NCBI RefSeq assembly: GCF_000194625.1
Contig: NC_015320.1
Location: 1,038,612-1,102,611, forward strand
Direction: 5' to 3'
Length of the DNA stretch: 64,000 nt
Source: Archaeoglobus veneficus SNP6
Lineage (GTDB): Archaea > Halobacteriota > Archaeoglobi > Archaeoglobales > Archaeoglobaceae
Shown: positions 1 through 64,000 of the stretch, piece by piece
Layout of the letters: every line of letters begins with the position of its first letter
Position numbering within the stretch: position 1 is the stretch's first letter
Notes under the pieces: model-generated
Told to the model about the DNA's origin: nothing
Seen by the model: only the letters and a program-made list of their open reading frames with translations
The model's database searches: none
Program-made: the position numbers and the translations under genes

Positions 1-141
1 CTCAGCGTCCTGACCACCACACTCGTGTCGTTCATTCTCCTCTACTTCATCTCAAAGGAGAGGGTTCCTTGGTACTGGCTATGCACGGGGCTATTTTTCT
101 TCGTGGGTTATGCTGTTCTGGTATTTATGTTCCATATATAG
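1..141 (+). CDS. C-terminal end of a membrane protein (partial)
   Basis: Reading frame 1 is open from the window edge to a TAG at 139-141 and gives 46 residues. They form two hydrophobic stretches (about residues 4-17 and 27-46) separated by a short charged turn with K-E-R and followed by aromatic residues (W-Y-W). This is the tail of a polytopic membrane protein; a cation exchanger or similar transporter is possible, but the fragment is too short to name. The next gene starts 210 bases downstream behind its own promoter, so the two are probably separate transcription units. Confidence 0.6.
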   Translation, partial: LSVLTTTLVSFILLYFISKERVPWYWLCTGLFFFVGYAVLVFMFHI

Positions 142-351
142 TTTACCTAATTTTTGTCTATTTGCCACTCATTGAACGGGTGAAACCTTCAAAGCTTTGT
201 AGAATTGTTAATTGATATATTTTTGTTTCAATTTGTGAATTGTCTGTATATTATAACTTGGTACCTCTTGCACCGCAATTTTTATTTAGAAATCGAAAAA
301 TGGCAGGTTTGATTTAAAATATCTGGCATAAAAACTGCTGGAGGATGCTTG
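142..351 (+). promoter_or_regulatory. Intergenic region with promoter and SD of the first YeiH-type gene
   Basis: No gene is seen in these 210 bases. An A/T-rich TATA-like element (GATTTAAAATATC, 311-323) lies about 25-30 bases before a GGAGG Shine-Dalgarno at 340-344. The element AATTG occurs three times between about 210 and 250, which could be part of an operator. The SD is 7 bases from ATG 352 and only 4 from TTG 349, so ATG 352 is the preferred start. Confidence 0.4.
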
Positions 352-1314
352 ATGGTTGGAAAAAAGCTTCCAGAATGGAAAAAAGCATTTGGCTTGATTA
401 TGATTACAGCTCCTGGAATTGGAGCTTATCTCGTGAGCTGTATATGTCCTGCCCTTGATGCACTGTTTCTTGCTTTGATATTTGGAATATCTCTTGGAAG
501 TTTTTTGAATAATTTGAAAATTAGGTATCTCTCAGAAAAGTCTCTTGCTATAACACTCCCACTCGGAATCGTACTGTATGGTGCAAAAATCAAAATCCCA
601 CTTCCAAGTGATTTTCCACCCCAAGTCATAGTCTTGACAATTCTTTCAACTTTAATTATGGGTGCCGCTGTATTCCTGTTTGCAAAAACGTTCAGGGTGG
701 GTGAAAAACTCTCCTTGCTATTGGCATGTGGTACGGCTATATGTGGTGTATCTGCCATAACAATAGTTTCTTCAATTGTTAAACCAAAGAAAGAAGAGTT
801 TTCTGCGGCAATTATCGTGATAACTGTGGTTGGGCTAACCGGAGCCATATTCTACCCGTTTCTGGGTTACCACTTAGGACTGTCTCCGGATTGCTATGCG
901 ATTTTAAGCGGAGCCACCCTTCATCAGACCGGCCTTGTAGAAATAGCCTCATTACCATTTGGAAATTACGTTATGCAGGAGGGTCTGGCCGTTAAAGGCA
1001 TACGAATTGCACTGATTTCGGTTGTCACTCTTTTGATTTCTTTTATCTATGCGGAGAACAGGTTTTACGTTCCATGGTATGTTGTGACGTTTCTCATTGT
1101 AGCGTTCCTGTCCAGTTTCGTATTAACACCCGAAATTGTAAAGGTGATAGAGCCACTCTCCACAATAGCTTTTTCAATCACGCTGGCATCGATTGGTCTC
1201 TCAGTTAACATAAGGGATATCCAGAAAGTGCGTCTCAGTCCCTTAATTGCTGCTTATGGCGGGTGGTTTGCTTCACTGGCTATATTTCTGATAATAATGG
1301 GGTGGTTGCTGTGA
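352..1314 (+). CDS. UPF0324/YeiH-family putative sulfur-oxyanion exporter, short form
   Basis: A 320-residue integral membrane protein with about nine to ten hydrophobic segments. It has the family signature C-G-T-A-I-C-G-V-S-A near residues 124-134, which its longer paralogue at 3631 also carries (G-G-A-V-C-G-V-S-A). Family members are annotated as putative sulfate exporters; E. coli YeiH is linked to sulfite/sulfur physiology, but transport has not been firmly shown. ATG 352 is chosen over TTG 349 because of the GGAGG spacing. The stop overlaps the GTG start of the PAS/DUF835 regulator (GTGA at 1311-1314), so the two are translationally coupled. The substrate is an inference. Confidence 0.8.
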   Translation: MVGKKLPEWKKAFGLIMITAPGIGAYLVSCICPALDALFLALIFGISLGSFLNNLKIRYLSEKSLAITLPLGIVLYGAKIKIPLPSDFPPQVIVLTILSTLIMGAAVFLFAKTFRVGEKLSLLLACGTAICGVSAITIVSSIVKPKKEEFSAAIIVITVVGLTGAIFYPFLGYHLGLSPDCYAILSGATLHQTGLVEIASLPFGNYVMQEGLAVKGIRIALISVVTLLISFIYAENRFYVPWYVVTFLIVAFLSSFVLTPEIVKVIEPLSTIAFSITLASIGLSVNIRDIQKVRLSPLIAAYGGWFASLAIFLIIMGWLL

Positions 1315-3512
1315 GGCTGCCCATTTTCTTCAAAATAGTTGCAATCGCGCTGTTCTTTGCGTTGTTGTCTCTCGCTCTGTTTACAGTTACTTCTAACGAA
1401 CCATCCGGATTAACATATGTTTATTATATTTACATGTTCATAATAATTCTTGGAATATCGTTCTTCGTTGCCGGAAGCATAACAGAACCTCTGGAGAGGC
1501 TCAGAAAGGGATTTGAAAACATTATGCGCGGAGAGAGTGCTCACATAGAGGTGGATACGGGTGATGAGCTTGAGGACCTTGCAAAAGCGTTTAACTACAT
1601 GGTAGATGTGCTGACGAAGCAAAAGGACATGCTGAAAAGGAGTGAGGATAAGTACAGAAGTCTCATAGAAGACGTAAACGACTGGGTTTTTGAAGTTGAC
1701 GAGAACTTCGTTTACACTTATTCCAGCCCAAAGGTTCGAGATATTCTTGGATACGAACCTGAGGAAGTCGTAGGCAAAAAACCCTTTGACTTTATGCCAG
1801 AGGATGAGAGGAAGAAGGCTGTAGAGGAGTTTGAAAACATAAAAGGGGATAAAATTCCGTTCTGTGGCTTGGAAAACGTGTTTCTGCGAAAAGACGGCAG
1901 CCCTGTAATACTTGAAACTTGCGGCAGACCCTTCTTTGATGAAAAGGGAAATCTGCGTGGTTACAGGGCTGTCAGCAGAGACGTAACGGCAAGAAAGCAG
2001 GCTGAGGAGAAATTAGCATACTTAGCGAGCATTACGGATCACACTGTTGATGCTGTAGTCTCTCTGGATCTCGACAGCCGCATCGTATCCTGGAATAAAG
2101 GTGCGGAGATGATGTTTGGATACAAGGAATCCGAAGTTATTGGTAAACCCTTGGCAACTCTTATGCCAAAGGAAAACTGGGATTCGTGTAGAGAAAACTT
2201 CAAGAAAGCGATTCTCGAGGGTTACGCCAGAGATATCGAGACTGTAAGAATAACGAAGGATGGCAGAAGGATACTTGTGGATCAGACTCTGACAACAATT
2301 TACGACTCAAATGGTGAACACATGGGATTCGTTGCGATAATGAGAGATATTACCAAGCGTAAGGAGGCTGAAGAAGAACTTAAAAGGGCTTACAGACAGT
2401 TAGAAGAAAAAACACAGGAACTGCTAAAGTCGCAGAAGGAACTCGAGTACCTTGCAAACATCTTGGAGAACTCAAACGACGCAATATATTCGGTAAACCT
2501 CGAAGGTGTTATTACAAGCTGGAACAAGACCGCAGAGAAACTATTTGGCTGGACAAAGAAAGAAGCTCTCGGAATGTCCGCAGACGTGTTGTTACCGGAT
2601 GAGATCAAGAATGAGATACCTTTTCTGATTCAGAAAATAAAAGAAGGTGTTAGGTTTATTTCTTATGAAACGAGAAGACTGACAAAGGATGGCGAAATAA
2701 TTGATGTGGATGTTACTGTATCGCCAATACTGGACGAAGAGGGCAAACCCACAGGTTTTTCGGTGATTGCAAGGGATATTACTTCAAAGATCAAGGCAGA
2801 AGAAAGTATGCTAAAGAGAATTTTGAAGTTCGATATTGATAAGGGCAAGGTTTACCTGATAGAAGAATCCTTCCCAGATTTGGCACTGGAAGTGTTCAAC
2901 GATTTGATTAAATGCGGATACTCTGGAACAATAATAACAAGAAGACTTCCTGACGAGATAAAGGTAGAAAATAATTCAACACACTTCTGGCTTTCTGAGA
3001 AAAAGGGAAAGAACACGTTATCTCCTGATATTTCTGAAATTGAGACAACAATTATGAATCTACCAAACTGGAACAATGCAGTGCTCTTAGAGCTGGATTA
3101 TGTCATTCTCAAGAATGGATTCGATAAAACATTCGAATTCATTCAGAGACTGAAGGAAGTATTCTACATCCTCAAGAAAGGAGTCGTACTGCTATCCCTT
3201 GATCCGGATATCCTGAATGAGAAGCAGATAAAACTCCTGAGAAAAGAGTGCAGCACTATAAAACTCAAACCAAAACACCACGATCTGCCTCCAGAAGTTT
3301 ACGAGATATTGAGATATGTTTACATGCAAAACAGAGTGGGTGAGAGACCTTCAGTCAAAGACATTATGAGCAAGTTCAATATTGCAAGAAACACAGCCAA
3401 AAAGCGAATAAGGTATCTTGAGGAGAATGGGCTGTTAAAAGTTATCAGAGATGGCAGGCTAAAAGTAGTAGAAGTTACGGAAAAAGGTAGGGAACTATTT
3501 TATATATCTTAA
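1311..3512 (+). CDS. Membrane-anchored HAMP-PAS(x3)-DUF835-winged-helix regulator
   Basis: About 733 residues from GTG 1311; an upstream GTG at 1263 is in frame but lies deep inside the previous gene. Order: two membrane segments (about 6-25 and 36-57) with only a dozen residues between them, a HAMP-like linker (60-105), three PAS domains (about 110-230, 235-350, 375-495; each ends in a typical D-I-T or D-V-T), a DUF835 domain (about 505-640) and a C-terminal winged helix (about 655-733, R-N-T-A-K-K-R-I-R-Y-L-E). There is no histidine-kinase, GGDEF or output enzyme domain. It therefore looks like a one-component, membrane-tethered transcription factor that senses cytosolic ligand or redox state through PAS. 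It lies between two YeiH paralogues, the likely targets. Confidence 0.8.
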   Translation: MRLPIFFKIVAIALFFALLSLALFTVTSNEPSGLTYVYYIYMFIIILGISFFVAGSITEPLERLRKGFENIMRGESAHIEVDTGDELEDLAKAFNYMVDVLTKQKDMLKRSEDKYRSLIEDVNDWVFEVDENFVYTYSSPKVRDILGYEPEEVVGKKPFDFMPEDERKKAVEEFENIKGDKIPFCGLENVFLRKDGSPVILETCGRPFFDEKGNLRGYRAVSRDVTARKQAEEKLAYLASITDHTVDAVVSLDLDSRIVSWNKGAEMMFGYKESEVIGKPLATLMPKENWDSCRENFKKAILEGYARDIETVRITKDGRRILVDQTLTTIYDSNGEHMGFVAIMRDITKRKEAEEELKRAYRQLEEKTQELLKSQKELEYLANILENSNDAIYSVNLEGVITSWNKTAEKLFGWTKKEALGMSADVLLPDEIKNEIPFLIQKIKEGVRFISYETRRLTKDGEIIDVDVTVSPILDEEGKPTGFSVIARDITSKIKAEESMLKRILKFDIDKGKVYLIEESFPDLALEVFNDLIKCGYSGTIITRRLPDEIKVENNSTHFWLSEKKGKNTLSPDISEIETTIMNLPNWNNAVLLELDYVILKNGFDKTFEFIQRLKEVFYILKKGVVLLSLDPDILNEKQIKLLRKECSTIKLKPKHHDLPPEVYEILRYVYMQNRVGERPSVKDIMSKFNIARNTAKKRIRYLEENGLLKVIRDGRLKVVEVTEKGRELFYIS

Positions 3513-3630
3513 AAAGATATTATACAACCATAACTGACACTTTTTGACTGTATTCTTGACGACATCGGTAAGTATTCTGTCATCGATCAAATCGCTTCTG
3601 TGAGTTAGATCTCGGCAGAGGTGATTGGTA
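3513..3630 (+). promoter_or_regulatory. Promoter region of the long YeiH-type gene
   Basis: 118 bases without a gene. An A/T-rich element (AGATATTATACAA, 3515-3527) directly follows the regulator stop codon. GAGGTGA at 3618-3624 is a strong SD placed 6 bases before GTG 3631, which decides the start in favour of GTG 3631 rather than TTG 3625. The stretch ATCGGTAAG...CATCGATCAAATCG (3565-3593) is rich in ATCG words and could hold an operator for the neighbouring regulator; this is speculative. Confidence 0.35.
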
Positions 3631-5097
3631 GTGTCGGATGGCGAACATGTAGAGGTCGTTAGAGGTGTAAAGACGCTATGGAAAACAGAGGACTGGTGGG
3701 CAGTGTGGATGGCCTTTATAGTGATACTGCTGGCAACGGCACTGTATTTCAGTGGCTCAACGCTGAAGCCGCTTGCAGTGTATCCACCGAAATGGAGCTT
3801 TACACCAGAGGGATATGCAAAGCTCGCAGAACACTTTGCTAACAATGCAGGATGGTACCTAGCAAACTTCCTGTTCTGGCTGGTAATGTTCACGGGTAGC
3901 AGCAAGCTCCTTGGATTCAAGCCAAGTGAATTCGTACCATCGTTTGTGTTCGTATACATAGCATCAGTATTAATAGCAGTGTTCTCAGCAAACGAGACGG
4001 CCCACCACTACAACTTAGAGGCACCACTGTTTGCGCTTCTTGTCGGATTGCTGATAAGCAACACGATAAAACTGCCAAAATGGATGGACGCAGGTTTCAG
4101 AGTTGAGTACTACATAAAAACAGGAATAGTCATGCTCGGTGCAACACTGCCGTTTACACTGATACTCTACGCCGGCCCGGTTGCGTTTATACAGGCGACA
4201 ATTATAGCGGTGTCAACATTCCTGACGATCTACACCGTTGGTACAAAAGTGCTTGGAATGGACAGGCGCTTTGCTGCAGTTCTCGGTGCTGGAGGAGCTG
4301 TTTGCGGTGTTTCAGCATCGATTGCAATGGCCGCAGCAGTAAGGGCTAAAAAAGAGCACGTGGCAATGGGTATAACGACGGTCATCGTCTGGGCAATAAT
4401 CATGATATTCGCAATACCTCTGATAAGCAAAGCACTCGTTCTGCATCCAGGTGTTGCTGGAGCATGGGTAGGTACATCTGAATTCGCTGACGCTGCAGGA
4501 TTTGCTGCTGCTGCAGCATACGGCAGTATGTTTGCTAACCTGCCCCCAGACGCAGTTGTGTTCGGAACGGGTAAGACTGTAGCACAGGTTATAGCGGAAG
4601 CAAAGGCAGTGGGTGTTGACATTGACGACATAGCGGTTCGTACATTTACGCTGATGAAGGTTATCGGCAGAGATATCTGGATTGGACTGTGGGCATTCGT
4701 CATGGCAATTATAGCAACGACAAGGTGGGAGGTTGAGGAGACAGGAACCAAACCATCAGCGATGGAGATCTGGTGGAGATTCCCCAAGTTCGTTCTTGGA
4801 TTCTTCGCAGCCTCGCTGTTTATCTCAATACTCACGGCAGGAGTTCCGCTTTCAGAGTACTTGCAGCACATGAAGCCGTTGCTCGTCGGTCCGATCAAGA
4901 CTATGAGAACATGGACGTTCATATTCACATTCTTCAGCATCGGTCTGACAACGAGGTTCAGAGAGTTGACAGCGGCTGGTACCAAGCCATGGATTGCATT
5001 CTCATCTGGAGCAATAGTGAACGCCATACTCGGAGCACTGATGTCGATATTCGTGCTCGGTTCATACTGGGCAACCCAGGGATGGGGTGGTCTCTAA
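3631..5097 (+). CDS. UPF0324/YeiH-family putative sulfur-oxyanion exporter, long form
   Basis: About 488 residues and 11-12 hydrophobic segments; it carries the family signature G-G-A-V-C-G-V-S-A near residue 220. Compared with the 320-residue paralogue at 352 it has an extended N-terminus (about 100 residues with a W-rich first helix) and an insert of about 70 residues after the signature, rich in Ala and Asp. Its regions of simple, GC-richer codons differ from the AT-richer paralogue, so the pair is probably not a recent duplication. GTG 3631 follows a strong SD. A T-rich run after the stop (5105-5134) may terminate transcription. Transport function is inferred from the family only. Confidence 0.8.
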   Translation: MSDGEHVEVVRGVKTLWKTEDWWAVWMAFIVILLATALYFSGSTLKPLAVYPPKWSFTPEGYAKLAEHFANNAGWYLANFLFWLVMFTGSSKLLGFKPSEFVPSFVFVYIASVLIAVFSANETAHHYNLEAPLFALLVGLLISNTIKLPKWMDAGFRVEYYIKTGIVMLGATLPFTLILYAGPVAFIQATIIAVSTFLTIYTVGTKVLGMDRRFAAVLGAGGAVCGVSASIAMAAAVRAKKEHVAMGITTVIVWAIIMIFAIPLISKALVLHPGVAGAWVGTSEFADAAGFAAAAAYGSMFANLPPDAVVFGTGKTVAQVIAEAKAVGVDIDDIAVRTFTLMKVIGRDIWIGLWAFVMAIIATTRWEVEETGTKPSAMEIWWRFPKFVLGFFAASLFISILTAGVPLSEYLQHMKPLLVGPIKTMRTWTFIFTFFSIGLTTRFRELTAAGTKPWIAFSSGAIVNAILGALMSIFVLGSYWATQGWGGL

Positions 5098-5099
5098 AG

Positions 5100-5135
5100 A
5101 CGTACCCCCAAATTTTTTATTATTTTAATTTTATT
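5100..5135 (+). terminator. T-rich terminator after the long YeiH-type gene
   Basis: AATTTTTTATTATTTTAATTTTATT directly follows the stop codon. Such oligo-T runs without a hairpin are the usual archaeal terminator. The same stretch could also serve as promoter for the next gene, so the call is tentative. Confidence 0.4.
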
Positions 5136-5146
5136 GAGTGGTTACC

Positions 5147-5986
5147 ATGAAGAGTCTCTGGAGTTACAGGCCTGACTGTGAAATTGAAAATGTTTCCTTC
5201 GATGAGGATTACCTGGTATTCAGTTCAGGAAGCAGCCTGTACTGCCTAGACGCCGATGCAAGGAAAATTATTTGGAAAAAAAGAATGACTACAACGTTCT
5301 ACAGAGATCCGTTCTCAGATGTATCAATAACGGCACTTGATGCTAAGGGTCCGATGATTGCAGCAGGTACAAACTTTATGGATGGAAAAATATACCTGTT
5401 TACGAAGACTGGTAAGCTGCTCTGGGAGCATCAGTTTGCCACCATTGCGAGTCTGGGATGGAGGCCTGAAGATGTCACAGCAGTTGGCATAGGTGACAAC
5501 TTTGTGGCAGTTGGGACCGAGTTTATTGGCGAACATATCTACGTTTACACGTTCAAAAGAGAGAGGATGTTCCATAAGAGAGTGAATGGCACGGTGAGGG
5601 CGATAGCAGCTAATAGATGTCTTGCGGTTGGAACTGATGAGAAACTGTACGTATTCGAACCCGATGGCAGAGAGAGGTTCAGCATCACTGCGCAGGTTAC
5701 AGATGTCAAAATTACCGAAACAGGCATTCTCACCAGTTCTGGAAACAGAGTTTACATGTTCTCAAGCAACGGGAAAGAGCTTTGGCATAAAAGCTTTGAT
5801 TGTGAGATTAAGCAGTTGTACTGCAACGGCAGAATTTATGCTATTGCAGGAAAGAGAGTCGTGGTGATGTCTGAAAGCGGAGATATTCTGAAAGATGTTG
5901 AGCTGGAGGGTAGCCCGGTTGGGATAGGCGGATCCGGGATTCTTACACTTGACGGTAACACGCTTAAAATGTACCCTCTTCCGTGA
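5147..5986 (+). CDS. PQQ/WD-like beta-propeller protein
   Basis: 279 residues from ATG 5147 (an in-frame GTG at 5138 is possible). It consists of repeated blades of about 40 residues with the pattern x-x-Y-x-F-x-x-x-G-K-E-L-W-x-x-x, for instance K-I-Y-L-F-T-K-T-G-K-L-L-W-E and V-Y-M-F-S-S-N-G-K-E-L-W-H, as in PQQ-dehydrogenase-like propellers. No signal peptide or membrane segment is seen, so it should be cytosolic. The number of blades (about six or seven) suggests one small closed propeller acting as a binding platform. No enzymatic residues can be pointed out, and the link to the YeiH genes upstream is only positional. Confidence 0.65.
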   Translation: MKSLWSYRPDCEIENVSFDEDYLVFSSGSSLYCLDADARKIIWKKRMTTTFYRDPFSDVSITALDAKGPMIAAGTNFMDGKIYLFTKTGKLLWEHQFATIASLGWRPEDVTAVGIGDNFVAVGTEFIGEHIYVYTFKRERMFHKRVNGTVRAIAANRCLAVGTDEKLYVFEPDGRERFSITAQVTDVKITETGILTSSGNRVYMFSSNGKELWHKSFDCEIKQLYCNGRIYAIAGKRVVVMSESGDILKDVELEGSPVGIGGSGILTLDGNTLKMYPLP

Positions 5987-6005
5987 CATCTGCTATAATC
6001 TGGAT

Positions 6006-6016
6006 AAGATTATATA
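6006..6016 (+). promoter_or_regulatory. TATA box for the YkgJ-family gene
   Basis: GATTATATAGT lies about 25 bases before ATG 6039 with no SD in between, which fits a leaderless transcript. Confidence 0.5.
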
Positions 6017-6038
6017 GTCCTCTGCGAGCAGCGAGTTC

Positions 6039-6710
6039 ATGATAATCGACAACTCGAGAAAGCTGACCTTCGATGACAAATTCAGATTTTCTTGCCACAA
6101 GGAGATTCGGTGTTTCAACAGGTGCTGTCACGATCTCAACATATTCCTGACACCATACGATATACTTAGGATAAAGAGAAACCTTGGCCTGTCTTCAGAC
6201 GAATTTCTGGAGAAATACACAAGATGGCATGTTGGCCCGGAAACTGGACTTCCCGTAGTTGTGCTTAAAATGGTGGATGGTAAATGTCCATTTGTAACGG
6301 ATGACGGGTGCAGCATTTATAGAGATAGACCGGGCGCGTGCCGCCTTTACCCTCTCGTCAGAATGAGGTCGAGAAATGAGGAGTACTACTACATTATTGT
6401 GGAAAACTTCTGCGAAGGCTTCAATGAGAATAAGGAGTGGACGATTCGAGAGTGGCTCGACGACCAGGGGGCGTGGAAGTACAACGAAATGAATGATGTT
6501 TTTATGGAACTCGTCCTCGGTCTTTACAGCTCTGGAAGAAAACTGAGCAACGAAGAGATGCAGAAGTTTTACATGGCCTGCTACGACATCGACCGCTTTA
6601 GAGAGTTCGCGAGGGAAAATGGCATTGCCGACAACGAAACCCTCGAGGACGACGAGAAGCTCGTGGAGTTCGGAATAAACTGGCTGAAGCAGACCCTCCT
6701 GAGTGTGTAA
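6039..6710 (+). CDS. YkgJ-family cysteine-cluster protein
   Basis: 223 residues. The N-terminal half has the family Cys pattern: C-x5-C-x3-C-C (F-S-C-H-K ... C-F-N-R-C-C) near residues 19-30, then G-K-C-P-F ... G-C-S-I-Y near 87-99 and a final C in R-P-G-A-C-R-L-Y-P near 107. These Cys residues are believed to bind a metal, zinc or an Fe-S cluster. The C-terminal half is helical and unassigned. The family (UPF0153) is widespread and its function is unknown. A TATA box 25 bases upstream supports ATG 6039. It converges with GlmM. Confidence 0.75.
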   Translation: MIIDNSRKLTFDDKFRFSCHKEIRCFNRCCHDLNIFLTPYDILRIKRNLGLSSDEFLEKYTRWHVGPETGLPVVVLKMVDGKCPFVTDDGCSIYRDRPGACRLYPLVRMRSRNEEYYYIIVENFCEGFNENKEWTIREWLDDQGAWKYNEMNDVFMELVLGLYSSGRKLSNEEMQKFYMACYDIDRFREFARENGIADNETLEDDEKLVEFGINWLKQTLLSV

Positions 6711-6754
6711 CGAACAGAATGGAAAAATAACATAAATATAATGTAAAAAAGTAG

Positions 6755-8110
6755 TCAGCCGAGAATCTTCTTTACGGCACTCATCCCGAGCTCGAGCAGT
6801 TCTTTAGCTCTCTTTTCAGTCTTCCCCTCTGCAAATATTCTGGCAATAGGTTCCGTTCCTGATGGTCTTATCAGCAGCCAGCCATCCTCATAGTCTATTC
6901 TTGCTCCGTCGGTGAAGCTCGCTTCTGGGAATTCCTCCTTCAATCCGTTAAGGAGTTTGAGCTTATCCTTGCATGGAACCTTCGTCTTAAACGTGTAGTA
7001 GCGCGGTATGTCTTTCACGAGTTCGGATAGCGGTTTGCCCTCAAGCGCCATGAGTTCAAGGACTTTTGCAGCACTCATCGCTCCATCTCTCGCAAGCAGA
7101 TGCTCGGGGAATATCAGCCCGCCGTTTCCTTCTCCACCAAAAACAGCCTTTGTTTTCAGCATCGTTTCTGCAACCACTGGCGAGCCAACGGGAGTGTATA
7201 CGATCTCTCCTCCTGCCTCTCTAACGGCATCCTCCACACATCGTGACGAAGACACGGGAGTAACAACGACGCCTCCTCCATTCTTCTCCACGTAGTACTT
7301 GGCCATGAGGGCAAGCATGACGTCTTCGCTAACAAATTGGCCTCTTTCGTCAACGAACGTCGCTCTGTCAGCATCACCGTCATGGGCTACGCCGAGATTG
7401 GCGTTCGTTTCTGCAACAACCTTCTTGAGCTGTTCTACGTTTTCCTCCACCGGTTCTGGATTTCTTGCAGGGAAGCGTCCGTCGGGATGGGCGTTTATAC
7501 TAATAACTGTGCAGCCGAGCTCTTTAAGAAGCTGAGGGGTCGTAACGCATCCAGCCCCATTTCCGCAGTCTACGACGACTTTAAACGCTTTTCCTGCTAT
7601 TTCTTCAACGCTGACTTTATCCTTAATTCCGTCAATATACTGCCTTTTGCAATCCTCGCTGTATACCTGGCCAACGTCTTGCCAGGAGGCTATGCGATAG
7701 GTTTTGCTCTTGTACATCCGTTCACTCTCTTCATCCATTTCCCTCGTAAATTCCCTTCCATCGTCTTGAATGAACTTTATGCCGTTGTACTCCCTCGGAT
7801 TGTGGCTCGCGGTAACAACAATGCCGCCTGTTATTTTTGGGTTCGTCTTGACGTAGTACTGCAACGCTGGAGTTGGAATGAGCCCTAAATCGATGACATC
7901 ACTGCCTGTAGAAGTTATGCCAGCAATTACAGCACTTTTGAACATGTGGCTCGAAATGCGTGCATCCATTCCGACAGCAATCCTACCACTTCTTATTGTT
8001 CCCATAACTCTGCCAAGGTTGAGGGCCATTTCGACAGTTAGTTCCTCATTCGCTATCCCTCGAACGCCATCGGTGCCAAAAAGCTCGCCAGCTCCACCAA
8101 TTCTTGCCAT
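6755..8110 (-). CDS. glmM: Phosphoglucosamine mutase (alpha-D-phosphohexomutase)
   Basis: 451 residues, full length for the family. The phosphoserine loop T-A-S-H-N-P (Ser about 102), the metal-binding loop D-G-D-A-D-R (about 240), the sugar-binding G-G-E-G-N-G (about 325) and the C-terminal phosphate loop R-P-S-G-T-E-P (about 415) are all intact. It interconverts glucosamine-6-phosphate and glucosamine-1-phosphate, or related hexose phosphates; archaeal members can be bifunctional with phosphoglucomutase activity, so the exact substrate is open. That would feed UDP-sugars for glycans. It is a single gene, divergent from the DUF257-like gene. Confidence 0.88.
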   Translation of the reverse strand: MARIGGAGELFGTDGVRGIANEELTVEMALNLGRVMGTIRSGRIAVGMDARISSHMFKSAVIAGITSTGSDVIDLGLIPTPALQYYVKTNPKITGGIVVTASHNPREYNGIKFIQDDGREFTREMDEESERMYKSKTYRIASWQDVGQVYSEDCKRQYIDGIKDKVSVEEIAGKAFKVVVDCGNGAGCVTTPQLLKELGCTVISINAHPDGRFPARNPEPVEENVEQLKKVVAETNANLGVAHDGDADRATFVDERGQFVSEDVMLALMAKYYVEKNGGGVVVTPVSSSRCVEDAVREAGGEIVYTPVGSPVVAETMLKTKAVFGGEGNGGLIFPEHLLARDGAMSAAKVLELMALEGKPLSELVKDIPRYYTFKTKVPCKDKLKLLNGLKEEFPEASFTDGARIDYEDGWLLIRPSGTEPIARIFAEGKTEKRAKELLELGMSAVKKILG

Positions 8111-8238
8111 GTTACTTCTGTAGTTTTCAGAGGTATTTTTCTTTTTGGATTCCTATGGTTTTTATTGGTCAGCTTTTCTTTAGTGATACATGGTTGGTGG
8201 TCCAGTCTGAGTGGCGGGTGTTATGGACGGGGAAGGTA

Positions 8239-8250
8239 ACTTTTTTAAGC
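8239..8250 (+). promoter_or_regulatory. TATA box that decides the start of the next gene
   Basis: AACTTTTTTAAG is placed about 27-30 bases before ATG 8277. It supports a leaderless start there rather than the in-frame ATGs and GTG further upstream (8211, 8223, 8256). Confidence 0.5.
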
Positions 8251-8276
8251 AGATTATGGTAATAATAATTATAAGT

Positions 8277-8945
8277 ATGAAACCTGCAGAACTTCTTGAG
8301 TTATTGGAGCACAAGAGAACAGCAATAGTCACCGACGACGATTACAGTGCCACCACGCTTCTTTACTACACAATAGCACCTCTCGTTAAGGAGAAGCTCC
8401 ACCTCGTGGTTTACTCAGAAATCATGTGCAGAAAGCTTGGGATTGTGTTTGACTCGATAGTCAGAGATGAGCCCAGGCTCAAAGATGTGATAGATAATCT
8501 CAGAGTTATTAAAATTGGTAAAAAAGAGGAGGTAGCTTATGGAAAGCTTGTAGCTTTCGTGGATGAATCAAAAGATATTCATGAAACGGTCAGAGAACTA
8601 CAAAGGATAATGAACAGACTTGAAGATAACTCGATAGTGGTTTTCCTCGGTTCAGGATTGGCCATACACAAGTATGGCATATCTACCGTTGTTAAGGCTA
8701 CCGAAGAGTTGTTCTCTGGTATCAAGTCATCACTTACCGAGCTCTATTTCATTCCCAGCCCTGTTTCAATGAATGTCATTGCAAAGCTGTTCGACGTTGT
8801 AATCAGGGTTAAAAGGTCTGAGGATTTTGATATAATGGCTTCAGCGAGGGTTTACGATGTATACGTTGAGCACAGCATTCTCCGCGAACTTCCACCAACT
8901 CCACTCTACCGTATCCAAGATACTGAACTCCACGAGATAATCTAA
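8277..8945 (+). CDS. Uncharacterised protein, DUF257-like
   Basis: 222 residues from ATG 8277, chosen from the TATA spacing. Alternating hydrophobic strands (T-A-I-V-T-D-D-D-Y, L-V-V-Y-S-E, I-V-V-F-L-G-S-G) and helices suggest an alpha/beta fold with order reminiscent of RecA/KaiC-like proteins, but no Walker A motif is present. The layout resembles DUF257 proteins of Pyrococcus and Archaeoglobus; this is recalled rather than searched. No membrane segments. It is a single gene between two divergent or convergent neighbours, so context gives no hint of function. Confidence 0.6.
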   Translation: MKPAELLELLEHKRTAIVTDDDYSATTLLYYTIAPLVKEKLHLVVYSEIMCRKLGIVFDSIVRDEPRLKDVIDNLRVIKIGKKEEVAYGKLVAFVDESKDIHETVRELQRIMNRLEDNSIVVFLGSGLAIHKYGISTVVKATEELFSGIKSSLTELYFIPSPVSMNVIAKLFDVVIRVKRSEDFDIMASARVYDVYVEHSILRELPPTPLYRIQDTELHEII

Positions 8946-8985
8946 TTTTTAGCCCTTAAAATTTTAATTCATCAATTTTAATACC

Positions 8986-9933
8986 CTATCTGACAAGTGG
9001 TAGCCGGGAATACCTTTCGAGTTCCACGACCCTCTGCCAGATATGAACACAATCGCAGCTCACGTCAAGGTCTGCTACGTTCTGACTCAGGGAGAACTCC
9101 TTTATAGCCATTGCAACGTCTCTGTCACACTTCCTGCAGTTGTGCGGCCCTCTCTCGCTTCCCGCTGCGACAGGATCACACATGATCTCTATCCCTTCAC
9201 TTCTAACCTGTCTCAAAACCTCAATGGCACTCCAGAGCCAGGGCGGACGGTAGAGGTTTCGCTGCCATAACCTCTCGACATAGGTGTTTGATGGAATGTA
9301 CATCAGGTTGAGGGAAATGATGTCCGCATACTCTGCGACATCCATCGAAGAGCGGATAGCATCTTCTATCGCTTCTCCCTCTGAAAGAAACGGCGGCTTG
9401 AGGAGCAGATATGCTTTAACTCTTACCCCGTAATCTTTGAGCTTTTCCGCTGCTCTAACAAAGTCTTCAAAGGTAAATCCTTTGTTTATACAGTTTTCCC
9501 TTATGAAGTCGTTGCTCGTTTCGAGGCCAATTCCCACTTCCGCTTCGAAGGGCATTGACGCGAGTTCTTTGAGAGCTTCATCTTTGACAAATTCGGGCCT
9601 GCTCTCTACTATGAGCTTCTTAACGCTCATGGAGCGCATGAGGCTGTAGAGGTACTCTCTAAACTCGGGCGGCACTTCTCTTGCGTCGAAGAAGCTGCCT
9701 GAGGTGAATATTTTGAGAACTTCGAATTCTTTGTCTCTAACGGCTTCATCTATTTGTTCTTTAAGCTCTTCAAGACCAATCCTGCTGTCAGATGCATAGG
9801 AGAAGCCGCACATCAGGCACCGCTGCCAGTAGCACCCTCTTGTTCTGAGAATTACAGTAAGACATCTAACAGCTTTCCCGTGGAATCGTTCTTTTTCAAT
9901 CCACGATGCTACTGGCTTTACCACATTCTCCAC
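8986..9933 (-). CDS. Radical SAM protein RaSEA, archaeosine synthase subunit
   Basis: 315 residues, COG1244-like. The N-terminal R-G-C-Y-W-Q-R-C-L-M-C-G-F motif (C-x4-C-x2-C) around residues 33-43 is the 4Fe-4S/SAM site; two further Cys groups lie at the end (C-R-K-C-D and S-C-D-C). In archaea RaSEA works with ArcS to turn the lysine adduct of preQ0 in tRNA G15 into archaeosine. The ATG lies inside the end of the rhomboid gene (16-base overlap), so the two are co-translated. The function rests on family resemblance, not on local partners; ArcS is not in this window. Confidence 0.75.
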   Translation of the reverse strand: MENVVKPVASWIEKERFHGKAVRCLTVILRTRGCYWQRCLMCGFSYASDSRIGLEELKEQIDEAVRDKEFEVLKIFTSGSFFDAREVPPEFREYLYSLMRSMSVKKLIVESRPEFVKDEALKELASMPFEAEVGIGLETSNDFIRENCINKGFTFEDFVRAAEKLKDYGVRVKAYLLLKPPFLSEGEAIEDAIRSSMDVAEYADIISLNLMYIPSNTYVERLWQRNLYRPPWLWSAIEVLRQVRSEGIEIMCDPVAAGSERGPHNCRKCDRDVAMAIKEFSLSQNVADLDVSCDCVHIWQRVVELERYSRLPLVR

Positions 9934-10706
9934 CTTCTCAATATCCTAAGCTTCTTTCCGTAGTACAGACCGACGAGCAGGCCTGCGAGATGGGCTGCAT
10001 GAGCCACGCCCGTTTGAGCGCTGAACGGGAGCATAAAGAGGTCGTATGCAGCGAATAGCAGAAGTGCTGTTCTGATGCCCATTGGAATCATAAAGAAGAA
10101 CAAAACTCGTATTTCTGGAGCTATAATCGCCAGAGTGCCCATTATACCGTAGATTGCACCGCTCGCACCGAGCGCTGGATAGAGTTCACCCGTTGAATAC
10201 GCAAAGAGTAAGTAAGCCAGGTTTCCGGCAATTCCTGAAAGGAAGAATATTTTGAGATAGTTGTTGCCTCCAGCTCTTCTTTCCAGTTCGCTACCGAAGA
10301 ACAGCAGGACAATCATGTTCACTAAATAGTGGTCGAAGGAGCCGTGGAGGAATATGCACGTGACAATCTGCCATGGCATGACGAAGAGGTAGGAAGGGTG
10401 AAGAGCGAGAAATCTCTCGACTGGCAGGATTATTGAGAGGAAGAACATTATCGTGCAAATTCCAATTATGAGGTTGTTGTAGCCGTATGCGGCGATTCCG
10501 GAGGGCTTTGGAAGAGGGATATTTACCTTATGAACGTCAACCCTTCTTTTCCTCTTAACCTTAACCGGCACATTCCAGTAGTCGTCCTTCAGACCTGGGC
10601 AATCGTGCTCTTCAGGCAATCTGTGTTCCGAACAGAAATAACCACCACAGTAACTGCACTGGTATGGCATCCAATCTTCTTTTCCGCAGTAATCGCAACG
10701 CTTCAC
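9918..10706 (-). CDS. Rhomboid intramembrane protease with N-terminal AN1-type zinc finger
   Basis: 262 residues. Residues 1-40 form a compact Cys/His module (C-D-Y-C, C-S-Y-C, C-S-E-H, H-D-C) of the AN1 type. After a basic linker come six hydrophobic helices with the rhomboid catalytic pair: Ser in G-A-S-G-A-I-Y-G (about 182) and His in H-A-A-H-L-A-G (about 239). It would cut transmembrane helices inside the membrane; the zinc finger on the cytosolic side may recruit substrates. Zinc-finger rhomboids are known in archaea. It overlaps the RaSEA gene, probably for operon reasons rather than function. Confidence 0.85.
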   Translation of the reverse strand: MKRCDYCGKEDWMPYQCSYCGGYFCSEHRLPEEHDCPGLKDDYWNVPVKVKRKRRVDVHKVNIPLPKPSGIAAYGYNNLIIGICTIMFFLSIILPVERFLALHPSYLFVMPWQIVTCIFLHGSFDHYLVNMIVLLFFGSELERRAGGNNYLKIFFLSGIAGNLAYLLFAYSTGELYPALGASGAIYGIMGTLAIIAPEIRVLFFFMIPMGIRTALLLFAAYDLFMLPFSAQTGVAHAAHLAGLLVGLYYGKKLRILRRWRMW

Positions 10707-10777
10707 TTCTCTGCCTTCTACGGGCGAGTATTAATTATTTTCCATAGTTTTATAACCAGTATCTCACGACTGAAGAC

Positions 10778-11452
10778 ATGCTCCGTCCAAAGGGTCTCGC
10801 CATTGACATCGACGGAACCATAACATACAGGAATCGAAGCCTGAACTGTAAGGCCGTTGAAGCTCTCAGGAAGGTAAAAATCCCTGTAGTTCTTGCAACT
10901 GGCAACATATCCTGTTTCGCAAGAACTGCTGCAAAGCTTATAGGCGTCTCAGACATTGTTATATGCGAAAATGGAGGTATTGTTCGATTCAGCTACGATG
11001 GCGACGACATAGTGCTTGGGGACATAAGCAAATGCCTTAAAGCGGCTGAAATTCTCAAAGAGTACTTTGAAATCGAATTCCTTGACGCTGAGTACAGGAA
11101 GTCGGAGGTCTGTCTTCGCAGAAACTTTCCTATTGAAGAGGCGAGGAAAATTCTTCACGATGCAAAGCTTGATGTTAAAATCGTCGATTCAGGTTTTGCG
11201 TACCACATAATGGATGCGAAGGTCAGCAAAGGAAGGGCTCTTGAGTACATAGCTGATGAACTTGGTATAAGTCCGAAGGAGTTCGCTGCAATTGGTGATT
11301 CTGAGAACGACATAGACCTGATTAAGGCTGCCGGCCTCGGTATTGCCGTTGGAGATGCTGACTTAAAGCTCAAAATGGAGGCCGACGTGGTAGTCTCGAA
11401 GAAGAATGGCGATGGAGTTGTTGAAGCACTTGAGCTTCTGGGCTTAATTTAA
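10778..11452 (+). CDS. Phosphoglycolate phosphatase, archaeal HAD type
   Basis: 224 residues, full length for the TA0175-type family. The HAD motifs are D-I-D-G-T (nucleophile Asp 10, acid/base Asp 12), A-T-G-N (motif II), K-G-R-A-L (motif III Lys) and G-D-S-E-N-D (motif IV). It removes phosphate from 2-phosphoglycolate, a damage or repair by-product. A TATA box (AGTTTTATAACC, 10745-10756) lies about 25 bases before ATG 10778, which fits a leaderless mRNA. The stop codon overlaps by four bases with that of the convergent membrane gene. Confidence 0.82.
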   Translation: MLRPKGLAIDIDGTITYRNRSLNCKAVEALRKVKIPVVLATGNISCFARTAAKLIGVSDIVICENGGIVRFSYDGDDIVLGDISKCLKAAEILKEYFEIEFLDAEYRKSEVCLRRNFPIEEARKILHDAKLDVKIVDSGFAYHIMDAKVSKGRALEYIADELGISPKEFAAIGDSENDIDLIKAAGLGIAVGDADLKLKMEADVVVSKKNGDGVVEALELLGLI

Positions 11453-11724
11453 CTCTTTCTAAGATTCTCGAGAAAATCACCGACAGCAGTACCGATAATG
11501 AAGAATACCGCAAAGAAGAATACGAGGATTGCGATGGCAACTCCTGTTCCGAGTGCTAAAGCGTTTGACAATTCGGGCAATCTTGTTCCTAGGAGACCAA
11601 ATACGATGCCTATTAGTATACCCACCGCTGCAGATTCTTTGAGCAGCTTCATTCTGTTTTCTTTTCCTGGTTTTATAAATCCATAGATTACTCCAAATAC
11701 GAATGCTGCTAAAATATACATCAC
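11449..11724 (-). CDS. Small membrane protein of unknown function
   Basis: About 90 residues with three hydrophobic helices (about 2-16, 33-50, 58-83) and a short charged C-terminus. A GTG (11722-11724) and an ATG (11719-11721) are adjacent possible starts. Glycine spacing (G-I-L-I-G-I-V-F-G) suggests tight helix packing. No family is recognised. Its stop overlaps the convergent phosphatase gene by four bases (TTAA shared). Confidence 0.6.
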   Translation of the reverse strand: MMYILAAFVFGVIYGFIKPGKENRMKLLKESAAVGILIGIVFGLLGTRLPELSNALALGTGVAIAILVFFFAVFFIIGTAVGDFLENLRKS

Positions 11725-11798
11725 GATGTTTCTACTTACAACTACAACATTTAAAAAAGTTATGGAATTAGATTTTGGTCAACCGAAAAATTCAAATA

Positions 11799-11817
11799 CA
11801 TTTTGAATATATATTCA
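11799..11817 (+). promoter_or_regulatory. Overlapping palindromes on the TATA box of the Fe-S/DUF5320 operon
   Basis: TGAATATATATTCA (11804-11817) is a perfect 14-bp palindrome and contains the TATA box about 22 bases before ATG 11831. The preceding ATTCAAA...TTTGAAT pair, beginning about 11790, overlaps it, giving three ATTCA/TGAAT half-sites. A dimeric repressor bound here would block TBP. Confidence 0.55.
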
Positions 11818-11830
11818 CAGTGTGAGAGTA

Positions 11831-12145
11831 ATGCGAAGATGTGGAAAACGCATGCGAAGGATGCAGAGAAGGCACTCTGGATGCCAGAGACGCTGGCGAA
11901 GATGTTCAGCGTGGACTTTTCGCGAAGTAGCATATGATTCACTTACGCCCGTAGAGGTACACGAGATCGACCCGAAAGTTGCAAAAATACTGTCATTACT
12001 TCCACACCGCGATTGCGGAGCGTGCAGTTACGATACATGCTATGACCTTGCAGTTGCAATAGCGGAGAGAAGAGAAAAACCCGACGCTTGCAGGATTGTG
12101 GGGAAGAAAGTAGGTAGTGTGATTGAGAAAATTTTGAGGAGGTGA
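11831..12145 (+). CDS. Small Fe-S cluster protein with Arg-rich N-terminus
   Basis: 104 residues from ATG 11831 (GTG 11822 is in frame). Residues 1-30 are unusually rich in Arg and Cys; the rest is well behaved and ends with a 4Fe-4S domain of PF04060 type: D-C-G-A-C-S-Y-D-T-C, a helix, and P-D-A-C-R-I. The N-terminal DNA is open in all three frames, so the true N-terminus is less certain than the domain. It is co-directional with the DUF5320 gene (6 bases apart), and both sit behind a palindromic promoter. An electron-carrier or metal-handling role is inferred. Confidence 0.65.
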   Translation: MRRCGKRMRRMQRRHSGCQRRWRRCSAWTFREVAYDSLTPVEVHEIDPKVAKILSLLPHRDCGACSYDTCYDLAVAIAERREKPDACRIVGKKVGSVIEKILRR

Positions 12146-12151
12146 TGTAAA

Positions 12152-12361
12152 ATGCCGAGGTATCCGGGTTTCGGACCATGGAGCCACCTTCCCCCGTGGG
12201 AAAGACCCGGCTGGAAGTTTGGAAGGGGGAGGGGCTGGTGCTGGTGGTACTACGGCATGAGCAGAGAGGACGAAATCAGGCTGCTTGAGGAGGAAGCAGC
12301 TTTCCTGGAAGAGAGACTGAGAGAAATCCGCAGAAGGCTTGATGAGCTCAAGAGGGAGTGA
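12152..12361 (+). CDS. DUF5320-type small protein
   Basis: 69 residues. An aromatic, Gly/Pro/Trp-rich N-terminal half (G-F-G-P-W, W-C-W-W-Y-Y-G) is followed by an acidic/basic helix with heptad-like Leu spacing (about 40-69), likely a coiled coil. This is the layout of DUF5320 proteins, which are often near Fe-S scaffold or NifX/dinitrogenase-cofactor-like genes. The upstream SD (GAGGTGATG) overlaps the end of the Fe-S protein gene. The molecular role is unknown. Confidence 0.65.
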   Translation: MPRYPGFGPWSHLPPWERPGWKFGRGRGWCWWYYGMSREDEIRLLEEEAAFLEERLREIRRRLDELKRE

Positions 12362-12393
12362 TTTTTTATTTTTTGTTTAATTTTTGATGGGCA

Positions 12394-12780
12394 TTACTCG
12401 AGCGCCCTGTCAATAACGACCTCTTCGCCATCATCCACTTCTCTGAAAGCCTCAATGTCTCCTACGACCTTCCCGATTACATTAACGGCGCTCGCTGGCC
12501 TGATTTCATCTCCTTCACTTATGGGTGTGGGACCGAAGAAGACGCATATTGCTCTGCCGGGAATCCAGTATGCAACGTCGCCCATTTCGACGACTTCTTT
12601 AGAGTTTTCTTCGACCTCCACAACCACGTCTGTTTCGAAGTAGATCTCATCGCCCCACCTGTTCACCACACCCTTTATGGGCAGGGAATTCAGTATTGCT
12701 TCAACTGTGACTGGGGCGAGGTCTTCGTAGAGCTCAACTTCTCTTTTAACATTTCCAGCTTTTATCCAGACTTTTACCAT
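12394..12780 (-). CDS. Cyclophilin-like fold protein (TM1367 type)
   Basis: 128 residues from ATG 12780 (GTG 12789 in frame, inside the upstream gene). The middle contains G-D-V-A-Y-W-I-P-G-R-A-I-C-V-F-F-G-P-T-P, typical of the small cyclophilin-like family PF04126. The fold matches peptidyl-prolyl isomerases, but the catalytic Arg and Phe set is not evident, so isomerase activity is doubtful. The ATG follows the UbiA stop with one base between and the SD GGTGGT inside it, so the genes are coupled. Confidence 0.7.
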   Translation of the reverse strand: MVKVWIKAGNVKREVELYEDLAPVTVEAILNSLPIKGVVNRWGDEIYFETDVVVEVEENSKEVVEMGDVAYWIPGRAICVFFGPTPISEGDEIRPASAVNVIGKVVGDIEAFREVDDGEEVVIDRALE

Positions 12781-12781
12781 A

Positions 12782-13660
12782 TCAACCACCTGCTATAACT
12801 GCGGCAACTATACTGAAAAGCAGTACGGCACTTATAACTGCGTTTGCGTGGAAGAAAGCAATCTGAATTCTTTTCTCATCGTATTTTTTATCGTTGACTA
12901 TCAAATGCTGGTAAATGAGCAGCAGAGCTATGATCGCGAGCCCGAAAGCAGCAGGCACGCCCGCTCCGTAAATGTGGATGGCATAGGCTGCAAGGGTGAA
13001 GAAGATTGCATGACTGATGGCTGAAATTGCAAGGGCTGCTTTGACGCCATAGTGTGCCCCTATTGAGTGCAGGCCGTGTTTTCTGTCGAATTCAACGTCC
13101 TGCAGCCCGTAGATTATATCGAATCCTGCAACCCAGAAGATGACAGCTACGCCGAGAATCGCAGGAACGAACTCGCTGCCAAGTGGGTCGAAGGAGTCCG
13201 TTACTGCAATCCACCCGCCAAGGGGAGCAAAGGCAAGGTTTAAACCGAGAACGAAGTGGGCGAGACACGTGAACCTCTTGAGGTAGGGATAAATCCAGGC
13301 GGTTATTACCGGAATGGGTGAAAGCATGAAGGCCGTTCTGTTGATCAGATATGCGGAAACAAAGTAAACTGAGAGGGCTATGATTAGAATTCCATACGCC
13401 TCTCCAACATTTATCAATCCTGCAGGGAGGTGTCGTTTTGCCGTTCTGGGATTTATTGCATCGATATCTCTATCAATAATCCTGTTGAGAACCATGGCAG
13501 CGGTTCTCATCCCGGTAAATGCTGCTGTAATCAGGAGAAACAATTTCCAGCCAAACCATCCGTGGGCTGCAAGAAATGCCCCAGCGTAGGCGAAAGGCAG
13601 GGCAAAGAGAGTGTGCTCGATTTTTATAAAGTCAGCATACATTTTGAGTTTGTGAAGCAT
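12782..13660 (-). CDS. UbiA-family prenyltransferase, probably menaquinone pathway
   Basis: 292 residues, about eight or nine membrane helices. Both Asp-rich motifs for Mg-prenyl diphosphate are present: N-R-I-I-D-R-D-I-D (about 60-68) and D-V-E-F-D-R-K-H-G (about 187-195). The sequence is closest to the bacterial/archaeal 4-hydroxybenzoate prenyltransferase-like group tied to the futalosine menaquinone route (MqnP), which attaches the polyprenyl tail. This fits a quinone-using Archaeoglobales organism. Other UbiA substrates such as geranylgeranylglyceryl phosphate are less likely. It is divergent from the NDUFA9-like gene with about 49 bases between. Confidence 0.78.
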   Translation of the reverse strand: MLHKLKMYADFIKIEHTLFALPFAYAGAFLAAHGWFGWKLFLLITAAFTGMRTAAMVLNRIIDRDIDAINPRTAKRHLPAGLINVGEAYGILIIALSVYFVSAYLINRTAFMLSPIPVITAWIYPYLKRFTCLAHFVLGLNLAFAPLGGWIAVTDSFDPLGSEFVPAILGVAVIFWVAGFDIIYGLQDVEFDRKHGLHSIGAHYGVKAALAISAISHAIFFTLAAYAIHIYGAGVPAAFGLAIIALLLIYQHLIVNDKKYDEKRIQIAFFHANAVISAVLLFSIVAAVIAGG

Positions 13661-13709
13661 GGACTTACCATTACAGGAGGCAAATTAAATTTACTTCTTC
13701 GTTCAACGT

Positions 13710-14540
13710 ATGACGGGGTTAGTGGTGAGAGTTCTGCTTACCGGTGCAACGGGTTTCCTTGGAAGCTACGTACTGTCCCTCCTTACTGAAAAATACGATG
13801 TGGTTGCTTTTGTAAGGAGGCCAGTAGAGAATCTTGGAGAAGGGTTAAATGTCCAGATAATTCGCGGAGATCTGAGGTCCGGAGGGGACGTTGAAAAAGC
13901 AGCAAAAGGCGTTGATGTTGCTGTAAACCTTGCCGGTGTACTGAAGGGGGACTACTACGGAGTTCACGTTCTTGCCGCTAAAAACCTCGTAAGTAACGTT
14001 CCTCGAATCGTTCACGTCTCAGCTTTATGGGCCTCCCCGGATGGCAACGATTACCAGCGCAGCAAGTGGGAGGGTGAAAGAGAGGTGATGAAGGCCGAGA
14101 GCTACACCATAGTCAGGCCATCGGTGATGTTTGGTGCCGGTGACAGATTCGTGAACAAAATTCTCAGGATTATGCGAAGGTATCCCTTCATCCCCTGTTT
14201 CGATGGCAGACTCTCTCCCGTGTTTGTCGGGGATGTCGCGGAGATCATAGTCGATGCAGTTGAGAGAGTTGCTAACGGTAGTAGAGAAACTCTTTCCCTC
14301 TGCGGTCCGAGGGACTTCAGCGTTGAGGAGCTTTTCCAGACGATTGCGGATGTGTTTGGCATTAAAAAGCCGTTCGTCAAAATTCCACGTCCTATTATCA
14401 GTCTTTACGCGATGATAGGTGAAATAACGGGCGGCGATCTGTCGAGAGTGTTTCTTTCCATGCTTGAGACGAGGCCATGTGTCAGGCTTGAGACGGACAT
14501 CGAAGACTACCTCGTGAGGTGTCGCCATGAGTTCGGATGA
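13710..14540 (+). CDS. NAD(P)-binding SDR protein, NDUFA9-like
   Basis: 276 residues. The N-terminal Rossmann motif V-L-L-T-G-A-T-G-F-L-G-S, an N-L-A-G-V turn, and V-H-V-S-A followed later by Y-Q-R-S-K-W-E (Y-x3-K) mark an extended/atypical SDR like complex I subunit NDUFA9 and NmrA-type proteins. The catalytic Tyr-Lys pair seems present (Y in D-Y-Q-R-S-K). ATG 13710 is about 22 bases from an A/T-rich TATA (AAATTAAATTTAC); GTG 13722 or 13725 is an alternative. Its end overlaps the CitG-like gene by 14 bases. A role in quinone or respiratory assembly is a guess. Confidence 0.72.
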   Translation: MTGLVVRVLLTGATGFLGSYVLSLLTEKYDVVAFVRRPVENLGEGLNVQIIRGDLRSGGDVEKAAKGVDVAVNLAGVLKGDYYGVHVLAAKNLVSNVPRIVHVSALWASPDGNDYQRSKWEGEREVMKAESYTIVRPSVMFGAGDRFVNKILRIMRRYPFIPCFDGRLSPVFVGDVAEIIVDAVERVANGSRETLSLCGPRDFSVEELFQTIADVFGIKKPFVKIPRPIISLYAMIGEITGGDLSRVFLSMLETRPCVRLETDIEDYLVRCRHEFG

Positions 14541-15408
14541 GGGTATGGTACCTTCTGCAGCCACAGCAGCAACGGCAGCGGTGCTTGCGATGCTTCTTGA
14601 AGTCTCGGCAACTCCAAAATCGGGTAACGTTGATAGGGAGCATAGCTTCGAAGATTTGCGCTACGAGCACTTTCTCGCCTCATCCGCCTCTTCTTACCCT
14701 GTTTTCTTGCGGGCAGCGGAGAATCGTGGCAGCGTGGGCCAGCTAATCCTCGATGCGGTCGTCGAAACTTCGAGATGGCATAGAGCCGGAAACGTTCACT
14801 TCGGGGCGTTCCTGTTGCTGACCCCTCTCGTGTACTCATGGCGTGCCGGAAGGGCCGAAAGCATCGCAAAGGCCGCTGTTGAGACCTTGAAGAACACGAC
14901 GGTTGAGGACTCGCTTGCGGTTCTCAAAGCCTTCAGGTTGTCGGGAGCGAGGGCAATGGATGTCGAAGAGCTGAGCCTTGAAGATGACAGTACGGCGGAG
15001 GAGTTGAAAAGGGAGAGAATCAACCTCTACGACTGGATGCTTCTCGCTCCTCGAGAGAACATCATAGCAAGGGAACTGACGGAAGGATACACTGCAAGCC
15101 TCTCGGGTATGAAAACACTTATCGAGACGTTTGAAGAATTCGGCGACGTGAATGCGGCGATAGTGTTTACATACCATAAGTTGCTCTCCGAGTACATCGA
15201 TCCCCTTGTGGTTGCGAAACACGGCATCGAGACTGCAAAAAAAGTGAGGGATACGGCAAGGAAGGTTGTTGAAGCGTTTGGTGGGAACATCGACGTCTTC
15301 AAACCCCTTGACGAGGAGTTTGTAAGGAGAAGAATAAACCCCGGCACGATTGCAGACCTGACTTCTTCGTCGATCTTTCTCGCCCTGATTGAGGGGTTGA
15401 GGTTTTAG
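14527..15408 (+). CDS. CitG/MdcB-like triphosphoribosyl-dephospho-CoA synthase family protein
   Basis: 293 residues, all helical. Family marks: E-V-S-A-T-P-K-S-G-N-V-D (usually P-K-P-G-N-V; here Pro is Ser) near 20-32 and N-P-G-T-I-A-D-L-T (about 276) near the end. In bacteria CitG makes the citrate lyase prosthetic group; archaea lack that enzyme, so a different nucleotide-linked reaction is likely. Homologues sit in the tetrahydromethanopterin/methanofuran gene clusters of C1 bacteria (COG1767), and Ftr is 1.6 kb away here. The ATG lies inside the previous gene. Confidence 0.72.
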   Translation: MSSDEGMVPSAATAATAAVLAMLLEVSATPKSGNVDREHSFEDLRYEHFLASSASSYPVFLRAAENRGSVGQLILDAVVETSRWHRAGNVHFGAFLLLTPLVYSWRAGRAESIAKAAVETLKNTTVEDSLAVLKAFRLSGARAMDVEELSLEDDSTAEELKRERINLYDWMLLAPRENIIARELTEGYTASLSGMKTLIETFEEFGDVNAAIVFTYHKLLSEYIDPLVVAKHGIETAKKVRDTARKVVEAFGGNIDVFKPLDEEFVRRRINPGTIADLTSSSIFLALIEGLRF

Positions 15409-15423
15409 ACGGGGGGTGTATAC

Positions 15424-15990
15424 TTGAAGCTTTCAGATTTCGGCTTTACTGAGGGAATAAACGAAATTATAGCGATTACGAGGGGTGTGTCTGATGCTGG
15501 CGAACTCAATGCAGCCCCGATTGGCATAATAGTTGAGGACGCCAGCAGTAGAGTTGCAAGAGCGAGGTTGTTTCCGAGCCACACGAAGGAGAACGTGGAG
15601 AACGGCAGTCCACTGTGGGCAAACATCTGCTTTGATGCAGTTCTGTTTGTAATTTCAGCCTTTGAGGATCCTGGAGAGGAGTTTTACGCATCGCTCAACC
15701 CGCCAGTATTGAAGGGCGCTGTGGTATGCTGCAGATTCGATGTTGAAATGGATGGTGGAACTGCAAAGCTTGAACTTGCTGAAGGCACTGTCATAGAAAG
15801 GCCGCTCAGGGCAGTTAACAGAGGGTTCAACGCAGTTATAGAGGCAACAGTTCACGCGACGAGGTATGCAATGGGGGTGAAGAACCTCGAGGAGAAAATT
15901 AGGTACTATGGAACGATCGTGGAGAAGTGCGGGGGGAGTAGGGAGAAGGAGGCGTATAAACTTCTTCTTGACTACATCCGACTGAAATAG
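15424..15990 (+). CDS. DUF447 protein (FMN-binding split-barrel-like)
   Basis: 188 residues from TTG 15424, which stands behind GGGGGGTG at 15412-15419. Signatures E-A-T-V-H-A-T-R (about 140-147) and N-A-A-P-I-G-I-I (about 30-37) are typical of DUF447, an archaeal and methylotroph family with a predicted flavin split-barrel fold. It is 15 bases after the CitG-like gene, a pairing I recall from other archaea. A role in C1-cofactor synthesis is inferred from that partnership and the nearby Ftr gene. Confidence 0.72.
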   Translation: MKLSDFGFTEGINEIIAITRGVSDAGELNAAPIGIIVEDASSRVARARLFPSHTKENVENGSPLWANICFDAVLFVISAFEDPGEEFYASLNPPVLKGAVVCCRFDVEMDGGTAKLELAEGTVIERPLRAVNRGFNAVIEATVHATRYAMGVKNLEEKIRYYGTIVEKCGGSREKEAYKLLLDYIRLK

Positions 15991-16095
15991 TCGTCTGGTA
16001 TTTCGATCTGACACACCTCAGTCTAACTGCCTGGGACTTGGCAAATAAAGCCCGTCTCGATAACCAAGATTCACAGGATTATCCACAGACAGTTA

Positions 16096-16104
16096 CCTTT
16101 TTAA
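16096..16104 (+). promoter_or_regulatory. TATA box for spermidine synthase
   Basis: CTTTTTAAATC about 25-30 bases before ATG 16127. It favours ATG 16127 over ATG 16115. The rest of the 15991-16114 gap holds nothing I recognise. Confidence 0.5.
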
Positions 16105-16126
16105 ATCTAACTACATGCCTGGAGAC

Positions 16127-16957
16127 ATGGAATGGTTCATAGAAGCGAGTGACAACTATGGATTGATGATTAGAGTCAGGAAAAAGCTTTACGAGTTTAA
16201 AGGACTCCAGCACATTGAGATTTATGATACCGTATTCGGCAAGATGCTCGTCATTGATGGCTATGTGCAGTTTATAGAGAGGTTCGAGGCATCATATCAC
16301 GAGATGCTCGCTCACGTCCCCATGCTGACCCACCCAAGCCCCAAAAAGGTACTGATAATAGGTGGTGGAGATGGAGGTACTGCAAGAGAAGTGCTCAAAC
16401 ATGATCCCGATGAGGTTGTTATGGTCGAGATTGACAGAAACGTTGTCGAGGCTTGCAGGCAGCATGTGGGAATAGACAAGGGAGCTCTTGACGACCCCCG
16501 CCTTACCCTCCTGATAGAAAACGGAATAGAGTACGTGAAAAACTGCGACGAGAAGTTCGACGTTCTGATAGTTGACGGCACGGATCCGAGTCCGGCGAGC
16601 GAGCCTCTATTCTCTCCAGACTTCTACAGGGCGTGTTCCCGCATATCCGACATTTACGCAATGCAGAGCCAGTCACCGGTGCTGCAGGAGAAAGAGTTTC
16701 GCACGGTTCTCCGAAACACTGCCGTTTTCAGGGAAAGGAGGGTTTATCTCTCATATATACCGATGTATCCTGGAGGAATCTGGAGCTTTCTCATCGCGTC
16801 TGATAGTAGCCTCAACGTGGAGCTGGATAAAATCAGAAGGAGGTTTGAGGAAAGAAGAATAGAGACAGAGTACTACACTCCCGAAGTGCACGTTGCAGCC
16901 TTTACGCTGCCAAGATGGCTTGAAAACATTGTTAGAGAGATGGGTTTGGAAGTTTAA
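16127..16957 (+). CDS. speE: Polyamine aminopropyltransferase (spermidine synthase)
   Basis: 276 residues from ATG 16127 (ATG 16115 also in frame), full length. It has the SAM-type fold motif L-I-I-G-G-G-D-G-G-T-A-R-E (about 80), the acidic V-E-I-D (about 102) and the catalytic-Asp loop V-D-G-T-D-P-S-P-A (about 150); L-F-S-P-D-F-Y follows as usual. It transfers aminopropyl from decarboxylated SAM to putrescine or longer amines. Agmatinase and the hypusine acceptor IF-5A, both on the same polyamine route, lie 10 kb away. Convergent with Ftr. Confidence 0.9.
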   Translation: MEWFIEASDNYGLMIRVRKKLYEFKGLQHIEIYDTVFGKMLVIDGYVQFIERFEASYHEMLAHVPMLTHPSPKKVLIIGGGDGGTAREVLKHDPDEVVMVEIDRNVVEACRQHVGIDKGALDDPRLTLLIENGIEYVKNCDEKFDVLIVDGTDPSPASEPLFSPDFYRACSRISDIYAMQSQSPVLQEKEFRTVLRNTAVFRERRVYLSYIPMYPGGIWSFLIASDSSLNVELDKIRRRFEERRIETEYYTPEVHVAAFTLPRWLENIVREMGLEV

Positions 16958-16991
16958 ATTTTTAAATTAAAATTATAAAATATTGGTGAGT

Positions 16992-17891
16992 TTAGAGCAA
17001 ATCCTTCAGGTATATCGCGTGTCTGCCAAGCTTGCCACCGTAGTTTCCGGCGGTGATTTTTACAATGCCCGGCACCTTTACGGCGGCCATTATGCCCGCC
17101 CTCATGGCCTCGCTCACAGCCTCGACACTCAGTCCGTTGATGACTATTTCGTAAATTGCATTGACCCCCTCAGGCACATCGCTTTCCACCTGTCCCTTGA
17201 GCGAAGGGGCAAAGCGCTCGTTTGTTGTGGCTTTGAGGAACTTGTACTTGTTTGCTCCGACTTTCGAGCCAGAGGCAACTATTCCCCCAGGAAACGGAGT
17301 TATAACATGCTTCACGCTGGAAATAGCATCAACAGCAGCTCTTGCAGCCGCAAGGGCAGCAGGCTGGTTTTCACCCATTATAAAGAAGTTCCCTCCGGCG
17401 ACGCCCTGAACGACGCCAAAATCGTTCTCGACTATGAAATCGCCCTCCATTATCGGTATCGCCCATACCTTTCTGTCACCGATTTCGAGCTGTTTTTCGA
17501 AACCGTCTCCAAAGTACCTCAGCTTGTTTCCTGTATCGAATCTTTCCTCCGCATCGGGCAAAGCGTCGAAGGCTCTTGCAGTTGGAGCCGTCAGAATGCA
17601 CTGCCCTATCCTGGCTATGAGCTGCTGCTCCAGAGTCTTCTTGCTGGGGTGACATATCTGAATGTAAACTCCCGGTCTGCCATCCGGAGTCTCTTCGGGC
17701 TTTGCCTTCCCCTCTATTCCTGCCTCTGCCGGGCACATTATTATGGACGTACCAAAGCCAGTAGCCTCTGTTGCTGCAACTTCCGCAAGTCCATAATCGT
17801 AGGCGGTTATCAGAACCCTGGCAACGTAGATATCAAATGCCTCGGCAAAGGTGTCCTCGATTTCAACTCCGTTGAGCTTCATGGCCGGCAA
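16992..17891 (-). CDS. ftr: Formylmethanofuran-tetrahydromethanopterin formyltransferase
   Basis: 299 residues, full length for Ftr. The N-terminus M-K-L-N-G-V-E-I-E-D-T-F-A-E-A-F follows the family, as do the C-I-L-T-A-P-T-A-R-A-F-D region and F-P-G-G-I-V-A-S-G-S-K-V-G in the C-terminal half. It moves the formyl group between methanofuran and H4MPT, a step that Archaeoglobus runs in the oxidative direction. The protein is soluble. Upstream (17905-17960) is an imperfect inverted repeat (TTGAGT...ACTCAA) in a putative leader. HMGR lies 146 bases upstream on the same strand. Confidence 0.93.
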   Translation of the reverse strand: MPAMKLNGVEIEDTFAEAFDIYVARVLITAYDYGLAEVAATEATGFGTSIIMCPAEAGIEGKAKPEETPDGRPGVYIQICHPSKKTLEQQLIARIGQCILTAPTARAFDALPDAEERFDTGNKLRYFGDGFEKQLEIGDRKVWAIPIMEGDFIVENDFGVVQGVAGGNFFIMGENQPAALAAARAAVDAISSVKHVITPFPGGIVASGSKVGANKYKFLKATTNERFAPSLKGQVESDVPEGVNAIYEIVINGLSVEAVSEAMRAGIMAAVKVPGIVKITAGNYGGKLGRHAIYLKDLL

Positions 17892-18037
17892 TTTTTCATG
17901 GATAATATTAACGTTTTGATTTGAGTCCCGTGTTGAATGCGTGTGACACTCAAGGTCTCGTAATTCCTATTTCTTCATTGCTTGATAAATGAAGAAGAAA
18001 AAGTCAAAACAAGAGAAAATAAATTGATAGACTACAA

Positions 18038-19306
18038 TCAAAGCCCACCTGAGCGAATCTTCTCCAGAACTTCCTTTGCGTAGTCCATTTTTATTTTTCT
18101 TTCCTTCACAAGTATCTCAACGACCTTGTCTATTTCCTCGCCGACTGCTCCAACGGATATGGCCATGTTCCTTGCATGAAGCTCCATGTGACCGCGCTGT
18201 ATTCCTTCTGTTGCAAGCGCCCTCAACGCTGCAAAGTTCTGCGCCAAACCAACCGCTGCAATGACTCTCGATAGCTCTTCGGCCGTTTTAACACCCAGTA
18301 TCTTCAGGCATACCCTCGCCATCGGATTAACGGAAGTAGCTCCTCCTACAATTCCAACTGCTACGGGCAGCTCTATTGTACCTACTAAATCACCGTCCTC
18401 GTTCTTTTCGTAGGTCGTGAGAGGCTTGTAACCACCGAGGGCTGCGTAAGAGTGTGCTCCTGCTTCAACCGCCCTGAAATCGTTGCCTGTGGCGATAACG
18501 ACCGCCGAAACACCGTTCATTATCCCCTTGTTGTGTGTTGCGCATCTATATGGATCGGCTTTTGCAAAGGCGTAGGCCTCGATTATGCCATCAACGACCT
18601 CTTCTCCTCCTATAGCGTCCTTGTCGAACACAGCCTTTGCTCTCGCGAGCCTGTACGTTGCGAGATTCGAGATTATCCTCAGCCTGACCTTTCCTCCCGT
18701 AACGCGCTCAATTATCGGAGCTACGGCTTCGGCCATCGTGTTTACGGCGTTTGCACCCATCGCATCCCTGACGTCTACGAGGAGGTGCACGATTAGCATC
18801 GGGCCAACGATTGTGTCGATGACCCTTGCCTCTATATCTTTACATCCACCGCCGAGTTTTACGAGAATAGAGTCCTGCTCGTTGGCTTTCTGGATTATTT
18901 CATCCTTGTGTCTCAGCACTTCAATCTTTGCAGCAAAAGGGTCTGGAAGCCTTACCACCTGAATCTGGCCTATCATGACTGGCGGAGTTGCCTGCGTAAC
19001 AAATCCACCCTTCACCCTCGCCATTTTTGCAGCGTTGCTCGCTGCAGCGACGACACTTGGCTCCTCAATTGCCATGGGTATCAGGTAGTCCTTTCCGTCG
19101 ATGAGAAAATTCGTGGCTATGCCCAAGGGAAGCTCGAAGGTGCCGATTACGTTCTCAATCATTCTGTCTGCAATGTCGAGAGATAGAGCACCATTCTTCA
19201 ACGCAAGCTCTTTTTCCTCATCACTCAAGTCGGCAAACTCAGCAACCTTTTCGAGCCTTTCCTCAATGCTGAGCTTGTAGAACCCGGGAATCCTCGAGGA
19301 TTTCAT
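18038..19306 (-). CDS. Hydroxymethylglutaryl-CoA reductase, class II
   Basis: 422 residues. It begins [14 protein letters not shown], as class II enzymes do, and keeps the catalytic set: Glu in [12 protein letters not shown] (about 81), Lys in T-H-N-K-G-I-M-N-G, Asp in G-N-D-F-R-A-V-E, and His in R-G-H-M-E-L-H-A-R near the end. It supplies mevalonate for archaeal isoprenoid lipids. Class II enzymes are bacterial; the Archaeoglobus enzyme is a classic case of gene transfer, and this one agrees. The coenzyme (NADH or NADPH) cannot be told from sequence alone. Confidence 0.92.
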
Positions 19307-19391
19307 GGCTGCAGTAGGGTAGCGGATTAAAAAACTCTTTCGCTCTCTCCATGGGAAAAGCTTAAATTGATACGGTTGAGCTTCCGAAGAT

Positions 19392-19637
19392 ATGATAAAG
19401 TTAATTCGATGCCCGTCCTGTGGAGAGGAGATTGTGCTTAACGACCTTTACAAAGGCATGGAAGTCCAGTGCAAGCTCTGCAATTGTATTATGATATACC
19501 AAGATGGGAAATTCCTTCTTCTCGATACAAATGAGGAGTTCAGCATAGAAGAGCTTGCGCAGGAAGAGAAAGGCGAAGAAGAGGAACTTGACGAGGAGTT
19601 CGACGAAGACTACTATTTTGAAGAGGATGAATACTGA
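19392..19637 (+). CDS. LysW-like zinc-ribbon protein with acidic tail
   Basis: 81 residues. Zinc ribbon C-P-S-C (7,10) and C-K-L-C (27,30) with G-M-E-V-Q-C between, followed by about 30 residues almost wholly Asp/Glu with Tyr at the end (final residues E-E-D-E-Y). This matches the layout of LysW amino-group carriers, but their C-terminal E-D-W-G-E is missing here. A role as carrier, or simply as an acidic adaptor, is open. TATA-like GCTTAAATTG lies about 25 bases upstream of the ATG; it is divergent from HMGR. Confidence 0.65.
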
Positions 19638-19802
19638 GACAGAGAAGTCCATATTTTTCTAATCTTGACACTGTCACCTTATTTGTACTTCTTGCAGATT
19701 TTAGCACGAATAATCATTGAAAAAGCCCCTGTGAGGCTATTGTTAGGATAAACAATGATAAACTTTATTAACTACACCTCGACATCTGCAGCAAAAGCAT
19801 TC

Positions 19803-19823
19803 GGGGGGATATTTATTTTACTG
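19803..19823 (+). promoter_or_regulatory. SD and unusual start region of the gamma subunit
   Basis: GGGGGGAT (19803-19810) is a strong SD, but no ATG, GTG or TTG lies in frame behind it. In-frame candidates are ATT 19815-19817 and CTG 19821-19823. The only standard start, ATG 19755, is 48 bases before the SD and at the edge of the likely TATA (AAACTTTATTAAC). Confidence 0.5.
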
Positions 19824-20375
19824 GAGGTAAGATTCCACGGAAGAGGAGGACAGGGAGTCGTTACATCGGCAGATGTCTTAGCAGTTGCAGCTTTTAAAGA
19901 AGGTTATTACACACTCTCGTTCCCAACCTTTGGGGCGGAAAAGCGTGGAACTCCTGTTGCGTCTTTCCTGAGGGTATCTGATAAGCCAATAGTGCTGAGG
20001 GACGAAATTTACAACCCCGATTACGTCGTCGTTCTTGATCCGACAGTGATGGAATCTGTAAACGTTGTAGCTGGCCTGAAAGAGAACGGGATGGTGATAG
20101 CCAATTATCCCAGTGAGGAGAAAGTCAGAGAGTTACTCGGCGTAAAGGCTGTTGCAATAAACGCCACAAAACTCGCAATAGAGTACCTCGGGAGGCCTAT
20201 AACGAATACGGTGATGGTAGGGGCTTTCGCAGGCATAACAGGGCTCGTCAAACTCGAAACTTTAAAAGAGACAATTGTCGAATGGTTTAAAAATCCGGCA
20301 ATTGCCGAAAAAAACGCCACGCTCGTTGAAATCGCCTACAAGGAGATGGAAAAGCGCAAGGAGGAGATATCATGA
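19815..20375 (+). CDS. porC: 2-oxoacid:ferredoxin oxidoreductase gamma subunit (PorC-like)
   Basis: About 186 residues from ATT 19815, or 184 from CTG 19821; the frame also opens at ATG 19755. Homologues start M-x-E-V-R-F-H-G-R-G-G-Q-G, which fits the CTG or ATT start: the next residues here are E-V-R-F-H-G-R-G-G-Q-G. The enzyme oxidises pyruvate (or makes it from acetyl-CoA) with ferredoxin. It is first in a four-gene unit gamma-delta-alpha-beta with overlapping or abutting starts. Pyruvate is most likely from the beta subunit; other 2-oxoacids are not excluded. Confidence 0.85.
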   Translation: MLLEVRFHGRGGQGVVTSADVLAVAAFKEGYYTLSFPTFGAEKRGTPVASFLRVSDKPIVLRDEIYNPDYVVVLDPTVMESVNVVAGLKENGMVIANYPSEEKVRELLGVKAVAINATKLAIEYLGRPITNTVMVGAFAGITGLVKLETLKETIVEWFKNPAIAEKNATLVEIAYKEMEKRKEEIS

Positions 20376-20701
20376 AGATCAGGATAAGCCTCGGGGCAGT
20401 TTCGAGGCCCCTTGAATCACTCAAGATAAAAACGGGTGACTGGGGTGCAGAATACCCAGTAATAGACGAGGAAAAGTGCATTGGTTGCGGGGAGTGTGAG
20501 ACGTTCTGCCCTGACCTCTGTATTGAGCTCGTTGAAAGAGAGGGAAATAACGAGAATAGCGGAGAGAACAAGAAGAAGAAAAAGAAAGTTGCAAAGGTTA
20601 ACTACGATTACTGCAAGGGGTGCGGAACTTGCAGCGTGGTGTGTCCGGCTGAAGCCATCAGGATGGAACTTAAGGACATATATAAGGGTGAGCTGAAATG
20701 A
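20372..20701 (+). CDS. porD: 2-oxoacid:ferredoxin oxidoreductase delta subunit (2x 4Fe-4S)
   Basis: 109 residues. Two ferredoxin motifs C-x2-C-x2-C-x3-C-P: C-I-G-C-G-E-C-E-T-F-C-P (about 37-48) and C-K-G-C-G-T-C-S-V-V-C-P (about 79-90). Between them is a Lys-rich insert (K-K-K-K-K-K after E-N) not usual in porD. It passes electrons from the TPP site to ferredoxin. Overlaps porC and porA by four bases each. Confidence 0.9.
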   Translation: MKIRISLGAVSRPLESLKIKTGDWGAEYPVIDEEKCIGCGECETFCPDLCIELVEREGNNENSGENKKKKKKVAKVNYDYCKGCGTCSVVCPAEAIRMELKDIYKGELK

Positions 20702-21870
20702 TGAAGGTGGTAAGAGGTTTCTATTCCGTAGCGTACAGTGTCAAACTCTGCAAACCCAACGTGATATGTGCGTATCCAATAACTCCACAGACCGAGATTG
20801 TTGAAAGGCTTGCCGAGATGTACGCCAACGGTGAGCTTGGCGACTGTGAGTACATCACAGCAGAATCTGAGTTTGGATCTGCGTCAATCCTCGTTGGTGC
20901 TTCTGCAGCGGGAGCGAGGACGTTCACAGCAACATGCTCTCAGGGCCTCATTCTGATGAGCGAAGTACTGTGGAACGCTGCCGGTATGAGGCTACCAATT
21001 GTCATCGTAAATGCCAACCGTTCGTTGTCTGCTCCACTGAGCATATGGAACGACCACCAGGACAGCATGGCTATGCGTGACGCGGGCATAATCCAGGTTT
21101 ACGTGGAGAACAATCAGGAAGTCCACGATATGATACCACAGGCCTTCAAGGTGGCTGAAGACCGCCGTGTAATGCTTCCCTTCATGGTCTGTATGGACGG
21201 ATACAAGCTCACGCATGCATATGAGCCTGTCGATTTGCTCAGTCAGGAACTCGTTGATTCGTTCCTTCCGCCCTACGACCCGCCGGTGAAACTCACGACA
21301 AAAGACCCGCTAACCTTCGGCAGCTACGCAACACCCGCCACGTACATGGAGTTTCGCGCTGCAATGCATAACGCAATGGAGAGGGCGCGAAAAGTTATGG
21401 ATGAGGTGTTCAAAGAATGGGCAGAAGTCAGCGGAAGGAACTGGGGAGGACATATTGCCAACAGTGGGGAGGGCGCAGAAGTTTACGTGATTGCAATGGG
21501 TTCTTTGGTTGGCCTCGTGAGGGATGTGGTGGATGAGCTGAGAAAGGATGGAAAGTCTGTTGACCTGATAAAGCTCAGAACCTTCCGCCCCTTCCCGGCA
21601 GATGAGCTAAGAAAAGCTCTGAGTGGTGCGAGCAAAGTTATCGTTTTCGAGCGCAGCCTGTCGCTTGGCAGCGAACCTCCCGTAACTCTCGACGTGAAGT
21701 CAGCGATACAGAAGTTGGATATAGACGTATACTCCCTCGTAGTTGGCCTTGGTGGAAGGGATGTGCCGAGAGATCTTGTAAAGAAGAGCATTGAAGAGGT
21801 AATTGATGGCAAGGTTGAGCCGGGTATGCACTTTAGAGGACTCAAGGACTATGAAGAGGTGATAGTGTGA
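20698..21870 (+). CDS. porA: 2-oxoacid:ferredoxin oxidoreductase alpha subunit (PorA-like)
   Basis: 390 residues. The N-terminus has Y-P-I-T-P-Q-T-E-I-V-E-R (about 22-33) and E-S-E-F-G-S-A-S, followed by A-G-A-R-T-F-T-A-T-C-S-Q-G, as in pyruvate/2-oxoisovalerate oxidoreductase alpha chains. The C-terminal third holds the V-F-E-R-S-L-S-L-G-S-E region. It carries the pyrimidine/CoA-side part of the TPP site in the heterotetramer. Start and stop overlap the porD and porB genes by four bases (ATGA/GTGA). Confidence 0.9.
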   Translation: MMKVVRGFYSVAYSVKLCKPNVICAYPITPQTEIVERLAEMYANGELGDCEYITAESEFGSASILVGASAAGARTFTATCSQGLILMSEVLWNAAGMRLPIVIVNANRSLSAPLSIWNDHQDSMAMRDAGIIQVYVENNQEVHDMIPQAFKVAEDRRVMLPFMVCMDGYKLTHAYEPVDLLSQELVDSFLPPYDPPVKLTTKDPLTFGSYATPATYMEFRAAMHNAMERARKVMDEVFKEWAEVSGRNWGGHIANSGEGAEVYVIAMGSLVGLVRDVVDELRKDGKSVDLIKLRTFRPFPADELRKALSGASKVIVFERSLSLGSEPPVTLDVKSAIQKLDIDVYSLVVGLGGRDVPRDLVKKSIEEVIDGKVEPGMHFRGLKDYEEVIV

Positions 21871-22742
21871 AGTATTTTGGTTCAGGTCATGGAGCGTGCC
21901 CGGGATGCGGGCTGCCGATTGCAGTTAAGAACGTCCTTGAGGCAATAGGCCCGTGCTTCGTTGCCAACTCAACTGGATGTCTTGAGATTATCAGTTCGCA
22001 GTATGGAAAGAGCGCGTGGGGCGTGCCATACATACACTCTCTCTTCGAGAATGCTGCTGCCGTTGCCGCTGGCATAGAGGCTGCTCTGAAAGCCCTGGGT
22101 AGAACGGATGAAGGGCCTGTTGTAGTCTTTGCGGGAGATGGTGCTACGGCTGATATAGGTATCGGCCCGCTTTCCGGCATGTTCGATAGAGGTCATGACG
22201 TCCTCTACATCTGCCTTGACAACGAGGCATACCAGAACACCGGCAACCAGCAGAGCGGCCTTACGCCAACTGGGAGCAACACCACAACCTGTCCGGCTGG
22301 AAAGTTGATGCCCGGAAAGCCGGGGCCCAAGAAAGACATGGTCGCAATAGCTCTCGCCCACAAAGTGCCCTACGTGGCAACAGCGAGTGTAGCATATCCG
22401 AAAGATATCAGAAGAAAGGCAAAGAGGGCGATGGAGTTCGAGGGACCAAAGTACATCCAGATTCACTCAACCTGTGTTACAGGATGGGGTATTGAGGGTA
22501 AACTGGCAATTCCGATTGCAAGGCTTGCTGTGGAAACAGGATTATATCCGCTTGTGGAGTACGAAAACGGAAAGCTGGTCAGGGTCAGAAAGATAAAGAA
22601 GAGAAAGCCCGTTGAAGAGTATCTCAAACCGCAGAAGAGGTTCAGACACCTGTTCAAGCACCCGAAGGGTCATGAGATAATAGAGGAAATTCAGCGCATA
22701 GCAGACGAGAATGCCGCGAGGTTCGGACTCGATGTAGAGTAA
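21867..22742 (+). CDS. porB: 2-oxoacid:ferredoxin oxidoreductase beta subunit (PorB-like)
   Basis: 291 residues from GTG 21867. C-P-G-C-G near the start plus a later Cys (T-C-V-T-G-W-G) ligate the proximal 4Fe-4S cluster. The TPP/Mg site is F-A-G-D-G-A-T-A-D-I-G (about 90-100) with L-D-N-E-A-Y-Q-N-T-G-N-Q (about 116-127). The motif N-E-A-Y-x-N-T-G-x-Q-x-S-G is that of pyruvate-type enzymes. Last in porCDAB; it is followed by a T-rich stretch before the phosphatase gene. Confidence 0.9.
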   Translation: MKYFGSGHGACPGCGLPIAVKNVLEAIGPCFVANSTGCLEIISSQYGKSAWGVPYIHSLFENAAAVAAGIEAALKALGRTDEGPVVVFAGDGATADIGIGPLSGMFDRGHDVLYICLDNEAYQNTGNQQSGLTPTGSNTTTCPAGKLMPGKPGPKKDMVAIALAHKVPYVATASVAYPKDIRRKAKRAMEFEGPKYIQIHSTCVTGWGIEGKLAIPIARLAVETGLYPLVEYENGKLVRVRKIKKRKPVEEYLKPQKRFRHLFKHPKGHEIIEEIQRIADENAARFGLDVE

Positions 22743-22773
22743 AATCTATCTTTAGTACCTTCTTTTTTTATCC

Positions 22774-23556
22774 ATGCGTAGCAGTGAAGCACTTGAAATT
22801 TCCCGCCACGTTGCCGAAGAAGTAAGAAAAGCTGTTCTTCCTATCGCTGGAAGTAAAGAGGCAGGAATAGAGGTTGGAATGGGGAAAGATGGAACGCCAA
22901 CAAAGAGGATTGATAGAATTGCGGAAGATGCCGCACTTGCGGTGTTGAAAGACTACGACGTCAGAGTTATAACAGAAGAATCGGGAGTCGTTGGAGATGG
23001 TGAAGTAATCGTTGCCCTCGACCCCGTAGACGGAACGTTCAACGCAGCCAAGGGCGTTCCGATATACTCCGTTGCTCTTTGCTTCTCGAGAGGTGAGAAG
23101 ATTGAGGACACATTCTTCGGCTATGTGATAAATCTCGCAACTGGGGTTGAGTACTGGGCCGACGAAAAGGCGTATAAGGATGGCGAACCCATTACCGTCT
23201 CGGATAGCGACTCGCTGCGATGCAACGCGATAATGTACTATCCCCGGAGGGAGTACGGTTTTAAAAGAATAAGGATCTTCGGCAGTGCAGCTCTCGAGAT
23301 ATGTTTTGTTGCTGATGGCTCGTTCGACTGCTTTATAGATATAAGGAAAGGTGCCGGAAAAGGTCTGCTGAGAGTTTACGATGTTGCCGCATCACTGTTC
23401 ATAGCTAAAAAGGCCGGAGCAATCGTTACAGACGACAGAGGAAACGACATCGGGAACAAAAGGTTTACAATGGATGAACGCTTTAGACTCGTAGTTGCGA
23501 ACGAAAAGCTGCATCCAAAACTGCTTGAAGTTCTTAAAGGCTGGGATTCGAAATGA
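22774..23556 (+). CDS. suhB: Inositol monophosphatase / fructose-1,6-bisphosphatase (archaeal type IV)
   Basis: 260 residues. Metal-binding motifs: T-E-E-S-G (about 68-72), D-P-V-D-G-T-F-N (about 88-95) and Y-D-V-A-A-S (about 204), a full Li-sensitive phosphatase set. The A. fulgidus homologue AF2372 cleaves both inositol-1-phosphate and fructose-1,6-bisphosphate, serving inositol solutes and gluconeogenesis. The same gene pair with NAD kinase occurs there. The NAD kinase ATG overlaps its stop by four bases. Confidence 0.9.
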   Translation: MRSSEALEISRHVAEEVRKAVLPIAGSKEAGIEVGMGKDGTPTKRIDRIAEDAALAVLKDYDVRVITEESGVVGDGEVIVALDPVDGTFNAAKGVPIYSVALCFSRGEKIEDTFFGYVINLATGVEYWADEKAYKDGEPITVSDSDSLRCNAIMYYPRREYGFKRIRIFGSAALEICFVADGSFDCFIDIRKGAGKGLLRVYDVAASLFIAKKAGAIVTDDRGNDIGNKRFTMDERFRLVVANEKLHPKLLEVLKGWDSK

Positions 23557-24317
23557 AGGCAGCGGTAGTTTACAAGCCGGACTCACTGGATGTTGCGGAG
23601 AGCGTTAAGGAGTTCCTGCTCAGCCTCAACGTGGAGGCAGAAGTCTGTGAACAGTCTAAGGAGCTTGAGAACTATAACTTCATCGTGAGCGTTGGTGGGG
23701 ACGGAACGATTCTCAGAACCCTGCAGATGCTCGACGAATGCCCTCCAATTTTCGGAGTGAATACCGGAAAGGTTGGGTTGCTGACCCATGCATCTCCGGA
23801 GGACTTCAAGGAGAAACTTGGAAAAGCTATTGAGGATATGAACATCGAGGAGTTCATGCGCATCGAATGCACCAACGGAGAGAGGCTGATAGCCCTCAAT
23901 GAAATCGCCCTACTGACAGCTGTACCAGCAAGGCTCGTGGAGTTTACGGTATGCGTTGACGGTATTGAAATTGAAAAGATGAGGGGTGATGGTTTACTTA
24001 TATCGACACCAATTGGCTCAACAGCCTACGCATTGTCAACGGGCGGCCCCATAATCGATCCCCGCATGTATTGCGTCCTTGTCGTCCCGGTTGCACCCTT
24101 CAAGCTCGGCTGGAAGCCTTGGGTCGTCGATGCGAGTAGAACGGTGGAAGTTACGATTCACAACAGGCCGTGCCTTGCAATAGCCGACGGTCATAGAATA
24201 GTGGAGATTCCACCGGGAAGTAAGCTGGTATTTGAGAAGTCAGGATTTCCAGCCAGGTTTTTTAAAATTCCCAACAGAATAAAGAGAATAACAGAAATGC
24301 TCAGAAAAATGGACTGA
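23553..24317 (+). CDS. nadK: NAD(+)/NADH kinase
   Basis: 254 residues, full length. V-G-G-D-G-T-I-L-R (about 48-56), the N-E-I-A loop (about 117) and T-P-I-G-S-T-A-Y-A-L-S-T-G-G-P (about 150-164) are intact. It makes NADP from NAD with ATP or polyphosphate. Overlapping the phosphatase gene fits the known suhB-nadK pairing of Archaeoglobus (AF2372/AF2373). Convergent with the PhoU/TrkA-C gene only four bases away. Confidence 0.92.
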   Translation: MKAAVVYKPDSLDVAESVKEFLLSLNVEAEVCEQSKELENYNFIVSVGGDGTILRTLQMLDECPPIFGVNTGKVGLLTHASPEDFKEKLGKAIEDMNIEEFMRIECTNGERLIALNEIALLTAVPARLVEFTVCVDGIEIEKMRGDGLLISTPIGSTAYALSTGGPIIDPRMYCVLVVPVAPFKLGWKPWVVDASRTVEVTIHNRPCLAIADGHRIVEIPPGSKLVFEKSGFPARFFKIPNRIKRITEMLRKMD

Positions 24318-24321
24318 TTTT

Positions 24322-25524
24322 TCACCTTACCTTCTGCGCCTTCGCAGCGCAGAGGCGGCGCAGAAGCTGCTCCCCTTCTCTCGTCCCCTTCACAATCAGC
24401 AAATCACCGGACTGAATTTTCGTCGAGGCAGTTGGGTGGGTAATCCACCTGTGTCCTCTCTTGATTGCAACCACGTGCATTCCAGTATTCGTTTCGACTT
24501 TTGCCTCTCCGAGTGTCTTGCCGTCGAGGCTCGATTGCCTCGTTACCTCTACTATCGTAATTATTTCGTCCGCTTCCCTCATAGCCTCCTTGAATATAGG
24601 GTGAATCTCCATCTTCTCGATGACTATCTGAGCTATTTCCTTCGCTGAGTCGGCAATCGTTTCACTCGCGTACGCGATGTCAAGGAGCGCAACAAGAGGT
24701 TTGAGCTCCTCACCCTTGAAGTGCTTCGAGCTTTCGAGAACCCAGTGCTGGAGTTCGTACTTCATGTTGTCGACTTTCTCCTCTATGTACCCTACCTCCT
24801 GCGCAATCTCGTCGTTGTAGTAGAGCAGTGAAAGGTAGCTCAGATCGACAGCAAGCTCGGATAGGTTCTTCATCTCTATGAGAATGTCAACAGCCCTGTC
24901 GAGATCTTCAACTTCCAGTTCTGGTTCAGTTTCATCGATTTTTCTTTCCTCCCCTGTCACGAACTTAAAAAACTTCGGAACTCCCGATATGTCTCCTTTC
25001 GCGAAGAGCGTATCTCCCTTGTAGATCTTCGTGTCTCTGTCGGGGTCGAATATCCACTCGTAGCCTCTTCTTATCGCGATGACTTTCATTCCTGTTAAGG
25101 TGTGCAGCCTCGCCTCTCCGAGCGTTTTCCCTGCAAGCTCGGACACTTCGGATACTGTTGCCTTTGCGACAGTCTCTTCGCTTTTCAGGAGGGCTATCTT
25201 TACCATGTCCTTCGGAAGCTGAAATCCGCGCAGGACGAGAATTGCTATGTCTCCTGCGGCGTTGCTTATTTTCTGGCTTGCGTTTGCAATCTGTAGAACT
25301 GTCGAAACTGATTCCGCTTCGTCAACCCTCCTCGCTGCGAGTATCGAGACTATCCTGATCTGCTTCAGCAGACTGTTCATCCGGTTTTCGAGGTCAAGAA
25401 CTTCCTCCGCTATATCCTCGTTGTCGAAAAGGATTGCAGAATAGGCAAGATCGACAATAACCTCCGAGGTGTCCTTAATCTCTATTAGCAAATCCTTAAC
25501 GGTTCGCCGCATTTTTTTGTCCAT
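24322..25524 (-). CDS. Duplicated PhoU/TrkA-C (RCK_C) regulatory protein
   Basis: 400 residues made of two homologous halves (about 1-190 and 200-400). Each has a helical PhoU-like stretch (E-V-I-V-D-L-A-Y-S-A-I-L-F ... / E-L-A-V-D-L-S-Y-L-S-L-L-Y) followed by a TrkA C-terminal domain (L-A-G-K-T-L-G-E-A-R-L-H-T-L-T-G-M and L-D-G-K-T-L-G-E-A-K-V-E-T-N-T-G-M), both of which end in G-D-T-L or G-D-L-L plus G. It would bind a ligand or cyclic dinucleotide through the RCK_C domain and regulate a potassium or phosphate transporter. No channel gene is adjacent. Confidence 0.78.
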   Translation of the reverse strand: MDKKMRRTVKDLLIEIKDTSEVIVDLAYSAILFDNEDIAEEVLDLENRMNSLLKQIRIVSILAARRVDEAESVSTVLQIANASQKISNAAGDIAILVLRGFQLPKDMVKIALLKSEETVAKATVSEVSELAGKTLGEARLHTLTGMKVIAIRRGYEWIFDPDRDTKIYKGDTLFAKGDISGVPKFFKFVTGEERKIDETEPELEVEDLDRAVDILIEMKNLSELAVDLSYLSLLYYNDEIAQEVGYIEEKVDNMKYELQHWVLESSKHFKGEELKPLVALLDIAYASETIADSAKEIAQIVIEKMEIHPIFKEAMREADEIITIVEVTRQSSLDGKTLGEAKVETNTGMHVVAIKRGHRWITHPTASTKIQSGDLLIVKGTREGEQLLRRLCAAKAQKVR

Positions 25525-25568
25525 TCTTCAGGACAATATTTAAGAGTTTCGTAAAATCCAACAGCAGG

Positions 25569-25901
25569 CTAATCGGTCTTTTTTCTTTTCGTTCTGGTGA
25601 TGTATCTTCTGAATGTAAGCGCTGTCAGGGCAACGCACCACTCTCTGAGCACCTCAATGTCCCCCTCGCTTGCAGCAATAACCTCAATCCCATCTGGTCT
25701 CAGAATGGCGAGTTCTTCTCCGTTGGCCCTCAGGACGATTATCTCCTCTTTTCTGAAAAGTTCGAGCGTGTACGGTGGATCAAATATAGTGATGAAGTCT
25801 TCACTGCATTCGGCTTTCTCCCTCAGAACGTGTCTGAGAAGTTCGAAGGAGCACAGAATTTTTCTGCATAGATTGCCCCACTCTTCCTCAGGTGTCAACA
25901 C
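25569..25901 (-). CDS. Small protein of unknown function
   Basis: 110 residues, no recognised family. The middle is a run of short beta-like stretches (I-I-V-L-R-A-N-G-E-E-L-A-I-L-R-P-D-G-I-E-V-I), a charged loop, then a helix ending in a very basic tail (R-T-K-R-K-K-T-D). It is divergently arranged with IF-5A and upstream of the PhoU/TrkA-C gene on the same strand (44 bases), so it may share that transcript. Confidence 0.5.
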   Translation of the reverse strand: MLTPEEEWGNLCRKILCSFELLRHVLREKAECSEDFITIFDPPYTLELFRKEEIIVLRANGEELAILRPDGIEVIAASEGDIEVLREWCVALTALTFRRYITRTKRKKTD

Positions 25902-25984
25902 GCCTCACTTTGGGAAAACTCTTTATGATACTTTTGGTAAATGGCTGGCAAAGGTGTTAATAATAATTCCTCCAAAATCCAAAA

Positions 25985-25994
25985 CCTTTAAATT
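25985..25994 (+). promoter_or_regulatory. TATA box for IF-5A
   Basis: CTTTAAATTT about 35-43 bases before ATG 26028, leaving a short leader with the SD GAGGTGG at about 26013-26019. This supports ATG 26028 over the upstream GTG 26019. Confidence 0.5.
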
Positions 25995-26027
25995 TACTCG
26001 AAGGGGCTGGAAAAAGAGGTGGTTAAA

Positions 26028-26402
26028 ATGAAGCAGCAGGCAGAAGTGAGACAGCTCAGAGAGGGCGGTTATGTTATCATAGACGATGAGCCGTGTGAGA
26101 TTCTGAGCATATCCGTCAGCAAACCCGGTAAACACGGAGCGGCTAAGGCGAGAATAGACGCTGTAGGAATTTTTGATGGGCAGAAGAGGAGCATCGTGCA
26201 GCCCGTTACTGCGAAGATCTACATTCCTATCGTTGAAAGAAAGAGGGCTCAGGTAATAAGCGTCGTCGGCAACGTAGCCCAGCTCATGGACCTCACGACA
26301 TATGAAACATTCGAGCTGACCGTTCCAGAGGGTGTAGAACTCGAGCCGGGCAAGGAAATATTCTACATCGAGTCCCTCGGCAAGAGAAAGATCGAGAAGT
26401 AA
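26028..26402 (+). CDS. eif5A: Translation initiation factor IF-5A
   Basis: 124 residues from ATG 26028. The hypusine site is Lys 35 in V-S-K-P-G-K-H-G-A-A-K-A-R; the N-terminal SH3-like and C-terminal OB-like parts are complete. It helps the ribosome at poorly reacting peptide bonds such as prolines. Hypusine or deoxyhypusine is made from spermidine. The agmatinase gene begins 14 bases downstream, so precursor supply and acceptor are likely co-transcribed. Confidence 0.95.
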   Translation: MKQQAEVRQLREGGYVIIDDEPCEILSISVSKPGKHGAAKARIDAVGIFDGQKRSIVQPVTAKIYIPIVERKRAQVISVVGNVAQLMDLTTYETFELTVPEGVELEPGKEIFYIESLGKRKIEK

Positions 26403-26415
26403 CAAGAGAGAAGTC

Positions 26416-27258
26416 ATGCACATAGATTCTTTTTTTGCGTGCTCCAATTCAAATATTGACGAAGCGGAATTCGTAGTATTTGGAATTCCATACGACGCTA
26501 CGCAATCATTTAAGCCCGGTTCCCGCTTTGCCCCCAACGCCATAAGGGAGGCAAGCTGGAACCTCGAAGATTTTTCCCTCTTTTCCCGCTTTTCACTTTA
26601 CAGAGCAAAGATATGCGATGCGGGCAACATCAATGTCGATGGGGACTTTGAAGCTGTAGCCTCGAGGGTAGAGGAGTTCATGAGCGGTCTGTCGGGCATT
26701 CCCATCGCCCTTGGTGGGGAGCACACCGTAAGCTACGCATGCGCTAAGAACTTCGAAGAAGTTTGCTTCGTTGTTTTCGATGCGCACTTCGATTTAAGAG
26801 ATAAATTCGACGGTAATCCCTTTAACCACGCTTGTACGTCGAGGAGAGTATACGAGCTTGGCCACAAACTCATTCTAATAGGCGTCCGGAGCTGCACGGA
26901 AGAAGAATTGCAATTTGCGGAGGAGGGAGGGATAAAATTCTACACTTCTTTCGATGTGATCAAAAAGGGAATGGCCGCGATTCTCAAAGAGATAGAAGGT
27001 GAAATTTCGGACAGAGTGTATCTCTCTGTAGATGTGGATGCTTTCGATCCAGCATACGCTCCGGGTGTTTCCACGCCGGAGCCTTTTGGTATAACACCCT
27101 TCGACTACCTCGCATTTCTGGAAAAGTTTGCAGACAGAATTGTCGGGATGGATGTAGTTGAAGTGGTTCCGGATTCAGAAAAGGTAACACAAATTCTTGC
27201 AGCAAAACTCGTGGTGGAATTCATTGCTCGTAAACACACTTCTTCCTTTTTCCGGTGA
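26416..27258 (+). CDS. speB: Agmatinase
   Basis: 280 residues. Ureohydrolase metal motifs G-G-E-H-T-V (about 98), D-A-H-F-D-L-R (about 118) and S-V-D-V-D-A-F-D-P-A-Y (about 203-213), with the following P-G-V-S-T-P-E-P. It hydrolyses agmatine to putrescine and urea. In some archaea a similar enzyme acts on N1-aminopropylagmatine, so the true substrate could be either. It lies 14 bases after IF-5A. A small possible minus-strand gene overlaps its last 38 bases. Confidence 0.88.
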   Translation: MHIDSFFACSNSNIDEAEFVVFGIPYDATQSFKPGSRFAPNAIREASWNLEDFSLFSRFSLYRAKICDAGNINVDGDFEAVASRVEEFMSGLSGIPIALGGEHTVSYACAKNFEEVCFVVFDAHFDLRDKFDGNPFNHACTSRRVYELGHKLILIGVRSCTEEELQFAEEGGIKFYTSFDVIKKGMAAILKEIEGEISDRVYLSVDVDAFDPAYAPGVSTPEPFGITPFDYLAFLEKFADRIVGMDVVEVVPDSEKVTQILAAKLVVEFIARKHTSSFFR

Positions 27259-27328
27259 TACATTGCTCGAAATATTTGCAATCTTCACATGTTTCTGGCC
27301 TTTTTTGTTTCCTTATGTACTCCACCAT
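27221..27328 (-). CDS. Possible small Cys-cluster protein or gene remnant
   Basis: 35 codons from ATG 27326-27328 (stop at 27221-27223); the frame stays open upstream to about 27379. The translation has C-E-D-C-K-Y-F-E-Q-C and then K-R-K-K-C: a C-x2-C-x5-C-x7-C cluster with neighbours Y/F, as in small zinc or Fe-S proteins and C-terminal ends of Cas4-like nucleases. It overlaps the agmatinase 3' end. I cannot say whether it is a real gene, the tail of a decayed one, or chance. No SD is obvious. Confidence 0.3.
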   Translation of the reverse strand: MVEYIRKQKRPETCEDCKYFEQCITGKRKKCVYEQ

Positions 27329-27508
27329 AAACTCTGATGTGGAAATTGATAGGGTATATAGTTCTTTTGATTTTGTTCTAAAATTTTATTTTCAAAGCCT
27401 GGATTAATAATTTCAAAGTCAAGATAGCTTTAGAACTCCATCCCGATGCATACTTTACGCAATCCCGTCTGAAAATTTTAAATCATAGGAATTGAGAAAA
27501 TATGTCAA

Positions 27509-27522
27509 CATTTTAATACTTT
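27509..27522 (+). promoter_or_regulatory. TATA box for the radical SAM gene
   Basis: CATTTTAATACTTT about 25 bases before GTG 27540; a second A/T element (AAAATTTTAAATC) lies about 30 bases further up. The rest of 27259-27508 is AT-rich and shows no gene except the possible small one on the minus strand. Confidence 0.45.
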
Positions 27523-27539
27523 CTTATCGTAAGTAATCT

Positions 27540-28520
27540 GTGAAGTGTGAAGTCTGCGGTTGTAGAATTTACAGCGGAACCATCCCGATCTGCCCGGAAT
27601 GTGCAAAAACGGAAGTAGCTCTGGATTATGCGAGACTTTTACATCCTGAAATCGACACTATGAGAAAAGGGAAGACCATCTGCCGCCTCTGCTCAAATGA
27701 GTGCTCTACAGGCGTCTGTGGATTGAGGAGAGTCGTTGACGGCAAAAGGAAATCCCTCGTAAGCAGCAAGAAGGCGATACTTCACGCTTACGAAGACCCG
27801 CTCCCAACGAACTGCTGCAACTCCTGGTTCTGCGCAGCGAGCGAGTTCAGCGGAACGAATCTTGCGGTCTTCTACTATGGCTGCGGCTTCGACTGCCTGT
27901 ACTGTCAGAACTGGGAACACAAGCTCGTAGAACATGGCAAAGTAGTTGAAATTGATGAAATGGTCGAAAGCGCAATGAACCCGCGCATAAAGTGCATATG
28001 TCACTTCGGCGGCTCACCCGAGCCACAGCTACCCTTCGCCATCAGGTTCAGCGAGGAGGTTCTGAAGAGGAGGGATGTCATGGTGTGCTGGGAGTGGAAC
28101 GGTGGTGCACATACAAAACTCGCGCTGAAAGCAGCAAAACTCAGCTACGAGAGCAGAGGAACTGTTAAGTTCGACTTAAAGGCCTGGAATGACAACCTGC
28201 ATGTTTTGCTCACGGGGAGGAGCAACAGGCGAACTCTTGAGAATTTCGTCAGAATATATGAAGAGTACCCAGATGTCCTTTCCGCAACAACACTGCTCGT
28301 ACCGTATTACGTTGACGAGGATGAAGTAGAGAACATAGCCCGTTTCATTGCATCTCTCAGCGAGCACATTCCATATTCGCTGCTCGTTTTTCATCCAGAC
28401 TACAGGCTGAATGATATGCCTGTAACTCCGAGGGAGCAGGTGAGAAGGTGCTATAATGCGGCGAGAAAGCACCTCAAAAGAGTACATGTTGGCAATGTCT
28501 ACCTGATAGGATACTTCTAG
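27540..28520 (+). CDS. Radical SAM protein, PflA/AmrS-like, with N-terminal zinc motifs
   Basis: 326 residues from GTG 27540. A leading C-x2-C ... C-x2-C (C-E-V-C, C-P-E-C) and C-R-L-C ... C-x4-C region precedes the radical SAM site Y-G-C-G-F-D-C-L-Y-C-Q-N-W-E (C-x3-C-x2-C, about 117-130), typical of the pyruvate-formate-lyase-activating-enzyme group. The segment C-R-L-C-S-N-E-C-S-T-G-V-C-G-L-R resembles the AmrS proteins of AmmeMemoRadiSam systems, but the AmmeMemo partners are not adjacent. It may install a radical or modify a nearby protein; the substrate is unknown. Confidence 0.75.
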   Translation: MKCEVCGCRIYSGTIPICPECAKTEVALDYARLLHPEIDTMRKGKTICRLCSNECSTGVCGLRRVVDGKRKSLVSSKKAILHAYEDPLPTNCCNSWFCAASEFSGTNLAVFYYGCGFDCLYCQNWEHKLVEHGKVVEIDEMVESAMNPRIKCICHFGGSPEPQLPFAIRFSEEVLKRRDVMVCWEWNGGAHTKLALKAAKLSYESRGTVKFDLKAWNDNLHVLLTGRSNRRTLENFVRIYEEYPDVLSATTLLVPYYVDEDEVENIARFIASLSEHIPYSLLVFHPDYRLNDMPVTPREQVRRCYNAARKHLKRVHVGNVYLIGYF

Positions 28521-28565
28521 TGTTTTGGATGACTGTATCTTCTGATGAGAAGATGATTGAGAAGT

Positions 28566-28620
28566 TTTTTATAATTTCTGCTGAAACACTACAAAAATGG
28601 AGAAAAATAGAGGTGATTTG
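28566..28620 (+). promoter_or_regulatory. Promoter and SD of the glycogen synthase gene
   Basis: TTTTTTATAATTTC (28565-28578) as TATA, then GAGGTGAT (28610-28617) as a near-perfect SD followed at once by TTG 28618. That TTG is in a different frame from the gene: in the gene frame TGA occupies 28619-28621. The SD position shows that translation is meant to start within about ten bases. Confidence 0.55.
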
Positions 28621-28621
28621 A

Positions 28622-30265
28622 ACGTTTATAATTATTGCTGGGGAAGAAGCAGGGCCTAAATCGAACAAACTCGGTGGGGTTTGGAACGTAATCGATGCAG
28701 AAGCGAAGAAAATGGCCGAAATAGCTTCAGAAGAGATTATAGTTGTCGGTCCTTATTTCGAGAGACTTGGCCAGGACTGGAGTCCGAAGAACAGAATAAC
28801 ACATGCAGAATTCGATGATGCTGTAGGTAGCGCGATAGACGAGGCGGCAAAGCGCGTTGGACTTCCTTACGTTACTGGAAAGATTGGAAAGGTGAACTAC
28901 GTCCTCTTCAACGTTGAGCATTGCCTTGGCAGGATAGTTCGCTACGATAATCAGGACATGCGCCTGAGCGATGCAGTGAAGGCTGAAGCTTACAGGCTCG
29001 TTGGTCTTGATTCTTTGCGGTACGAGGCGACGAGCTACGGCAGAGAGTACACACACTACTTGAACCTGAGTTATGCGGTCTCGGAGTTTACAAAGGCATT
29101 ACTCGACTCAGGCAAAGTTTCCCTCCACTGCCACGAGTATCCCGTTTTTTACGCTATCGCAAGGCTGGAAAAGCTGAAGATACCTGTAAAAACCGTTGCA
29201 ACGTTCCACGCAACGAAAATTGGAAGAGCTCTCGGAGTAGGTGTTTTTGACAAGATAAGAAGGGGCGACCCAACATATCCTCCGAACATCCAGCACGGCC
29301 TCGTCGAACTCGAAAAGCTTGCGAAGTACGCAGAAACAGTAACGTTCGTGAGCGAGGGGACAAGAGCCGAGGCAAAGCTGTTTTACGGCATTGATGGCCT
29401 CGTTATAAGAAATGGGATTGAAGTAACGAACGAAATCATAGACTGGGAAAAAAAGACTGAGTGCCTGAACAGAATACGTTCCACAATTGTATCAAGGCTG
29501 AGCAGGTACAACGGAATCGAACTCGAGGAGGAGCAGATCATTCCGATATATACCATATCGAGACTCGAACTCGAAAACAAGGGCTACCCCGACCTTATGG
29601 ATGCCCTCGTCATACTCGATAGAATTCTGACCAACAGGATTGAGAATGGTGAGATTGAGGAAGTTAAGGTATTCTGCCTGCTGATTACTGCTTTTGGCTA
29701 TAAGGATCCATCTACTCTTCCTGAAGGTTTTCCTGTTGAGCTGCCGGATGAAATACTCGTAGGAGATGAGCTAAGATTGAAGAAGATGGTCGAAAAGAGG
29801 AAAATTGACGTAGGCAACCTCAAGAAGCGTGCGGTTTGTGCAATGCCATACCCTCAGTGGGTCGGAAGAAACGATGGTGGCTTTGGGATGACGATCGATG
29901 AGATCGCTGCGGGCTGTGTTGCAGGCATATTTCCTTCGAGGTACGAGCCTTTCCTCCTTACTGCACTCGAGGCGTGTAGCGAGGCGTGTCCGGTGGTGAT
30001 AAGCAGGGCGTGTGGGTTCAGCGGGGCTGTTAAGGAGCTTCAGAGGAGAAAGGGAATCTTTGGTGGAGTTATCCTCGTCGATAACATCGAGCAGAGTTAC
30101 CTCGAAACTATTACTGACTACGCGTTCGGTCTACATATTATAATTGATGCGCTCCTCAGGGACAGGGCGAAGGATAAGATGATGTGCTCCACAGCCTTCG
30201 TTCTTGCCAACGAAATGAGCTGGGATGAGCCAGTCGGGATGTACTACGAGATACTCAGGGAATGA
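28622..30265 (+). CDS. GT3-like glycogen synthase, start codon disturbed
   Basis: About 545 residues if read from the SD. The conserved N-terminus G-E-E-A-G-P-K-S-N-K-L-G-G-V-W-N-V lies upstream of the first ATG (28712), so starting there would remove the K-x-G-G-x-W donor-binding loop. The frame has only ACG 28622, ATA 28628 or ATT 28631/28634 after the TGA at 28619. Further marks: T-F-H-A-T-K-I-G-R (about 196) and F-P-S-R-Y-E-P-F-L-L-T-A-L-E near the C-terminus (E-x7-E). Similar to GYS-type (GT3) synthases using UDP-/ADP-glucose. First of the glucan genes, cut off from the rest by an IS. Confidence 0.78.
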   Translation, partial: TFIIIAGEEAGPKSNKLGGVWNVIDAEAKKMAEIASEEIIVVGPYFERLGQDWSPKNRITHAEFDDAVGSAIDEAAKRVGLPYVTGKIGKVNYVLFNVEHCLGRIVRYDNQDMRLSDAVKAEAYRLVGLDSLRYEATSYGREYTHYLNLSYAVSEFTKALLDSGKVSLHCHEYPVFYAIARLEKLKIPVKTVATFHATKIGRALGVGVFDKIRRGDPTYPPNIQHGLVELEKLAKYAETVTFVSEGTRAEAKLFYGIDGLVIRNGIEVTNEIIDWEKKTECLNRIRSTIVSRLSRYNGIELEEEQIIPIYTISRLELENKGYPDLMDALVILDRILTNRIENGEIEEVKVFCLLITAFGYKDPSTLPEGFPVELPDEILVGDELRLKKMVEKRKIDVGNLKKRAVCAMPYPQWVGRNDGGFGMTIDEIAAGCVAGIFPSRYEPFLLTALEACSEACPVVISRACGFSGAVKELQRRKGIFGGVILVDNIEQSYLETITDYAFGLHIIIDALLRDRAKDKMMCSTAFVLANEMSWDEPVGMYYEILRE

Positions 30266-30328
30266 ATTCACTTCTTATTTTTTAACTATATAATAAATAA
30301 CTTACATTAAACAAAATAATTTCGAAGC

Positions 30329-30336
30329 AACAAGAT
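30329..30336. repeat. Target site duplication, left copy
   Basis: AACAAGAT, identical to the copy at 31033-31040; it flanks the IS without gap. Confidence 0.88.
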
Positions 30337-31032
30337 GGCAGTGTCAAAATAACAAAAAATAAATAACTAAGATACAACTTATGCAGCCTGCGCTAAGCCA
30401 GTTGGTAGATTACGTCAAGTCTACAAAAGTCTTTCGAAGGAACAGGAAAGATGTGGAACTTAAAATACTTGCAGCATTATTATACTTCTTTGGCCTTTCT
30501 TTGAGAAAAACAAGTGATTTTCTATCTTTATTCGAAGAAATAAGTCACGAATCTGTTAGGATTTACTACCATAGACTCAAAACAGTCTTAAAACAACCAG
30601 AAAAGAAGAAAAGAAGACTTGTTGCGATAGATGAAACAAAAATAAAACTGGAAAAGAAACAAATCTTTGTTTGGGCTGCTATAGACGTTGATACCATGGA
30701 ATGCCTAGCTATATGGGCTTCTGGAGGAAGAGGAAGCTTTGAAGCTTACGTTTTCCTTAGAGAAGTTCTCAAGCATTGCGAAAACAAGCCAGAGATCGTT
30801 GTTGATAGAGGTTTCTGGTATCTGTGGGCTTTGAAAAGGTTAGGGCTGAGATACAGGCATGAAACGTTTGGTAGAAGAAATGCTGTAGAAGGATTCTTTT
30901 CGAGGTTTAAAGAGAGAACGAAGAGGTTCTGGAACAGATTTCCATTCAGGAGTTCTTTTGTCTCTGTACAGAGCTGGTTGGAGAGCTTTATGGCCTTCTA
31001 CAACTACTGGAGGTGTTAACTTGACACTACCC
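30337..31032 (+). mobile_element. IS6-family-like insertion sequence, complete
   Basis: A 696-bp element. The left end GGCAGTGTCAAAATAAC (30337-30353) matches the reverse complement of the right end, GGGTAGTGTCAAGTTAAC (31015-31032), in most positions. A perfect 8-bp target duplication AACAAGAT stands at 30329-30336 and 31033-31040. End sequence, 8-bp duplication and a single DDE transposase fit IS6. The intact transposase and exact duplication imply recent insertion between the glycogen synthase gene and the GH57 operon. Confidence 0.9.
30381..31019 (+). CDS. IS6-family transposase
   Basis: 212 residues, single ORF. A helical N-terminal DNA-binding part (L-S-L-R-K-T-S-D-F-L and E-S-V-R-I-Y-Y) precedes the DDE core: A-I-D-E-T-K-I (first Asp), V-V-D-R-G-F-W-Y (second Asp) and R-N-A-V-E-G-F-F-S-R-F-K-E-R (Glu). 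Spacing and motif N-x-V-E-x-x-x-S-x-F-K-x-R are those of IS6 transposases, which act by replicative transposition. The ATG is 44 bases inside the left end and the stop 13 bases before the right end. No frameshift. Confidence 0.92.
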   Translation: MQPALSQLVDYVKSTKVFRRNRKDVELKILAALLYFFGLSLRKTSDFLSLFEEISHESVRIYYHRLKTVLKQPEKKKRRLVAIDETKIKLEKKQIFVWAAIDVDTMECLAIWASGGRGSFEAYVFLREVLKHCENKPEIVVDRGFWYLWALKRLGLRYRHETFGRRNAVEGFFSRFKERTKRFWNRFPFRSSFVSVQSWLESFMAFYNYWRC

Positions 31033-31040
31033 AACAAGAT
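31033..31040. repeat. Target site duplication, right copy
   Basis: AACAAGAT, identical to the copy at 30329-30336. Confidence 0.88.
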
Positions 31041-31089
31041 AAGAAAAAGCTAAATATTCTGGAGTAGAAAAGAACTAAATGGTGAAATT

Positions 31090-31317
31090 ATGTTAGACGA
31101 GAAAAGATTGCTTCTAATAGTTCGATTTGGTGTTAAGGGCTGCACTCTCCTTGCGAAGCTTGTATGCAAAAGCCTCAAAGTTTTTTGGACACCTTTCAGC
31201 TCGTACAGGGCTATTATCGTTACCTCGAAACTGTACGTACCCAACAGCATCTATGAATCTATGTACGATTGCAGGTTTGTGGGAGAGGTTTTAAATGAGG
31301 TGAATGCAAACGTCTGA
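31090..31317 (+). CDS. Small protein of the glucan cluster, unknown function
   Basis: 75 residues. GGTGAA (31081-31086) precedes ATG 31090, and an A/T-rich box (TAAATATTC) lies upstream of it, just to the right of the IS. It has a basic N-terminal part, a Cys pair (V-K-G-C, V-C-K-S) and an amphipathic C-terminus; no family is recognised. Its stop overlaps the GH57 start by 14 bases, so it is translated with that operon. Confidence 0.5.
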   Translation: MLDEKRLLLIVRFGVKGCTLLAKLVCKSLKVFWTPFSSYRAIIVTSKLYVPNSIYESMYDCRFVGEVLNEVNANV

Positions 31318-32779
31318 GGTCTGTTTTGCTTTTGAAGTCCATCAGCCTTACCGCATCGACTTTCAGTTCAATCCCGAGTTTGCAAAGAGAAAAAGAAACC
31401 TGAGGGATGCTTACTTCGCCGGTATTAATAGGGAGATTCTTCAGAGAGTGGTGGAGAAGTGCTACATGCCTGCAACTCAGATAGTTCTCGAGGGACTCGA
31501 TGCAGGCTTTAAATGTGCTTTCAGCTTTTCAGGCACAGTTGTTGAGCAGCTTGAAAGATGGAACCGTGACACACTCGAGCTCTTCAGACAGGCTGCAGAA
31601 CATAAAAACGCTGAAATTCTTGCTCAGACGTACTATCACAGCATCGCGAGTCTTTTCGGCGAAAGGAGTGAGTTCGAGGAACAGGTAAAGCTCCACATTC
31701 AGTTAATGAAGGATGTCTTTGGTGTTAAGCCGGAGGTATTTGAGAACACGGAGTTAATTTTTGACAGCATGATTGCTACCGTTGCGAAAGAATTAGGCTT
31801 CAAAGCAGTGTTTGCCGAGGGTGCTGAGAGATTCCTCGAAGGTAGGAGTCCAAATTACGTTTATTCTTGTAACGGAATAAAAATTCTGCTGAGGAACTAC
31901 ACACTTTCCGATGACATAGCGTTCCGTTTCTCCAGTGGAGAGTGGGATCAGTATCCTCTGACGGCCGACAAGTACGCAGATTGGCTTGCTGCAACGCCCG
32001 GTGATTGTGTGAACATCTTTGTAGATTACGAGACTTTTGGAGAACATCACTGGAAGGAAAGTGGCATTCTCGATTTCCTGAGATGGCTACCCCACGAGTG
32101 CATGAAGAGAGGGATAGAATTTGCAACGCCATCTGAAGTGGCTGAGCTTCAGGCAGTTGGCGAAATAGATGTTAGCGAGACGATATCCTGGGCAGACGTG
32201 GAGAAGGACACTTCGGCGTGGCTCGGCAACTGGATGCAGAGCACAGCATTCAGAGCTGTCAAAAGGGCGAAAGCTTACGCTGAATACTACAATCCGGTCA
32301 TATGGAGGTATCTCCAGACCAGCGACCACTTCTATTACATGGCAACGAAGCAGGGTTCGAGCGGAGAAGTTCACAACTACTTCAGCCAGCACCATCCTTT
32401 CGAGGCTTTTTCAATTTATATGAGGGTTTTATCACACTACGAGGAGCGTTGCTCGAGCAGGATGAAATCAAAGCAGGCAGCAATCGCTCTCCGCTCACTT
32501 CCGCCAGAGAAAGCCTTTCACTTCAGGCACTTCTCTGGTGATTACGCAGGTTCGGCATACAGCCTCGATGACTTTGCCTCGCTTTTGAGGTCCATTCCGG
32601 TGGAGTCCATAAGGTTTCATCTTGAGAACGGGGACTTTGAAAGGTGGATAGAGTACGTTCTGTGTGATAAAAGGCTTGTAGAAGAGATTCGTAAGCTTAG
32701 GAGGGAAGGGGATGTAGTAGATGGGCTGGTAGAAGTTGTTGAAAAGAGAAGGTGTGAGTTATGGAGACTCTTAAAATAG
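31304..32779 (+). CDS. Glycoside hydrolase family 57 enzyme (alpha-amylase / glucanotransferase type)
   Basis: 491 residues. GH57 regions: F-E-V-H-Q-P-Y-R (region 1, residues 10-17), F-E-N-T-E-L-I-F with the nucleophile Glu (about 149-156) and D-Y-E-T-F-G-E-H-H with the acid Asp (about 242-250). A C-terminal helical domain follows. It works on alpha-1,4-glucans; hydrolase or transferase cannot be decided by eye. No signal peptide, so it acts on internal glycogen. It overlaps the small gene upstream and the glycosyltransferase downstream (19 bases). Confidence 0.87.
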   Translation: MQTSEVCFAFEVHQPYRIDFQFNPEFAKRKRNLRDAYFAGINREILQRVVEKCYMPATQIVLEGLDAGFKCAFSFSGTVVEQLERWNRDTLELFRQAAEHKNAEILAQTYYHSIASLFGERSEFEEQVKLHIQLMKDVFGVKPEVFENTELIFDSMIATVAKELGFKAVFAEGAERFLEGRSPNYVYSCNGIKILLRNYTLSDDIAFRFSSGEWDQYPLTADKYADWLAATPGDCVNIFVDYETFGEHHWKESGILDFLRWLPHECMKRGIEFATPSEVAELQAVGEIDVSETISWADVEKDTSAWLGNWMQSTAFRAVKRAKAYAEYYNPVIWRYLQTSDHFYYMATKQGSSGEVHNYFSQHHPFEAFSIYMRVLSHYEERCSSRMKSKQAAIALRSLPPEKAFHFRHFSGDYAGSAYSLDDFASLLRSIPVESIRFHLENGDFERWIEYVLCDKRLVEEIRKLRREGDVVDGLVEVVEKRRCELWRLLK

Positions 32780-33900
32780 GCTTCTTCTGCTGGGAGTCCT
32801 TATACTCCGAGAGAGTTGGCGGGCTTGCAAGAGCAGCCACACACCTTGCCGAAAATCTTGCAAAGAATCATGAGGTTCACTTCTTCACAAGAGGTGATGG
32901 TGACTGCGAGATTAACGGTGTCAATTACCACTACTGTCATCCACGTGGAGAGAATATCGTTGATTACTGCCGAGATATGAGCCTTAAAATGGTTGAAAGA
33001 TTTTGGGAGTTCGACAGCCCGGAATTTGACATCCTGCACTTCCATGACTGGCATGTCGTTGAAGCGATGCATATACTAAGGGATAGAAATACGGTCTTCA
33101 CGTATCACTCCACCGAGTATGGAAGGAATGGAGACAAATTTGGTGACTGGTGGGAATTCAAAGAAATTTCCGGTAAGGAGTGGTACGCCGGGCTAATAGC
33201 CAAGAAGATCACGACGGTTTCAAACACTCTCAAAAATGAGGTCATGTGGTTGTACAATATCCCGGACTCGAAGGTAGCAGTCGTCCCAAATGGAGTCAAC
33301 CCTGAAGAGTTTTATGCTGATGTGGAGCCGGAAGAAGTCAAAAGGGAGTACGGTGTACATCCTTATGACCCCCTCGTGTTCTTTGCTGGAAGGCTTGTTT
33401 ACCAGAAGGGGCCAGATTTGCTTGTTGGTGCAATTCCTCATGTTTTGAGTAATAGAAGAGACGTAGAGTTCATCTTCGCTGGCGATGGAGATATGAGAAG
33501 GTGGCTTGAAGAAAGAACAAACGGGCAACCTACAAAATTTCTCGGTCACCTGCCGGATTCGGAGTTCATCAAACTTCTCAACGCAAGCGACATCGTAGTG
33601 GTTCCGAGCAGAAACGAACCTTTCGGGCTTGTGCTCCTTGAAGCATGGAGTGCCGAAAGGTGCGTCGTAGCAACCGACGTTGGGGGCCTCTCTGAGAATA
33701 TCGAGAACTTCGTTGACGGCATAAAGGTTTACGTTAATCCAGAATCGATTGCCTGGGGAATAAACTATGTGATTAACGACCCGTATGGAATTAGAGTTCT
33801 CGGCAGGAGAGGGAGGGAAAAGGTCGAGAACTTCTTCCGCTGGAAGGTCGTTGCTGACTGCATGCTCGATGTTTACGAGAACTGCTGTTTGGAGGTGTGA
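32761..33900 (+). CDS. GT-B glycosyltransferase (GT4/GT5-like)
   Basis: 379 residues. N-terminal domain with G-G-L-A-R-A-A-T-H-L-A (about 18-28), H-F-H-D-W-H (about 96-101) and T-Y-H-S-T-E-Y. The C-terminal domain has F-A-G-R-L-V-Y-Q-K-G (about 215-224) and the E-x7-E motif in R-N-E-P-F-G-L-V-L-L-E-A (about 286-297). This is the layout of small archaeal starch/glycogen synthases using ADP- or UDP-glucose. Its start lies inside GH57, and the next glycosyltransferase begins three bases after its stop; one of the pair may be the true chain-elongating enzyme. Confidence 0.82.
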   Translation: METLKIGFFCWESLYSERVGGLARAATHLAENLAKNHEVHFFTRGDGDCEINGVNYHYCHPRGENIVDYCRDMSLKMVERFWEFDSPEFDILHFHDWHVVEAMHILRDRNTVFTYHSTEYGRNGDKFGDWWEFKEISGKEWYAGLIAKKITTVSNTLKNEVMWLYNIPDSKVAVVPNGVNPEEFYADVEPEEVKREYGVHPYDPLVFFAGRLVYQKGPDLLVGAIPHVLSNRRDVEFIFAGDGDMRRWLEERTNGQPTKFLGHLPDSEFIKLLNASDIVVVPSRNEPFGLVLLEAWSAERCVVATDVGGLSENIENFVDGIKVYVNPESIAWGINYVINDPYGIRVLGRRGREKVENFFRWKVVADCMLDVYENCCLEV

Positions 33901-33903
33901 TAC

Positions 33904-35154
33904 ATGAGAATGACGTACTTTGTTGATGAATACCCGCCTTTCTTCAGAGGAGGCCTTGGCACCTATGCAATGGAGATAACAAGGCAGTTCGTAAAACTCG
34001 GCCACACCATTACTGTCTTTTCTCGCAATACGGGTGATGATCCAACGAGAGACGTGTGGCAGGGTGTAGAAGTTCATCGCCCACTCTTGATGGACATTGT
34101 CGATGTCCTGCCCGTTTACATACCTGAAGATATCAGGATGTGGCCGCTCGAGGCTCAGGAGTTCTTTGGCGAAACTCTGCTCTACAACTTTCTGTCTGCA
34201 TCAAAACTAATAAACAGACTTGTGGCCAGAGATGGGAGAAAGTTCGATATCATCGTGTCACACGACTGGCTTGCTGCCGTGGCGGGAATAATAACCAAGA
34301 AGAACTTGAACATTCCCTTTGTCTTCCATTTCCACTCAACAGAACAGGGTAGAACAGGCGACGGTTCTCCGACTGTAAAAGAAGTGGAGAGAATGGCCGG
34401 ACTGAAGGCAGACCTGATAGTCACCGTAAGCTACGCGATGAGGGACGAGCTTGTGAGTCTCGGCCATCCAGAGCACAAGATTCGTGTGGTCTATAACGGC
34501 GTCGATGCTGAGAAGTATAGGCCGAACAGATTTCCAGAAGAGGAAGTGAGGGAGTTTAGAAAGAAAATTGGCGTTGAAAACAGTCCAATGATTCTGTTCA
34601 TCGGTAGACTCGCGTGGGTTAAGGGGGCAGATACGCTCGTCAGAGCAATGCCGATTATATTAAGAGAAGTACCCAACGCAAAACTCGTTATACTTGGCAA
34701 GGGCGAGCAGGAAAGTCTGCTCGTTCAGCTCATAAATTCTCTTGGACTGCAAGACAGCGTTATAACTCACTTCAAGTATGTGAGTGAGGAGGAAAGGATG
34801 CTATACTACGCTGCCAGTGATGTTGTCGTTTTTCCATCGAAGTACGAGCCCTTCGGCATAGTCTGTACAGAAGCGATGGCCATGGGCAAACCCGTTGTCG
34901 CGGGAGCAAGGGGCACATCAGGATTGAAGGAACAGGTGGTTCCGACAGGGGAAAATGTCTGTGGATTCCACGTGAACCCTTACGACCCGGAGGACATAGC
35001 AAAATTTGTCGTCATACTACTGAATGACGAACAGCTAAGGCGTAAGATGGGGAAAAATGCGAGAAGAAGAGTTCTCGAGTGTTTTACGTGGGAAATAGCG
35101 GCGAGAAATACGATAAGTGTCTACAAAGAGGTAATGCAGGGTGATAATATATGA
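33904..35154 (+). CDS. GT-B glycosyltransferase (GT4/GT5-like), second copy
   Basis: 416 residues. F-F-R-G-G-L-G-T-Y-A-M-E-I-T (about 13-26), S-H-D-W-L-A-A-V-A (about 119-127) and F-H-F-H-S-T-E-Q-G (about 140-148) in the N-terminal domain; F-I-G-R-L-A-W-V-K-G-A-D (about 230) and K-Y-E-P-F-G-I-V-C-T-E-A (E-x7-E, about 310-321) in the C-terminal one. It resembles the neighbour but is longer and differs throughout, so it is an old paralogue. It probably builds or extends an alpha-glucan primer. GTGATACATG shows tight coupling with the gene before. Confidence 0.82.
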   Translation: MRMTYFVDEYPPFFRGGLGTYAMEITRQFVKLGHTITVFSRNTGDDPTRDVWQGVEVHRPLLMDIVDVLPVYIPEDIRMWPLEAQEFFGETLLYNFLSASKLINRLVARDGRKFDIIVSHDWLAAVAGIITKKNLNIPFVFHFHSTEQGRTGDGSPTVKEVERMAGLKADLIVTVSYAMRDELVSLGHPEHKIRVVYNGVDAEKYRPNRFPEEEVREFRKKIGVENSPMILFIGRLAWVKGADTLVRAMPIILREVPNAKLVILGKGEQESLLVQLINSLGLQDSVITHFKYVSEEERMLYYAASDVVVFPSKYEPFGIVCTEAMAMGKPVVAGARGTSGLKEQVVPTGENVCGFHVNPYDPEDIAKFVVILLNDEQLRRKMGKNARRRVLECFTWEIAARNTISVYKEVMQGDNI

Positions 35155-35354
35155 AATATATCGTGATATGTGTCAGGCTCGATGAGGAGAAAAAGAAAGA
35201 GCTTGAAATCAGGCTTAAGGAAATAAAAGGGTTCAAATGTATCATTCCCGGTCAACTTTCAGCTGAAATCATTTTTGAAGAGAAAGAAGTCGGGGAATGT
35301 CTCAGACTCCTCAAAGAAATGGATATTCCGGTTGAAAGAGTGGTTAACAGGTAG
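35151..35354 (+). CDS. Small protein of the glucan cluster, unknown function
   Basis: 67 residues; the ATG overlaps the glycosyltransferase stop by four bases. The pattern beta-alpha-beta-beta-alpha-beta (Y-I-V-I-C-V-R-L ... C-I-I-P-G-Q-L ... A-E-I-I-F-E ... V-G-E-C-L-R-L-L-K-E-M-D-I-P-V) suggests a small ferredoxin-like or ACT-like regulatory fold. No family is recognised. Its place inside the operon hints at a regulatory subunit. Confidence 0.55.
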   Translation: MKYIVICVRLDEEKKKELEIRLKEIKGFKCIIPGQLSAEIIFEEKEVGECLRLLKEMDIPVERVVNR

Positions 35355-35381
35355 TTTTCGAAGGTATTGGGATGGTGCGTC

Positions 35382-37100
35382 TTGATAGGTTTTGGAAGAG
35401 AACTCAAAGACTATAGCTTTGCGAGCAGAAGAGAGTTTATACTGGTTAGTGGAAACGCTTATTGTTCCTCCTCACTCGCAGGAAACACGAGGAAATACCA
35501 TGGCCTTCTCGTATGCAACGGCAGAGTTTACCTCTCAGCTCTCGATGAATTCGTAAATGGCAGACGCATTTCTTCTGCAAGGTATGCTGACTGCATATGC
35601 GATGAAGGGCTCGAGTTCATCCAGGCTTTCGGCCTTTATCCTCCCACATTCCATTACTTTATCGATAGTACGGCAGTGAGAAAAACGATAAGCTTTGATG
35701 GGGCTGTGAGAATTACCTACGACGTCTGCGGGAAAGCAGATATAGCTGTCGTACCTCTCGTAGCAGATAGAGGTGTTCACAAAACGAGGAAGACTTTTGA
35801 CTTCAGGCAGAAAAAGATTGGGAACGGCGTCTCTGTGGGAAAGCTCACGATTAAATCCAGTGCAGACTTTTACGAGAATCCAGACGTTTACTGGAACGTG
35901 TTTTACGAAAGGGATTTCGAGAGAGGCTATGAATGCGTTGAGAACCTTTACACCCCGGGACGTTTCATCGCGAGAGTTAGCAACGGCAGCTTCGAGATAG
36001 TTGCAAATGTTGATGGCTGCGAAATATATGAATCCTTGGCTGAAAATCAAAAGGCGAGGAGTGCGATAGAATGCCTCGAATTAGCAGCAAACAGCTTCGT
36101 CGTTGGAGATACGATCTACGCAGGCCACCACTGGTTTGCCGAACCATGGGGAAGGGATACATTCGTAAGCCTTCCTGGACTGCTTATTGAGAGGAGCAGA
36201 TTAGATGTAGCGAGGAAGGTTTTCAAATTTTTTGCGACTCGCATGAAACGTGGCCTAATACCAAACAGGACATCCAGCGAGGTATCCGACGTTTCAGACC
36301 AATCGGATTGTTACAATTCCAGCGATGCATCTCTCTGGTTCGTTTATGCTCTCGAGAAGTACCTTGAGAAGACGGGAGATACTGAATTTGTCGAAAAAAT
36401 GAAGCCATACGTCGAGGATATTGTTGTCCGCTACCCTGAAAGTGGAGTTGCAGAACTTGATAAAGGTTTGATCTCTGTCAGGGCATGTAGTACATGGATG
36501 GATACGCGCTTCACACCAAGGGAAGGAAAGCCAGTTGAGGTCAACGCCCTGTGGATCAACACCCTCAGATTTGCGGACAGAATCGGAATACACTGCCCGG
36601 ACTCATCCGTAAAGGCTGAAAAAGCATTTCGTAGATTCTGGAATCCAAAGAAGGGCTGTTTTTACGATGTGATAGACCCTTACGACGATTCTATAAGGCC
36701 AAGTCAGGTCATAGCCGTTGCACTCAATACAGCTGATGAAGGAAAGGCTACCAGCATCCTCGAAGTTGTAGGAAAGGAACTACTAACGCCTTACGGCCTC
36801 AGAACCCTTTCACCAAGAGATAAAAGGTACATCGGGAGGTTTAGAGGAGATGAATCGTATCACAACGGCTGTGTCTGGCCTTGGCTGCTTGGGTTTTACG
36901 TCGAGGCTCTGCTTAATCATGGCTGGGCAAAAGACAGGTTGCAGCTACTAATTGCGCCTCTGCTCGAGCACGTCAGAGATGTGGGCTTGGGAACTATTTC
37001 CGAAATTTTTGATGGTGATGCTCCGCACGAACCAAATGGATGTATATCACAGGCGTGGAGCGTTGCCGAAGTTATCAGGGCTTACAGATTGCTGGAGTGA
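35382..37100 (+). CDS. Glycogen debranching enzyme (amylo-alpha-1,6-glucosidase, GH133-like)
   Basis: 572 residues from TTG 35382 behind GGGATGGTG; TTG 35367 is an alternative. The N-terminal domain begins F-A-S-R-R-E-F with N-T-R-K-Y-H-G-L-L; the catalytic (alpha/alpha)6 barrel has A-G-H-H-W-F-A-E-P-W-G-R-D-T (about 250-263), S-S-D-A-S-L-W-F (about 315) and T-W-M-D followed by G-K-P-V-E-V-N-A-L-W. It removes alpha-1,6 branches from glycogen. Last of the operon; the GalT-like gene converges with it 10 bases away. Confidence 0.88.
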   Translation: MIGFGRELKDYSFASRREFILVSGNAYCSSSLAGNTRKYHGLLVCNGRVYLSALDEFVNGRRISSARYADCICDEGLEFIQAFGLYPPTFHYFIDSTAVRKTISFDGAVRITYDVCGKADIAVVPLVADRGVHKTRKTFDFRQKKIGNGVSVGKLTIKSSADFYENPDVYWNVFYERDFERGYECVENLYTPGRFIARVSNGSFEIVANVDGCEIYESLAENQKARSAIECLELAANSFVVGDTIYAGHHWFAEPWGRDTFVSLPGLLIERSRLDVARKVFKFFATRMKRGLIPNRTSSEVSDVSDQSDCYNSSDASLWFVYALEKYLEKTGDTEFVEKMKPYVEDIVVRYPESGVAELDKGLISVRACSTWMDTRFTPREGKPVEVNALWINTLRFADRIGIHCPDSSVKAEKAFRRFWNPKKGCFYDVIDPYDDSIRPSQVIAVALNTADEGKATSILEVVGKELLTPYGLRTLSPRDKRYIGRFRGDESYHNGCVWPWLLGFYVEALLNHGWAKDRLQLLIAPLLEHVRDVGLGTISEIFDGDAPHEPNGCISQAWSVAEVIRAYRLLE

Positions 37101-37110
37101 TTGGAGGCAT

Positions 37111-38241
37111 TTATATCTCACTTCTAAGCTCCTCCACAAGCCTGAAGGGATCACTCGCAACGACAGAAGTTCCAGCATAAAGCTCCATTCCACCTACGTC
37201 TGCAGTTCTGCTCGAAGGATCGCCCCTGTCAACGATTCTCGTGATGAAGATATCTTCAGAGCCAAGTGGCGGCATGAAAACAGCAACGTTAAAGCTCCTG
37301 ACTCCGAGCCTGTGATAACACTTCAGGACGAGACCTATCGCCTCTGCAAGGCCAGATATTCCACTGGAAATCATAACGACCTCTTTCTCCTTTACTGGAG
37401 TTAGGTATGCCATAATCTTAATGCTCTCAAGCATGAAACCAAGTCCGAGAGCCTCGTGAATTGCGTAAACATCTTCGAAGTACTCTGAGCCGTATATTTT
37501 CGCATACCACTTCCTTACGTTCTCATAGAACTCCTGTCTCCCGTAGGGCTCCCTCGATATAAGAGCCTGGGCGTGGCCATGTATTATGCTCGCTCCAGCC
37601 CTCCAGAGACAGTTCCACATGAAAAACGGATAAATCGCCCTGCTGTCGTACTCGTTCGCTTTTCTGAACCACTCAAAAGCTACGTCGAGGTAATCGGCTA
37701 TTTTCTCCGCTTCGCAAACAAAGGGGTCGTGGCCTTTGAATATTATAACCGCATGCAGGTAGTCATACTTGGCTATGTTGCTCGCTGTTATGCAGTGTTT
37801 TCCCTCTATCCTGCCAAAGGCATCTGCTGGAGTTCTCTCTTTGGGATTGCAGAACGGACAACCTTTGCTCTCTTCAATCATTCGGTGAGTATCTTCGCTG
37901 ACTTTTGCATCTATCGGCCTCTTTGCCCTCAGTTCGTTGAAGAGGGTACTTTCATAAGTTACCTTGTTTGTAACCCTGACTATGCGCTGCTCCTCGCACT
38001 CACCGAATCTTGCAGTTGTCCATTCTCTCATCGCGTCCGGCAGCACAAGCCTGCCTGTTTCAATGTAGAAGCGATATATTCGATAAAAAAGTGATCTTTC
38101 AGCGTTTTTAAGGCTTTCAACGAGTTTCGGAAGGTCTGTAATTGAGTTTGAATTCCGCGAAGCCATAGCAGATAGTTTTTCTGGAGAATAGTTTAACTTT
38201 TCCTGTGGTTCCGGAATAACTTGTGGGCTCAACCTACACAT
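37111..38241 (-). CDS. GalT-like nucleotidylyltransferase (HIT superfamily)
   Basis: 376 residues from ATG 38241; ATG 38166 gives a protein 25 residues shorter, and the first 25 residues look unlike the rest. Zinc pair G-C-P-F-C (about 126-131) and active site H-G-H-A-Q (about 216-220; GalT has H-P-H-x-Q). It likely moves a nucleotidyl group between sugar-1-phosphates, for example galactose-1-phosphate or glucose-1-phosphate, serving the adjoining glucan genes. It could also be an ADP-/UDP-glucose phosphorylase. Confidence 0.7.
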   Translation of the reverse strand: MCRLSPQVIPEPQEKLNYSPEKLSAMASRNSNSITDLPKLVESLKNAERSLFYRIYRFYIETGRLVLPDAMREWTTARFGECEEQRIVRVTNKVTYESTLFNELRAKRPIDAKVSEDTHRMIEESKGCPFCNPKERTPADAFGRIEGKHCITASNIAKYDYLHAVIIFKGHDPFVCEAEKIADYLDVAFEWFRKANEYDSRAIYPFFMWNCLWRAGASIIHGHAQALISREPYGRQEFYENVRKWYAKIYGSEYFEDVYAIHEALGLGFMLESIKIMAYLTPVKEKEVVMISSGISGLAEAIGLVLKCYHRLGVRSFNVAVFMPPLGSEDIFITRIVDRGDPSSRTADVGGMELYAGTSVVASDPFRLVEELRSEI

Positions 38242-38331
38242 TTCACTTTCACACCACTGTCAATAAAGAAATACATGTTAAGGAGTGAATGGTAAGGTAC
38301 TGGAGGTCGCTCTGGGGAATACCCAAACCAT

Positions 38332-38344
38332 TGCATCCGATGCA
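38332..38344 (+). promoter_or_regulatory. Inverted repeat upstream of the ribonucleotide reductase promoter
   Basis: TGCATCCGATGCA (6-1-6 palindrome), also a direct repeat of TGCATCC at a 9-base step. It lies just before the putative TATA TAATATTAA (38360-38368). A second small repeat GGGAATACCC (38315-38324) is nearby. Candidate operator. Confidence 0.35.
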
Positions 38345-38410
38345 TCCACTAAAAGTATCTAATATTAACGAACAAAATTCAACTGGCTGTTCGAATTAGA
38401 GGTGATTAGC

Positions 38411-40660
38411 ATGGAGCTGACAAAAACTGCTGAAGTTGTGCTCAAAAAGCGTTATCTCCTGAAAGATGAGGAGGGAAACGTGATAGAAACACCAGAGCAG
38501 ATGCTCTGGAGAGTAGCCAATGCAATAGCTCAGCCTGAGGAGAAGTACGGAGGAGATGTCGAAAAGACTGCAAAGCAGTTTTTTGAGATGATGGATAACC
38601 AGCTCTTTATGCCCAATTCGCCAACCCTCATGAATGCTGGAACTGAACTCAATCAGCTCTCAGCCTGCTTTGTTATCCCCGTCGATGATTCAATTGACGG
38701 GATTTTCAAAGCCCTCTGGGACATGGCGAAGGTCCAAAAATCTGGCGGGGGCACGGGCTTTTCCTTCTCAAGGCTCAGGCCGAAGGGAGATATAGTGAAA
38801 TCAACAATGGGTGTTGCAAGCGGCCCAGTCAGCTTCATGAAGATATTTGATGCCGCTACGGAGCAGATAAAGCAGGGTGGCAAAAGGCGTGGAGCGAACA
38901 TGGGTGTCCTTAATGTTCATCATCCCGACATCGAGGATTTCATCACTGCAAAGTGGGAAGAGGGTGTGCTGCGAAATTTCAACATCAGCGTTGCCGTAAC
39001 CGATGCGTTCATGGAGGCCTTGAAGAACGATGCAGAGTACGAGCAGATAAATCCGAGGACGGGAGAGGTCGTGAGGAAGGTTCCCGCGAGGAAGATATTC
39101 AACCTGATTGTGGAAGGGGCATGGCGTAACGGTGAGCCGGGAGTTGTGTTCATAGACACAATAAACAGGCACAATCCCACACCACACATTGGAATGATCG
39201 AAGCCACGAATCCCTGCGGTGAACAGCCGCTCCTTCCATACGAATCCTGCAACCTTGGCTCGATAAACGTGTCGAAGTTCGTTAAGAATGGAGATATTGA
39301 CTGGGACTGGCTCAGGGAAATAGTATGGCTTGCTGTTAGATTCCTCGACAACGTCATCGACGTGAACAACTACCCGCTTCCAGAAATCGAGAAGATGACT
39401 CTTGCAAACAGAAAGATTGGTCTCGGCGTAATGGGTTTTGCAGACCTGCTCTTCAAGCTGAAAATTCCATACGACAGCGAAGAAGGTATTGCTCTGGCAG
39501 AAAAGCTGATGTCCTTCATTCAGGAAGAGTCTCACAAAGCTTCTCAGGCCCTGGCAGAGGAAAGGGGTGTATTCCCCAACTGGAAGGGCAGCACGTGGGA
39601 GAAAAAGGGCATAAAGATGAGAAATGCTACAACAACAACGATAGCTCCAACAGGCACCATAAGTATAATTGCTGGCTGCTCAAGCGGAATTGAACCCGTT
39701 TACGCCCTTGCGTTCAAGAGAATGCACATACTCGACGGCGAGGAGTTCTTCGAAATAAATCCGATATTTGAGGATACACTGAGGCAGCTGGGCCTTTACA
39801 GCGATGAGTTAATAGCGAAGGTTGCAGAAGAGGGGAGTATCCAGGACATCCCGGAAATACCGAAGGAAATCAAGCGCATATTCAAGTGTGCTCTCGACAT
39901 TGCTCCGGAGTGGCATGTGAGAATGCAGGCAGCTTTCCAGAAGTACACTGACAATGCTGTTTCAAAGACCATAAACATGCCCAACCACGCAACTCGCAAG
40001 GATGTTGAAAAGGCGTTCCTGCTGGCCTACGAACTCGGCTGCAAGGGTATAACGGTATACAGAGATGGAAGCAGGGAGGAACAGGTTCTCAAAACAAAGA
40101 AAGCAGAAAAGAAGGAGTTCAGGCCGATAAAGCCCACAGGCTATGTTGAGCCAAGGCCGAGGCCAAAGATAACCACTGGCAGAACAATCGAAACTCGCAC
40201 CGGCTGCGGAGCCCTTTACGTGACGATAAATGAGGATGAGTACGGGATAGCTGAGGTCTTCGTCCAGCTCGGCAAGAGTGGTGGCTGTGCCGCATCACAG
40301 ACCGAGGCGATCGGCAGGTTACTCAGTGTTGCGTTAAGAAGCTGGATTAACCCCGAAGCATTGATAAGACAGCTCAAAGGCATTCGCTGCCCGTCCATAG
40401 GTTTCGACAATGGAGAAATTATAACCTCTTGCGCTGACGGCGTCGCGAAGGTGCTTGAGAAGTATCTGAAGGGAGAATACAAGCGAATAAAGGTTGCCAT
40501 TGATGGAATAAAGCCGCTGACGGAGTTTGTGGAAGGAGAGGAGAAAGAAGAGCACAAAACCAAGCTCATAGGTGGTGTGTGCCCCGAATGCGGTAACGTG
40601 CTGGAGTACGGCGAAGGCTGCATGACGTGCAAGATGTGCGGCTTTACGAAGTGTGGCTAA
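38411..40660 (+). CDS. nrdJ: Ribonucleoside-diphosphate reductase, adenosylcobalamin-dependent (class II)
   Basis: 749 residues from ATG 38411 (SD GAGGTGAT directly before; GTG 38402 also in frame). Catalytic set N-P-C-G-E-Q-P-L-L-P-Y-E-S-C-N-L-G (radical Cys and Glu) with the disulfide Cys in Q-L-S-A-C-F. The C-terminal zinc/redox tail is C-P-E-C-G ... C-M-T-C-K-M-C-G-F-T-K-C. It makes deoxyribonucleotides with B12, without oxygen. No intein is present, although many archaeal homologues carry one. Confidence 0.93.
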   Translation: MELTKTAEVVLKKRYLLKDEEGNVIETPEQMLWRVANAIAQPEEKYGGDVEKTAKQFFEMMDNQLFMPNSPTLMNAGTELNQLSACFVIPVDDSIDGIFKALWDMAKVQKSGGGTGFSFSRLRPKGDIVKSTMGVASGPVSFMKIFDAATEQIKQGGKRRGANMGVLNVHHPDIEDFITAKWEEGVLRNFNISVAVTDAFMEALKNDAEYEQINPRTGEVVRKVPARKIFNLIVEGAWRNGEPGVVFIDTINRHNPTPHIGMIEATNPCGEQPLLPYESCNLGSINVSKFVKNGDIDWDWLREIVWLAVRFLDNVIDVNNYPLPEIEKMTLANRKIGLGVMGFADLLFKLKIPYDSEEGIALAEKLMSFIQEESHKASQALAEERGVFPNWKGSTWEKKGIKMRNATTTTIAPTGTISIIAGCSSGIEPVYALAFKRMHILDGEEFFEINPIFEDTLRQLGLYSDELIAKVAEEGSIQDIPEIPKEIKRIFKCALDIAPEWHVRMQAAFQKYTDNAVSKTINMPNHATRKDVEKAFLLAYELGCKGITVYRDGSREEQVLKTKKAEKKEFRPIKPTGYVEPRPRPKITTGRTIETRTGCGALYVTINEDEYGIAEVFVQLGKSGGCAASQTEAIGRLLSVALRSWINPEALIRQLKGIRCPSIGFDNGEIITSCADGVAKVLEKYLKGEYKRIKVAIDGIKPLTEFVEGEEKEEHKTKLIGGVCPECGNVLEYGEGCMTCKMCGFTKCG

Positions 40661-40691
40661 TTTATTTACGTATCTTTTCCAATTTTTAGAT

Positions 40692-41240
40692 GTGAAAGCC
40701 CACGTCATAGAAGTTTACACCATAGGCCACTCCAACAGAACCATTGCAGAATTCGTGAGATTGCTAAAGAAGTATGGAATTCAGACCTTGGTTGATGTCA
40801 GGAGATTTCCCACTTCGAAGCATGAGCACTTCAAAAAGGAGAGACTCGAAGAAATACTCGCAAAAGAAGGCATCGAATACTTCTGGATGAGCGAGCTCGG
40901 TGGATACAGGAGAAATGGCCTGAAGGACTCACCAAACATCGCAATAAAATCAAAGGGCTTTAGAAACTACGCAGACTACATGACGAGTGACGAGTTCAAA
41001 AAAGCCATTAGCAGGCTTATAAAAATAGCTTCGGAGAAGAGAGTGGCGATAATGTGTGCGGAGCGCTTCTTCTGGCGATGTCACAGAAAGTTCATCTCAG
41101 ACTACCTGACAATGAGAGGGGTAAAGGTTGTCCATATAATCAACGATAGAGTACGTATTCACAGGCTCTCAGCTCAAGCGAGAATAGTAGGCGAGAACCT
41201 GATATATGACGTCGTAGAAAACGATATTCCCTACCAATAG
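40692..41240 (+). CDS. DUF488 family protein
   Basis: 182 residues from GTG 40692; an ATG further up (40653) overlaps the reductase gene and adds 13 unlikely residues. Family marks Y-T-I-G-H-S-N-R-T (about 9-17), V-D-V-R-R-F-P (about 35-41), S-E-L-G-G-Y-R and C-A-E-R-x-F-W-R-C-H-R (about 118-129). DUF488 proteins are small, with conserved Cys/Arg residues, and of unknown function. It follows the class II reductase by about 31 bases. Confidence 0.78.
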   Translation: MKAHVIEVYTIGHSNRTIAEFVRLLKKYGIQTLVDVRRFPTSKHEHFKKERLEEILAKEGIEYFWMSELGGYRRNGLKDSPNIAIKSKGFRNYADYMTSDEFKKAISRLIKIASEKRVAIMCAERFFWRCHRKFISDYLTMRGVKVVHIINDRVRIHRLSAQARIVGENLIYDVVENDIPYQ

Positions 41241-41373
41241 CCCAATTTCTGTATGCCAAATGCAAATGATGGTTCATGGGCTGGCAAAAATATCCCCATC
41301 ATCTTCAGTCTGTACATCCCGAACCTATCCTTCACTCAATGAAACGGGGCATGGTTTTGCTTGCTACCACCTA
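41241..41373 (+). other. Intergenic stretch before the histone promoter
   Basis: No gene is seen. ATGATGG (about 41267) and CCATCAT (about 41296) form a 7-bp inverted repeat around a 23-base spacer; a D'/C'-like arrangement (CTGA, then ATGATGG) appears on the minus strand but lacks a fitting C and D box. Nothing firmer can be called. Confidence 0.25.
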
Positions 41374-41487
41374 AAAATTTATATAAGAGAAGTGACGAAA
41401 AATGTGAGTAAGGAGGTCGGATTTAACGCCGACCGGAGGAAGTACTAAGTTGGATATGGAGTATAGGATGTGTGGAGGTGAGCATAA
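41374..41487 (+). promoter_or_regulatory. Histone promoter and structured 5' leader
   Basis: TATA TTTATATAAG (41378-41387) gives an expected start near 41405-41412, leaving a leader of about 75-85 bases. The leader has a hairpin GGTCGG (41415-41420) / CCGACC (41429-41434), two further SD-like words (AAGGAGG, CGGAGGA), a 14-codon open frame GTG 41404 to TAA 41448, and the proper SD GGAGGTGAG (41475-41483) before ATG 41488. Leaders this long are unusual where most genes look leaderless or short-led. Confidence 0.55.
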
Positions 41488-41691
41488 ATGGAACTACCCC
41501 TTGCCCCGGTTGAGAGAATTATAAGAAACGCCGGAGCGCCGCGTGTTAGCGAGGCTGCCAAGAAGGCGCTTGCAGAGGCTATTGAAGACTACGCGTTGCA
41601 GGTTGCAAAGAAAGCTGTTGAGCTTGCAGCTCACGCGGGAAGAAAGACGGTTAAGGCAGAAGACATCAAGATGGCCGCAAAGGAGCTGTAA
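41488..41691 (+). CDS. Archaeal histone
   Basis: 67 residues, a single histone fold: [19 protein letters not shown] at the start, then the long middle helix and [13 protein letters not shown] at the end. It is a DNA-wrapping protein forming dimers and longer stacks, with no tail. Its own strong promoter and structured leader are described separately. A T-rich terminator follows. Confidence 0.95.
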
Positions 41692-41745
41692 TTTTTCAAA
41701 TTTCCTTTTTTTACTTTTATCTTCTGCTGTTTTTTCAAAGTTTTC
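41692..41745 (+). terminator. T-rich terminator after the histone gene
   Basis: TTTTTCAAATTTCC then TTTTTTTACTTTTATC and a later TTTTTTC run directly after the stop; typical archaeal oligo-T termination. Confidence 0.55.
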
Positions 41746-41850
41746 TGTGGATGTTATGTAAGAAATGTTTTACCTTCGTAATAAGTTTGAAAAGATTATG
41801 ATATTTTCTGGCTATTTTAACGGTTTTTAATGATTTTGGAAAAACCAGTA

Positions 41851-41880
41851 AAATTATATACCGTCCGGGTGTAGCTACAC
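41851..41880 (+). promoter_or_regulatory. TATA box and 12-bp palindromic operator of the FAD/Fe-S oxidoreductase gene
   Basis: AAATTATATAC (41851-41861) as TATA, then the perfect palindrome GTGTAGCTACAC at 41869-41880, two bases before ATG 41883. For a leaderless mRNA the palindrome covers the transcription start, the usual place for a repressor. Confidence 0.6.
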
Positions 41881-41882
41881 AT

Positions 41883-44800
41883 ATGAAGGAGGCAGACAGG
41901 AACACCAAGAAAGTCGTGGAAATGGGTAATTTAAGAGAATTAGAAGACATCTTTGGAAAAATGGTAAGTTTCGATGAAATAGAGCGAAAAATATACTCAC
42001 ACGATGTGGGCATACCTCCAAAGATATTCAAGAAGGTTATTGGCGGTGTTGCTGATGCTGTTGTGAAACCTGAGAGCGTCGAACAGCTCAAAAAGCTTGT
42101 AAAGTTCTCAAAGAAGTACAAGGTACCACTCGTTCCCAGGGGTAAGTCTACATCAGGTTACGGTGGTGTTCTGCCGGTTAAGGGCGGAATAGTGGTAGAT
42201 TTCACAGCGATGAACAGGATTCTTGAAATCGATGAAGAACAGAAGATCGTAAGGGTTCAGCCCGGTGTGGTGTGGAAGAATCTGGATGAAGAGCTCAAGA
42301 AAAGAGGATTAACGCTCAGGCTGTATCCAACGAGCTATCCGTCTTCAACCGTTGGCGGGTGGCTTGCACAGGGTGGAGCTGGAATAGGCAGCTACGAGTA
42401 CGGATGGTTTAGGGAGAATGTTGTTTCTGCGAAGGTGCTCCTTCCAAATGGAGAGATCAGAGAATTCAGCGGAGACGATCTGGGTCTTGTAAGCGATGCA
42501 GAAGGTACGACTGGTTTCATAATTGAGGTAACGCTGAAGGTGAAGGAGTATGAAAAGGAAGAAGTTGTCGGGTTTACTTTTGACAGTGTCGAAGACCTCC
42601 AGCGTTTCCTTGAACTGCTCGCAGAGGAAGATGTTCCTGCATGGTCTGTCAGTTTCATAAATCCTGAGGGAGCTGTTCTGAAGAGCATAGTTCCTCCGAA
42701 GCTGCATCACGGACATCCGGTTGAAGAGGTTCCAAAGCTGCCGGAGAAGTTCATAGTAATACTGGCATACCCCGAGGGGAGGGGTATAGAGAGCAAGCTT
42801 GATGAAATTGCAAAGAGAGCAAATGGAGAAAGATTACAGCAGGATTTAGCGGAACATGAATGGGAATCTCGTTTCAAACCGATGAAGATAAAGAGGTTGG
42901 GGCCAAGCCTTGTGCCTGCAGAGGCTGTTATACCGGTTGATAAGCTTGCAGAATTCTACAGGGAATTTGCCAGAGAGGCTAAAAAGCACAAGTTTATGCT
43001 TGAAGGGTTTGCTGTTAAAGGAAAAGAGATAGTCCTTCTCGGGTTCATACCTCACGATGAGCGCAGAGGAGATTACAAGTACGCCTATGCGCTGTCGCTG
43101 GCCTTTACCAAGATTGCTGAAAGAGTTGGAGGCAGGCCATATTCAACTGGATTATACATGGCCCACAAGGCTGAGAAAGTGCTTGGAAAGGAGAGGTTTG
43201 AAAAGCTTAAGTCTTTCAAGGACAAAATCGATCCAGAGAAGATTTTCAACCCCGGAAAGGTTGTGGATCCATCATTTGCAGCATCACTGATAAAGATAGC
43301 CGAGAATTTTGCATTTATCGACAAAATGGCAAAACCGGTGGAATACGGTGAGAGAATAGGCGAGAAATCCAGTGGAAAACTGCCAGAATTTGTGGAATGG
43401 TACGCCTACGCATGTGCCCAGTGCGGTTACTGTGTCGATGATTGTACCGAATACGATGCGAAGAAGTGGGAAAGCACCTCACCGAGGGGTAAGTACTACT
43501 TCCTGAAGCTCTACGCTGAGGGAGAAGTTGAACTCAACCAGCAGATGGTTGATAAATTCCTACTCTGCACAACGTGCGAGAAGTGTAATGTGAATTGCCA
43601 GCTTGACATGCCAGTTCTGGAAACCTGGGAGTATATGAGAGATTTCCTGATAGGAAAGAAGGGATTCATGACGTTTCCACCCTTTGAAATCATGGCAGCA
43701 AGCCTTGACAACAACCTGAACATCTGGGCGGGTTACAGGAAAAACAGAGCAGACTGGCTGTATAAAGACGAAAAACTTCTGGAAGAGGTCAAGCCGCATT
43801 TGAAGGACGATGTGCCGGTTGCATACTTTGCCGGATGTACTGCCAGCTTTGTTGAGCAAGATATTGCAAAGGCTGCAGTGTTACTCCTCTCAAGGGCGGG
43901 AGTGGACTTTCAGTATCTGGGTACTGACGAGGGATGCTGCGGAATTCCAATGCTCGTAGCTGGAAAATGGGAACATTTCGAGAAAATAATGAAGCACAAC
44001 ATAAACGAAATGAAGAAGAGAGGCATAAAGACGGTAATCACATCCTGTCCAGCCTGCTGGCTTTCATGGCACCACTACTACAAGGAGTTCGCAAAGAAGC
44101 TGGGCATAGATTACGACATAGAGGTGAAACATTACACCGAGGTAATTGCAGAGAAGATAAAGAAGGGCGAGTGCGAAATTCCAGAACTTCCGGAAGAGAT
44201 GAAGAAAGTCACGGTAACTTTCCACGATTCGTGCCACATTGGTAGAGCAGGTGGCATATATGAACCGCCGAGAGAGCTGATAAAGGCTTTGGGCGTAAAA
44301 TTCGTCGAAATGGAACACAACAGAGAGAATGGACTCTGTTGCGGCAGCGTCCTTACGAGAATTGGAGAACCGAGACCAACATCAAACTACCTTGGAGGAA
44401 AGAGAATCAAAGAAGCTGTGGATGCCGGAGCGGATGTGTTGCTTGCGCTCTGTCCATGCTGTCAGTTCCAGCTGAGAGTTGCAAGCAAGGAGAACGGATA
44501 CAACATACCAGTCAAAGATCTCGCGGCATTTGCTGCGGGAATATGTGGTGTGGAGTTCCAGGATCCAACAGACTACTGTCTTGAAATGTGGGGAACTTTC
44601 GATGCCATGATTGCGCTGATGAAACCTGAGAACATGGCTGAGTTGATGATAGCTCTGCTTCCACAGATGATCGACGCGATGCCAGAGAGCATGAAGGCGA
44701 TGATGAGGGTGGCAAAAAAGGTTCCAGGAATGCTGGATGCCATGAAGCCGATGATGCCAAAGATGTTTCCAATGCTTATGCCAAAGATAATGCCCAAGGT

Positions 44801-44978
44801 TATGCCAGACATGCTCAAAGAGGTTGAGAAGCGTGTACCAATGCCTCCACACATGAAAGAGCAGATGCCGGATTTGATGCCAAAGGTCATGGAGAATCTA
44901 ATGCCAAAGATGCTGCCAGAGGTTATACCGCGTATAATGCCTGCGATGATTGAGTATATCAAGAACAACGATTTTTAA
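41883..44978 (+). CDS. FAD-linked oxidase fused to CCG-type Fe-S reductase (D-lactate dehydrogenase-like) with Met/Pro tail
   Basis: 1031 residues. Order: FAD-binding type 4 domain (about 55-230; P-R-G-K-S-T-S-G-Y-G and G-G-W-L-A-Q-G-G-A-G), FAD-oxidase C-domain (to about 490), two 4Fe-4S motifs (C-A-Q-C-G-Y-C-V-D-D-C, C-T-T-C-E-K-C-N-V-N-C), two CCG domains (E-G-C-C-G-I-P and G-L-C-C-G-S-V), then about 130 residues of x-x-M-P tetrads. GlcD/Dld fused with an HdrD-like part oxidises D-lactate, glycolate or similar 2-hydroxyacids and passes electrons toward menaquinone. The substrate is inferred. The tail may bind the membrane. Confidence 0.82.
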   Translation: MKEADRNTKKVVEMGNLRELEDIFGKMVSFDEIERKIYSHDVGIPPKIFKKVIGGVADAVVKPESVEQLKKLVKFSKKYKVPLVPRGKSTSGYGGVLPVKGGIVVDFTAMNRILEIDEEQKIVRVQPGVVWKNLDEELKKRGLTLRLYPTSYPSSTVGGWLAQGGAGIGSYEYGWFRENVVSAKVLLPNGEIREFSGDDLGLVSDAEGTTGFIIEVTLKVKEYEKEEVVGFTFDSVEDLQRFLELLAEEDVPAWSVSFINPEGAVLKSIVPPKLHHGHPVEEVPKLPEKFIVILAYPEGRGIESKLDEIAKRANGERLQQDLAEHEWESRFKPMKIKRLGPSLVPAEAVIPVDKLAEFYREFAREAKKHKFMLEGFAVKGKEIVLLGFIPHDERRGDYKYAYALSLAFTKIAERVGGRPYSTGLYMAHKAEKVLGKERFEKLKSFKDKIDPEKIFNPGKVVDPSFAASLIKIAENFAFIDKMAKPVEYGERIGEKSSGKLPEFVEWYAYACAQCGYCVDDCTEYDAKKWESTSPRGKYYFLKLYAEGEVELNQQMVDKFLLCTTCEKCNVNCQLDMPVLETWEYMRDFLIGKKGFMTFPPFEIMAASLDNNLNIWAGYRKNRADWLYKDEKLLEEVKPHLKDDVPVAYFAGCTASFVEQDIAKAAVLLLSRAGVDFQYLGTDEGCCGIPMLVAGKWEHFEKIMKHNINEMKKRGIKTVITSCPACWLSWHHYYKEFAKKLGIDYDIEVKHYTEVIAEKIKKGECEIPELPEEMKKVTVTFHDSCHIGRAGGIYEPPRELIKALGVKFVEMEHNRENGLCCGSVLTRIGEPRPTSNYLGGKRIKEAVDAGADVLLALCPCCQFQLRVASKENGYNIPVKDLAAFAAGICGVEFQDPTDYCLEMWGTFDAMIALMKPENMAELMIALLPQMIDAMPESMKAMMRVAKKVPGMLDAMKPMMPKMFPMLMPKIMPKVMPDMLKEVEKRVPMPPHMKEQMPDLMPKVMENLMPKMLPEVIPRIMPAMIEYIKNNDF

Positions 44979-44979
44979 T

Positions 44980-45012
44980 TGTATTATTGAAAAAATTTTT
45001 AATTTTTTGCTA
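44980..45012 (+). terminator. T-rich terminator after the oxidoreductase gene
   Basis: TTGTATTATTGAAAAAATTTTTAATTTTTTGC follows the stop codon; it has several T-runs of five or six. Confidence 0.45.
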
Positions 45013-45048
45013 TCTGACCATGCCTCTATCCACTTTGCAATAACCAAA

Positions 45049-45058
45049 ACGTTTTAAA
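45049..45058 (+). promoter_or_regulatory. TATA box of the tRNA-Pro / C-D sRNA unit
   Basis: CGTTTTAAATC about 27-35 bases before the tRNA 5' end. No second promoter is seen in the 14 bases between tRNA and sRNA. Confidence 0.5.
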
Positions 45059-45084
45059 TCCCCTCCCTCAGCTACTTGCTTGAA

Positions 45085-45159
<75 letters not shown>

Positions 45160-45169
45160 GCCATAACTG

Positions 45170-45230
45170 CAGATGATGACAAACCTCTCATCTGAGCGCA
45201 TGCGATGAAGAGGGGCATACGGTCTGATCT
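45170..45230 (+). ncRNA. Box C/D guide sRNA
   Basis: C box ATGATGA (45173-45179), 12-base guide CAAACCTCTCAT (45180-45191), D' box CTGA (45192-45195), 6-base spacer, C' box GCGATGA (45202-45208, one change from consensus), 15-base guide AGAGGGGCATACGGT (45209-45223), D box CTGA (45224-45227). Sizes are those of archaeal 2'-O-methylation guides. The five-from-box rule predicts a methylated G in a target like ATGAGAGG (D' guide) and a methylated U in a target like ACCGTATGCC (D guide). It begins about 14 bases after tRNA-Pro, so a tRNA-sRNA double transcript is likely. Confidence 0.82.
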
Positions 45231-45269
45231 CAGAAAGACAGAAATAGCAGGATAACGATTTTTCTACCG

Positions 45270-45683
45270 GTGAAAGGGAAGGGCACCAGGTTCGAAAGGG
45301 AGTTGATTCACAGGCTCTGGGAGAACGGCTTTGCTGCTGTTCGCTCAGCAGGTAGCGGAGCCATGTCATACCCCATGCCCGACATCGTCGCGGGTAACGG
45401 GAAGAAATTTCTGGCTTTCGAAGTTAAGATGAGAGCAAAACTGCCACTATACCTCACAGAGCAGGAAGTCAAAGAACTCGTGATGTTCTCCAACCTCTTT
45501 GGAGCGGAATCCTATATTGCCGTAAAAATTCCTCGCAGCGACTGGGTGTTCGTCAGCATATCCCAGCTAAAGAGGACGGGGAAGGGCTACAAAATCGATG
45601 AAGACGTATATGCCATCGGCTCTGACCTCGACGAAGTGCTCGGCAGGAGTGTTCAGCTCAGGCTTGAGGGCAAGGATTTATAA
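45270..45683 (+). CDS. hjc: Holliday junction resolvase Hjc
   Basis: 137 residues from GTG 45270. K-G-T-R-F-E-R-E-L with Glu 9, P-D-I-V with Asp 38 and F-E-V-K with Glu 51/Lys 53 form the nuclease site. It cuts four-way junctions during recombination. The GTG follows a weak purine stretch. It shares an overlap region with the downstream EamA-type gene's promoter. Confidence 0.92.
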   Translation: MKGKGTRFERELIHRLWENGFAAVRSAGSGAMSYPMPDIVAGNGKKFLAFEVKMRAKLPLYLTEQEVKELVMFSNLFGAESYIAVKIPRSDWVFVSISQLKRTGKGYKIDEDVYAIGSDLDEVLGRSVQLRLEGKDL

Positions 45684-45705
45684 TGCGCCCACCCTTTTCC
45701 ATTCC

Positions 45706-46134
45706 ATGAAAGGTGAACTTCTCGCAATCCTCGCAGCCCTGCTTTGGGGCATAGCGCCGATATTAGATAAGCTCGCGATAGCAGATGCTGAGATATCCCC
45801 AGTTGTCGCAAATATAATCAGGAGCCTTGGAGCGCTCACAGTTCTCGCTTTAATTGCGGTATTTCTGCAGGACTTCAGTTTTTCTGAGTTCACTCCGAAG
45901 AGAATTGCCTACCTCCTCACCGCCGGATCGATAGCCGGTGGAATAGCGATGATAATTTTCTACCTTGCTCTCAAGCAGATCGGAGCGAGTAAGACTGTGC
46001 CCCTCACTTCAATTTATCCACTATTTGCGGTTATTTTCTCCGTCGTTCTGCTTGGAGAACAGGTTGACGTTGTCAGGGTGGCAGTTGGAACAGTCTTAAT
46101 AGTGAGCGGGATAATTTTCGTCATGACCGGGTGA
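45706..46134 (+). CDS. Single-domain EamA/DMT-type transporter
   Basis: 142 residues from ATG 45706; TATA GATTTATAAT (45675-45684) about 25 bases upstream supports a leaderless start, which excludes the longer frame opening at 45598. It has five hydrophobic helices and the EamA motif A-A-L-L-W-G-I-A-P near the N-terminus and P-L-T-S-I-Y-P-L-F-A near 95-104. One EamA domain instead of two means it must dimerise. The substrate is unknown. Four-base-type overlap with the next gene region. Confidence 0.78.
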   Translation: MKGELLAILAALLWGIAPILDKLAIADAEISPVVANIIRSLGALTVLALIAVFLQDFSFSEFTPKRIAYLLTAGSIAGGIAMIIFYLALKQIGASKTVPLTSIYPLFAVIFSVVLLGEQVDVVRVAVGTVLIVSGIIFVMTG

Positions 46135-46139
46135 TTCCT

Positions 46140-47483
46140 ATGGACATCGAGGGCTATGCAAGAAGGATGCTCGAGAGAGGCATTGCAGAAGATGAGGTCA
46201 GAAAAAAGCTCGCAGAGCGCATAGCTGAGATAAAGGGCTGGAGTCTTGAAAAAGCTGCGAAGTGGGCTGAGGCTGTTGTGTTGGAAGTAAAAAACGCCTA
46301 CTCAAAGACAAACTACATCCTCGAATACTGGAAAAGCGGAGTCACTATGGGTGAATTCGGAGTTGGGAGCAGAGGGAAAGGAGATTTTTACGTCCACTCG
46401 AAGATTGCAGAAGTTATCGGAAAAAGCGGAGAAGCCATCATATCGAGCAAAGACCTCGATGACGCTGGAGTTATTTTCAAGAACGTTAAAGACGGGATTT
46501 ATATCTCCGTCGCGGTCGATGGCATTCACTCCCGTCTCAGCGAGTTTCCGTTTATTGCAGGCTTCCATGTTACGAGGGCGGCAATGAGAGATGTTTATGT
46601 CATGGGGACTGAGCCAGTTGCGGTATTTTCGGATATTCATATTGCTGATGATGGCGACGTTTCGAAGATATTCGATCACATCGCCGGAATTTCGGCTGTG
46701 TGCGAGCTTACGGGAGTTCCACTCGTTGCCGGCAGCACACTGAGAATTGGGGGTGACATGGTCATAGGCGAAAGAATGACCGGCTGCGTGGGTTGTGTCG
46801 GCATAGGCAGCAGCATTACCGCAAGGAAAAACGCAAGGCCTGGCGACATCATACTGCTTACTGAGGGAGCGGGAGGAGGTACAATAGCCACAACTGCCAT
46901 TTATTACGGTATGCATGAGGTCGTTGAGGAGACGCTAAATATAGACTTCATAAAAGCCTGCAAGGCCATTTTCAGCGCTAACCTCGTGCCGGAGCTTCAC
47001 ACCATGAGCGACGTAACTAACGGAGGCATTAGAGGTGATGCTGAGGAAATATCGAAAGTTTCGGGCTGCTCGCTCGTCTTCGACATGGAGAAAGTAAGAA
47101 GCATTGTGAACCCTCGAGTTTTGAACATGCTCGAAAGTCTTGAAATTGACTTTATGGGCGTTTCTATAGACTCGCTCATGGTTATATGCCCGCCTGAAAC
47201 AGCGAAAGAAGTAATGAACGTCGTTAGAAGTGCTGGGATAAAAATCGAGGAAGTTGGATGGGTTGAGGAAGGCAAAGGGGCGTACGTTATAGAGGATGGT
47301 GAGGTAAAGCCCATCAGGCCGAGGTTCAGGGAGTCAGCCTACACGCCGCTAAAGAAGGTCGTTGGAGAGGAGGAACCGAGAGACTTCGAAGAAATGCGGA
47401 GAAGAGTAGATGAAGCAGTTCTGAAGGCCATAGAGAAAAAGAGACATGTCGTTGAGATGATCAAAAAGCGTATGAATGCCTAA
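46140..47483 (+). CDS. AIR-synthase-related (HypE/ThiL-like) protein
   Basis: 447 residues from ATG 46140 (GTG 46131 in frame). A helical N-terminal stretch of about 60 residues precedes the PurM-like fold: D-D-A-G-V (about 117, metal loop), V-D-G-I-H-S (about 135), A-M-R-D-V-Y-V-M-G (about 158, substrate side) and L-L-T-E-G-A-G-G-G-T. PurM-like enzymes activate substrates with ATP; the product here is unknown, and neither purine nor hydrogenase genes sit beside it. Convergent with RNase HII, overlapping by four bases. Confidence 0.72.
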   Translation: MDIEGYARRMLERGIAEDEVRKKLAERIAEIKGWSLEKAAKWAEAVVLEVKNAYSKTNYILEYWKSGVTMGEFGVGSRGKGDFYVHSKIAEVIGKSGEAIISSKDLDDAGVIFKNVKDGIYISVAVDGIHSRLSEFPFIAGFHVTRAAMRDVYVMGTEPVAVFSDIHIADDGDVSKIFDHIAGISAVCELTGVPLVAGSTLRIGGDMVIGERMTGCVGCVGIGSSITARKNARPGDIILLTEGAGGGTIATTAIYYGMHEVVEETLNIDFIKACKAIFSANLVPELHTMSDVTNGGIRGDAEEISKVSGCSLVFDMEKVRSIVNPRVLNMLESLEIDFMGVSIDSLMVICPPETAKEVMNVVRSAGIKIEEVGWVEEGKGAYVIEDGEVKPIRPRFRESAYTPLKKVVGEEEPRDFEEMRRRVDEAVLKAIEKKRHVVEMIKKRMNA

Positions 47484-48118
47484 AAGAAATCTTCAAGGGA
47501 CTGCTGGCAAATTCTGTCGAGGGTTTTCCAGCTTCGTCTTACATACGGGGGAAAACGACCGTGTTCCTTGAAGTACTCCTTGAGAAACTCGATCGTTCGT
47601 TTATCGCTCGCATAACCACTACCAAAGTCTACACCAAGTTCCTTTTTGATTTTCTCTATTTCTCTGTCTCTTTCTACTTTAGCCACAATTGACGCTGCAG
47701 ATACGACTGGCTTCAAAACATCTGCTCTATGCATAGCCTTTACTTCCTTACCTGTTCTTTTTTTCAGCGCCTCTGAAAGCCTTTCCGGGATAACGTCTGG
47801 AGAATCAACAAACGTTAAGTCAGGATTGAGTTCGTTGATTATCTCCGCATAGCAGTCAGTCAAAATTTCGTTAATAGTCTTCTTTTCCATCAACCTGTCA
47901 AGTTTCTCCGGCTCGAGCTTTATAACGTAAACGTTTGAAAGCTTTTTTATCTCTCTGGCAAGCTCCTCCCGTCTCTTTGGAGACAGTCTTTTTGAATCCC
48001 TTACACCAATTTTCTCGAGTTCCACGAGCTCCTCTTCGCTGCAGCAAACACCGCACACAACCATAGGGCCTATAACCGGCCCTTTCCCTGCTTCATCTAT
48101 ACCTGCAACCCGAACCAT
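47480..48118 (-). CDS. rnhB: Ribonuclease HII
   Basis: 212 residues. G-I-D-E-A-G-K-G-P-V (Asp 6, Glu 7), F-V-D-S-P-D (Asp about 101) and S-I-V-A-K-V-E-R-D (about 136-144) give the catalytic site. It removes RNA from RNA-DNA hybrids and embedded ribonucleotides. Its ATG shares one base with the SRP54 stop (TGATG), so it is co-translated with SRP54. Confidence 0.93.
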   Translation of the reverse strand: MVRVAGIDEAGKGPVIGPMVVCGVCCSEEELVELEKIGVRDSKRLSPKRREELAREIKKLSNVYVIKLEPEKLDRLMEKKTINEILTDCYAEIINELNPDLTFVDSPDVIPERLSEALKKRTGKEVKAMHRADVLKPVVSAASIVAKVERDREIEKIKKELGVDFGSGYASDKRTIEFLKEYFKEHGRFPPYVRRSWKTLDRICQQSLEDFF

Positions 48119-49428
48119 CAGAATCCCATCTTCGGGAGACCCTTGATGGGCAGCTTGCCGAACTTGCCCTTCTTCATCTTCTTCATAACACTCTTCATTG
48201 TCTTGTAATACTTGAGCAGCTCCTTAACTTCCTGCGGGGATGTGCCAGAACCTATGGCAATCCTCCTGATTCTGGATGAGTCTATAATCTTTGGGTTGAG
48301 AAGTTCCTCCTCAGTCATCGAATCCATTATAACCCTGAACTTCTTCATCTTCTCCTGCGTCATTTCCATCATGCTGTCGTCAACCTTCATGCTGAAGCCG
48401 AAGGGGAGAAGCTCGAATATCTTGCTTATTGGTCCCATCTTATTCATAGCCTCAATCTGCTTGTAGACGTCTTTGAGCGTAAATGTACCCTTCAGAAAGG
48501 CCTCAGGATCGAGTTCCTCCTCGCTTACAACCCTTTCAACCTTTTCGAGCAAAGCTTTGATGTCGCCCATCCCCAGCAGTCTGGAAACGAAGCCTGCTGG
48601 ATCGAAGCGCTCGAAATCTTCAACCTTCTCACCAGTTCCGATGAATGCAATGGGGATACCAATCTCCCTTGCCGCTGATAACGCTCCACCACCCTTCGCC
48701 GTTCCATCGAACTTCGTGATTATGATTCCATTTATACCTATGGCATCGTGGAAGGCCTTTGCCTGCCTGCTCGCAAGCTGGCCGATTGCCGCATCGAGCA
48801 CAAGAAGCTTGTAGTCTGGCTGCGTGGCTTTTGCAATCTCAATCATCTCGTCTATTAGCTCCTCTTCGAGGGCATGCCTTCCTGCAGTGTCTATGATTAT
48901 CATATCGTAGTCCTTGAGGGCCTTAAGGCCATTCCTGGCTATTTCTACGGCATCCTTGTTCTCCTTCTCGCCGTAGAAGCCTATACCGTAAGATTCTGCA
49001 AGCTGCTTTAGCTGCTCATAGGCTGCTGGTCTCCAGGTGTCGGCTGCGATAACTCCGGTTTTCATCCCCTTATCCTTGAAGTACTTCGCCAGTTTTGCAG
49101 CCGTTGTGGTCTTACCGCTGCCCTGAAGACCGACAAGCATTATCTTTGCCTTCTTGAGGGGAATCTCAAGCCCTTCGCCTATTCCACGCATCAGCTCCTC
49201 GTAAACAATCCTGATTATGTGCTCCCTGACGTTGAATGTGGGTAGAACGTCCTCGCTCAGTGCCCTCTTCTTTATCGCATCGCTGATCTCCTTTACCTGC
49301 CTGACGTTTACGTCCGCCTTGAGCAGAGCGCGCTGGATATCCCTGACTACCTCCTCAACGAGGGCCTTATCCACTGTAGTTGAGCGTGCTATTTTCTTGA
49401 CGATGTCCTTCAGAGATTCAAGAGCCAT
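48118..49428 (-). CDS. ffh: Signal recognition particle protein SRP54
   Basis: 436 residues. N domain, then the GTPase G domain (G-L-Q-G-S-G-K-T-T-T about 106-115; D-T-A-G-R-H about 187; T-K-F-D about 245; G-T-G-E) and M domain (S-R-I-R-R-I-A-I-G-S-G about 383, RNA-binding; Met-rich segments). It binds SRP RNA and signal sequences of nascent proteins. TATA AGTATTATATCC (rev. strand, about 49452-49464) lies about 25 bases before the ATG. In tandem with the RNase HII gene. Confidence 0.95.
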   Translation of the reverse strand: MALESLKDIVKKIARSTTVDKALVEEVVRDIQRALLKADVNVRQVKEISDAIKKRALSEDVLPTFNVREHIIRIVYEELMRGIGEGLEIPLKKAKIMLVGLQGSGKTTTAAKLAKYFKDKGMKTGVIAADTWRPAAYEQLKQLAESYGIGFYGEKENKDAVEIARNGLKALKDYDMIIIDTAGRHALEEELIDEMIEIAKATQPDYKLLVLDAAIGQLASRQAKAFHDAIGINGIIITKFDGTAKGGGALSAAREIGIPIAFIGTGEKVEDFERFDPAGFVSRLLGMGDIKALLEKVERVVSEEELDPEAFLKGTFTLKDVYKQIEAMNKMGPISKIFELLPFGFSMKVDDSMMEMTQEKMKKFRVIMDSMTEEELLNPKIIDSSRIRRIAIGSGTSPQEVKELLKYYKTMKSVMKKMKKGKFGKLPIKGLPKMGF

Positions 49429-49570
49429 TGGACTTCGTAGGACAGGATGGATATAATACTTTGCCCATCTTGGAGAGCCGGTAGAGGTTAACCGGTGACG
49501 AAAGTGCCAGAATCGAAGACCTGCTGAGAATAGAACCTACTATGAGTGCAATAAAAAAGGAAAAATTAAA
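49429..49570 (-). other. Intergenic region between thermosome and SRP54
   Basis: 142 bases. On the minus strand it ends with the SRP54 promoter (TATTATATCC). It also contains CCGGT...ACCGG and the palindrome GGTTAACC (49480-49500). A GTGACGA ... CTGA pair on the plus strand is too short for a C/D sRNA. No gene is seen. Confidence 0.35.
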
Positions 49571-51202
49571 TTAGAATTCTGGTTCTCCCATTCCCTCAAA
49601 TCCTGTCTCCTTGGTCTTCTCAAGTCCCTTCGCAGCGATGACGTCGTCGATTCTCAGAATCATCACCGCAACTTCCGTAGCAGACTCAATTGCCTGGCTC
49701 TTGACACGGAGTGGCTCGAGGACACCTCTCTCCTTCATGTCAACGACCTTGCCCGTTTCAACGTCAACGCCAGTGTACTTCTCGCCCCTCTCGTGGGCAG
49801 CCTTGAGTTCTACGAGCACATCAATCGGGTCGATTCCCGCATTCTCGGCGAGGGTCTTGGGTATTATCTCGAGCGCTGCAGCGAATGCCTCGGCAGCGAG
49901 CTGCTCTCTTCCGCCAAGCGTTGGCGCCCACTGCTTCAGCTTCAGGCTGATCTCGATCTCCGGAGCACCGGCTCCAGCAACGACCTTGCCGTCCTCGAGG
50001 GCAACACCGACGACTCTAACAGCATCCTCGATACCTCTCGCGATCTCCTCGACGACGTGCTCCGTACCGCCCCTGATGAGGATCGTTACAGCCTTCGGGT
50101 TCTTGCAGCCGGTAACGAACACCATCTTGTCCTCGCCGACCTTGCGCTCCTCGACGAGGGCAGCCTCACCAAGATCGCTGCTGCTGATGTCTCTCAGGTC
50201 TGTGAGCACCTTTGCTCCCGTCGCCTTTGCGAGCTTCTCGATGTCGCTCTTCTTAACTCTCCTTACCGCAAGCACTCCGGCCTTTGCGAGGTAGTACTGT
50301 GCAAGGTCGTCAATGCCCTTCTGGCAGAATACGACGTTTGCTCCGGCTTCAACGATCTTGTTTACCATGTCCTTGATCATCTTCTCTTCCTGCTCGATGA
50401 ACTTCTGGAGCATCTCAGGATCGGTGATTCTGATCTTCGCATCGGTTTCTGTCTCCTTGACCTCAAGGGCAGAATCAACCAGCAAAATCTTTGCGTTCTT
50501 AACACGCTTGGGCATCGCCGGGTGTACAACTTCCTTGTCAAGGACGATTCCTTCAACGAGTTCCGTGTCCTCAATACCTCCACCCTGCCTCCTCTCGAGC
50601 TTCACGTAGTCTGGGTCAAAGCGGAGCTTTCCGTTAACTTCCTCTGTTACCGTCTTGACAGCCCTAACAACGATGTCAGCCAGCTTGTCGAGGGCTACTT
50701 CAGCACCCTTGCCAGTCATAGCGGTTGCGGCAATCTTCTTCAGCATCTCGTCGTCATCTTTGCTTATCGGGATTGCAATCTCTTCGAGTATCTCCATGGC
50801 CTTCTCGGATGCAAGCCTGTAACCGGTAGAGATTATCGCTGGGTGGATCTCCTGGTCGAGCAGCTCTTCTGCTCTCTTGAGAAGCTCACCAGCGAGAACC
50901 ACAGCCGTTGTGGTTCCATCGCCGACCTCGTTGTCCTGAGTTTTCGCAATCTCAATAATCATCTTCGCAGCGGGGTGTTCAACATCGATTTCCTTCAGAA
51001 TCGTGACACCATCGTTGGTGATGACGATGTCACCAAGGCCGTCAACAAGCATCTTGTCCATTCCTCTCGGGCCGAGGGTGCTCCTCACAGCTTCGGCAAT
51101 AACGCGAGCGGCCATTATGTTAAGCCTCTGCGCGTCTCTTCCAACAGTCCTCTGGGTTCCCTCCTTCAAAATTAGTACGGGCTGCCCATGCAGCGTTGCC
51201 AT
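49571..51202 (-). CDS. Thermosome subunit (group II chaperonin)
   Basis: 543 residues. [11 protein letters not shown] (about 44-54), N-D-G-V-T-I-L (about 62), G-D-G-T-T-T-A (about 93-99, ATP) and G-A-G-A-P-E-I-E (about 405) are intact; the C-terminus ends E-G-M-G-E-P-E-F. It folds proteins in a double ring of eight or nine subunits. SD GGAGGTGATG precedes the ATG. TATA AGTTATATAGAAC lies about 45 bases upstream; a palindrome ATGAATTCAT (51286-51295) is further up. A second subunit gene is expected elsewhere. Confidence 0.95.
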
Positions 51203-51242
51203 TTACATCACCTCCGTTTTAAGCAAATTTGTGTGGAACAAT

Positions 51243-51295
51243 AGTTCTATATAACTTTTTTGGTGAAAATGGAAGACGATTTGTCATGAATTCAT
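51243..51295 (-). promoter_or_regulatory. Thermosome promoter with upstream palindrome
   Basis: On the minus strand: ATGAATTCAT (51286-51295, perfect palindrome), then AGTTATATAGAACT (51243-51256), itself nearly palindromic, as TATA. The Archaeoglobus heat-shock operator CTAAC-N5-GTTAG is not found here. Confidence 0.4.
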
Positions 51296-51333
51296 AGGGA
51301 ACAAGACAATACGCTGTAAAACTCGTAAAAAGG

Positions 51334-52701
51334 CTACCTGACACACTTCTCTCCAGGCACTGGAATGGGATACTTTCCAGTAAGGCATGCAAGGCAGAGT
51401 TCATTTTCATCGATGCCGACAGCTTCGAGCAGACCATCAAGGCTTAGATAGGCAAGACTGTCGGCGTTGATAGTCCTCCTGATTTCCTCAATACTTCTAC
51501 AGGAGGCTATAAGCTCCTCCCTCGTTGACATGTCTATTCCAAAGTAACATGGGGCTATTATTGGCGGACTACCAACCCTGAAGTGCACTTCCTTCGCTCC
51601 GGCAGCCCTCACCATATCGACGATTTTCCTTGATGTTGTGCCTCTGACTATGCTATCATCCACGAGGACGACTTTTTTTCCTTCGACGTTACTCCTTACC
51701 GCATTCATCTTTATTCTGACGGAGAACTCCCTCATTCTCTGCTCTGGCATGATGAACGTTCTGCCAACGTACCTGTTCTTTATCAGCGCTTCGAGATACT
51801 GAATTCCTGATTCCTGGGCAAAGCCTATTGACGAAGTCGTTCCGCTGTCGGGAACTGGGGAAACCATGTCTGCATCCACCGGATTCTCTTTCGCGAGTAT
51901 TCGGCCTATGGTATGTCTGACTCCATAAACACTCTTCCCATCTATTATCGAGTCGGGGCGGGCGAAGTATATGTACTCAAAGACGCAGAAAGCTCTTCTT
52001 TTGCTTTCACTTATTCTAACGAATTCCAGCTTTCCATCTTCGATTATGACAGCTTCGCCCGGCTTTACGTCCCTGATGAACCTCGCCCCAGTAGCATCGA
52101 TTGCACAGCTCTCGCTCGCAATAACATAGCCAAAGTCCGCTTCGCCTATGCAAAGCGGCCTGAACCCCAGCGGGTCTCTGTAGGCTATGAGTGTATCGTT
52201 TACGAGAATTGTAAGTGCGTAGCTTCCGAGGAGCTTCGAATCGAGAATTTTGAGTGCTTCAACGGTATCGTAGTCGAGAAGGCACGCTGATAGAAGCTGT
52301 GCTATGATCTCTGTGTCGGAATCCGTCAGAAACGCTCTTCCTTCGCCCTCCAGTCCGCTCCTCAATCCCCAGTAGTTCACAAGGTTGCCGTTGTGGGCAA
52401 CTGCAATACTTCCCACCTTCGATCTCACGAGCAGGGGTTGAGCATTCTCAATTCTCGATTCACCAGTGGTTGAGTAGCGGACGTGGCCGACAGAAGCTTT
52501 TCCATTCATTCTTGATAGAATCCTCTCGTCGAAAACCTGTGTTACGAGACCCATGCCCTTGTGGGCGGTGATACTGCTATTACCAGCGACAGCTATACCA
52601 GCAGATTCCTGGCCCCTATGCTGGAGGGAAAAAAGGGCATAGTATGTTATATGGGGGGTCAGGGATTCATTCTCACAGTAGACCCCTACAATACCACACA
52701 T
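51334..52701 (-). CDS. purF: Amidophosphoribosyltransferase
   Basis: 455 residues, full length. Cys 2 of M-C-G-I-V-G-V is the glutaminase nucleophile; F-S-L-Q-H-R-G-Q-E-S-A-G and V-G-H-V-R-Y-S-T-T-G follow. The PRPP loop V-L-V-D-D-S-I-V-R-G-T-T lies near 345. The C-terminal C-L-A-C-L-T-G-K-Y-P and an earlier Cys suggest the Fe-S-containing class as in Bacillus. First step of purine synthesis. Downstream of L37e on the same strand, 15 bases apart. Confidence 0.94.
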   Translation of the reverse strand: MCGIVGVYCENESLTPHITYYALFSLQHRGQESAGIAVAGNSSITAHKGMGLVTQVFDERILSRMNGKASVGHVRYSTTGESRIENAQPLLVRSKVGSIAVAHNGNLVNYWGLRSGLEGEGRAFLTDSDTEIIAQLLSACLLDYDTVEALKILDSKLLGSYALTILVNDTLIAYRDPLGFRPLCIGEADFGYVIASESCAIDATGARFIRDVKPGEAVIIEDGKLEFVRISESKRRAFCVFEYIYFARPDSIIDGKSVYGVRHTIGRILAKENPVDADMVSPVPDSGTTSSIGFAQESGIQYLEALIKNRYVGRTFIMPEQRMREFSVRIKMNAVRSNVEGKKVVLVDDSIVRGTTSRKIVDMVRAAGAKEVHFRVGSPPIIAPCYFGIDMSTREELIASCRSIEEIRRTINADSLAYLSLDGLLEAVGIDENELCLACLTGKYPIPVPGEKCVR

Positions 52702-52716
52702 TTTTTGACTGGGATT

Positions 52717-52896
52717 TTAGTTGCGGTCTTTTTTCTTCCTTACCCAGTTGTAGCTTCTGAGCCGCTTGCTGCGGCCGAAGCCACACGCTGCGCAGTAACC
52801 CTTTCTCCTGTGGAATGAAACCCTACCACACCTTCTGCACTTTATATGGACTCTCTTCCTCCCTCTCTTACCCATTGCAGCCGTTCCGTCTGACAT
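52717..52896 (-). CDS. rpl37e: Ribosomal protein L37e
   Basis: 59 residues, short enough to be missed by length filters. Zinc ribbon C-R-R-C-G (20,23) and C-A-A-C-G-F-G-R (35,38), then [10 protein letters not shown], as in all L37e proteins. Starts ATG 52894-52896, ten bases after the Sm protein stop; the Sm-L37e pair is a standing archaeal arrangement. A structural protein of the large subunit. Confidence 0.95.
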
Positions 52897-52906
52897 CTAA
52901 CCACCC

Positions 52907-53131
52907 CTACGGAGATGGAGAAACGAATACCACCGTGTCACCCCTAATAACCACACTTCCGAGTTTTCTGATTACTTCTCCACCCTGAATCTCTTCGGCG
53001 TTTTGCAGTACAAGATTCATGTGAATATCATACCCGTTCAGGATACCCCTGAATTCTCTTCCTCCCTTCAGTCTGACGAGTACTGGAGTCTGCAATGCCT
53101 TGTTCAGCACATCGAGCGGTCTGTTTGCCAT
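52907..53131 (-). CDS. Sm-like RNA-binding protein (SmAP1)
   Basis: 74 residues. Sm1 motif [19 protein letters not shown] (about 24-42) and Sm2 I-R-G-D-T-V-V-F-V (about 62-70). It forms a heptamer ring binding U-rich RNA. It starts the run Sm - L37e - purF. Confidence 0.95.
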
Positions 53132-53202
53132 GTTTGCCTCTCCCCCAAAAAGGCTTTTTAATTGCTATGCCCCTCAATATTTAAAAATATCGGAGGTAGG
53201 CC

Positions 53203-53670
53203 ATGCAGAGGCTTAGGAAAAAAGAAGCAAAAGCAATAGCTGCGGAGCTCAAAGAAATAGGGGTTGAGCTGAAGGGAGATATGGACAGGGTAGAGATCAA
53301 CGGCAGAACAATCATTCTTGTTGATGGTGAGCCAGTCATCATCGAGCACGACGGGAAGCACTACCTGACTGTGTACGGCGTGATGAAGTTCAGGCCAGAG
53401 AAGTGGAAGGTTGTAGTTGACGAAGGTGCGTTGCCTTACGTGATGAACGGCGCAGACGTAATGAAGCCAGGGATAGTTTACGCGGACGAAGGAATAAAGG
53501 CGGGAGACTTCGTTTACGTCATGGTGGAAGGCAAGGAAAGTCCTATAGCGGTTGGAATTGCCTTGGTTGACGGGGGCGAGATGCGACAGGGGAAGGGAAA
53601 GGCCGTGAAGAACATCCACCACCTGAAAGATAAAGTCTGGAACCACTTCTTCGGTAAAAAAGGTAAATAG
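53203..53670 (+). CDS. PUA-domain RNA-binding protein (MCT-1/Tma20-like)
   Basis: 155 residues. Residues 1-70 form the DUF1947-type N-terminal domain; the PUA domain follows (about 72-150: A-D-V-M-K-P-G-I-V, G-D-F-V-Y-V, G-I-A-L-V). Relatives act in translation re-initiation or ribosome release in eukaryotes. Divergent from Sm, 71 bases apart, with A/T-rich TATTTAAAAATATC as promoter. Convergent with the GPN GTPase. Confidence 0.82.
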   Translation: MQRLRKKEAKAIAAELKEIGVELKGDMDRVEINGRTIILVDGEPVIIEHDGKHYLTVYGVMKFRPEKWKVVVDEGALPYVMNGADVMKPGIVYADEGIKAGDFVYVMVEGKESPIAVGIALVDGGEMRQGKGKAVKNIHHLKDKVWNHFFGKKGK

Positions 53671-53685
53671 ATAGAGATAGTTTAG

Positions 53686-54441
53686 TTAGTAGAGGACTCT
53701 TTCGAGGTCCTCTCCTCCATAAAATATCTCCTGAATGCAGTCGTAGATATCGTCCATTCCGTATCCCGTGACTGCCGAGACCGGAATCAGGGGACGGAAG
53801 AAACCAGACTCACGCATTACGTGGAACAGGTCCTTTGTCACACCCTTCTCAGACAGATCCAGGTATAGCTCGTCGGGATTGCTCCAGGCCAGTATCTTCT
53901 CGAGTTCTCTTTCACCAAGCAGATCACACTTGGATAACACGGGGATTTGGGGAATGCCCAATCTGAAGACAGCCGACGTGGCCATAAAAAGAATCGAGAG
54001 GTAGCCAGAAGGCGTTTTCGATATCACCGGGTCGAACAGAAAGACCATAACGCTTTCCTTCCTTCCAAGAACATTTATTATTATCTCGCTGCTCCTCCTG
54101 AGCGTGAAAAGCTCCATCTGGCCAGGAGTATCTATTATCACGTATGGAGCATCGTGATAGTCAATCTCGTCCTTTATCTCGTCGATTTCCGCTCCGACAA
54201 GGTCTGCTCCGATTATCTGAGCCCCGTTAGGTCCCACACCGTACTTGACCATTATATCGTCGAGGGTGAACCAGTCCCTCACGTCAACGTCGGGAGCATA
54301 GGGCAGATTTTCAGCCCCCGGGTCGAGATTTACGATGATGTTGTCAAGTCTCTTTAGATCGAGCCACTCTGAAAATGCCTTGGTTAGGTACGTCTTCCCG
54401 CTTCCAGCGGTACCCACCATATAAATTAGCACGCGTTGCAT
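53686..54441 (-). CDS. GPN-loop GTPase
   Basis: 251 residues. G1 G-T-A-G-S-G-K-T (about 10-17), GPN loop Y-G-V-G-P-N-G-A (about 66-73), G3 D-T-P-G-Q-M-E (about 108) and G4 S-K-C-D (about 168). These GTPases form dimers; eukaryotic relatives import or assemble RNA polymerase II. It stands alone; a gene-poor interval follows upstream. Confidence 0.92.
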   Translation of the reverse strand: MQRVLIYMVGTAGSGKTYLTKAFSEWLDLKRLDNIIVNLDPGAENLPYAPDVDVRDWFTLDDIMVKYGVGPNGAQIIGADLVGAEIDEIKDEIDYHDAPYVIIDTPGQMELFTLRRSSEIIINVLGRKESVMVFLFDPVISKTPSGYLSILFMATSAVFRLGIPQIPVLSKCDLLGERELEKILAWSNPDELYLDLSEKGVTKDLFHVMRESGFFRPLIPVSAVTGYGMDDIYDCIQEIFYGGEDLERVLY

Positions 54442-54543
54442 AACTCTGCCGCGACGACAGGGTTAATATTTTCTTGCTATAGTTTGAGTATGCACACCTA
54501 CTGGTTACTCCCTCAAAAAACAAAATATATAATTTATAATTAG

Positions 54544-54735
54544 GCATTAAGATTTAAAGAGCTAACAAATTCATTCAAAGCTAAAGAATCTTCAAAACAA
54601 GCTATTAAAGACTCGTCTGACGTAAAATACGCAATAATTTTAAGCAACAACGTAGAAAAAGCTCCGATAGTACTGAACGGAGGTAAAACCATGAAAATTA
54701 AGTTATTAAACGACAGCATATTAAAGGAATATTAA
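54544..54735 (+). pseudogene. Decayed coding fragment, source unknown
   Basis: 63 codons run open from just after a TAG (54541) to TAA 54733-54735 but have no start codon except an internal ATG at 54691. The reading is Lys/Ser/Asn-rich and AT-rich, unlike the neighbours, with V-K-Y-A-I-I-L-S-N-N-V and M-K-I-K-L-L-N-D-S-I-L. It looks like the end of a broken gene, perhaps from an integrated element. No family is recognised. Confidence 0.35.
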
Positions 54736-54780
54736 TGGGGAGACAGGCCCTATCAATTCAGATGGTGGCCTATGCACTTT

Positions 54781-54843
54781 CTATCGCTCTTCGAGTTCGT
54801 TTACTTTATCCAAAATACTGCTCCCTGAACGTTCATTATCCAT
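54781..54843 (-). pseudogene. Possible truncated 5' gene fragment
   Basis: 20 codons from ATG 54841-54843 to TAG 54781-54783 on the minus strand read D-N-E-R-S-G-S-S-I-L-D-K-V-N-E-L-E-E-R, resembling the first coil of a longer protein cut by a stop. Weak evidence; the surrounding 54736-54900 holds nothing else I can name. Confidence 0.2.
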
Positions 54844-54901
54844 GCCAATGCCCCGATCAGTGGATTTAGAATAGATTTATCCCTAAAATAACTTCAATAA
54901 A

Positions 54902-55021
54902 TGGTACCCCGGGATTCGAACCCGGAGGAGGCATTGTTAGCAAGGCCTTACTAACAACGGGCGGTCCCAGCCACCCTCAGTTAAATCTTAGGTTTTACCC
55001 TAAAATTCAACCTTCGCCTCC
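54902..55021 (-). ncRNA. Unidentified structured RNA ending in a T-arm-like hairpin
   Basis: From 55021 down: GGAGGC pairs with GCCTCC (54932-54927) and encloses three hairpins: 13 bp (55011-54980), 6 bp (54976-54959) and 10-12 bp (54957-54934). Then CCGGG-TTCGAAT-CCCGG (54925-54909), a perfect tRNA-type T-arm, and GGTACCA (54908-54902). Four G-U wobbles in the three hairpins pair only on the minus strand; on the plus strand they are A-C mismatches. TATA GTTAAATAG (55053-55045) lies 24-32 bases before 55021. No 5' partner for GGTACCA exists nearby, so it is not an ordinary tRNA. It matches no SRP or RNase P core that I know. Confidence 0.6.
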
Positions 55022-55044
55022 AATTATCTATTTTGTACTATCCT

Positions 55045-55053
55045 CTATTTAAC
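55045..55053 (-). promoter_or_regulatory. TATA box of the structured RNA
   Basis: GTTAAATAG on the minus strand, with a purine-rich stretch before it, places transcription start at about 55021, the first base of the closing stem. Confidence 0.5.
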
Positions 55054-55160
55054 TCTGCCGGTGTTTGAGCTTTGACGTGGCACACACCTCGTGAATATGT
55101 TCTTAGAAAACTTTATCATCGCTTACAAAGCATTCTGGGACTCTTACAATAAAGAGAGTA

Positions 55161-55235
55161 TGCTCCGGCCGGGATTTGAACCCGGGTCACGGGATCGAGA
55201 GTCCCGTATGATTGGCCGGGCTACACCACCGGAGC
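55161..55235 (-). tRNA. tRNA-Glu (CTC)
   Basis: 75 bases with discriminator A. Acceptor GCTCCGG/CCGGAGC; anticodon stem CGGGA/TCCCG with loop CTCTCGA, anticodon CTC; T-arm CCGGG-TTCAAAT-CCCGG. TATA GATATAAAC lies about 30 bases upstream (55263-55275). No intron. Confidence 0.95.
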
Positions 55236-55402
55236 ATTGGGTGTTTAGGGGTTTGGTGTTAGGTTTATATCTCTTTCGCTCAGAGTTCAGTTATGTCTGC
55301 TACATGCTCGTCGTTTACGCTTCTCGTGCTACAAGAGAGGAGGTATTTCGCTTTGCTCAACACTTCCTTAAAGTCATTTTAGATGAATTTCGAAGAAAAA
55401 CA

Positions 55403-55486
55403 TGCGGGGGGAGGGATTTGAACCCTCGAACCCCTACGGGACGGGACCCTAAATCCCGCGCCTTTTCCTGACTCGGCAACCCCCGC
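55403..55486 (-). tRNA. tRNA-Leu (TAG)
   Basis: 84 bases with discriminator A. Acceptor GCGGGGG pairs with CCCCCGC; anticodon stem CGGGA/TCCCG with loop TTTAGGG, anticodon TAG; a long variable arm (class II); T-arm GAGGG-TTCAAAT-CCCTC. TATA TTTAAAATCC lies upstream at about 55524-55533. No intron. Confidence 0.95.
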
Positions 55487-55623
55487 CTGCAGGTTTCCTG
55501 TGTCCTTGAGGAATTTACATCAAAGGATTTTAAAGTGTTTGGTCTCTCTGTTCCGGTGTCCAGAAATGATTATAATAATGAAAAAGTTTATTAAGTTGCC
55601 TGAGGAAGGTAATAAAGATAATA

Positions 55624-57294
55624 ATGAGGTTCCTAAGAAGATCAAAGCAAAGCGAAGAGGAAAAGCTCGAAGAGCACGAAAAGGAGGCTCTTGAAGCTAT
55701 CGAAAGAGCAAAAAAAGTGGATAAGGTTCTAAAAGGTGAAGAAGGGGGGAAGAAGGGGTTAATAAGGAAAAAGCCAATCTTCGAGCCTTACGACGAGGAA
55801 GTCCATGGTCCTCTCATTGAATTCGAAGTGCCGGAGGACTGGAGCGTCGTAGAAGAGTACTGGATTCAAAAACCCTACAGCAAGGTTATTGTTCTATACA
55901 GCGACAAAGAGCACGACCATCGCTACATAGTCGTTGAACCAGAACTCGACGCTTACGAGACGGAAGTATTTAACGAGGTCAAAGACGCACTGAGGGACGT
56001 GCTTGAGGAGAAAGACGTGGAATCTGCATTGAAGGAGCAGGTTCTGAAGGAAACAGTTGACTTCCTTCTCAAAGATATGAAGATCCCCATAAGTGCGAAA
56101 TCGTATTACAAGATTCTGTATCACATTGTCCGTGATTTCATCTACTACGGCAAGATTACACCCCTGATGCTGGATAAAATGCTCGAGGACATCTCGTGCA
56201 ACGGTTACAACAAACCAATTTACGTTTTCCACCGCAACTACGCCAACGTAGAAACGAACATTGTTTTTGAGGAAGAAGAGCTTGACGCCTTTGTCATAAC
56301 CCTTGCACAGCGCTGCGGGAAGCACATAAGCATTGCAGAGCCAATGGTCGATGCGACAATGCCGGATGGCAGCAGAATTCAGATGACTCTTGGAAAGGAG
56401 GTCACAGACCACGGTTCAACGTTCACAATCAGAAAGTTCAGAGATGTGCCCATTACACCCATCGACCTCGTGGCGTGGGGTACTTTCTCAGCGGAGCAGA
56501 TGGCGTACCTCTGGCTCTGTATAGAGAACAAAAAGAGCCTGATTTTTGCTGGAGGCACTGCAAGCGGTAAAACCACCTCGATGAATGCGATATCTCTCTT
56601 CATCCCGAGAAGAGCGAAGATCGTTACGATTGAGGATACGAGAGAACTCATGCTGCCACACGAGAACTGGATTCCAGCGGTTACGAGAGATGCTTTCCAC
56701 GGTGAAGCCGGAGCCATAGACATGTACGACCTGCTTCGAGCTGCTTTAAGGCAGAGACCTGAATACATACTGGTTGGTGAGGTCAGGGGCAAAGAAGCCC
56801 TAACTCTCTTCCAGGCCATGTCAACGGGCCACACCACGTACTCAACCCTGCATGCCGACTCCGTTAACGGAGTCATACACCGTCTCGAAAACCCGCCGAT
56901 AAATGTCCCACGCCCGATGATTGAAGCCCTCGACATAGTGAGTATTCAGGCTCAGACGTTTTTGGGAAAGAAGAGAGTCAGAAGGAACATCGAAATTGCG
57001 GAAATCGTTGGCTTGGACCCGTACACCAAGATGATAAGAACCACGACGGTGTTTCAGTGGGACAGCGTAAAGGACGAGCACGCAATGATAGGCGCCTCAA
57101 AAGCCCTCGAAGACATAAGAAGGACGAGAGGGTGGAGTGTGGCAGAACTCCAGCAGGAACTCGCTCGAAGGGTGGCGGTGATCAACTTCATGATAGAACA
57201 CAACCTCAGAGACTTCAAGACTGTGAGTAACATAATCCACACGTATCAGAGCAGACCGGAGAAAGTTCTGGAGAAAATGGGGATAACTGTTTGA
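55624..57294 (+). CDS. Secretion/pilus assembly ATPase, GspE/TadA type
   Basis: 556 residues. A charged, coiled N-terminus (1-50), an N-domain, and the RecA-like domain with Walker A F-A-G-G-T-A-S-G-K-T-T-S (about 308-319), Asp box and Walker B I-L-V-G-E-V-R-G (about 378-385), His box T-G-H-T-T-Y-S-T-L-H-A-D. It matches afGspE of A. fulgidus, whose structure is known. It powers a pilus- or archaellum-like system with the TadC-type protein downstream; pilin genes are not in this window. Confidence 0.92.
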   Translation: MRFLRRSKQSEEEKLEEHEKEALEAIERAKKVDKVLKGEEGGKKGLIRKKPIFEPYDEEVHGPLIEFEVPEDWSVVEEYWIQKPYSKVIVLYSDKEHDHRYIVVEPELDAYETEVFNEVKDALRDVLEEKDVESALKEQVLKETVDFLLKDMKIPISAKSYYKILYHIVRDFIYYGKITPLMLDKMLEDISCNGYNKPIYVFHRNYANVETNIVFEEEELDAFVITLAQRCGKHISIAEPMVDATMPDGSRIQMTLGKEVTDHGSTFTIRKFRDVPITPIDLVAWGTFSAEQMAYLWLCIENKKSLIFAGGTASGKTTSMNAISLFIPRRAKIVTIEDTRELMLPHENWIPAVTRDAFHGEAGAIDMYDLLRAALRQRPEYILVGEVRGKEALTLFQAMSTGHTTYSTLHADSVNGVIHRLENPPINVPRPMIEALDIVSIQAQTFLGKKRVRRNIEIAEIVGLDPYTKMIRTTTVFQWDSVKDEHAMIGASKALEDIRRTRGWSVAELQQELARRVAVINFMIEHNLRDFKTVSNIIHTYQSRPEKVLEKMGITV

Positions 57295-57304
57295 GGTGGT
57301 AGCC

Positions 57305-59248
57305 ATGTTCAAGGAGGCAAACATGTTCACGTACCTCGGCTACAAGCTCTTCGGAGAGAGCATAAGGAAAAACGTCCAGAAGTACTACGACCTCGAAAAA
57401 CAGCTCAGACAGGCAATGATTTCAATGCCACCGGAGATGTACATAGCCACCGCGCGTATGGTGTCCCTGATTTTTGCCGTTGTTGGAGCGATACTTGGGT
57501 TGATAATATCCTACATAGTTATTTTCTTTATAGGCCTTCCCGAGGTTATCTTTCCTATAGCTCTGCCTGAGCCAATTTACAGCTTCTGGATGAATTTCCG
57601 TGCATTCGTATTTGCCGCCCTGTTGTGCGCCATGATAACCGTGGCGCTCTATTTTGCTGGTTACTTTATGTTCACAATTTACCCCTCAACAGTTATAAGC
57701 GACAGGAAGAGCAAAATCGACAGGGCCTTGCCCCATGCAATTACGTTCATGTATTCTCTCAGCAGGGGTGGAATGAACCTCATCGAGATATTCAGGGCTC
57801 TTTCAGAGTACTACGAGGTTTACAGTGAGGTCTCAAGGGAAGCCGCAAGGATTCTCAGAGATATGGAAGTCCTCGGCAAAGACCTGAGAACAGCTCTTGC
57901 TGATGCTGTGGAGCTGTCACCCTCTGAAAACTTCAAGGAGTTCCTCCACGGCCTTATTACGATTATAGACAGCGGAGGAGACATAACCAAATATCTCGAG
58001 GATAGAGCAGACTTCTACCTTGAGAGGGCAAGGCAGGATCAGAAGAACTTCCTCGAATTCCTCGGCCTTATGGCCGAAAGCTACATCACTGCCTTCGTTG
58101 CTGGCCCTCTGTTCCTGATTATAATCCAGACGGTAATGGTCGTGATGGGTCAGGGAGACGAGACGACGCTGTATGCTGTTATCTACCTCGTAATTCCCAT
58201 AGGTTCATTCTTCTTCGCCATGGTCATCAAGCTGCTGACTCCCACAGAAGAGGGAGAACCGCCGAAGCTCAGGGAGAAGTACACGTACCTGAGAAGGAAA
58301 GTCGAAGAGAGAGAGTTTTCAGATCAGATAAAGGAACTTCGAAAGAGGATAAATTCCTGGAAGTTCAGAAAAGCCCTTCGACACCCCCTCGACCCGATAA
58401 AAAGGAGACCCATGTATGTTTTCATATTCTCCATTCCTGCTGGTCTGGCGTTCATGTTCTATGGGTTCAGTCGCTACCAGTTCAGCCCGGATATCCAGTG
58501 GCTGTTCAAGGTTGACGATTACATCTTCCTCTCTCTTGTAATAATCCTCGCTCCTTTTGTAGTATTCTATGAGGCAGGTAGAAAGAAGGCCAAGCGAACT
58601 CTTCGCCTCACACCCATATTCCTCAACAAACTCGCTTCGGCGAACGAGAGCGGGATGCCGATATACAGAGCAATTGCGATGATAGCCAAGACGGATACGA
58701 CGCCCCTTAAAAAGGAGATTCAGAAGATAAAGTCCGACCTCGACTGGGGAATAAGTCTTAACGATGCTCTTATCAGGTTTGCCAACAGACTAAGGGTTTT
58801 CGAGCTATCAAGAACCATAACTCTGCTGAATGAGGCCCTCAAATCGACTGGCAACGTAACGGAGGTGCTCATGATCTCAGCCAAGGACGCGAGCAACGCA
58901 GAACTGCTCAGAAGAGAGAGGCTTTCCAACATGTTCATGTATGTTATAATAATCTACATTTCGTTCTTCGTGTTCATTGGAATCGTGTACATCATCACCA
59001 CGACGTTCCTCTCAACTCTTGCCGAGAGTGCTGCGAAGGTTGCGGAAAGTGGAGGTACAGGGATGACAATGCTCAGGGGCATAGACGTGACGACGTACAA
59101 GAACGTCTTCATGCACGCGGCAGTCTTTCAGGGTCTCTTTGCGGGCCTTGTCGCGGGTGTTATGGGTGAGGGTAGCCTTTCTGCTGGTGTAAAGCACTCG
59201 CTGCTGATGCTCGTGCTTGCGTACGTGCTGTTTACGGTGCTCATATAG
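57305..59248 (+). CDS. Secretion/pilus membrane platform protein, GspF/TadC type
   Basis: 647 residues from ATG 57305 (SD GAGGTGG 57291-57297; GTG 57296 in frame). Two T2SSF domains (about 150-270 and 430-550, each with a soluble helical bundle beginning A-x-x-x-x-S-x-G) and about nine membrane segments in three groups (50-75, 95-120, 255-315; 375-425; 535-645). It anchors the ATPase encoded ten bases upstream and builds the pilus base. Confidence 0.88.
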   Translation: MFKEANMFTYLGYKLFGESIRKNVQKYYDLEKQLRQAMISMPPEMYIATARMVSLIFAVVGAILGLIISYIVIFFIGLPEVIFPIALPEPIYSFWMNFRAFVFAALLCAMITVALYFAGYFMFTIYPSTVISDRKSKIDRALPHAITFMYSLSRGGMNLIEIFRALSEYYEVYSEVSREAARILRDMEVLGKDLRTALADAVELSPSENFKEFLHGLITIIDSGGDITKYLEDRADFYLERARQDQKNFLEFLGLMAESYITAFVAGPLFLIIIQTVMVVMGQGDETTLYAVIYLVIPIGSFFFAMVIKLLTPTEEGEPPKLREKYTYLRRKVEEREFSDQIKELRKRINSWKFRKALRHPLDPIKRRPMYVFIFSIPAGLAFMFYGFSRYQFSPDIQWLFKVDDYIFLSLVIILAPFVVFYEAGRKKAKRTLRLTPIFLNKLASANESGMPIYRAIAMIAKTDTTPLKKEIQKIKSDLDWGISLNDALIRFANRLRVFELSRTITLLNEALKSTGNVTEVLMISAKDASNAELLRRERLSNMFMYVIIIYISFFVFIGIVYIITTTFLSTLAESAAKVAESGGTGMTMLRGIDVTTYKNVFMHAAVFQGLFAGLVAGVMGEGSLSAGVKHSLLMLVLAYVLFTVLI

Positions 59249-59269
59249 CTCCTGTAAGCGTTCTTGGCC

Positions 59270-60091
59270 TCAAGTTTCAACATCCGAAAGCCCCTTCGCC
59301 GCAACTCCAACGCTGAGCAGAATTATGGCTGCACCCATGAGTTGCGTTCCTGTCAACACCTCACCAAAAAGTACGTAGCCGAAGAAGCCGGCAGCAACAG
59401 GCTCAACGAGAGCGAAGAGTGGTGCCTGTTCCACCCTGCAGTACTTTATACCGTAGTTGAACAGCGTGAATGCAAGAGCCGTTGGAATAAGGCCGAGGCC
59501 GAAGAGCCACGGGAGCTTACCTTCAACGCTCACAGGCTCGATGAAAAGCGCTGGCAGGAGGAGGAGCGACGCAAGACCAAGATAGGCGAAGGTTATGTGT
59601 GAGGCTTCCATTTCCTTTCTTGCTTTTTTCATAAGGATGAAATAAATTGCGTAGCTGATTCCCGAAATCAGGCCGAACAGAACGCCACCAGAAAAATCGT
59701 GCGGAGAGAGCATTAGCCAGAGGCCAGTAACTCCCGCAGGCAGCGCTAACCAGCTCGATGGGTGTATTTTCTCACCCGTAAGCCTTGCGAGGGGTATCAC
59801 GTAAATCGGGGCCATGTACAGCAGAAGTGCTGCCGTGGCTGCTTCGACGAGCTGGATTGCTGCAATGTAGGAAACAACCGTCAGCGTGTTTACGCAGACG
59901 ATCGCCCCTACAAGCCTCGGATTTTTCAGCTTCGGTTTTTCACCCATAAGAAGCAGTATAAAGGCGAGAAAGACGAATCCGAAAAATAGCCTGAAAAAGG
60001 ATAGCTGAAGGGGATTCATGTCTATGTTTCTAACGAATACCGGTAGACTACCCATCATTATGGCTCCGACGATGACTGTCAGACAGAGCAT
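59270..60091 (-). CDS. EamA/DMT-family transporter
   Basis: 273 residues, ten membrane helices in two EamA repeats (about 1-130, 140-270). P-L-Q-L-S-F-F-R-L-F-F-G-F (about 26) and Y-G-I-K-Y-C-R-V-E-Q-A-P-L-F-A (about 220) follow the family. Exports small metabolites; substrate unknown. TATA CGTTTTATATCC (reverse strand, 60108-60119) about 25 bases before the ATG. Confidence 0.85.
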   Translation of the reverse strand: MLCLTVIVGAIMMGSLPVFVRNIDMNPLQLSFFRLFFGFVFLAFILLLMGEKPKLKNPRLVGAIVCVNTLTVVSYIAAIQLVEAATAALLLYMAPIYVIPLARLTGEKIHPSSWLALPAGVTGLWLMLSPHDFSGGVLFGLISGISYAIYFILMKKARKEMEASHITFAYLGLASLLLLPALFIEPVSVEGKLPWLFGLGLIPTALAFTLFNYGIKYCRVEQAPLFALVEPVAAGFFGYVLFGEVLTGTQLMGAAIILLSVGVAAKGLSDVET

Positions 60092-60194
60092 GGTACTGCG
60101 TGAAAGGTCGGATATAAAACGACTGGTGTGAGATTGGTTAGCAGGATCTCTGATTTAATGGCCCATACGGGGTAAAATTACGAAATAAAAATAC

Positions 60195-60359
60195 TCAGTC
60201 AACAAAAATAAGAGCCCCGTGCGGACACAAATTGACACAGTCGAGGCAGAGGGTACACTTTTCATAGTCTATACGCACAACTTTTCCGTTTTCGAAAATT
60301 AAAGCATCGCAGAATCCTGAACACATTCCACAGCCCTGACAGCCGAGTATGGCAATCAT
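60195..60359 (-). CDS. Minimal 2x[4Fe-4S] ferredoxin-like protein
   Basis: 54 residues, below usual length limits. C-Q-G-C-G-M-C-S-G-F-C (7-17) and C-T-L-C-L-D-C-V-N-L-C-P-H-G-A (35-49) are two 4Fe-4S motifs. The first lacks the usual Pro after its fourth Cys. It starts six bases after the stop of the glutaredoxin-like gene and is surely co-transcribed, so the pair may exchange electrons. Confidence 0.85.
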   Translation of the reverse strand: MIAILGCQGCGMCSGFCDALIFENGKVVRIDYEKCTLCLDCVNLCPHGALIFVD

Positions 60360-60365
60360 GCCACA

Positions 60366-60611
60366 TCAGTCAATGACATTCTCAAGTTCCTCCAGAGCCG
60401 GAACTCCAACAAATACATACTCATCGTTCACAATTATAGCCGGAACGCTTTTAATTCCGAAGCGAAGAGCTTCTTTCATTCCTTCATCCGTCGTAACAGA
60501 TAGTTCGAGGACCACTACATCCTTCCTTTTTTCGGTGAGCTTTTTCAGAACTTCCCTCGCCTTGGGACAGTAGGGGCACGTTGGAGATGTCAACAACTTG
60601 ATTTCGGCCAT
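60366..60611 (-). CDS. Glutaredoxin/thioredoxin-like protein
   Basis: 81 residues from ATG 60611; the frame runs further up, but TATA TTTATATTTCC (reverse strand, about 60632-60642) lies 25 bases before that ATG. Active site T-C-P-Y-C-P (10-15) and cis-Pro in S-V-P-A-I-I-V. It reduces disulfides or NrdH-like targets. Operon with the small ferredoxin. Confidence 0.88.
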   Translation of the reverse strand: MAEIKLLTSPTCPYCPKAREVLKKLTEKRKDVVVLELSVTTDEGMKEALRFGIKSVPAIIVNDEYVFVGVPALEELENVID

Positions 60612-60643
60612 TAAAATACGTTTAGCTTGGAAATATAAATAGT

Positions 60644-61705
60644 TCACGCGTAGATTGTAAGAACATCGCCATCTTCCAGCACGTGGTCGAGACCAACTCT
60701 CTGCCCCTGGAACTTAACGGACTTCCCCCATACTTTCGCGTATCTGAAGGATTCCAGCATACCCCTGTGAAGCTTCCTGCAAACGTCTTCCACTTTCGCC
60801 CCTCTGCGCATTATGAGCGGTTCTTCGTCTGCTTTTCCTCCAGGGGGTTTGAGGTATATTCTTATGAACTCGAGTTTTTCGTATATGCGCTCCACGAGGA
60901 CATCGAGGTTTACTCTGTTCTGTGCAGAGATGCAAACGACGTCGTCACCCTCAACATCTACATCCATTAGATCTATCTTGTTAACCACTGTGAGCGATGG
61001 AATGTATACTCTGTTCCCCTGAATCGCGTCGATGAGTCTTTCGATGGTAACGTCTTCTCTTATCAGCACATCGGCGTTGTGTGTCCTGTACTCTCTCAGG
61101 ATTTCCATGATAGTATCTTCACCTATAGACAACGGCACGGTTGACGTGATTTTTATGCCGCCCCTCTCCTTTTTCTTTATAGTCACGTCCGGTGGACGCT
61201 GGTTGAGTCTTATTCCTCCCTCGTAGAGCTCTTTCTTGAGAACATCTATCTGGTGGAGGTTGAAGACATCAACAACAAGGAGAATCATGTCTGCAGTTCT
61301 GATTGCGGAGATTACTTCCTTACCCCTCCCCCTGCCCTTCGACGCTCCCTCAATCAGCCCTGGCACATCAACAATCTGAATCCTCGCCCCTTTGTACTCG
61401 AGCATGCCGGGAACTGGTTTGAGAGTGGTGAAGTTGTAATCAGCAACCTCACTCTTCGCTCCGGTAAGGACGTTGAGAAGGGTTGATTTTCCAACGGAGG
61501 GGAAGCCTACGAGGACTACGGTAGCATCTCCTTCCTTCTTGATGGAGAACTGCACTCCACCCCCCTTCTTTCTTCTCTTCTCAGCCTCTTCTCTAAGCCT
61601 CGCAAGTTTGGCCTTGAGGCGACCTATGTGATGCTCCGTCGCCTTGTTATAGGGGGTGCGCTTTATTTCCTCCTCGAGTGCTTTTATCTGCGCTTCTATG
61701 TCCAT
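60644..61705 (-). CDS. DRG-family GTP-binding protein
   Basis: 353 residues. Helical N-terminus (1-50), G domain (G-F-P-S-V-G-K-S-T about 68-76; D-V-P-G-L-I-E-G-A about 114; N-K-I-D about 243) and C-terminal TGS domain (ends H-V-L-E-D-G-D-V-L-T-I-Y-A). Relatives bind ribosomes and RNA. Its stop is adjacent to the glutaredoxin promoter; divergent from TorD. Confidence 0.93.
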   Translation of the reverse strand: MDIEAQIKALEEEIKRTPYNKATEHHIGRLKAKLARLREEAEKRRKKGGGVQFSIKKEGDATVVLVGFPSVGKSTLLNVLTGAKSEVADYNFTTLKPVPGMLEYKGARIQIVDVPGLIEGASKGRGRGKEVISAIRTADMILLVVDVFNLHQIDVLKKELYEGGIRLNQRPPDVTIKKKERGGIKITSTVPLSIGEDTIMEILREYRTHNADVLIREDVTIERLIDAIQGNRVYIPSLTVVNKIDLMDVDVEGDDVVCISAQNRVNLDVLVERIYEKLEFIRIYLKPPGGKADEEPLIMRRGAKVEDVCRKLHRGMLESFRYAKVWGKSVKFQGQRVGLDHVLEDGDVLTIYA

Positions 61706-61801
61706 TGGGTGCGCCTTGATTTTGGACTAATAAAATTTTTACGCAACGTTAATCAACCTTCCACCAAATTCTGCAGAGAGTTATTTGCAGGAGAGGTTGT
61801 A

Positions 61802-62380
61802 ATGAGAAATGGTGAGAGTACTGTTGAAAAAGTGATGCTGGTTAGAAAGGCCATGTACTCTTTTCTCGGAAATATCTTTCTCAGCGGCCCTCCTGTGGAA
61901 TTTCTGAGAGATGTTTTTGACGGGGAGATGCTTGATTTTCTACCACACCCTTCTATTCAGGAAGGTGTGAAAATTCTGAAGGAATTTGCCTCGTCCTTTG
62001 AGAGCTTTGAAGAGTTCGAAATATGTGTTAAACGAGAGCATTCTAAGGTATTCGATAAATGTTCTCCGTATCAATCGGATTACGATGGCAACGAGATAGC
62101 TGAGCTGACAGTCAGGGAGATTCTCTTCGACGCTGGCTACGAGTTCAATGCTGAAGAGCGGGCAGATCACATTGGTATCGAGCTCCTCCTCATGGCAGAG
62201 ACATGCAGTGCGGACAGTATAGAGAGTCACAGGGGATTCTTCGAAAAAGAGCTTGTGGGCTGGGTGTTCGAGTTCTGTAACGCTCTTGAAAACAACGAAA
62301 ACACCCGGTTTTATCGGGGTATAGTAAAAATACTGCGCGGATTTATGGAAATGGAAAAAATAGTAATAAACAGGCTGTAA
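61802..62380 (+). CDS. TorD/DmsD-family redox enzyme chaperone
   Basis: 192 residues from ATG 61802 (SD GGAGAGGT); the frame upstream to 61628 overlaps the DRG gene and is ignored. All helical, with A-M-Y-S-F-L-G-N-I-F at the start and Y-Q-S-D-Y and H-I-G-I-E-L-L-L-M-A near 115-130, features of TorD/NarJ chaperones that fold molybdopterin subunits. Convergent with the cytochrome b subunit by two bases, so it serves the enzyme whose genes run off the right edge. Confidence 0.82.
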   Translation: MRNGESTVEKVMLVRKAMYSFLGNIFLSGPPVEFLRDVFDGEMLDFLPHPSIQEGVKILKEFASSFESFEEFEICVKREHSKVFDKCSPYQSDYDGNEIAELTVREILFDAGYEFNAEERADHIGIELLLMAETCSADSIESHRGFFEKELVGWVFEFCNALENNENTRFYRGIVKILRGFMEMEKIVINRL

Positions 62381-62381
62381 T

Positions 62382-63296
62382 TTACGCTGTTGTTCTCGCG
62401 AGAGCCTTTCCTATTCCGTAGAACGTCAGCAGCACGTAGACGAAGAACACCAGCATGACGCCGTTCAGTGCAACAAAAGCAGTTGTGCTGCTCTCGAGCA
62501 ATCTGAATCCTGCAAGTCCTTCTTCTCCGAGCAGGTACACTGTGTAGGCTGCGAGACCCATTATACCGCAGGCAATGGCTCCAATTACATAGCCAATGGG
62601 ATGGAATCTGTATTCTTCCTCCTCAACATCTACTCTCTTCGCAATGGGCACCCACTCTGGAAACTCTCCTTCAGCCTTGTGCTTGGGTATGAGTCCACTG
62701 AATATACCCATGTTTATCGGGAAGTTACCTGGTGTGAAGTGCAGTATCGTCGCGTGGGCGAAGACGAAGAAGATAGCGAATACTGCAACGGCGACGTGTA
62801 TCAATCTGAAGATAAAGAACAGCCCTGGATTGTTCTCCAGCAGCGGAAACGGGAACCAGAGGATAGCTCCGGTTATTACCTCAATCAGGCAGAAGATTGG
62901 AACTGTGAGGATGTCAGCAACCATAACCCAGTCGTACTTGCCCGACTTCGGTCTCTCTTCAACGAGTCCGAACGTCCAGAGCATGTCCTGAACGAAGTCC
63001 TTGCCGAGCTGGATGAAGAAGCCCAAAGTGAATGTTATGTTCGAGTCGCCTCTCCCCCTCGTAATTCTCTCGAGTATGAAGTACGTGCCGAAAAACGCGA
63101 GGCTGAAGGCAAGTATTAGCCCGCAGAGTCTGTGGATGAACATCGATACCGCCGGGCCACCCATGAAGTCAATAACCCATCTGAGCTGTCCGCTGAAGGT
63201 TATCGGAAGGCCAGTGATGAGCAGGAGCATACCGGAAAGAGAAACAAGGAAGTGCGCTGCTCTCTGGGCTGGAGAGAACCTCAGCAACTGGCTCAA
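62382..63296 (-). CDS. Cytochrome b membrane subunit of a molybdopterin oxidoreductase
   Basis: 304 residues. Four core helices with His 15 (R-A-A-H-F-L), His 54 (F-I-H-R-L-C-G) and the pair I-H-V-A ... F-A-H-A-T-I-L-H (about 168-187) for two b haems, like formate dehydrogenase gamma (FdnI). A cytosolic loop follows, then two extra helices (about 232-255, 268-298) not found in FdnI. It passes electrons between the quinone pool and the Fe-S subunit. Operon with the small membrane protein (four-base overlap). Confidence 0.82.
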   Translation of the reverse strand: MSQLLRFSPAQRAAHFLVSLSGMLLLITGLPITFSGQLRWVIDFMGGPAVSMFIHRLCGLILAFSLAFFGTYFILERITRGRGDSNITFTLGFFIQLGKDFVQDMLWTFGLVEERPKSGKYDWVMVADILTVPIFCLIEVITGAILWFPFPLLENNPGLFFIFRLIHVAVAVFAIFFVFAHATILHFTPGNFPINMGIFSGLIPKHKAEGEFPEWVPIAKRVDVEEEEYRFHPIGYVIGAIACGIMGLAAYTVYLLGEEGLAGFRLLESSTTAFVALNGVMLVFFVYVLLTFYGIGKALARTTA

Positions 63297-63601
63297 TGCC
63301 TTCCACCTCCGTGGTGTTGCTGCTCGAGTTTGTACATCTTGTCAAACTTCCAGTACTCCAGCACGGTCATGATGAAGACGAAGAACGCTCCGATTACGAG
63401 CAAAAGTTCTGCAATTTTATTGAGGTAGAGCATGACGTCGTTAACAAGCGTGTACTTGGCCGATCTTTCGTAGGGTGAAAAGTGTCTGTAGTTGTTATCG
63501 GTTATGTACTTACCACCCATAGGACCGTAGCTTGCCATGCTTAGTAACAGGGGCGAGATGGCAAGCAAACCGACGATCAGGGCAACAAGGCTTTTCCACA
63601 T
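63293..63601 (-). CDS. Small membrane protein of the redox operon
   Basis: 102 residues. N-terminal hydrophobic helix (5-24), a soluble loop of about 35 residues and a second helix (64-85), ending H-H-G-G-G-R-H. It may be an accessory or haem-bearing subunit; no family is recognised. Overlaps cytochrome b by four bases and lies 16 bases after the Fe-S subunit. Confidence 0.65.
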   Translation of the reverse strand: MWKSLVALIVGLLAISPLLLSMASYGPMGGKYITDNNYRHFSPYERSAKYTLVNDVMLYLNKIAELLLVIGAFFVFIMTVLEYWKFDKMYKLEQQHHGGGRH

Positions 63602-63617
63602 TCATACCACCTCGTAT

Positions 63618-64000
63618 TTATACCATAAACACCTTCTCAACAAGCTCCTTCGCTGTATATCCTCTTATCCGCTCCCTGAACACCCTAACGATCTCCGATG
63701 CCTCTCCAGCCAGCAGTGCTCCGCCGGGGCAGACCATTGCACACCTTGGGATGGGCTCATTCTCGATTATGTTGCCGTTCTCGTCCTTCTGCTCGTACGG
63801 CTGAACGCAGAAGGTGCACTTGTCCATCTTGCCCTTAGTTCCGAATGCTCCGCTGCCTTCGAACTGCGGAGCTCCGAATGGGCATGCGTAGCTGCAGTAG
63901 CCGCATCCGATGCATTTGTCCTTGTTGACGAGGACTATTCCATCGGGACGCTTGTATATTGCGTCCATGGGGCATACTTTAAGGCATGCCGGGTCGCTGC
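63618..64000 (-). CDS. 4Fe-4S dicluster electron-transfer subunit (partial, cut by window edge)
   Basis: 127 residues visible; the frame continues to the window edge (upstream residues S-D-P-A-C-L-K-V-C-P before M-D-A-I-Y). Motifs: C-L-K-V-C-P, C-I-G-C-G-Y-C-S-Y-A-C-P, C-T-F-C ... R-C-A-M-V-C-P-G-G-A. Typical FdhB/PsrB/DmsB-type beta subunit with four clusters. The catalytic molybdopterin subunit should lie just outside the window. Formate, polysulfide, thiosulfate or nitrate are all possible substrates. Confidence 0.9.
   Translation of the reverse strand, partial: SDPACLKVCPMDAIYKRPDGIVLVNKDKCIGCGYCSYACPFGAPQFEGSGAFGTKGKMDKCTFCVQPYEQKDENGNIIENEPIPRCAMVCPGGALLAGEASEIVRVFRERIRGYTAKELVEKVFMV

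Follow-up and report, generated by a model that had tools for sequence, protein, structure and literature searches.

A Family of Noncoding RNAs with a Cloverleaf-Type Core in Archaeoglobaceae and Its Possible Role as a tRNA-Shaped Protein-Binding Scaffold

Introduction

What kind of RNA ends in a perfect T-arm motif and yet fits no tRNA? This question is raised by a locus in the genome of Archaeoglobus veneficus SNP6 (a single contig of 1,901,943 bases), which lies in a stretch of 64,000 nucleotides that was analyzed as a whole and is referred to below as the window (G000:C1:1038612-1102611). A sequence-only reading of the window had noticed a closing stem around three hairpins, followed by a T-arm and the letters GGTACCA, and had offered three explanations: a new class of noncoding RNA (ncRNA), one half of a split or permuted tRNA, or the remains of an attachment site. 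Guide RNAs aside, we know of few structured ncRNA families in archaea; the Hgc and Ssc RNAs of hyperthermophilic archaea are orphan structured ncRNAs that are independently transcribed and strongly folded. For the RNA in the window, we assign a probability of roughly one half to the reading that it belongs to a new ncRNA family of Archaeoglobaceae and would act in trans as a tRNA-shaped scaffold or decoy for a protein, the functional part of which we infer. The following sections set out the fold and the family, the relation to tRNA, and the alternatives that compete with this reading.

Results and Discussion

Fold and Family

The RNA is encoded at 55021–54902 of the minus strand and consists of a closing stem P1, the hairpins P2, P3 and P4, a T-arm-like hairpin and a short tail. 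All of its elements lie on this strand: The 5' strand of P1 (GGAGGC, 55016–55021) is followed by the junction J1/2 (GAA, 55013–55015), by P2 (54979–55012; 14 bp, loop GUAAAA), by the junction J2/3 (GA, 54977–54978), by P3 (54959–54976; 6 bp, loop CUGGGA) and by P4 (54933–54958; 11 bp, loop GGCC), after which the 3' strand of P1 (GCCUCC, 54927–54932) closes the core. The T-arm-like hairpin UCCGGG-UUCGAAU-CCCGGG (54908–54926) and the tail GUACCA (54902–54907), which has no pairing partner, complete the molecule. Its minimum free energy of −58.9 kcal/mol compares with a mean of −37.9 kcal/mol for shuffled sequences (z −5.4), and none of 200 shuffles folded as well, which bears out the arrangement of stems that had been claimed. 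The wobbles had been counted as four; there are about seven among 43 pairs, and the second part of that claim stands, as every one of them is G-U on the minus strand.

Relatives of the RNA are found both within the genus and beyond it. One sister genome (G019) contains a single copy (92% identity) at the corresponding site next to tRNA-Glu; another (G018) contains two copies elsewhere in the genome (97% and 91%), so that the sister copies span 91–97% identity; one of the latter, G018b, has no TATA box. A covariance model built from the four copies of this genus recovered about 17 further copies in other genera, and a second model, for which 21 cores served as input, was the kind of search of related genomes that the sequence-only reading had named as a check. 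It detected 22 copies (E-values between 4e-8 and 2e-22), which are spread over 14 of the 55 Archaeoglobaceae genomes, with up to four copies per genome (G014). Nothing else credible was detected by the second model in 394 genomes of the phylum (about 340 of them outside the family), and there was no credible copy in four further genomes of the class or in 26 genomes without hits, including G001, that were searched again with laxer filters. The distribution of the RNA is therefore patchy. One of the G014 copies, at 324939 (L174, G014:C1:324939-325033), is a recent duplicate from whose P1/P2 region about 16 bases are missing, and it looks like a decaying, dead copy; together with the missing TATA box of G018b, this indicates that some copies may be dead.

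An alignment of 21 distinct copies allowed us to ask whether the structure itself is maintained. Standard pairs occupy 95.5% of the stem cells, as opposed to 34–47% when the partners are slid by one to three columns, and two-sided compensatory changes occur in 22 of 32 pairs and affect all four helices. In P1, whose two strands were assessed together, 98% of the cells are paired and three of six pairs show two-sided changes; the corresponding values are 94% and seven of ten pairs for the shared basal part of P2, 96% and five of six pairs for P3, and 98% and five of eight pairs for the 8 bp of P4 that are shared. J1/2 and J2/3 are nearly invariant. The covariation score amounts to 0.505, compared to 0.314 for shuffles and 0.11–0.19 for slid partners, a gap to the slid controls that is partly expected since the structure was derived from the same alignment; this origin does not, however, account for the fact that each of the four helices shows two-sided changes. 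The cores of all copies fold with z-values from −2.8 to −11. Moreover, 90 G-U wobbles stand against 16 A-C mismatches across the 21 copies, which fixes the transcribed strand as the minus strand of the window and confirms the earlier suspicion that selection acts on a minus-strand RNA. Instead of random substitutions in sister genomes, which would have spoken against an RNA, we thus found the opposite: The stems are preserved by compensatory changes. By this comparative evidence the core of about 100–135 nt forms a four-helix junction of the cloverleaf type (P1–P4) under strong selection at the RNA level.

Promoter and Conserved Unit

The TATA box that had been reported upstream of the closing stem is present as TTAAATAG at 55052–55045 on the minus strand (55045..55052), 31 bases upstream of the start of P1, and the same element recurs with the same spacing in the sister copies G018a and G019. 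It is adjoined by a conserved upstream promoter block, CACCGGCAGAG (55053–55063, minus strand), which the window copy shares with G018a and G019, whereas the more distal DNA has diverged. In nearly every copy for which upstream sequence is available, a TATA box lies 27–31 bases before P1; by this sequence-based criterion of fixed spacing nearly every copy has an archaeal promoter of its own, and the locus is therefore a free-standing RNA gene. Within the window's genus, conservation extends from the promoter to just beyond GUACC and the flanks diverge; across the family the conserved unit runs from about −70 to +105, again between diverged flanks.

The copies of class II, which occur in the genera g3 and g5, carry an additional element at about −70, a 25-bp imperfect inverted repeat (GACAACAATGTAAAATTAAGTTGTC). 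With three mismatches allowed, this repeat has nine matches in eight genomes, all of them upstream of RNA copies, and it was found nowhere else in those eight genomes; since it lies solely 5' of RNA copies, it names no other regulated genes, and the idea of a regulon defined by this element was discarded. The two copies in G021 share 96.6% identity from −70 to +106, are unrelated outside this range and lie in different contexts, from which it follows that the promoter and the RNA together constitute the duplicating unit.

The option of a new ncRNA class gains strong support from the compensatory changes across genera, the spacing of the promoter and the comparison with known families: Among the 4227 families of Rfam, none matched the window copy or eight sources with relatives, and only neighboring tRNAs reached the threshold. 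Box C/D and H/ACA guide RNAs were considered and set aside, as there is no Rfam match, from which single novel guides could escape, and the window copy has neither an RUGAUGA box nor an ACA tail. A search of the open-licence literature yielded neither a description of this RNA nor any structured ncRNA family described for Archaeoglobaceae. With the Hgc and Ssc RNAs it shares a strong fold and, as its promoter predicts, independent transcription, but it belongs to a different lineage and is unmatched by Rfam. The RNA is thus categorically new at the level of the RNA family, while orphan structured RNAs are familiar as a kind.

Relation to tRNA

Because of the T-arm, we asked whether the RNA could be part of a tRNA, either as one half of a tRNA that is split or permuted or as a tRNA whose introns are unusual. 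The perfect T-arm motif followed by GUACCA is what one would expect in this case; however, a 5' partner with GGTACC is absent, the sister copy G018b reads GGCACC instead, and 17 of the 21 aligned family members keep the core without any T-arm. The covariance model of tRNA (RF00005) does not match the locus at E-values up to 5. No gene with a GGTACC acceptor occurs in the whole-genome tRNA set, in agreement with the earlier statement that GGTACCA lacks a partner, and no 5' half with TGGTACC was found. The 46 tRNA genes of the genome cover the expected set. The ARAGORN tally lacks tRNA-Asp and contains two tRNA-Tyr, one of which is an intron-bearing gene (G000:C1:36551-36655, L084) that, judged by its loop sequence and G73, reads better as tRNA-Asp(GUC) with another placement of the intron, and the tRNA complement accordingly appears complete. 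A tRNA in pieces is thus practically untenable as an explanation.

Alternatively, the locus could be an attachment-site remnant, in which the tRNA 3' end of an integrated element would have come to lie beside an unrelated hairpin region. The T-arm and the adjoining tRNA genes are in line with this, the genome contains what is likely a genuine example elsewhere (a 3' fragment of tRNA-Gly at 26.06 kb), and the T-arm part alone could have begun in this way, with a donor tRNA ending in GGGGTACCA. Yet the best match of the 26-nt 3' piece among the tRNAs of the genome is 19/26, and the entire 120-nt unit including the T-arm is kept at several positions in three genomes. As the core is under selection and no tRNA of the genome matches the 3' piece, such an origin is not supported for the whole RNA, and we regard this explanation as very improbable. 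The tRNA-Gly fragment itself lies outside the window (G000:C1:26036-26077, L003): Its 42 nt agree at 41 positions with the 3' part of tRNA-Gly(CCC) (8063–8133), and it is likely an attachment-site copy from an integrated element, 18 kb from that gene.

The T-arm is present in all four copies of the window's genus and absent in the 17 copies of other genera, whose tail after P1 is mostly rich in pyrimidines or A+T. It is therefore a late 3' addition in that genus (four of 21 copies) and cannot be taken as evidence that the RNA descends from tRNA. Since it is kept within the genus, where the loop UUCGAAU is invariant and the single substitution in the stem retains the pair, it probably does something there. 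As for the tail, G018b ends in GCACCU, and strict conservation thus extends neither to the palindrome nor to ACCA; a pairing of GUACCA with an upstream GTAC at about −20 was rejected because it is kept in neither G018a nor G018b.

The resemblance of the core to tRNA is one of shape. The helices follow the order of a cloverleaf, with P2 in the position of the D-arm, P3 in that of the anticodon arm and P4 in that of the T-arm, and as in tRNA (RF00005) no linker separates the last arm (P4) from the closing stem (P1); the window copy, in addition, carries a real T-arm motif. Unlike tRNA, the RNA has no acceptor or CCA end on its closing stem, no T-loop in P4, far longer arms and no variable region between P3 and P4, and it is not matched by the tRNA model. 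In class II, the loops of the first and third arms, P2 and P4, are complementary (ACGG:CCGU; ACG:CGU in L130), which corresponds to the position of the contact between D-loop and T-loop. This complementarity barely varies and thus cannot be backed by covariation, and neither class I nor the window's copy shows it; a contact between these loops as in tRNA is for these reasons only a suggestion. The GAA and GA junctions are suggestive of a kink-turn, a reading that was not adopted.

Other RNAs of tRNA-like form also differ from it. The mascRNA/menRNA group (RF01684) and further tRNA-like RNAs share the shape and, with respect to the window's genus, a T-arm near the 3' end; however, the RF01684 model matches only the neighboring tRNA-Glu and not the locus, the RNA has its own promoter, and its T-arm is located outside the closing stem rather than inside it. 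The yjdF riboswitch is reported to be another non-tRNA RNA with a tRNA-like overall shape (PMC9142559), but is a cis-acting leader of bacterial mRNA, whereas the RNA described here is not tied to any particular gene downstream.

Genomic Context and Mobility

The genes for tRNA-Glu and tRNA-Leu adjoin the locus, as had been noted. The coding fragment that had been called decayed is a C-terminal piece that lacks a start and stays open over about 61 codons (54550–54735, plus strand); none of 54 other family genomes contains a relative, and in Pfam it has a sub-threshold match alone. Across the family, the neighboring genes vary in kind, strand and distance and none is constant. This diversity counts against a cis-regulatory leader, and a cis-acting leader or riboswitch was dismissed because the RNA has no constant position upstream of any gene or gene class.

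The strongest rival to a cellular protein-binding RNA is that the RNA belongs to a small mobile or accessory unit, for instance as cargo of an integrative element with a role in maintenance or defense. Its patchy occurrence with as many as four copies per genome, the two G021 copies, whose high identity covers exactly the promoter and RNA in different contexts, and the fact that four to five of about 15 independent loci lie at most 700 bp from a tRNA gene (about 0.5 expected by simple arithmetic) are all compatible with such cargo. So are several neighborhoods. Some copies lie near an integrase-like fragment (judged by eye) and Mrr in G014, a transposase in G013, HNH and PD-(D/E)XK-like genes (the latter sub-threshold) in G019, or a TcmP-like gene in G012 and G021. 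Against it stand that terminal repeats, target duplications and a constant partner gene were not found, that plasmid, phage and viral collections contained no match, and that several genera have inherited one class I locus at an unchanged position, close to genes for UPF0182 and acetyl-CoA synthetase. On balance, we consider cargo rather unlikely.

Two further observations concern this context. A block that comprises the RNA gene, a TcmP-like gene (PADLOC candidate PDC-M41A) and a radical-SAM gene is shared at 88% by genomes of two genera (L121:162-2807 and L176:1-2642); its left boundary is sharp and falls immediately before the promoter element of the RNA. A pattern scan of viral contigs for the wider family returned no member; the single match of another pattern, in an IMG/VR contig (L088), was rejected because it is a common type of phage gene, tRNA-Tyr-like, with a D-arm that resembles P3 probably by chance. 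This gene (L088:7737-7815) has a long variable arm and was missed by ARAGORN, and its contig contains 21 predicted tRNA genes in 10 kb.

Possible Function

The protein-binding scaffold or decoy that we favor is suggested by the pattern of conservation: The helices and the junction letters (GAA, GA) are kept, while the loops differ between the classes. The compact, tRNA-shaped RNA would bind a protein, either as a component of a ribonucleoprotein or as an RNA that sequesters its partner; it would act in trans and be carried on an accessory gene unit. Promoter and RNA do duplicate together and appear in unrelated contexts. In the window's genus, the T-arm would most likely stabilize the 3' end or recruit a tRNA-handling factor.

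Class-wise conservation of the loops is likewise compatible with an RNA that base-pairs to a target specific to its class. A rival of this kind is a structured, trans-acting antisense regulator that would pair with its mRNAs through exposed loops or single-stranded tails. Such a regulator would be expected to have its own promoter and no fixed neighbor, as is the case here, and the P4 loop of class II, AACCGUA, is almost strictly kept. This retention can, however, be explained by intramolecular pairing between P2 and P4; furthermore, the loops are wholly different between the classes, the tails are unconserved and the genome that encodes the RNA contains no strong antisense match to it. A target-pairing regulator therefore appears quite unlikely, and a scaffold or decoy would be the more probable of the two.

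Conclusion

A bolder version of the protein-binding reading can be formulated, in which the RNA would be a lineage-specific mimic of tRNA that is not derived from tRNA, binds a tRNA-handling protein, gained its T-arm in one genus and is carried between archaeal genomes as a promoter-bearing unit; we put this forward as a tentative and rather doubtful proposal. For the biology of the Archaeoglobaceae, the family offers a fold that can be tested, a covariance model and a promoter that has an upstream element of its own, and it may represent a case of tRNA-like shape without tRNA ancestry, in which a T-arm was added to an unrelated RNA.
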